Source: a virus
DNA: 25,086 nt
Strand: one strand, 5' to 3'
Virus record (IMG/VR): IMGVR_UViG_3300017727_000146
Coordinates: 1-25,086 of that record
Below are positions 1 through 25,086 of the stretch, piece by piece. The translations under genes were made by a program, and so were the position numbers. The notes beneath the pieces are model-generated. The model was not told where the DNA came from and ran no database searches. It was given only the letters and a program-made list of their open reading frames with translations. How positions within the stretch are numbered: the stretch's first letter is position 1; every line of letters starts with the position of its first letter.

Positions 1-13
1 TACATATTTTATT

Positions 14-27
14 GATAAATAATAAAA
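14..27 (+). promoter_or_regulatory. putative late promoter box for the HAD/deaminase unit
   Basis: GATAAATAATAAAA begins 26 bases before the GTG at 40. It resembles the box found before the other transcription units and the T4 late TATAAATA element. No SD-like sequence follows; the leader is AAGGAAAATTTAAA. Assignment as a promoter is inferred from recurrence and spacing. Confidence 0.45.
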
Positions 28-39
28 GGAAAATTTAAA

Positions 40-621
40 GTGAGGCTATTTGAAGCAAATAAAAGAAATGCAATTACCATATTTGATGTGGATGATACTC
101 TTGTAGTTACTCGCAGTAAAATAAAAGTTCATAATCCTAAAACAGGTTTTTCTACTGAACTTACTCCACAAGAATTTAATACATTTAGGAAAAGACCAAA
201 TGATAAGATGGACTTTTCAGATTTTCAAAGTTTAGATATTCTTAAAGCTGGTAAAATTATTGAATGGGTATTTTCTATTTTAAAAAGAACTATCCAAAAA
301 GGTAAAGCTGTTGGTATTATAACAGCAAGAGATGATTCAAAACTTATTCAACAATTTTTAGCTCATAATGGAATTAACATAAATCCTCAATACATATTTG
401 CTATAAATGATACCTCATTAGGATTTAAAGGATCAACGGCTGAAAGAAAAAAAGAAGCATTTAGAAAATTCATAGAAATGGGATTTAATGACTTTACCTT
501 TTTTGATGATGATGAGGATAATATTAAATTAGCAAAATCATTAAGTAAAGAACCTGGTATAAAAATGAGAGCCAAATTAATTAAGAGCAAATGGATTCCG
601 AAATTCAACGACTTCAAATAA
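40..621 (+). CDS. HAD-superfamily phosphatase-like protein
   Basis: This 193-residue protein carries the motif set of haloacid-dehalogenase phosphatases. IFDVDDTL gives the nucleophile Asp16 and acid/base Asp18, IITARDD gives Thr95 of motif II, a Lys-rich helix around 136-138 fits motif III, and FFDDDEDN (155-161) gives the metal-binding acids of motif IV. Proteins of this size in phages include 3'-phosphatases resembling the phosphatase half of T4 polynucleotide kinase, but I see no kinase domain and cannot assign the substrate. The start is GTG at 40, placed because the first strand of the fold begins only at residue 11 and no nearer ATG precedes it. It overlaps the next gene by 31 bases, which suggests translational coupling and a joint role in nucleotide or nucleic-acid repair. 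The family assignment is firm; the function is open. Confidence 0.8.
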   Translation: MRLFEANKRNAITIFDVDDTLVVTRSKIKVHNPKTGFSTELTPQEFNTFRKRPNDKMDFSDFQSLDILKAGKIIEWVFSILKRTIQKGKAVGIITARDDSKLIQQFLAHNGININPQYIFAINDTSLGFKGSTAERKKEAFRKFIEMGFNDFTFFDDDEDNIKLAKSLSKEPGIKMRAKLIKSKWIPKFNDFK

Positions 622-1064
622 AGCTAAATATATTTACGTCTATCTTAAAACAGATTAGGGATATATCTAATTCATCTACTACAAAAGTTGGGTGTATGGC
701 ACTAAGAAAAGATTTTAGTAAAATTGCAAGCTTTGGTTATAACGGATCATATAGCGGTGCAGGTATTAATGAAGATACTGGAACAGAAGAAGATAGTCTT
801 AGCCCAGGAGAAAGTGGTTTTATTAACGCTGAAGTAAATATGATTGCTAAGTTTAAGGAATATGATCCTAATAATTATATAGTACTTTTAACTCTTTCGC
901 CTTGTAAGATGTGTACTAAAATTTTAGTTAATGCAGGATTTAAACATGTATATTGGATTGATGATTATCGTAACCAAGATCACCTAGAAATTTTTAAGCA
1001 GTGTAAAATCACTCACGGCACAATTGATTCTCTAATTAAAGACTACCATCTAATCAAAGACTGA
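591..1064 (+). CDS. dCMP deaminase-like protein with altered zinc ligand
   Basis: The 157-residue protein follows the cytidine/deoxycytidylate deaminase fold. TTKVGCMAL (30-38) and GYNGSYSGAG (49-58) match the conserved early strands and substrate loop of dCMP deaminases, and LSPCKMC (102-108) supplies two zinc-binding cysteines, Cys105 and Cys108. The expected His-Ala-Glu motif instead reads Asn79-Ala80-Glu81 (codon AAC at 825-827), so the catalytic Glu is present but the first zinc ligand is not the usual His or Cys. Active dCMP deaminases make dUMP for thymidylate synthesis, a common task of lytic phages. With the ligand changed, activity may be reduced, zinc may be held differently, or the protein may have another job. 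The gene starts inside the end of the HAD gene. Its TGA stop overlaps the promoter-like box that precedes the next gene. Confidence 0.82.
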   Translation: MDSEIQRLQIKLNIFTSILKQIRDISNSSTTKVGCMALRKDFSKIASFGYNGSYSGAGINEDTGTEEDSLSPGESGFINAEVNMIAKFKEYDPNNYIVLLTLSPCKMCTKILVNAGFKHVYWIDDYRNQDHLEIFKQCKITHGTIDSLIKDYHLIKD

Positions 1065-1090
1065 ATATATACAAAAAAAGTATATCCCAG
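1061..1090 (+). promoter_or_regulatory. promoter box within imperfect hairpin before the 1090 gene
   Basis: GAATATATACAAAAAAAG starts at 1063, overlapping the TGA stop of the deaminase gene. ATATAC (1067-1072) and GTATAT (1080-1085) form a perfect 6-bp inverted repeat around seven A residues. Outside it, CTG (1061-1063) can pair with CAG (1088-1090), whose last base is the G of the GTG start. The promoter role is inferred from similarity to other gaps. Confidence 0.4.
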
Positions 1091-1665
1091 TGATCTTAGA
1101 GGCAATAACATTTAAATTAGCTTTAGACTTTTTCATTTTCTTAAAAAAGAATCGTATAACTTGTACAAGTATTAAGGTTGATTTTTTTGATAGAGTAAAG
1201 CATGAATATATTGATTTTGCAGATGTTGCTGCAATGCAAGCATATTATAATAAAAACTATATCCCAATAGATAATTGTTTTTTAGGTGATTTAGTTTCTA
1301 TTCAATTCTTTTTAGCTGAAAGTGAGCTTTATGATTTTACAACTGAATTTAGAGCAATAGATGTTACAAATAAATTTACATTAGAAACTGGATCTGCTTA
1401 CGACCGCCAAAGAAATGCAGGAAGAAAGGTACTTATAGATAGACAAATACAATTAATCAAAAATGCTGTAACGGATTATGTTAAGTATTGGAGAGAATTA
1501 AAATACATCTATATTACTGGAATTTATTCACCTTGTTATGCAGAACCAGGGTGGTCAGAAAATACTTGGTGGCTTAAATCATTTAGAGAAGCATTTACAA
1601 CAAGCAGGGATACATCTCAATTTCCATATTCAGATATAACCATTGTTGAAAACCCTCCAAAATAA
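1090..1665 (+). CDS. protein of unknown function, 191 residues
   Basis: I do not recognise this protein. It is predicted from GTG at 1090, 26 bases after a promoter-like box. It has no signal peptide, membrane segment or low-complexity region. It is rich in aromatic residues, with a hydrophobic start (ITFKLALDFFIFLKK), a mixed alpha/beta-looking centre and a Trp/Tyr-rich end (YSPCYAEPGWSENTWWL, around 155-171). It sits alone between the nucleotide-metabolism pair and the giant fibre gene, with 42 bases to the latter. That position suggests a fibre-associated or virion protein, perhaps an assembly factor, but this is only positional inference. An internal ATG further in would remove the hydrophobic first helix, so the GTG start is preferred. 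Confidence 0.65.
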   Translation: MILEAITFKLALDFFIFLKKNRITCTSIKVDFFDRVKHEYIDFADVAAMQAYYNKNYIPIDNCFLGDLVSIQFFLAESELYDFTTEFRAIDVTNKFTLETGSAYDRQRNAGRKVLIDRQIQLIKNAVTDYVKYWRELKYIYITGIYSPCYAEPGWSENTWWLKSFREAFTTSRDTSQFPYSDITIVENPPK

Positions 1666-1680
1666 AGACATCAATAAGAA

Positions 1681-1696
1681 GAATAAATAAAAAAAT
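1681..1696 (+). promoter_or_regulatory. putative late promoter box before the collagen-like fibre gene
   Basis: GAATAAATAAAAAAAT starts 27 bases before the ATG at 1708, the same spacing seen at 10434/10462. It is a variant of the window-wide box, closer here to the T4 late core. No SD follows; the leader is ATTTAACATCA. Confidence 0.4.
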
Positions 1697-1707
1697 ATTT
1701 AACATCA

Positions 1708-4700
1708 ATGGCAACGTCATTTAATAACCTACAGGAATATATTCTTTTTAGAGTTGAGCTAGGAAGAGAACTATTCAATGCAGAGGTTGATACTAATTTT
1801 CAAATGGTATCTAACCCATGGGTAGAGTCTAGAGTATATGAGATAGGTAACATCGTTTATCATCCTGTAGTAGTAGATGATCCTACAACAACCGGAGAAG
1901 ATCAGGTACTAGTTTGGTGGAGAGCCAACGTTAGAACTACACAAGGTGTATTTGATACATCTCAATGGGATATCATTGGAGGTATAGGTTCTGGTAAAGT
2001 TAGTGTAAAGGGTGCTAATAGTTTTGGAAAAATTAATGTTAATTCTACTAAAGCAACAGGTTCTTTGCAAAATGGTAATGATGCATTAATGCAATCAACA
2101 ATTGGTGATGATACTTTTAATCTTATTGCTGGACAAGGAATGCAGCTTCAATATAACTTAGCTTCTAAATCTATTGTTCTTATTAATACATTAGCTTCCA
2201 ATCCAGGAGAAATAAATGTAGGCCAAAATATAGGCCAAGGTGTTGGTCATCAAGATGTTTATGCTGGAAAATCTGGTGTTAATTTACAATTTAGAGGATT
2301 TGATGCAAGTAATACTACAGGTACTGCATTATCAGTTAGTACTAATAATGTACAAGATAATATTGTTTATAATTTTAATGAAGCAAAAGTTAATCTTGCA
2401 AACTTAAATGATGGTTCACCGGAGATTGGTATGCTATCCAATGTGTCTAGTGTAATTCCAAGTTCTTTAGATATTCTACAATGGAATGCAGGTTCTGGTT
2501 TATGGTCGCCAACTTCATTAGGTAGTTTAGGACAACAAAACATATATACAACTAGTTCAATAATTTTGGCGGCTGATAGAATAGTTAGATTAAATGGATC
2601 AGCTGGTAATTTACAATTTAATAGATCTTCTGATTTAAACACAGGAGTTCATATTCCAAACACTTCAAACAACCATCAATTAGAATTAAGAAATTCTTTA
2701 GCAGGTGGTGTGACTGGATTACAACATACTTTAAATAATACTATAAAAGCTAGAAGTGGTTTCTTTGGTACGGATGGATCCTATTATATTGCGATAGGTG
2801 CTCTTCCTGGTGGTTTATCTGTTGATGCGCTAAGTATATCTGCTAATAGTGAATTGTATATACCTCAACTAGAAGCTGATGAAGTATCAGCAGTTGATGG
2901 CTTTAAGATTCCTTTAGTTAATCTTAATGCTCCGACGAAAGGTAGATTTGAATCTTCATCCAGTTTTAGAGCTTCATCTATACAGTCACATACTGGAACG
3001 TGGACTGTGAGTACTTCACAAAAAGGAAGTTATAGTCTTCAGGGTGAAAATCCATTAGTTGGAATGAATTATACCACCGCTGGAATTACTTCAAGACATA
3101 ATTATTCTGGTACATTATTAGAGGGTAACAGTATGAGACTGACTTATCAGACTCCTTTAACAACTGTAGGTGTTAATACACTACAATTGATGAATAAGAC
3201 TAATGGTACTTATATTGGTAGCGATATTCAGACTACTAGTACTTCTGCTATTTTGGCGACAAAATTTATCGGATCTAATATTTCACTTCATAATAAAACA
3301 AACGCCTTAATTAATATTGGGGAAGTAATTGCATTCACAGATGAAACAGGAATACTAGTTAGTCCACAGAGAGTTGGATTATATTCCAATGTGGTAGATA
3401 CACAAAATGATGCAGAAGCTGGTACAATTATAGCAAGTCTAGTTGCCGATAGTGGTACATGGGCTGGTTACTTTGTAGGTTGTGTTAATATAGATAAAGG
3501 TGGATTAGTTCTTCCTTCTACAACTTTTGCAAATAGACCATTATGTAATGATGTAAGTGGTGGTACTACTTCAGAAAGAACTCTATGGATTAATTCTGCA
3601 AACGGACATCTATACAGAGGAACTGTTGATGTAGAAGCTACAGGTGGTGGAGGAAGTTCTACATTAGGTGGTTTAAGTGATGTAACTATTACTAATATAC
3701 AAGATGATGATCTTATTGTATATAATAGTTTTACTGGGCAATGGGAAAATGCTTCTCTTGCTGCATATAACTTATCTGTACTAGAAAATACTGATGGTAG
3801 TGCTAGTGTTCAATTAACTGATGGTAGTGGAACAAGCGATGTTGATTTAATACCAGGTACTAATGTAACCTTTGTTATTGATGAGGTTGCTGATACAATA
3901 ACAATTAATGCAACCGGCGGTGGTGGTGGTGGCGGAATTGGTGCAACAGGAGCTACAGGAGCTACAGGAGCTACCGGATTGAGTGGGGCAACTGGAATAG
4001 CGAGTATTAGTAATTCATGTACAAATAGTCAAACAAACCCTAGTTGGATTAGTTGGTCTAATGCACTGGGCGGCTCAGGTTTAAGTACTGTAGCTACTAA
4101 CACAGGTAGTGGTCTTATGTCAACTATGACCCAAGTTAATATTGGTAATGATATAGGCAATCCTTTACAATCACTACTTACTATCGGTGATCTAATTTCA
4201 TTTGAAGAGAATGTCATCTCAGGAACTGCAACTGGTGCTGCTGTGTTTGAAGTTACTGCTATAACACCAGGTGCTACATTTATTAATTTACAAGTAAACT
4301 ATATAAGTGGCGGTAATTGGACAATGCAATCCGGAGCTAACCAAGATGTAGCATATTGTATATACTTAGCAGGTGGGGTTGGTCTTACTGGATTTACTGG
4401 AGCTACAGGTATAGGTTCAACAGGATTTACAGGATCAACTGGATTTAATGGTGCTACTGGATTTATCGGAGCTACTGGTTCTGGTGCAACTGGTGCAACA
4501 GGAGCAGGTGGAATTGGTGCAACTGGATTTATTGGAGCAACTGGTTCTGGTGCCACTGGTGCAACTGGTTCAGGAGGTATTGGTGCTACTGGATTTATTG
4601 GAGCAACTGGATTTACTGGAGCTACAGGTATAGGTTCAACAGGATTTACAGGATCAACTGGATTTAATGGTGCTACTGGATTTATCGGAGCAACTGGGAT

Positions 4701-7700
4701 TGGGGCAACTGGATTTATAGGCTCAACAGGATTTATAGGCTCAACAGGATTTAATGGTGCAACTGGATTTATTGGTTCTACAGGTATAGGTTCAACAGGA
4801 TTTACAGGATCAACTGGATTTAATGGTGCTACAGGATTTAATGGTGCTACAGGATTTAATGGAGCAACTGGAATTGGAGCAACTGGATTTATTGGTTCAA
4901 CAGGATTTATAGGTGCAACTGGTTTTAATGGAGCAACAGGAGTTGGTGCAACTGGATTTGATGGGGCTACTGGTTCCAGAGGATTTACTGGTTCAACTGG
5001 TGTTGGTTTTACCGGAGCAACCGGTGTTGGTGCAACTGGATTAACAGGACAACAAGGTGCTACTGGTACAATAGGTGGGCAGGGAGCAACAGGTGCTGTA
5101 GGTCAACAAGGAGCAACAGGTCAACAAGGATTTAGAGGAACACAGGGTGCTACTGGTACGCAAGGATCAACTGGATTTACTGGTTCAACTGGTGCTGTAG
5201 GTCAGCAAGGAGCAACTGGAGCTATAGGTGGCCAAGGAGCAAGTGGATTTAATGGGGCAACAGGTGCAACGGGTGCCATAGGTCAACAAGGAGCCACTGG
5301 TACAATAGGTGGACAAGGAGCAAGTGGATTAACAGGACAACAAGGAGCAACCGGCCAACAAGGATTTAGAGGACAACAAGGAGCAACGGGAACACAAGGA
5401 TCAACTGGATTTACTGGTTCTACCGGAGCCGTAGGTAATCAAGGTGCAACTGGAGCTATAGGTGGCCAAGGTGCAAGTGGATTTACTGGTGCAACGGGTG
5501 CTATCGGTCAACAAGGAGCCACTGGTACAATAGGTGGACAAGGAGCAAGTGGATTTACTGGTTCTACTGGAGCTGTAGGTAATCAAGGAGCAACAGGTAC
5601 AATAGGTGGACAAGGAGCAAGTGGAACTCAAGGATCAACTGGATTTACTGGTTCTACTGGTGCTGTAGGTAATCAAGGAGCAACAGGTACAATAGGTGGT
5701 CAAGGTGCAACTGGATTTACTGGTTCTACCGGAGCCGTAGGTAATCAAGGAGCAACTGGAGCTATAGGTCAACAAGGAGCAACAGGAACTCAAGGAGCAG
5801 CAGGTGAACAAGGCGCAGTTGGTGAACAAGGAGCTACAGGTACAATAGGTGGCCAAGGTGCAACTGGATTTACTGGTTCTACTGGAGCTGTAGGTAATCA
5901 AGGAGCAACAGGTACAACGGGTGGCCAAGGTTCAACTGGATTTACTGGTTCTACTGGAGCCGTAGGTAATCAAGGTGCAACTGGAGCTATAGGTCAACAA
6001 GGAGCAACAGGAACTCAAGGATCAACTGGATTTACTGGTTCAACTGGTGCTGTCGGTCAACAAGGAGCAACTGGAACTATAGGTGGTCAAGGAGCAAGTG
6101 GCGCTATTGGTCAACAAGGATCAACAGGAACACAAGGAGCAAATGGTGAACAAGGATCAACTGGGTTTACTGGATCTACTGGAGCTGTAGGTAATCAAGG
6201 TGCAACTGGAGCTATAGGTAATCAAGGTGCTACTGGATTTACTGGTTCTACTGGAGCTGTAGGAGAACAAGGAGCTAATGGAGAACAAGGAATTAAAGGT
6301 GGACCAGGAGCAACGGGAGCACAAGGATCAAGTGGATTTAATGGGGCAACAGGTGCAACGGGTGTAGAAGGTGATCCAGGACTCCAAGGAGCCACAGGAA
6401 CTCAAGGAGCAGCAGGAGAACAAGGTGCTGTAGGTAAACAAGGTGCAACAGGTGCTGTAGGCCAACAAGGAGCTAATGGAGAACAAGGAGCAATTGGTGA
6501 ACAGGGAGCAACTGGTGCAGTTGGTCAACAAGGAGCAACAGGAATTAAAGGTAATATAGGTGATCAAGGAGCAAGCGGTACAATGGGAGCAACCGGAGAA
6601 CCTGGACCAGGTGGAGCAACTGGATTTACTGGTTCTACTGGTGCTATTGGTAATCAAGGTGCTCAAGGAGCTGTTGGTGAACAAGGTGCAACAGGTACAA
6701 TAGGTGGACAAGGAGCAAGTGGATTAACAGGTCAACAAGGAGCAACTGGTGCCATTGGTAATCAAGGAGCAACAGGAGCTCAAGGAGCAGCAGGTGAACA
6801 AGGTGCCATTGGTAATCAAGGAGCAACAGGAACTCAAGGAGCAATTGGAGAACAAGGTGCTATTGGTAAACAAGGTGCAACTGGTGCTGATGGTGCTATT
6901 GGTAATCAAGGAGCAACTGGTGGACAAGGTGCAACTGGTGGACAAGGTGCTATAGGATTACAAGGAGCAACTGGTACTCAAGGTTCTACTGGACCTATAG
7001 GTCAACAAGGATCTACTGGTGTAACACTAGGAGCAACTGGTGCAACTGGTGTAACTGGTGATTATGGAGGATATCTTACAGCATATACCGCTGCTGCTGT
7101 AAATCAGTCAGCTGCATTCCAAGCTAATACAGCAATCACAACAGCAATTGATTGGAAGGCAGCTTCTCAAACAATATTCTTAGCCGCTGAAGGTAATGAT
7201 CCTACATCTGGTGCTGCAATTGATTATCAGGTTAGCAATGTAGTATACTCAACCTGGAATTCAACAATCACATCTTCTGAAAATAAAGCTTTTATTAGAA
7301 TCTGGGAATATGGAGCACCGGATAAAGTAAATTATTATGAATTTGACTATAATAATATAACTACTACAAATGGAGCTGCTGGTGGTATAGAATTATCTAA
7401 AGGTAGTTACATAGGAGGTGCTGGTGTTGCTACATTTAATAAACCTTTAGTTGGATGGGGTATGAATGGTAACCGTGGTGCTGATGGTGCTACCGGTCCT
7501 ACTGGTCCACAGGGTGCAGTGGTTGGACAATCAACATTATTACAATCAAGATTTTCAGGATATAGAAATGCGGTACCTGATTGGAATGGAGCTGGAGCTA
7601 GTAATGCTAAATATGCAGTAGGTGGAACTACTCCAAATTGGGGCGCACCAAATTCTCCTACTCAAGTATACTATCAAATGGAGACGGCCCAAACGGATAC

Positions 7701-8148
7701 ATTTAATACGGAAGATATTTTAGAATCTGGTTTTCATGGGCAAGCATCACCAGGTGGAGATTTAACTGGAGGATTTTTAAGAATAACTGCATTGGCTTGG
7801 ATGTCAGATCAAGTATCTAATCCTCTTTATCTAGGTAGAGTTAGAATATCAGTAAAGAAATTTGATGTAACTCCTAATAGTGCTGGCCTTGCAACACCAA
7901 CGGATCAACCTACTGCTACAATTATAGATAACACTTCATATCAAATAGCACCAAATACTATTCCTGGTCCGTTTGGAGCCTATTCATGGAGTTTTATTCT
8001 GGAGTCGGATGGACTAACTGTGACTCGTAATGAAATCTTTAAATTAGGATTTAGTTATGAGGTAGTGGATAATGGAGGAAATCCTATTACATTAGCTACT
8101 AATGGACCGTGGGCAATTAATTGGAGGATGGAATATTGTATTATATAA
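1708..8148 (+). CDS. giant collagen-like tail fibre / receptor-binding protein
   Basis: This is a 2146-residue modular fibre. Residues 1-95 form an N-terminal module with a Trp-rich patch ([11 protein letters not shown], then WWRANV and QWDIIGG), which recalls small carbohydrate-binding modules and may attach to the baseplate. Residues 100-740 are beta-rich with Ser/Thr/Asn-rich fibre-like sequence. They include a stretch typical of phage tail fibres ([16 protein letters not shown], then [14 protein letters not shown], about 654-683). A seven-glycine hinge (about 738-744) leads to a short collagen run (745-760), a globular insert to about 890, and the main Gly-X-Y domain (about 892-1785). The C-terminal 360 residues hold another short GXY run (about 1924-1935) and a non-repetitive head ending in MEYCII, probably the receptor-binding or trimer-locking tip. 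Function as an adsorption fibre is inferred from architecture and from neighbouring baseplate genes. Confidence 0.85.
4381..7060 (+). repeat. collagen-like Gly-X-Y repeat coding region
   Basis: About 890 residues follow a glycine-every-third pattern, with Ala-Thr, Phe-Thr, Ser-Thr, Phe-Ile, Phe-Asn and Gln-Gln as common X-Y pairs and almost no proline. Two parts are visible. Bases 4381 to about 5040 are hydrophobic/threonine-rich ([15 protein letters not shown]) and contain about a dozen Gly-X dipeptide breaks. Bases about 5040-7020 are in strict triplets rich in Gln (GQQ, GNQ, GGQ, GEQ), with charged triplets toward the end. A Gly-Val-Thr-Leu break lies near 7019-7030. The DNA is made of many imperfect direct repeats, so recombination could change the length in frame. 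Confidence 0.92.
4387..4691 (+). repeat. perfect 86-bp in-frame direct repeat pair
   Basis: Bases 4387-4472 and 4606-4691 are identical, with an offset of 219 bases (73 codons). Synonymous codons vary elsewhere in the collagen region, so this identity points to a recent duplication or gene conversion. A shorter match begins near 4780. Recombination between the copies would remove exactly 73 codons without shifting the frame. Confidence 0.85.
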
Positions 8149-8164
8149 ACTAGGTTATTAAACA

Positions 8165-8189
8165 ATTATTATATTTAAGGTATAATAAT
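8165..8189. repeat. 9-bp perfect inverted repeat after the fibre gene
   Basis: ATTATTATA (8165-8173) and TATAATAAT (8181-8189) are perfect complements around a 7-base loop, 16 bases after the fibre stop. It is all A/T and lacks a following T-run, so it is a weak terminator candidate. The right arm is itself part of the promoter-like box of the next gene. Confidence 0.45.
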
Positions 8190-8194
8190 AAATA
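8181..8194 (+). promoter_or_regulatory. putative late promoter box before the 8203 gene
   Basis: TATAATAATAAATA lies 22 bases before the ATG at 8203 and forms the right arm of an A/T inverted repeat. The leader AGACAACAA has no SD. It is one of the less exact copies of the box. Confidence 0.35.
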
Positions 8195-8202
8195 GACAAC
8201 AA

Positions 8203-8742
8203 ATGCAAAAAGATAATATTGAGGAAACTCCACAAGAAGTCCATGAAAATAAATATTGGCAATGGGTTAAAGGAGAAAAATCTGGTGATGTAGTTACTAT
8301 TAAGAATATTGACGATAAGTGGATAAACTTTAATGAAGGTGGTAGATTATCAAAAGATTTACAAAATGAATTTATACAACAATTAGATGCTGATATAGCT
8401 GGTGAATTTGTAAAACCACAAATGTTAATCAATGATCCATTGAATGTATCAGCTTCGCCTAAAAAAATACAAGAAGTTGTAATTCCCAAAAAGGAAATTT
8501 CTCCTATTCGAGTTTTATTTAATAAGCAAAAGAAAAATAATAAAGTAAAACTTTTATTAGAATTTCCTGTAAACATTCCAACAAAAGGTGTGTATGAATT
8601 AATGAGTACATCATTCGATAAAAAAGAAGTTAATGAACAACTAGAATCATTTATTTTAGATCAATTATCCGAAGATGAAATATTAGACTGTTTACATAAC
8701 AGTGTAAAATCATTAATTGAGAGCAAGTATAAAGGTGAATAG
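8203..8742 (+). CDS. protein of unknown function, 179 residues
   Basis: This protein is not recognised. It is soluble and highly charged with no signal or membrane segment. The N-terminal third (WQWVKGEKSGDVVTIKNID, then KWINFNEGGR) looks beta-rich and could be a small barrel. A lysine-rich linker with SPKKIQEVVIPKK follows near residues 86-98. The C-terminal half (VKLLLEFPVNIPTKGVYELM, then an acidic helical end) suggests an alpha/beta domain from about 115 to 175. It is the first of a block of small unknown genes between the fibre and baseplate genes and has its own upstream A/T box. A role as a virion or assembly protein is a guess from position. Confidence 0.7.
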   Translation: MQKDNIEETPQEVHENKYWQWVKGEKSGDVVTIKNIDDKWINFNEGGRLSKDLQNEFIQQLDADIAGEFVKPQMLINDPLNVSASPKKIQEVVIPKKEISPIRVLFNKQKKNNKVKLLLEFPVNIPTKGVYELMSTSFDKKEVNEQLESFILDQLSEDEILDCLHNSVKSLIESKYKGE

Positions 8743-8757
8743 CACACTTTATAACTA

Positions 8758-8774
8758 GTAATATATAATAAAAT
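8758..8774 (+). promoter_or_regulatory. putative late promoter box before the four-gene unknown operon
   Basis: GTAATATATAATAAAAT contains the exact core AATATATAATAAAA, whose first base (8760) is 22 bases before the ATG at 8782. It starts 15 bases after the TAG of the previous gene and heads four tightly linked genes. No SD follows. Confidence 0.55.
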
Positions 8775-8781
8775 TAATCAT

Positions 8782-9168
8782 ATGAGCGAGACTGCAAAAC
8801 AAACTATACCTAATCGTCGCCAAAGAAGAGCGGCGATGAAAAATCAAGGAATCTTAAAAATGAAAAGTAAATTATCATTTAAAGAATGGTTAGAAATCTG
8901 TAAACAGACTAGAGAAAAAGGCAAAGAAATACATGAAGCTAATGTTGAAGCTGCTGAAAAATCTATATATGCTAAATTAGAAGAAGTTGAAACTGTTAAG
9001 ATAGCTAATTGGAAAGAAGAAGGTTATACAGATAAAGAAATAGAAAAGTTAAGAGAAGCCTATTCTCTTATAATGGTTAAAGATAAATCTACTTGGCATG
9101 CTGATAAAAAATTAGCAAGAAAAACAATTAAAGAATTAACATCTACATTATATAAAAGAAAGTCGTAA
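8782..9168 (+). CDS. small basic helical protein of unknown function
   Basis: The 128-residue protein is Lys/Glu-rich and predicted almost wholly helical. It begins with a very basic patch, NRRQRRAAMK (11-20), a type of motif common at the start of small phage proteins and suited to nucleic-acid or protein binding. Two helical segments (about 35-75 and 80-125) have heptad-like spacing, so a coiled coil is possible. Its TAA is followed directly by the ATG of the next gene, so the two are probably translated in sequence. Function is unknown; an assembly chaperone or DNA-associated role would fit the composition but is not shown. Confidence 0.7.
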   Translation: MSETAKQTIPNRRQRRAAMKNQGILKMKSKLSFKEWLEICKQTREKGKEIHEANVEAAEKSIYAKLEEVETVKIANWKEEGYTDKEIEKLREAYSLIMVKDKSTWHADKKLARKTIKELTSTLYKRKS

Positions 9169-9501
9169 ATGATTAAAATAGTTTTAGAGCCAGCAAGAAA
9201 TGGTGTTATTAAAAAAGTCATTGATGATAATCATGGTGGAGGAAGGGAGCATTTTACTTCAACTGATGTTTATGAATCAAATGAAAATGATAAGAATCAA
9301 TTTAGTTATATAAAAAGATTCTTTTTTGATTTATGCGATGATATTGGGCTAGAACCAGGTAGTAAATTTGATAAAAATGTATTAGATATTAATACACGTT
9401 GGGGTACTCATTTTGAACCAACAGTTAAGGATATTGAATTTAAAATAAAATCTCTTAAGAATGAGCTTAAGGAGCTAGAAGAATGGAAGAAGAACATATA
9501 G
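9169..9501 (+). CDS. protein of unknown function, 110 residues
   Basis: The ATG abuts the TAA of the preceding gene with no base between. The protein starts with a short beta-like stretch (MIKIVLEPARNGVIKKVID) and has a central acidic region. It ends in a helix with heptad spacing (VKDIEFKIKSLKNELKELEE, about 86-105), a likely coiled coil for dimerisation. The last 19 bases overlap the next gene. I do not recognise a family. Coupling with its neighbours suggests that the four products of this operon act together or are needed in similar amounts. Confidence 0.68.
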   Translation: MIKIVLEPARNGVIKKVIDDNHGGGREHFTSTDVYESNENDKNQFSYIKRFFFDLCDDIGLEPGSKFDKNVLDINTRWGTHFEPTVKDIEFKIKSLKNELKELEEWKKNI

Positions 9502-9875
9502 AATTTAATTTCATATACTCTAATGATGCACTACGTGTTAAAACATTTTTAGGAAATGTTCCTAGAAGTATAGAGTGTATAAATTATATGGATATATTTA
9601 ACAAGCTTACAAAAAATGATTTTTATCAATATGAGCCATCTGATGCAGTAGTATCATCTTATTTAATGAGGCAATTACAGAATGCAATTAATCGTAATAT
9701 ATCCACAACGATATTTTATGTTTTAGGCAATTTAAATACAGAGACGGTTGGAGGAATACAAAGTTATGTAGAATCATTATCATCTAAACCTATTACTTAT
9801 AAAATTTATCATTCACCGGATATTATGGTCAATGGCACAGCTGAGCTATTTGATGACATAATAGAATTTGAATGA
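9483..9875 (+). CDS. protein of unknown function, 130 residues
   Basis: The start at 9483 lies inside the end of the preceding gene, with purine-rich AGAAG just upstream acting as a possible weak ribosome-binding sequence. The protein looks alpha/beta, with hydrophobic strands (TTIFYVLGNLN, about 80-90, and PITYKIYHSPDI, about 102-113) separated by a helix (VGGIQSYVES). No catalytic motif is evident and there is no signal or membrane segment. The stop overlaps the next start as ATGA. No family is recognised. Confidence 0.68.
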   Translation: MEEEHIEFNFIYSNDALRVKTFLGNVPRSIECINYMDIFNKLTKNDFYQYEPSDAVVSSYLMRQLQNAINRNISTTIFYVLGNLNTETVGGIQSYVESLSSKPITYKIYHSPDIMVNGTAELFDDIIEFE

Positions 9876-10435
9876 AAACTCACAGAATATTTAATAAAGG
9901 ACAAAATGTATACTGCTTATTAGCATCCCATACTAATCCTAATATACTTTTACCAGTTAAGGGTAAAATCTTAGATTCCAAATGGGATCCAGTAAATCCT
10001 CTTTATCAAATTCGTATTATTAAGTTCTATGATAATATGAAATTTTTAAAACAACATTTCTTTGATATGAATTTCAGGCATGTGTTTGAAAACAGAGCAA
10101 GAAAAATGATTCTTAAAGCTGATGATTATAAAACAGCAAAAGTATTAGAAGATAGATTAAATGAAAAAGATAGAGAAAGGTTTTATGTAGTTATAGAATC
10201 GGTTATGTGTACTAAAACAAAAGTTGGGTTATCAGAATTATTTGAGAAGGTACAACTTTATATGATATCTAAAAATCTAAAAGAAATAAGAGAAATTTCT
10301 GCAAGACCATTTTTTAAAGGTCCACTTTCATTAGATAGTATAAAAGAATTTGATGCAAGATATAAAAAAGGCTGGTTAGATAAATTTGAAAAAGGTGACC
10401 TTAATATTGATAAGTACCTTGACAGCCTAAGTTGA
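9872..10435 (+). CDS. protein of unknown function with SH3-like start, 187 residues
   Basis: The ATG overlaps the previous TGA by four bases (ATGA). Residues 1-55 (KGQNVYCLL, PVKGKILDSKW, YQIRIIKF) have the strand pattern of a small SH3-like barrel. The rest is helical and charged, including an Arg/Lys/Glu-rich segment around 75-105 and a final aromatic-basic region (FDARYKKGWLDKFEKGDLN). The family is not recognised. It is the last gene of the four-gene unit, and its TGA stop overlaps the promoter-like box of the baseplate operon. A regulatory or assembly function would fit but is speculation. Confidence 0.68.
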   Translation: MKTHRIFNKGQNVYCLLASHTNPNILLPVKGKILDSKWDPVNPLYQIRIIKFYDNMKFLKQHFFDMNFRHVFENRARKMILKADDYKTAKVLEDRLNEKDRERFYVVIESVMCTKTKVGLSELFEKVQLYMISKNLKEIREISARPFFKGPLSLDSIKEFDARYKKGWLDKFEKGDLNIDKYLDSLS

Positions 10436-10450
10436 ATATATAATAAAAAT
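10434..10450 (+). promoter_or_regulatory. putative late promoter for the tube/hub operon
   Basis: GAATATATAATAAAAATAA is the clearest copy of the box. It begins inside the TGA stop of the preceding gene and lies 28 bases before the ATG at 10462. It heads three baseplate/tube genes. No SD is present in the leader GACTCAAAT. Confidence 0.6.
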
Positions 10451-10461
10451 AAGACTCAAAT

Positions 10462-12303
10462 ATGGGACCGGTCCAAACTGACATTAGCAGTTTAAACAGC
10501 GCAATGCCTCAATCACCAAATAGTCAATCAGGAGCAGTGCTTCCGGCTTTTGGTGGTGAATCAGTTGGTTTTGCTGCTGATGTATCAGCTGCTTATGCAA
10601 AAGGATTTTATGCACAGGCTGGTAAACCTGCTCGTGCAACTGTGCCTACTAATATGGTAGACCAGGACATTCCTGCGGCTATTGGTAATAAATATGCTTT
10701 ATTTAATTTTCAAGGATTTAATGGGGCAGGTTCTCAGGCAGCTACAAAATTTTATACTGATCAACCTGATAATATATTAATGGGAGGTGAGGGTGCAAAA
10801 GGTATTTCGCTCCCAAGCTTAATAAACTGGTTTAAAGACAAATATCCAAAAATACAATATTCACCATCAGAATTTTTATATTCTAAATATTACAAGAAGA
10901 TTCCACTTAATCATTTAATTACATTAAGAAGGTTTCCAATGCCTGTAACTGATAACATTTATAATTATCAAACAATGACTGCTTCTGAGAATGGTACACC
11001 AGATTCAAACACTGAAACAGACGCAACAATGGCTGCTGGTGTAACTGCTATAACTTATATGGGAGCAACCGCAGGTAATCAGTTGGAGGAATTATTAAAA
11101 ATGAGTTTTGGTTTAAAGTGGAAACAACTTGATGCTAAATTTGAAGAAATAGAATTAGCTAAAGGGATGAGTGGTTTTAGTGCAGGTAATATGGGAATGG
11201 GCGGAATTGCTGGTAATATTGTAAATGCCACTGTTGATGCCGGTCAAGGAACGTCATATAAAGAAAGACATGCAGCAAAATATGGTAAAGGTGCATTAAC
11301 AGGTGATAAGTTAGGTACTACATATGCCGACTTTGTATTAGGACCAGTGAATGTTGTAGATAATACAACAATTAGAGATAGAGGAATAAATTTTCAAAAT
11401 GATATGAGATTGCAATTTGAATATGAACTCAGATCTTTAGCATTTATTAATCCAAAGGTTGCTATGATTGATATTATGAGCAATATGTTAACTATGACAA
11501 CTAACAATGCATCATTTTTTGGTGGAGGTCATAGATACTATGGATCTGCTGGTGATGTTGGTACAGCATTAGGCGATACCAGTGCATTACAGAATGGAGA
11601 TTTTGTAGGATATTTTAAAAGTATTGCTTCAGATATAAAAACTGGTTTTACTGGTTTATTTGGTGGAGCTGATGGTGAATTTGATGGTAATAAGATAAAA
11701 GAAGCTTTAAAAACAATAGGAACTAATCTATTAGGAAATATGATGGGAGGGTTTTTAGGTAATATGGGAATTGGTAATACAGCAACAGCTGCTACTAGGT
11801 CTTTTATTAGCGGAGAACCAACAGGTGATTGGCATGTGACAGTGGGTAATCCTCTTAATCCTATTTGTATGATGGGTAATATGATTTGTGATAGTACTGA
11901 AATGGAATTAGGCCAAGGATTAGGATATGATGATTTTCCTATGGAAGTAAAATTTAACATAAATTTAAAACATGGTAAGCCTAGAGATAAAGGTGATATA
12001 GAAAATATGTTTAATGCAGGCCAAGGTAGAATATATGCAGCAATACAAGATGAAGCTGATTATTTAAATTTAGATACGACAGATACACCGGTGCAAACTT
12101 ACGGAAATATTCCAACGGGTACTAATGATATTCAACAGAGTTCTCAATTAGAAGGAGGTACTGCTACTAATGGATATAATGCAGGCGCACCAGCATCTAC
12201 ATTTCCTCCAGATCAAATAAAAAATATTGATACGGCGCCTGATAATTTAGGTATTCCTATTAACTTATTTGAAGGTACAAAGAAAGCTGTTGTTGATGCA
12301 TAA
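10462..12303 (+). CDS. tail tube/baseplate-like virion protein
   Basis: The 613-residue protein has a Gly/Ala-rich N-terminus (to about 70) and a segment IPLNHLITLRRFPMPVTDN (147-165) of a kind I associate with structural proteins of T4-related phages. A long central region has Met/Gly-rich stretches, and the conserved-looking C-terminal domain spans about 455-525 (GDWHVTVGNPLNPICMMGN, then DFPMEVKFNINLKHGKPRDK). That last domain has the strand-turn-strand look of tail-tube or tube-adaptor proteins. Its place just before a LysM-like adaptor, hub and spike supports a role at the tube-baseplate junction, similar in position to T4 gp48/gp54. This is inference from order and composition, not a firm family match. 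It has no signal peptide. The start follows a leader without SD. Confidence 0.6.
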   Translation: MGPVQTDISSLNSAMPQSPNSQSGAVLPAFGGESVGFAADVSAAYAKGFYAQAGKPARATVPTNMVDQDIPAAIGNKYALFNFQGFNGAGSQAATKFYTDQPDNILMGGEGAKGISLPSLINWFKDKYPKIQYSPSEFLYSKYYKKIPLNHLITLRRFPMPVTDNIYNYQTMTASENGTPDSNTETDATMAAGVTAITYMGATAGNQLEELLKMSFGLKWKQLDAKFEEIELAKGMSGFSAGNMGMGGIAGNIVNATVDAGQGTSYKERHAAKYGKGALTGDKLGTTYADFVLGPVNVVDNTTIRDRGINFQNDMRLQFEYELRSLAFINPKVAMIDIMSNMLTMTTNNASFFGGGHRYYGSAGDVGTALGDTSALQNGDFVGYFKSIASDIKTGFTGLFGGADGEFDGNKIKEALKTIGTNLLGNMMGGFLGNMGIGNTATAATRSFISGEPTGDWHVTVGNPLNPICMMGNMICDSTEMELGQGLGYDDFPMEVKFNINLKHGKPRDKGDIENMFNAGQGRIYAAIQDEADYLNLDTTDTPVQTYGNIPTGTNDIQQSSQLEGGTATNGYNAGAPASTFPPDQIKNIDTAPDNLGIPINLFEGTKKAVVDA

Positions 12304-12318
12304 TTAAATTAATTTAAA

Positions 12319-12858
12319 ATGAATATTAAATCTCTTACTTTAAAAAATAAATTGACAATTGAAAGAACTGGTGAGCAGTATTTTGATTTAACTGCTCCTT
12401 CGTTTAGGTATAAGCCAGAACTAGGTATTAAGGCATTACACTATATTAAACAAGATCAGGTAGGAAGAATGGATAAAGTATCACTTCAGTATTTTGGAAA
12501 GAGTGATTATGTAGATGCTCTTTGTATAGTTAATAATATATTTAATCCTTTTTCATTAAATGAAGGAGATGTTATAATTATTCCTAACTTGTCTGACTTA
12601 GCAGCGGTTTATAGTAGACCTAACGCTGCCTCTAGACCTAATCCTGTTTTAGAGGATTATGTTAATACAGATAGACAAAGCGAAAAAGATCAAGCCAGAG
12701 TACAAAGATTAGTACAAAAAGCAAAAACAAAGGAGAGTGGTGTAGATACACCTATACCTCCTAATATGCTACAACAAGGTCAAGAATCTAAAATATACGA
12801 AGGAGGAAATATAACCTTAGGTGCAAATTTACCAATACGTAATAATAATAATTCTTAA
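12319..12858 (+). CDS. LysM-like baseplate adaptor protein
   Basis: This 179-residue protein has a LysM-like core (DYVDALCIVNNIFNPFSLNE, then GDVIIIPN, about 57-85), the module also found in T4 gp53-type wedge proteins and in tube-to-spike adaptors of contractile systems. The first 45 residues are beta-rich (YFDLTAPSFRYKPE). The region after 90 is polar, with Arg/Lys and Gln, and probably extended. In phage and injection-system clusters a LysM protein typically lies next to the hub gene, as here: the hub starts 3 bases after its stop. It is separated by 15 A/T bases from the preceding gene. I am fairly confident of a baseplate role, less so of a one-to-one T4 counterpart. Confidence 0.65.
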   Translation: MNIKSLTLKNKLTIERTGEQYFDLTAPSFRYKPELGIKALHYIKQDQVGRMDKVSLQYFGKSDYVDALCIVNNIFNPFSLNEGDVIIIPNLSDLAAVYSRPNAASRPNPVLEDYVNTDRQSEKDQARVQRLVQKAKTKESGVDTPIPPNMLQQGQESKIYEGGNITLGANLPIRNNNNS

Positions 12859-12861
12859 GAT

Positions 12862-14364
12862 ATGTCTGAAAGTGTAGTTGAAAGAAATATACTAACAATA
12901 ATAGAACCTACTATAGAATTAGATGCTCTTACTATGTTAGATAGAGAAAGTAACTCAGATAATTCAAACGGGCTAGCAATGGAAGTTAGACCTTCTAAAT
13001 TTTCTTCTATAGTTCCTTATGTTATAGTAAATGGATATGAAGTAGACTTTACTAAATTACGCTTTTTTGAGGTAAATAATGAAGATTTTTATCCAACTAT
13101 TAAATTAATATTTGCAGATAGAGACAATATGTTTACTAGTAGATTTTACCCTAAGGATGGTGATATTGTTAAAATAAACATTAGATCCCAGGGAGATGAA
13201 ACTACATTTAAGCCTATAAGAATAGATTTTACTATTAATTACTGTAAGCCAATTAATAGTAATGCAGGCGGTGGTCGATTAGTTGCTAATGAATATTTAC
13301 TTACAGGTAGAATGTTTGTTCCTAATCTATTTACTGAAAATGTATCTTATGAGGAAGATGTTACAAGCTGGGATGCGTTATTAAATATTGCAGAAAAACT
13401 AAAATTAGGTTATGCATCTAATGTTGAAGAAACTGCCGACCAGATGACTTGGACTAATCCTAATGATACTAATGAAACTTGGATACAAGACATAGTATCT
13501 AATAGTTATTTAAATGATGAAAGTTTTTTTACTTCTTATATTGATCCATATTATTATTTAACAATGGTTGATGTAAATAGATTATTTAGCCAAGAAGGCG
13601 CAATTGAAATAAGTCAAGATTTTTTGAGAGGCTCTGCAGATACTTTTACTGAAGATATTATAAGTGAAGCAACTACAATGCCAAATATATTAACTAATTT
13701 AGTGCAGATGCAAGGAAACTCTAGATATATGAGTTCCTTTCAATTAACAAATAATACAGGTAAAATTAGTAAAGCAAATGGTTATAAAAGATATACACAA
13801 TATTGGGATCTAGAGGCTAAGGAATGGATCAGTGAATTTGTTGATCCTTTTACTAATAATACTCCTGGTATGATACCTGCAACAAAAGGTAGGTTATTAA
13901 ATGGTGAAACAGAAGGTCCAAGAAATGAACAAGTTAAATATAAATATTTAGGTACACAAGGTGATAATGTACATTCTGAATTTCAATATAGCACAGTATT
14001 AAATTATCAAAATAATACTGAAATTAATAAAATGGGAATGACTGTAGAATTACAGACAGTGAATCCAGCTATAGTAAGATATAGTAGAATTTATTGTTTA
14101 GTTTTAGAATATAATGATCTTGCAAAAACTGCTTTACTACAACCTTCTTTAAGTGAAATTGAAGGTGACATAGAACCTCAAACCAGACAATCAGAAGAAT
14201 TTTTAAATAATGAAGAAGCTAGTTTTATTTTAAACGAATACCTAACAGGATTTTATGTTGTAACTGGTATTACATATTTTTATTCTAATGGTACAGGTGT
14301 TAATAGTGAACAGCTTAAAATGAGATTAAAATTACAACGTAGAGAGTTCACTCCTACGACATAA
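12862..14364 (+). CDS. baseplate hub protein, gp27/gpD-like
   Basis: The 500-residue protein looks like the hub onto which the spike docks. It has an early beta domain (YVIVNGYEVDFTKLRFFEV, about 53-71, then DGDIVKINIR). A middle segment resembles the second domain of gp27 and phage D-protein hubs (WDALLNIAEKLKLGYASNVE, then TWIQDIVSNSYLN, about 169-218, then IDPYYYLTMVDVNRLF). A long C-terminal beta region runs to the end. T4 gp27 is about 390 residues, so this version is larger. The order LysM adaptor, hub, lipoprotein, tube-like protein, spike supports the role. The start is ATG at 12862 after AAGAT. It ends the operon that begins at 10462. Assignment rests on pattern and context rather than a unique motif. 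Confidence 0.68.
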   Translation: MSESVVERNILTIIEPTIELDALTMLDRESNSDNSNGLAMEVRPSKFSSIVPYVIVNGYEVDFTKLRFFEVNNEDFYPTIKLIFADRDNMFTSRFYPKDGDIVKINIRSQGDETTFKPIRIDFTINYCKPINSNAGGGRLVANEYLLTGRMFVPNLFTENVSYEEDVTSWDALLNIAEKLKLGYASNVEETADQMTWTNPNDTNETWIQDIVSNSYLNDESFFTSYIDPYYYLTMVDVNRLFSQEGAIEISQDFLRGSADTFTEDIISEATTMPNILTNLVQMQGNSRYMSSFQLTNNTGKISKANGYKRYTQYWDLEAKEWISEFVDPFTNNTPGMIPATKGRLLNGETEGPRNEQVKYKYLGTQGDNVHSEFQYSTVLNYQNNTEINKMGMTVELQTVNPAIVRYSRIYCLVLEYNDLAKTALLQPSLSEIEGDIEPQTRQSEEFLNNEEASFILNEYLTGFYVVTGITYFYSNGTGVNSEQLKMRLKLQRREFTPTT

Positions 14365-14378
14365 TAAATATAAAAAGA
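14363..14378 (+). promoter_or_regulatory. putative late promoter box before the lipoprotein/spike unit
   Basis: AATAAATATAAAAAGA overlaps the end of the hub gene and begins about 27 bases before the ATG at 14390. It is a less exact copy of the box but includes an AAATATAAAAA core. The promoter role is inferred. Confidence 0.35.
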
Positions 14379-14379
14379 T

Positions 14380-14423
14380 AACTTAACTTATGAGAAAGAA
14401 AATGATAGCACTGTCGTTAAGTT
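14380..14423. repeat. 8-bp inverted repeat flanking the lipoprotein start
   Basis: AACTTAAC (14380-14387) and GTTAAGTT (14416-14423) are perfect complements. The loop of 28 bases holds the ATG at 14390. In RNA this would place the start codon in the loop, which could modulate translation. The arms are A/T-rich and short. Confidence 0.35.
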
Positions 14424-14581
14424 CAATACTACTATTTGGATGTGGATCCACAAAACCTGCATCTGATGGTTGTTGCGAGAAAACGGTATTAACACAAAGA
14501 GAAGCTGATGAAAAATTATTAGGCGGACTTTTATTTGGATTAATAACTTACGCGATATTTAGTACATTAAAAATAAACTAA
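14390..14581 (+). CDS. small predicted lipoprotein
   Basis: The 63-residue protein has a bacterial lipoprotein signal. MRKKMIAL gives the basic n-region, then comes a hydrophobic h-region and a lipobox LLFGC with Cys18 as the expected lipidated residue. The mature part starts GSTKPASDGCC and ends with a second hydrophobic stretch (GGLLFGLITYAIFSTL, 45-60). It therefore may be anchored at both ends or may insert in a membrane. Phage lipoproteins include outer spanins and superinfection-exclusion proteins; I see no overlapping inner spanin or endolysin nearby. Its place inside the spike/hub cluster could instead point to a virion component or to expression late in infection. Export and lipidation are well supported; the role is not. 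Confidence 0.72.
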   Translation: MRKKMIALSLSSILLFGCGSTKPASDGCCEKTVLTQREADEKLLGGLLFGLITYAIFSTLKIN

Positions 14582-14591
14582 GAAGAAAGAT

Positions 14592-16163
14592 ATGCCTTTA
14601 ATAGATTTAGGAAGTCCTTTTGGTAGTGATGGGTTAGCTCAGTTAGCTGGGCCTTTTGGTTCATACTTAGGAGGTGGTACATTTCCAAGAAGTTATGAAT
14701 TTGCTAAAAGATTTGTAGCATCTGAAAGTGCATACGGTTCTGGTACCAATGGGGTTACTTCAATGGATGATCCTACTTACCTTGGATTTACATTAATGTT
14801 TGATATTAAAAGTCCTTTATTTAATGGGGCAACATCTGGTAATACTGGTATACCAGCCACCGTACCAACTAATCCATCAACTGTTACTGGTGATACTGCA
14901 ACAGAAGGTCTTACAACTAATTTAGAAGCTCCTCCTAGTGGTGGTAGCTCTAATCCGTCTGAACCTTCAGCCGTTGCATATTTAGAAAAAATTGGTGAAA
15001 CTAATAGAGCAAATTATTTAAAAGCATTTATCCAAGGTATTCAAGAAGTTAATCAAACAAGACCTTATTATTTTCAAACAATAGTAGGATTAGAAGATGC
15101 TTGGAAAAAATCCTCAAGCTTTGATATAGACCCTTATCAAGGAACAGTGCCAGGAGAAGGTATTATTATTGGATGTCTTGAAGCTTTAGATTTAAAAATG
15201 ACAGCATTATTTAATTTATATAAAATGGCTGTTTATGATAACATGTATAAGAGGTTTGTGCTGCCTAAAAATTTAATGAGGTTTGACGTTTATGTTTATG
15301 TACAAGAAATTAGAAAATTTCAAACAGTTAGGAATTGGTTAGGGGCAGGTATTGGTGCTTTAAACACACAAGCAAAGAATGATTTTATAAATGAAAATAC
15401 CTCACAAGTTGGATTTAGATTTAGAGAATGTGAATGGGATGCAGCTGCATGTGGTAAATTATTTGGAGGGGTTACTAATGCTGGAGCAGATATTGCATCA
15501 ACTGAAATTAAATTTAGTTATGCTGTAATGGAGAACACTTCTCAATTTTCTGGCTATGACAGTAAATTAGATGAAAGTAAATTACAGAGAAGCACTGATC
15601 CAGGCTTTTTAGGTAAATTAAAACAATTTGGTAAGGATCAAGTAATGGGTCAAGTAGAAGGAGCAATTAATTTAGCAGGTAGAGCTGGTGCAAGCATAAT
15701 TTCAGGGTTTACATTTGGTAATGTGTTTGGTGCAAGAAATGATTTATTAAGTTCTATATCAAATCCACAGGCATTAGCAAATGCAGCATTAGGTGCAGCT
15801 ATACCAGGCACTCTTAGTGATGTTGGGAGTAGAAATACTACTCAAAAAATAGGTGATACTTTATTTGCAGAAGTTGCACCAGTTGGAACAGATTTAGAAT
15901 CAACGCAAAATTTTGATCCAGCTACACCAGTTGGAATAGGTTTGCAATCAATGCAAAATTTTGATCCAGCAGTACCCGTAGGAACAGGTTTGCAATCAAC
16001 TGATTTATTTCCACCAGTACCACCCGTAGGAACAGGTTTGCAATCAACTGATTTATTTCCACCAGTACCACCCGTTGGAACAGGCTTACAATCAACACCT
16101 GCATTTCTTCCGTCTGGACCAATACCTTCTACTTTAAGTGGTAATGAAAATGTATTTGACTAA
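14592..16163 (+). CDS. tube/baseplate-like structural protein with tandem-repeat tail
   Basis: The 523-residue protein begins with a Gly-rich segment and MDDPTYLGFTLMFDIKSPLF (58-77). A Pro/Thr/Ser-rich insert follows (80-128). A folded core (about 130-330) includes TRPYYFQTIVGLEDAWKK (156-173) and RFDVYVYVQEIRKFQT (230-245), resembling tail-tube-type beta domains. A helical Gly/Ala region (340-400) is followed by five copies of a 16-residue repeat (about 430-509). I infer a tube-initiator or baseplate component because it lies between hub and spike genes and its stop overlaps the spike start as TAATG. The repeat tail is unusual for such a protein. It could be a flexible ruler, a docking arm for another subunit, or exposed. 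The start at 14592 has AGAAAG upstream. Confidence 0.58.
   Translation: MPLIDLGSPFGSDGLAQLAGPFGSYLGGGTFPRSYEFAKRFVASESAYGSGTNGVTSMDDPTYLGFTLMFDIKSPLFNGATSGNTGIPATVPTNPSTVTGDTATEGLTTNLEAPPSGGSSNPSEPSAVAYLEKIGETNRANYLKAFIQGIQEVNQTRPYYFQTIVGLEDAWKKSSSFDIDPYQGTVPGEGIIIGCLEALDLKMTALFNLYKMAVYDNMYKRFVLPKNLMRFDVYVYVQEIRKFQTVRNWLGAGIGALNTQAKNDFINENTSQVGFRFRECEWDAAACGKLFGGVTNAGADIASTEIKFSYAVMENTSQFSGYDSKLDESKLQRSTDPGFLGKLKQFGKDQVMGQVEGAINLAGRAGASIISGFTFGNVFGARNDLLSSISNPQALANAALGAAIPGTLSDVGSRNTTQKIGDTLFAEVAPVGTDLESTQNFDPATPVGIGLQSMQNFDPAVPVGTGLQSTDLFPPVPPVGTGLQSTDLFPPVPPVGTGLQSTPAFLPSGPIPSTLSGNENVFD
15879..16118 (+). repeat. five 48-bp in-frame tandem repeats
   Basis: Units start at 15879, 15927, 15975, 16023 and 16071, exactly 48 bases apart. 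Each encodes a 16-residue unit; the consensus is PVGTGLQSTDLFPPVP. Units 3 and 4 are identical in DNA. Units 1-2 use QNFDPA in place of DLFPPV, and unit 5 diverges after TGLQST. Near-identity suggests recent slippage or unequal recombination, so the copy number may vary between isolates. Confidence 0.92.
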
Positions 16164-17080
16164 TGGGAAAGGTAAATCCAAAACAGTTCAACGCTGATGA
16201 TTTAAGAACTACTCAATGGGTAGGAATTGTCGAGGATAGTAATGATGACATCTTTGAAGGTAGATGTAAGATAAGAGTATATGGAAAAATGGATGATCGC
16301 GTAGATCCTGAAGATCCACAAAGTGCATACATTATTCCAACAGCCTCGCTACCTTGGTCAAGACCTCATCAGTTAATGTATGGTGGTAGTAATACTGGTA
16401 GTGGTAAATTTGAAATACCAAAATTAGGATCTATAGTTAGAGTAACATTTGATAATGGAAATTTTTATCAACCAGTGTATCATGAAAACATATACCCTTC
16501 AGATGAAACAAAGGCAGAGATAGAAGCCTCATATCAAAATTCACATGTATTAATATATGATACAGCATTTGGTTTAACTGGTGAGTTACAGGATGGTGTT
16601 TCAGAAGTAACAAATGATAGAGAAGGTGAGCATGTAAAGATTTTTTTTACAGAAGAAAAAGGCATAATGATGGACTATACTACAACAGAAGGTCCAACTA
16701 CTATTAATATAAAACCTGATAATTCAGTTGAAGTAATAAATGCAAATGGTGATACTATTGTAATGCTTAATGATGGAAATATAACATTTACTCATTCTGC
16801 TCAGTTTACAATTAATAGTGGAGCTGATACTGTAATTAATGCAGATACTAATTGTCTTATTAATTGTGTTGATGCTGTTATAAGTGCTACTGGTAAAACT
16901 CATGTAAATTCTCCTAAGATTATTTTAGGTGAACAGGGGACTGATGCGGTACTTAAAGGTACTCAGTTTATCAATGATCTTTATAATAACCATACTCATA
17001 TTGGAAATCATGGCGCACCAACTAGTCCGCCAATGGCACCAGGAAATCCTGCATTAAGTACAAAGAATACAACTGACTAA
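16163..17080 (+). CDS. gp5: baseplate spike protein, gp5/VgrG-tip-like, no lysozyme domain
   Basis: The 305-residue protein has an OB-fold domain (about 17-115: QWVGIVEDSNDD, GRCKIRVYGKMDD, and GSIVRVTFDNGNFYQPVY). A beta-helix spike with repetitive strands follows (about 160-270: GIMMDYTTTEGPT, INIKPDNSVEVINANGD, HSAQFTINSG). The C-terminal tip HTHIGNHGAPTSPP (277-290) is the usual end of this family, and its His residues are candidates for the metal ion held at spike tips. The lysozyme domain that T4 gp5 carries between OB and helix is absent, so cell-wall digestion must come from elsewhere or be unnecessary. The ATG shares one base with the previous TAA. The family call is strong because motif order and length agree. 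Confidence 0.9.
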   Translation: MGKVNPKQFNADDLRTTQWVGIVEDSNDDIFEGRCKIRVYGKMDDRVDPEDPQSAYIIPTASLPWSRPHQLMYGGSNTGSGKFEIPKLGSIVRVTFDNGNFYQPVYHENIYPSDETKAEIEASYQNSHVLIYDTAFGLTGELQDGVSEVTNDREGEHVKIFFTEEKGIMMDYTTTEGPTTINIKPDNSVEVINANGDTIVMLNDGNITFTHSAQFTINSGADTVINADTNCLINCVDAVISATGKTHVNSPKIILGEQGTDAVLKGTQFINDLYNNHTHIGNHGAPTSPPMAPGNPALSTKNTTD

Positions 17081-17091
17081 TATATAAACTA
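17077..17091 (+). promoter_or_regulatory. putative late promoter box before the 17107 gene
   Basis: CTAATATATAAACTA overlaps the TAA stop of the spike gene. Its AATATATAA core starts 28 bases before the ATG at 17107. The leader ACTAATCTAAAC has no SD. Confidence 0.5.
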
Positions 17092-17106
17092 TAAACTAAT
17101 CTAAAC

Positions 17107-17406
17107 ATGGCAACACTCCAAACTGAAAAACTTAAAGCTGATTTAGCTGCTGCGTTTGCAGCAGGATTAAAAACATTAGATGATGAAGCACAAGTAAATA
17201 TTAATGCACTAAAGGAAGTAAAATCTGAAGCTGCTATTAGGAATGCTGCCGGTGCAACCTTTGGTGAAGAAGCATCTGCTGCAATAGATGCTTGGATTAA
17301 AACAGCAACAGTTACTACTGCCGTTACAACTGTTGTAGCAACTAGTGGTGGACCTGGGACTGGTACTGGAGCTGGAACTGGTACACCAGGAACAGCAATT
17401 GCATAA
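17107..17406 (+). CDS. small helical protein of unknown function
   Basis: The 99-residue protein has an Ala/Lys/Glu-rich helical N-terminus (about 1-70; KLKADLAAAFAAGLKTLDDE is typical). It ends in a low-complexity Thr/Val/Gly tail with a GTGTGAGTGTPGT run. It has its own upstream A/T box and is separated by 83 bases from the S1-domain gene, which suggests independent, perhaps high, expression. Composition fits a small abundant virion or scaffold-like protein, but I recognise no family. There is no signal peptide, although the middle VTTAVTTVVAT stretch is hydrophobic. Confidence 0.65.
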   Translation: MATLQTEKLKADLAAAFAAGLKTLDDEAQVNINALKEVKSEAAIRNAAGATFGEEASAAIDAWIKTATVTTAVTTVVATSGGPGTGTGAGTGTPGTAIA

Positions 17407-17451
17407 TGAAACAATCTACTAACTTATATGTATAACTAATACTAGATGTAC

Positions 17452-17472
17452 AAATATATAATCTATAATAAC
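17452..17472 (+). promoter_or_regulatory. putative late promoter box before the S1-domain gene
   Basis: The core AATATATAATC starts at 17453, and a second TATAATAA follows at about 17464. The distance to the ATG at 17490 is 37 bases, the longest in the window. The gap 17407-17489 holds nothing else that I can support. The leader ends in A-rich AAAAAATAAAAA right before the ATG, a strong example of a start without SD. Confidence 0.45.
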
Positions 17473-17489
17473 CTCGTAAAAAATAAAAA

Positions 17490-18632
17490 ATGACCGAACA
17501 AGAAATCACAGTTCAATTGAGTGATGATCCATTTGATACTAAAACAATAAAAGTTCAAGTTCCTGAAGGCACAAAATTAATGTGTAATGAAATATATGCT
17601 GCTGATGCTTTATCATTATACGGTCTTACCGATTCAACTTTACAAAAGACACAATTAATTGAAGATAATGTTTCATATACCACTAGAGGTATTGTATCAT
17701 TTATATCAGAAGATAAATCAAAGGCTTTAATTGACATAGAATCTAAATTTACTGCTTACTGTACTTTAACTAAAGAACCTGACTATATTGTAAATCAATT
17801 AGAGGTAGATATGGAAATTGATGTTAAGATCAAAACTAACCCAAAAACAGGTGATGTTGTTGCTTCTATATCTGATGCAATTAAAGAAGTTAAGTTAAAA
17901 GAAATTAAAGAAGCAATTGGTAATAAAGCTGTAGGTTTTACTGCTAAGGTTAAAGAATTAATCCACGGAGGTTACTGGGTAGATGTTGCAGGTATTAAAT
18001 GTTTTATGCCAGGTTCATTAGGAGGCTTAAATAAATTACATGATTTTAGTTTATTAGTAGGTAAAGAAATAGTTGTTATGCCAATAACATTTTCTAAAGA
18101 AAAAGATACATTAGTAGTATCTCATAGAGAATATTTAAGAACTATGATTCCTACTACAATTGAAAACTTAAATGAAACTATAAAAGAATCTAGAATTGGT
18201 TTTGTAACAGGTACTACTAAGTTTGGTGTATTTGCTGAATTTGATGAATGTTTAACTGGGCTGATACCTAAAGCAGAATTAACTGAAGAATTCCAAAAAT
18301 CTTTAGATGACAGATCTATTAAACCAGGTGACAAGATAGAATTCTGGGTTAAAGAAATTATATCTGATAGAAAAATTATATTAAGTCAATTAGGTCCTAA
18401 AATTGACCTGTGGGATGGAATAGATGAAAAATATAAACCTATGATGATATCTGAAGGTAAAGTTACTAAGATTACTTCTTATGGTGCCTTTGTCGAATTA
18501 GAGAAAGGGATCAGTGGTTTAATTCATAAGTCTAAGCTAAAGGGTGCTGATTTAAGTAAAGGTGATACAATAAATGTAAAAATTGGTAGTGTGAATGTTA
18601 GTGATCGTAAGATTACCATGAACATAGCATAA
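17490..18632 (+). CDS. four-domain S1-type RNA-binding protein
   Basis: The 380-residue protein is built from S1/OB repeats like those of ribosomal protein bS1. A 60-residue leader (1-60) precedes S1-like units at about 62-135 (divergent), 146-213 (VGFTAKVKELIHGGYWVDVA), 234-301 (RIGFVTGTTKFGVFAEF, GLIPKAEL) and 321-379 (EGKVTKITSYGAFVELEKG, ISGLIHKSKL). The last is the most canonical, with GAFV and the G-L-I-H-K-S pattern. Bacteroidota bS1 usually has six units, so this is shorter. bS1 helps recruit mRNA with unstructured A/T-rich leaders, and this phage has such leaders. A role in steering host ribosomes to phage mRNA is therefore an attractive inference. Other RNA-binding roles or a virion role are possible. 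It forms its own unit, with an A/T box before and a hairpin after. Confidence 0.85.
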   Translation: MTEQEITVQLSDDPFDTKTIKVQVPEGTKLMCNEIYAADALSLYGLTDSTLQKTQLIEDNVSYTTRGIVSFISEDKSKALIDIESKFTAYCTLTKEPDYIVNQLEVDMEIDVKIKTNPKTGDVVASISDAIKEVKLKEIKEAIGNKAVGFTAKVKELIHGGYWVDVAGIKCFMPGSLGGLNKLHDFSLLVGKEIVVMPITFSKEKDTLVVSHREYLRTMIPTTIENLNETIKESRIGFVTGTTKFGVFAEFDECLTGLIPKAELTEEFQKSLDDRSIKPGDKIEFWVKEIISDRKIILSQLGPKIDLWDGIDEKYKPMMISEGKVTKITSYGAFVELEKGISGLIHKSKLKGADLSKGDTINVKIGSVNVSDRKITMNIA

Positions 18633-18638
18633 CCTATT

Positions 18639-18666
18639 CCTGGTTTGAATATATAAACAAATCAGG
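18639..18666 (+). promoter_or_regulatory. late promoter box inside a hairpin before the amidoligase gene
   Basis: CCTGGTTTG (18639-18647) pairs with CAAATCAGG (18658-18666): nine pairs, one being G-U in RNA. The ten-base loop is AATATATAAA, the promoter core. The right arm ends 6 bases before the ATG at 18673. It may also slow read-through from the S1 gene, but no T-run follows. Confidence 0.6.
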
Positions 18667-18672
18667 AACTAC

Positions 18673-19965
18673 ATGTACACTAACGAACAATTAAATGCTA
18701 TATATGCATCCAAGATTGGATTAGAATTTGAATTCTTTGCTAATGAAGGATTAGAGGAGGTTAAAAGAAGTCTTTCTAATGCTTTAAATAAAAGAATACA
18801 AATAGAGGAAAAGGCTCATAGTGATTTTACTCCTAGTAGTGAAACATTTAAATTAGAGCCTGATAATTCTGGTGGAACTGGAATGATTGAATTGGTTACT
18901 GGGCCAATGCCGTTTGTTGAATCAAAACTTATTATTGCAAAAACTTTAAAGTGGATTCGTGAAAATGGATCCACTAATGAGAGATGTAGTATTCACGTTA
19001 ATGTAGCATTTGATGGAAAGAAATTAGGAACTCCTACAAATGTATCAAGTTTAGATATCGGAAAATTTGTATTAAATTTTAATGAAGACAAAATTTATGA
19101 AGCGTTTCCTAACAGAAAAGATTCTGTTTATGCTAAGTCAATAAAATTTATTGTTCCACTAAGTGGAATGACTCAACCGTCCCCCGAAAAGATTTCATGG
19201 AAGAACTATATGTTTGTTTCTGAAAAGTATTATGGTGTAAATTTTTCTAAGTTACCTAAGAATTATATTGAATTTAGATATCTTGGTGGAAAAGATTACG
19301 AAAAGAAGTATAACACTATAATGGATTTAACTGAACATTTTGTTATATCATTATATGAAACTTTAATGTATCCTCAATATACTGATAAAGATATTAAACA
19401 ATTAGATGCCGTTTTAGAAAAGCATAGTGGTATAGTTGAATCTTATAAAGACTATCAAACATTTAAGAAAAAATTTCCAAAGATAAAATTAATGGTTGAT
19501 CTTCAAACGTATGATCAGATAGTTGAAACATTTTATCCTAAAATGAGAGAAGAGGTTTTTAATCTTTTAACTTTAGCTGGTTTAAAAGAAGGTTTAATTA
19601 ACTATGATGCTGATACTGGAAGAATGCAATTAAAAAATGCGGAACTAATGAGATGTTTTGAAATAAAAGGAGTTGATATTGTAGACTGTAAAGTACAAGG
19701 TAATATTTTAAATTGTGATATCTTTAGTTCGGAATTAATAAATTCATCTTTATTTGAAAGTAACTTATTTGGTGTAACCGATGCTGCTGATTGCAAGATA
19801 GAAGATTCTTATGTTAGTAAAAATGTAATGTGTAAAGATTCTTATATCTTTGGGCCTAGAGGAGTATTTAGTGGAGAAATGGAAGGTGGTATTTTTAGAA
19901 AAGGTAGAGCTACTAAAATGGCAAGGTTTGAAAATACAGAAATAATTGAAATAGAAAAAATATAA
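18673..19965 (+). CDS. amidoligase (glutamine synthetase-like COOH-NH2 ligase) fused to beta-helix
   Basis: The 430-residue protein shows the motif series of the amidoligase family with a glutamine-synthetase-like fold. GLEFEF (16-21; Glu18, Glu20) binds metal-ATP, and DNSGGTG with IELVTGPMP (64-80; Glu73) follows. CSIHVNV (105-111; His108) and YIEFRYLGG (198-206; Glu200, Arg202) complete the set. Such enzymes use ATP to join a carboxyl to an amine, making peptide-like or isopeptide links on proteins or small molecules. From about 320 to 405 the sequence changes to short repeats (FEIKGVDIVDCKVQ, NILNCDIFSSELINSSLFES) that look like a pentapeptide-type right-handed beta-helix. This part could dock to a virion part or substrate. 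No classic transporter, peptidase or peptide partner lies next to it. Six bases separate it from the next gene. Family call strong; substrate unknown. Confidence 0.82.
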   Translation: MYTNEQLNAIYASKIGLEFEFFANEGLEEVKRSLSNALNKRIQIEEKAHSDFTPSSETFKLEPDNSGGTGMIELVTGPMPFVESKLIIAKTLKWIRENGSTNERCSIHVNVAFDGKKLGTPTNVSSLDIGKFVLNFNEDKIYEAFPNRKDSVYAKSIKFIVPLSGMTQPSPEKISWKNYMFVSEKYYGVNFSKLPKNYIEFRYLGGKDYEKKYNTIMDLTEHFVISLYETLMYPQYTDKDIKQLDAVLEKHSGIVESYKDYQTFKKKFPKIKLMVDLQTYDQIVETFYPKMREEVFNLLTLAGLKEGLINYDADTGRMQLKNAELMRCFEIKGVDIVDCKVQGNILNCDIFSSELINSSLFESNLFGVTDAADCKIEDSYVSKNVMCKDSYIFGPRGVFSGEMEGGIFRKGRATKMARFENTEIIEIEKI

Positions 19966-19971
19966 AATAGT

Positions 19972-20835
19972 ATGGCTAACAAGAATACTTATTGTAATGA
20001 TCCAAATGAAGCTGCATGTTTAGATGAATTAATTAAATTAGTTAATGATGAACTAACTATTGCTTGCCAAATTCCATTCACAGTTCCTAAAAAGGAAATA
20101 AACAATATTATACAAAGAGCAAAAAAATATTTTTATAAAATATATGAAGATAGTGTAGAGCAAATGTATATCGCATTACCTGCAGGTGCTTTACATAAGT
20201 CATCCTTTAAACAAGGAGTACCTTATGGAACAGGACAAGACAAAGAAGTTATAACTAATAAAGGTAATATTGATAATCCTAGAGGTATAGTTAAAATGCC
20301 TTCTAGGGTTTATTCAGTTAACGATGTATTTGAGATTGGTGGATTTAGTGGAGAGGATGGTGGATTCGGTCAAATGAGCTTTAATGCAGATGATGTAGAT
20401 TTTTCAATTGATAAATTTATATATGATGATGTTTATGGGGCAGGTATAGGTAGTGAAAATTTAATGTACTATGTTGTTAATTCATTATTTATGGATAATG
20501 CAAGACAAGTTCTTTTACCACAAATATCATATACGTTTAATAGATTAACTAAGAAGTTTAGATTTCAAGGAGAGCTTCCTAAAAATGCAGTTATATTTGA
20601 AATATTTTCTACCATTCCTGATTGTGCACTATTTGAGGATGAGGCATTTCAAAGATATGTTATAGGACAAGCTAAAATTCAATTATCTAGAATATTAGGA
20701 ACCTTTTCATTTAACCTTCCTGGTAACATTACAATTAATTATGATTTAGTACAATCTGAAGGAAGGGAAGAAGTTGATAGAATAGTTGAAGAAATTAAAG
20801 GAGACGAAGGCGTTGATTACTTTTTCACAGGATAA
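19972..20835 (+). CDS. probable virion structural protein, 287 residues
   Basis: This protein is not assigned to a named family. The N-terminal helical part (CLDELIKLVNDELTIACQIP, then IQRAKKYFYKIYEDSVEQMY, about 16-66) is followed by a beta-rich centre with Gly/Phe/Asp-rich loops. An alpha/beta C-terminus (FQRYVIGQAKIQLSRILGTF, about 221-240, then LPGNITINYDLVQSEGREEV and an acidic helix ending DYFFTG) completes it. Proteins of this shape occur among head-tail connector, neck and baseplate-associated components of large phages, so a structural role is likely. It follows the amidoligase gene by 6 bases with no separate promoter box, so the two are co-expressed. It is therefore a candidate partner or substrate of that enzyme (inference). 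Confidence 0.62.
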   Translation: MANKNTYCNDPNEAACLDELIKLVNDELTIACQIPFTVPKKEINNIIQRAKKYFYKIYEDSVEQMYIALPAGALHKSSFKQGVPYGTGQDKEVITNKGNIDNPRGIVKMPSRVYSVNDVFEIGGFSGEDGGFGQMSFNADDVDFSIDKFIYDDVYGAGIGSENLMYYVVNSLFMDNARQVLLPQISYTFNRLTKKFRFQGELPKNAVIFEIFSTIPDCALFEDEAFQRYVIGQAKIQLSRILGTFSFNLPGNITINYDLVQSEGREEVDRIVEEIKGDEGVDYFFTG

Positions 20836-20840
20836 TTATA

Positions 20841-20897
20841 ATCTGAAAGCTATATAATAAAAAGAGAATATATAATAAAAAATTAGTGCTTTCAGAT
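20841..20897 (+). promoter_or_regulatory. tandem late promoter boxes inside a start-occluding inverted repeat
   Basis: ATCTGAAAGC (20841-20850) and GCTTTCAGAT (20888-20897) are perfect 10-bp complements. The right arm includes the AT of the gp25 start codon (20896). The 37-base loop holds two copies of TATATAATAAAAA (from 20851 and from 20869, 18 bases apart); the second lies in GAATATATAATAAAAAA at 20866. RNA from upstream would contain both arms, while RNA begun at the internal boxes would lack the left arm. Confidence 0.7.
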
Positions 20898-21267
20898 GAG
20901 CAGAGGAATAAGAGATATTTATAGTAGAAGCGCTGATGCTCCTAAGTTTAATGATGATATATTAGAAGTTACCGATGGGTTATCTCAATTAATCATTAAA
21001 ATAGATAATGTTTTATTTACTAGGAAAGGTGAAGTTTTAGGAAGCCCACAAATGGGATGTAATTTAGATGAATTAATTTTTTCATTAACATTAAATGCTA
21101 ACACTATACAACAAAGAATTAATGGTCAAATTTCTGCATATTGTTTGCCAGGAACCGGTAATTATAATGTTCAATCTGAAGTAAAGTTTTTTACTAGTGA
21201 AGGAAGGAACGGGGCTTTTGTTGATATCTTTGTAAATGAACAAAGAGTTATAGGAGCTCTTTTTTAA
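20896..21267 (+). CDS. gp25: baseplate wedge protein gp25-like
   Basis: The 123-residue protein matches the small gp25/lysozyme-like wedge family, which starts wedge assembly and contacts the sheath. The hallmark central stretch LFTRKGEVLGSPQMGCNLDE (40-59) corresponds to the conserved core of gp25. It is followed by a helix (NTIQQRINGQISAY) and a final beta hairpin (VKFFTSEGRNGAFVDIFVN). Length is typical. It lies directly before the gp6/J-like gene, the usual order in contractile phages and injection systems. The ATG at 20896 is partly within the right arm of a 10-bp inverted repeat, so translation may depend on which promoter made the RNA. No SD is present apart from TTTCAG just before the start. 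Confidence 0.88.
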   Translation: MSRGIRDIYSRSADAPKFNDDILEVTDGLSQLIIKIDNVLFTRKGEVLGSPQMGCNLDELIFSLTLNANTIQQRINGQISAYCLPGTGNYNVQSEVKFFTSEGRNGAFVDIFVNEQRVIGALF

Positions 21268-21280
21268 AATAATAAAGTAA

Positions 21281-23134
21281 ATGTCATTTTTTAGTAAAAC
21301 AAGAATAAAGGCCACTCAGTTATTTGAAGATTCATTTGAATACTTGCAGCGTACCTATGGACAAGCAGTTGAAACATTTACTCCTGCTTCACCTTATGGT
21401 CAAATATTAACTGTAGTTTCTAATTTAGGAGAATTAATATTTTTCTACATAGAAGCAGTTGCCACAGAACTAAATATTTCACGAGCAAGAAATATTGAAT
21501 CTATATATGGATTATCTAGATTAACAGGCCATGATCCTACTCGAGGTATCTCGGCAAGAGGTATAATTGGATTAAGATTAAATACCAGTGCATCTACTCT
21601 TGTTACTGGTGATTATGTACAAATTATGAATGGGTCATCTTGTGAGCTAGCTCAAAACGGATTAACTTATTTTTTAAATTTCAATAGTGACTTTATAAGA
21701 TTAACTAAAAGTAATACAGCATTTGTTAATGTTGAATTAATAGAAGGTGAAAAAGAAGACCAATCATTTACTGGTAATGGGTTAACATTACAAAGTTATA
21801 ACTTAACTACAAAAAGTCCTACCGATCAATTTTTAGTAAGTGTTGAGGTTGACGGTGAACTTTGGAAAAATGTCGATTCTTTATATGATATGGGTCCTGG
21901 TGAAAAGACAGTAATGGTAAAAACTAGTGTTAACGGTGGATTAAGTATATTTTTTGGAAATAATCAATTTGGTAGACCACCTGCAGTAGGCTCTCGTATT
22001 AAATGTACTTATGTAACCACTAGAGGAACTTCAGGAAATATTGGAGGTAAGCAATTAGATTTAAAATTTTCAACACCAGCAACAGACCAGTCTGGTGAGC
22101 AAGTAGATTTAAACCAAATTCTTTCTATTAACATTACAAGAAATCCAATGTTTGGATCTAATAGTGAAGATCCGAAATTTACTAGATTAATTGCACCGTA
22201 TCAAAGTAATTCATTTGTATTAGCGAATCCTAATAATTATATTTACTATCTAAGTAAGTATGACTTTTGGTCTTTCATAGATGCTTATAATACTAAAAAT
22301 GATGAATATTTAAATGATGATAATATTATTTACCTTTTCTTAATTCCAGATATAAAAAAGAAAATAACTAGTGATTTTGATTATTTCAGTATACCTGAGA
22401 TAGAATTTGTTATGACTGCTGATGAAAAGGAAATGACTTACGAAATATTAAATTCTAGTGGAAGGCAAGTAGTTACTGCTGAAACTAGAATAATAGATCC
22501 TATTATTAAAAGATATGCTCTTAATATAGTTATAAGATGGTTTGATAATTATGATAAAGATGAAATAAGAATAGCAATAAGAAACAATTTAGACGATTAT
22601 TTTTTAAATGTTAATAGAAGAGATAGAATACCAAGATCTGACATTATTTCAATTATTGAAAATGTAGAAGGGATTGACTCTGTAAATGTATTCTTTATAT
22701 CAGAAGCAAATGAACAAGCAATAAGAGATGGTTTTTATTTTGTTCCTGTATATGGTACAGACCCTGTCACTGACCAAAAGGTATTAATTGAAAATAAAAA
22801 GATAGTATTAAAAGAAGGAGAAGATCCTAATATAGGTTTAGACAGCTTTGGTGATATTGTTATTGATAATAATGATTTAGCAATTATTAGAGGTGGATGG
22901 AAAGATAGAAATGGTACGTACTATGAACCAATCCCAGAGGCTAATAAAATTAGTTCACTTAATGTATTTTATAAAGAAGCTATTGCTGATAATCTTTACA
23001 ATAAAATTCAACAAGAAAAATATAATAGCGTTCAAAGAAATAGAGGAACTACAATTGCAACAAGTACAAATGCTAGAGGACTGAATACTGGTAGATTAGA
23101 AAATTCACCAACACTTAAAAATCTAAATAATTAA
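21281..23134 (+). CDS. gp6: baseplate wedge protein gp6 / baseplate J-like
   Basis: The 617-residue protein has the architecture of gp6/J wedge proteins. The N-terminal helical part (QLFEDSFEYLQRTYGQAVET, then PYGQILTVVSNLGELIFFYI, about 13-57) is the conserved J start. A beta-rich middle follows with the SLYDMGPGEKTVMVKTSVNG region (about 202-221) and GLSIFFGNNQFGRPP, the typical J motif. The C-terminal half has GRQVVTAETRIIDPIIKRYA (about 393-412), the dimerisation-type domain seen in gp6 homologues. The tail after about 580 is Asn/Thr-rich and probably flexible. The length is close to T4 gp6 (about 660). It follows gp25 by 13 bases and precedes a short gene by 4. Confidence 0.88.
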   Translation: MSFFSKTRIKATQLFEDSFEYLQRTYGQAVETFTPASPYGQILTVVSNLGELIFFYIEAVATELNISRARNIESIYGLSRLTGHDPTRGISARGIIGLRLNTSASTLVTGDYVQIMNGSSCELAQNGLTYFLNFNSDFIRLTKSNTAFVNVELIEGEKEDQSFTGNGLTLQSYNLTTKSPTDQFLVSVEVDGELWKNVDSLYDMGPGEKTVMVKTSVNGGLSIFFGNNQFGRPPAVGSRIKCTYVTTRGTSGNIGGKQLDLKFSTPATDQSGEQVDLNQILSINITRNPMFGSNSEDPKFTRLIAPYQSNSFVLANPNNYIYYLSKYDFWSFIDAYNTKNDEYLNDDNIIYLFLIPDIKKKITSDFDYFSIPEIEFVMTADEKEMTYEILNSSGRQVVTAETRIIDPIIKRYALNIVIRWFDNYDKDEIRIAIRNNLDDYFLNVNRRDRIPRSDIISIIENVEGIDSVNVFFISEANEQAIRDGFYFVPVYGTDPVTDQKVLIENKKIVLKEGEDPNIGLDSFGDIVIDNNDLAIIRGGWKDRNGTYYEPIPEANKISSLNVFYKEAIADNLYNKIQQEKYNSVQRNRGTTIATSTNARGLNTGRLENSPTLKNLNN

Positions 23135-23138
23135 TAAG

Positions 23139-23408
23139 ATGGCAACAGTTAAAGATAATAGAACAGGTTTTCCTAGCCTATATAGGGCTACTTATGAAGA
23201 AGGCTGGGTTTTAAAAAATACGGGATATGATTATGCCCCAGGATTATTAAGGAATACTATGTCAAATTATATGTTTAGAAATAGGCACTTATCAAAATTC
23301 TTAACTGAGTATTTAAATCCTATAATGGTTTTTTATATTAATAAAGTTAAGTACTTAAGAATTTATTTTAACTTTGCAGTTCCTAAGTGGTATCAAAAAA
23401 TAAATTAA
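23139..23408 (+). CDS. small protein of unknown function between gp6-like and gp7-like genes
   Basis: The 89-residue protein starts 4 bases after the gp6-like stop. It is rich in Tyr, Asn and Leu (LYRATYEEGWVLKNTGYDYA, about 14-33) with a basic, aromatic end (YLRIYFNFAVPKWYQKIN). It has no signal peptide. It lies in the same reading frame as the following long gene, separated only by TAA (23406-23408) and two codons. It could thus be a separate wedge accessory protein or a split N-terminal part of the next gene. The following GTG has a natural-looking start, so I favour two genes. Confidence 0.6.
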   Translation: MATVKDNRTGFPSLYRATYEEGWVLKNTGYDYAPGLLRNTMSNYMFRNRHLSKFLTEYLNPIMVFYINKVKYLRIYFNFAVPKWYQKIN

Positions 23409-23414
23409 GAGACA

Positions 23415-25086
23415 GTGGCCAATAATTGGAAACATTTATATTTCTTCGATAAGGAAGGAAAAAATTATAACATGAAATATGACAGTACTACTGACATGTG
23501 GACTGGTGATATATTTCTTCCTCAAGTTTCTATTGATTTATTTGAAGTAGGGCAAATATTTATTTTGCAAAAAATGATAAATGCAACTACAAAGGCTTTT
23601 GAATTTGGATCACCTCATGATTATGTGGATCCAAGCTCGGGTGATCCCACAGGGAAAGGTGGTTGTGGTTGGGTAGTTGATTGGGAGACCAATACTCCTA
23701 ATGAAATATTTCTTTTCCAATTTGATAAAGATTTTAATACTGGAACTCAGTCTGCATTAGTACAAGAACCTGATGGCCCATCTTTAGTTAAAGTAGAAAA
23801 ATTAAAGATACCTTTAGATTTTGATGATAATCAAACAGTAGATGGAGAAGGGTATATTATTACAGATAAGATAATATCATCTGCTTTACAGGTAAATATT
23901 ACATTTAGTTCTGCTGATGAAAATACTTATAAAAGAACATTGCAAATTACAGATACTTGCACAAACAGTTTAATTGCAAAATTTACAGTTTATGCAGAAA
24001 GTATTGAAGAAGATGAACGATTAAGAGTCATGACTCAAAACATGGGCTATAATGTTATTGCATCAGATAGTACTGTATTTAGAGATACAAATATAAAAGA
24101 AGCTTTACCTAATTACATAGAAATTAATACAAAGCGTAAAGAAATAATGATGGAGGGTAGTAGTATTTACCCATTCATAGGTTCTTATAAAGGTTTAATA
24201 AATGCTATTAAGTTTTTTGGATATAATAATTTAAAGCTTAAAGAATTCTGGAGAAATGTAAATGCCAACTCTGCACAGTTTGGTAAATATATTCAAAGTA
24301 ATACTATTGATTTATTTTCTCCTACTGTTCAATTTGATGATAGGAAAATAACTTTACCTAATAAAAATTTTAGAAAGACTAGTTTATTCGAACTTATTTA
24401 TAGAATTAATAGAATTGTACCTAATACTTTTGTTGAAGATGATTTACCTAAGACTGAAGAATTACAAGATTTTACTATTGAAGAAATTCTAATTAAATTA
24501 TTTGGTTTAAAAAGAAAATTAGAAAATGAATATCTTCCACTTAATGCAAGAATCCAAGGAATTACGGCAGAAGCAGATTACTTCGGTTTATTGGAAGTTA
24601 CAAATACAATAAGCAGAAATGATACTAACACAATTAAAGCTGGTATTAATGCAACATTTGAAGTAGGCCCTGAGTCATGTACATATTTAGAAGACCTTAG
24701 AGACTTTAATGAATTTTGTTTAAAAATAGGTGCTGTCACTGGGCAAGCTGTAATTGATTTTTGTAATGCATACGTTGCTCCACTTAAAGCTGGAAAGGTT
24801 GCAGTTGGACAAAATATGATTGTAGATTATGTTCCAGGTGAGATTTTACCACCCCCTCCAATTGGCCCAGATCCTAATAGTGTTTTAGGCGCATTACAAA
24901 ATGGTGGAGATGTTAGTGTTTCAGACTGTGCTGGTGTATACCTTGCTTATTTTGCAAGATACGCCCCAAACTTAAATAGAACACAGGCTGAATTTGTACC
25001 AGGAGAATCTTCTAAATCTTTACCAGATCAACCGGGTATTCCTAGTGGAGCTTTAATAACATTAAAAAATACAAGCATTAATAATA
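23415..25086 (+). CDS. large baseplate wedge protein, gp7/gpI-like (partial, runs off window)
   Basis: An open frame runs from GTG at 23415 to the last base: 557 codons plus one base, with no stop. It begins MANNWKHLYFFDKEGKNYN. Residues about 40-250 are beta-rich. A segment IYPFIGSYKGLINAIKFFGY (251-270) followed by NNLKLKEFWRNVN recalls the gpI/gp7-type wedge proteins that follow gp6/J in contractile tails. A Pro-rich stretch LPPPPIGPDP lies near 478-487. In T4 gp7 is about 1030 residues, so perhaps half is seen here. The order gp25, gp6, small gene, this gene supports a wedge role; I could not name a signature motif beyond the one given. The start choice is GTG because the in-frame ATGs lie well inside the beta region. 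Confidence 0.72.
   Translation, partial: MANNWKHLYFFDKEGKNYNMKYDSTTDMWTGDIFLPQVSIDLFEVGQIFILQKMINATTKAFEFGSPHDYVDPSSGDPTGKGGCGWVVDWETNTPNEIFLFQFDKDFNTGTQSALVQEPDGPSLVKVEKLKIPLDFDDNQTVDGEGYIITDKIISSALQVNITFSSADENTYKRTLQITDTCTNSLIAKFTVYAESIEEDERLRVMTQNMGYNVIASDSTVFRDTNIKEALPNYIEINTKRKEIMMEGSSIYPFIGSYKGLINAIKFFGYNNLKLKEFWRNVNANSAQFGKYIQSNTIDLFSPTVQFDDRKITLPNKNFRKTSLFELIYRINRIVPNTFVEDDLPKTEELQDFTIEEILIKLFGLKRKLENEYLPLNARIQGITAEADYFGLLEVTNTISRNDTNTIKAGINATFEVGPESCTYLEDLRDFNEFCLKIGAVTGQAVIDFCNAYVAPLKAGKVAVGQNMIVDYVPGEILPPPPIGPDPNSVLGALQNGGDVSVSDCAGVYLAYFARYAPNLNRTQAEFVPGESSKSLPDQPGIPSGALITLKNTSINN

Follow-up and report, generated by a model that had tools for sequence, protein, structure and literature searches.

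The window analysed here is a viral contig of 25,086 bases, and the analysis concerned one open reading frame (ORF) of its tail region together with the neighbouring genes. This ORF (18673-19965, + strand) has 430 codons and encodes a 430-residue protein, referred to below as the ligase. Directly upstream lies a gene for a ribosomal S1-like, S1-domain protein (17490-18632, +; PF00575, E 2.7e-21), and 6 nt 3' of the ligase gene begins a gene for a head-tail adaptor (Ad2)-like protein (19972-20835, +; phrog_211, E 7.7e-12). Genes for a gp25-like baseplate wedge protein (20896-21267, +; phrog_261, E 1.3e-4) and a gp6-like baseplate wedge protein (21281-23134, +; phrog_219, E 3.2e-26) follow. Further upstream are genes for a gp5-like hub/spike protein (16163-17080, +; phrog_37871, E 1.9e-12 and phrog_430, E 1.1e-11) and for g10 (10462-12303, +), a conserved but unnamed protein of the tail module, whose gene in huge phages frequently lies near that of the ligase and whose predicted structure has a pLDDT of 55. 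Judging from the encoded hub/spike-like, gp25-like, gp6-like wedge and head-tail adaptor-like proteins, the window includes a tail region from a T4-like phage with a contractile tail. The structural neighbours bear out the preliminary description, which had placed the ligase gene in a tail/baseplate cluster. Its position "between spike and gp25" was put loosely, as both of these genes belong to the cluster but lie further out than the S1-domain and adaptor-like genes that flank the ligase gene. An Rfam search gave no match.

Other genes of the window were also noted. A 2146-residue ORF (1708-8148, +), at which G+C rises locally to 0.49, contains long collagen-type Gly-X-Y repeats (PF01391, E 2.7e-92, in six stretches) and probably encodes a collagen-like tail fibre. 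Polynucleotide-kinase-like and dCMP-deaminase-like genes (40-1064, +) are found shortly 5' of the fibre and tail region, and the gene for the ribosomal-S1-like protein with S1 RNA-binding domains (17490-18632, +) sits within the tail operon.

The ligase comprises three parts: a glutamine synthetase (GS)-like amidoligase domain (residues 1-240; 18673-19392, +), supported by profile alignment, structural alignment and conservation; a helical linker (residues 241-305; 19393-19587, +), seen in the structural model; and a pentapeptide-repeat beta-helix (residues 306-430; 19588-19962, +). All four motifs quoted in the preliminary description were found, namely GLEFEF at residues 16-21, IELVTGP at 72-78, CSIHVNV at 105-111 and YIEFRYLGG at 198-206, and the conservation of their residues across 68 homologues indicates that they are not due to chance.

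Searched alone against Pfam, the window protein gave no PF12224 (Amidoligase_2) match at E up to 1 and no pentapeptide match. None of the Pfam, NCBIfam and PADLOC models names the protein, and no family library searched here names the family. However, in a tblastn search the window protein found relatives of 32-42% identity among uncultured huge phages (462-735 kb) and gave a further, partial hit at E 5e-6 to the cultured Agrobacterium phage Atu_ph07, whose homologue AUZ94978 exceeds the PF12224 gathering score (30.2 versus 22 bits). Amidoligase_2 was seen at E up to 1 in 7 of the 17 aligned homologues. When a profile of the N-terminal 240 residues was compared by hhalign with an alignment of eight recognised phage amidoligases, the E-value was 9.9e-7 and the DxS, E, HxN/H, R, KY and EFR motifs of the two lined up, whereas control alignments compared with the N-terminal or the full-length ligase profile gave E-values of 0.25, 0.32 and 0.91; all of these values refer to one comparison and are not database-wide. 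Thus the proposed link to Amidoligase_2 held by way of the Atu_ph07 homologue and the profile-profile alignment but not by a direct Pfam match. Because the direct HMM test failed for the window protein, we file its sequence as that of a divergent Amidoligase_2 relative within the GS-like amidoligase superfamily and not as a formal PF12224 member. Assignment to the enzyme class of GS-type amidoligases is well supported.

Alignment to Escherichia coli GlnA and two relatives was not significant (E 0.44), and its sole aligned piece pairs E18/E20 with the ExE motif of GS. Comparison of the N-domain profile with PDB sequences gave weak kinase matches only, so the link to GS rests on the fold and on Amidoligase_2.

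An AlphaFold2 model of the ligase, built with 68 sequences, had a pLDDT of 91.3 and a pTM of 0.84. The results showed that glutamine synthetases topped the list when the model was compared with the PDB by Foldseek (best E 7.6e-6); whole-chain TM-scores in this list were low because the match is limited to the N-terminal domain. VIA-align to glutamine synthetase gave a Z of 12.0 over 182 residues (model residues 1-235). Among viral models, the best match was a full-length relative (TM 0.90), below which the named ones were mostly phage proteins annotated as amidoligase. The GS-like fold that had been expected is therefore present in the model. The proposed catalytic residues are spread over four strands of the GS-type sheet, where most of them form i,i+2 pairs: E18/E20 on strand 13-23, H108/N110 on strand 106-113 and E200/R202 on strand 199-205, with E73 on strand 71-75. 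In the model this arrangement fits a single active-site face and would suit a GS-type metal site.

Conservation was assessed in 68 homologues of 27-100% identity. The result showed that G16, E18, E20, D64, S66, E73, K131, E138, R148, Y153, K185, N190, E200, R202 and G205 are invariant (68/68), while H108 is kept in 65 and N110 in 64, so the metal and phosphate residue set of the GS-like amidoligase superfamily (ExE, E, HxN/H, ExR) is conserved in the ligase family. Three homologues (L204:9986-11389, L217:1203-2609 and L218:9986-11389) have Q-F-S in place of H-x-N at the putative active site, and in these the activity may be altered or lost. Median pairwise dN/dS, calculated by the Nei-Gojobori method, which is rough and saturates at larger distances, was 0.12 in the GS domain, close to the values of the adaptor (0.13) and the gp6-like protein (0.14), and higher in the helix (0.23) and the linker (0.50). 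By this measure, constraint within the protein is strongest on the GS domain and weakest on the linker. It is very probable that the ligase is catalytically active.

The C-terminal part consists in the model of short regular strands between residues 307 and 429, and pLDDT in this block is mostly 92-97. A profile of this part matched McbG-like proteins, MfpA and other pentapeptide-repeat proteins in the PDB (E 8.5e-7), and the Pfam family Pentapeptide_4 was detected in homologues. The pentapeptide-like repeats of the preliminary description are thus real, but the length of about 85 residues given for them was too short, the helix spanning residues 306-430. The beta-helix is fused in the aligned relatives, but no recognisable beta-helix was found in the Atu_ph07 homologue. 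One homologue matched HalA weakly, and this match covers the pentapeptide region only. DNA mimicry of the kind shown by gyrase-binding pentapeptide proteins was set aside, as acidic residues outnumber basic ones in the helix only slightly (21 D/E versus 16 K/R). Since pentapeptide repeats commonly serve as binding surfaces, the most likely role of the helix here is that of a rigid arm by which the enzyme attaches to a protein partner.

The ligase gene is preceded by a conserved promoter-like element, GAATATATAAACAAAT (18647-18662, +), 26 nt 5' of its ATG. At up to 3 mismatches, GAATATATAAACAAAT had 8 matches against 2.2 expected (0/100 shuffles). Exact copies of AATATATAA number six in the window, at + strand positions 8760, 10435, 17079, 17453, 18648 and 20867; each precedes a gene start by 22-37 nt and is on the coding strand, and there is none on the other strand of the window. 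A looser form of the motif was present within 60 nt upstream in 82 of 127 ligase genes compared to 1.9% of random stretches. The T4-type late promoter TATAAATA was not enriched (3 versus 6.9 expected), and a sigma-70 scan showed no excess. Elements of the AATATATAA type are probably the late promoter of this phage lineage, and late expression of the ligase is likely. The gene had been credited with its own promoter-like hairpin. A conserved element does lie upstream; however, the CCTG/CAGG arms flanking it are kept in near relatives and decayed in distant ones, where the AT element stays, so that it is better described as the GAATATATAAACAAAT element, and it is common to the tail genes and not the ligase gene's own.

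The ligase family is common, with at least 500 relatives in one IMG/VR scan, and essentially phage-restricted, as a search of 84,980 cellular genomes found it in two short contigs only. It is present in records of 634, 636, 642 and 735 kb, lengths that agree with those of the four curated phage genomes given as the largest in PMC7162821. A weak family match (E 6e-5) was also observed in the cultured jumbo phage Salicola phage SCTP-2, to the 606-residue hypothetical protein ASV44140 (L409:7939-9759), for which no Pfam match was found.

The gene surroundings of the ligase were compared in 131 non-redundant loci picked by the ligase gene. In the clade of the window, the order S1-ligase-adaptor-gp25-gp6 is nearly constant, and in the huge-phage clade the ligase gene remains near g10 or the adaptor gene though strand and order vary. 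As these loci had been picked by the ligase gene, the inverse test was run from the adaptor and from g10. Among 80 loci picked by the adaptor, which form one fairly close clade, 76 had enough upstream sequence; the ligase gene was present in all 76 and adjacent in 75. Among 77 loci picked with a g10 query from a huge phage, 55 contained the ligase gene despite shuffled order and strand. Of the other 22, three are truncated close to g10 and the rest belong mostly to one separate branch of the g10 tree. In this tree, a quick one with some long branches, ligase-positive loci occur on both deep branches. Twelve records without a ligase gene next to g10 were searched for it at other positions and gave no match, in a search that had no positive control and included several fragments. 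The same g10-g13-hub module without a detectable ligase gene was observed in L380, L381, L392, L398 and their relatives, and these phages provide a natural comparison set for substrate searches. The existence of a branch that has the same tail proteins and no ligase gene in the sequence at hand implies that the tail type does not require the ligase. From these distributions the gene looks old and stable in the tail lineage but dispensable for some phages with the same tail proteins. The linkage to the tail genes may reflect shared expression instead of a shared target.

The position of the Atu_ph07 homologue was also considered. According to PMC6102473, the virion proteins of Atu_ph07 confirmed by mass spectrometry cluster in CDS 170-215 among others, and gp198 and gp204 are among its head proteins. 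From its spacing to the portal AUZ94980 and the prohead core protein AUZ94986, AUZ94978 would be gp196, inside this virion-protein-rich cluster.

The ligase resembles several known systems in part. Phage members of Amidoligase_2 (LUZ24 gp18, phiEco32 phi32_84 and Atu_ph07 AUZ94978) have motifs collinear with those of the window protein over approximately 160 residues and share its predicted fold neighbourhood. However, the window ligase, unlike the PF12224 phage members, has a fused pentapeptide beta-helix, and whereas the LUZ24 and phiEco32 amidoligases adjoin GATase, COOH-NH2 ligase and ATP-grasp genes, it adjoins tail genes; none of this usual amidoligase company was seen near it, its neighbours being structural. 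Glutamine synthetase (4bax, 8fbp) has the same catalytic sheet fold, at approximately 14% identity in the structural alignment and with no significant sequence similarity, and the ligase has an extra beta-helix where GS has the rest of the enzyme. Pentapeptide-repeat proteins (MfpA, McbG-like proteins, QnrB1) share the repeat sequence and the all-beta helix with the C-terminus of the ligase, in which the helix is a domain of an enzyme. The closest structural counterpart among viral models is A0A6J5PQ40, an unannotated protein of an uncultured phage, the predicted structure of which matches the ligase over its full length (TM 0.90) at 24% identity.

On the reading that we prefer, the gene product would be a carboxylate-amine ligase of the glutamine synthetase fold that depends on ATP and metal and is expressed together with the tail genes. 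A carboxylate would be phosphorylated in the metal site formed by E18/E20, E73, H108 and E200 with R202, and then joined to an amine to form an amide, while the C-terminal beta-helix would dock the enzyme on its protein partner. The target would most likely be a structural protein of the phage's neck or baseplate, acted on during assembly, which would gain an amino acid or a peptide or have an isopeptide bond closed. That the target is a protein is moderately likely. The failure to find the GATase partner in nine related records, the phage restriction of the family and the place of AUZ94978/gp196 inside a virion-protein cluster, taken together, favour a structural protein; a virion protein as target nevertheless stands at somewhat below even chances, and the same reserve applies to the whole explanation of a tail-co-expressed ligase acting on a phage structural protein during assembly, which is the best that we can offer. 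More tentative still is the idea of a dedicated tail-maturation amidoligase that docks by its helix on a neck or baseplate intermediate, cross-links or covalently modifies virion proteins and is passed on with the tail module in marine phages as well as the largest known phages. The literature searched contained no case of an ATP-dependent amide ligase that modifies a tail or baseplate, and phage amidoligases appeared in it only as annotations and in hypotheses on the cell wall and superinfection.

The nearest recognised phage amidoligases (of LUZ24, phiEco32 and RIO-1) indeed occur in cassettes read as peptidoglycan modification (PMC5498523, PMC10580990), and the ligase might likewise act on the host envelope, perhaps on the side chains of peptidoglycan, and so block superinfection or ease exit. 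This is unlikely, as the gene follows tail genes and not a metabolic cassette and the fused beta-helix suggests a macromolecular partner. In addition, GATase_6 was found in 0/9 related records, some of them fragments, compared to its detection in 14/14 control genomes, and PF14395 was also found in 0/9, though no control genome gave a signal for it. Many GS-fold ligases, such as GlnA and glutamate-cysteine ligase, take small-molecule substrates, and the ligase could produce a small molecule or a modified amino acid for use at another point of the infection, with its place in the tail operon serving late expression only; the lack of metabolic partner genes among the neighbours and the stability of the linkage through rearrangement make this improbable.

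A similarly low probability is given to the reading in which the protein is structural, for instance as part of the virion, or acts as a chaperone, and has the amidoligase fold but no catalytic activity. Its position in the tail cluster and the loss of H108/N110 in three homologues would fit such a role, but the invariance of the metal-site acids and R202, the retention of H108 in nearly all homologues and the strong constraint on the GS domain argue for an enzyme. RimK adds glutamates to ribosomal protein S6, and modification of the translation machinery or of the adjoining S1-like protein in a RimK-like manner was considered because the S1-domain gene lies directly 5' of the ligase gene in the window clade and in LR756500. 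It is very improbable, since most huge-phage loci have tail genes beside the ligase gene, and an S1 gene was not found there.

The preliminary description thus held as an observation, and its interpretation was borne out in part. Three features of this family are new: it is fused to a beta-helix, it is linked to a tail module, and it occurs in records of 462-735 kb. A few examples of covalent phage particle maturation are known, among them the HK97 capsid, which cross-links itself. The ligase raises a concrete substrate question within the assembly pathway, and selective protein ligases might be obtained from the family. If the ligase acts on the tail of its own phage, as its conserved position hints, it would represent a new kind of finishing step for virus particles.
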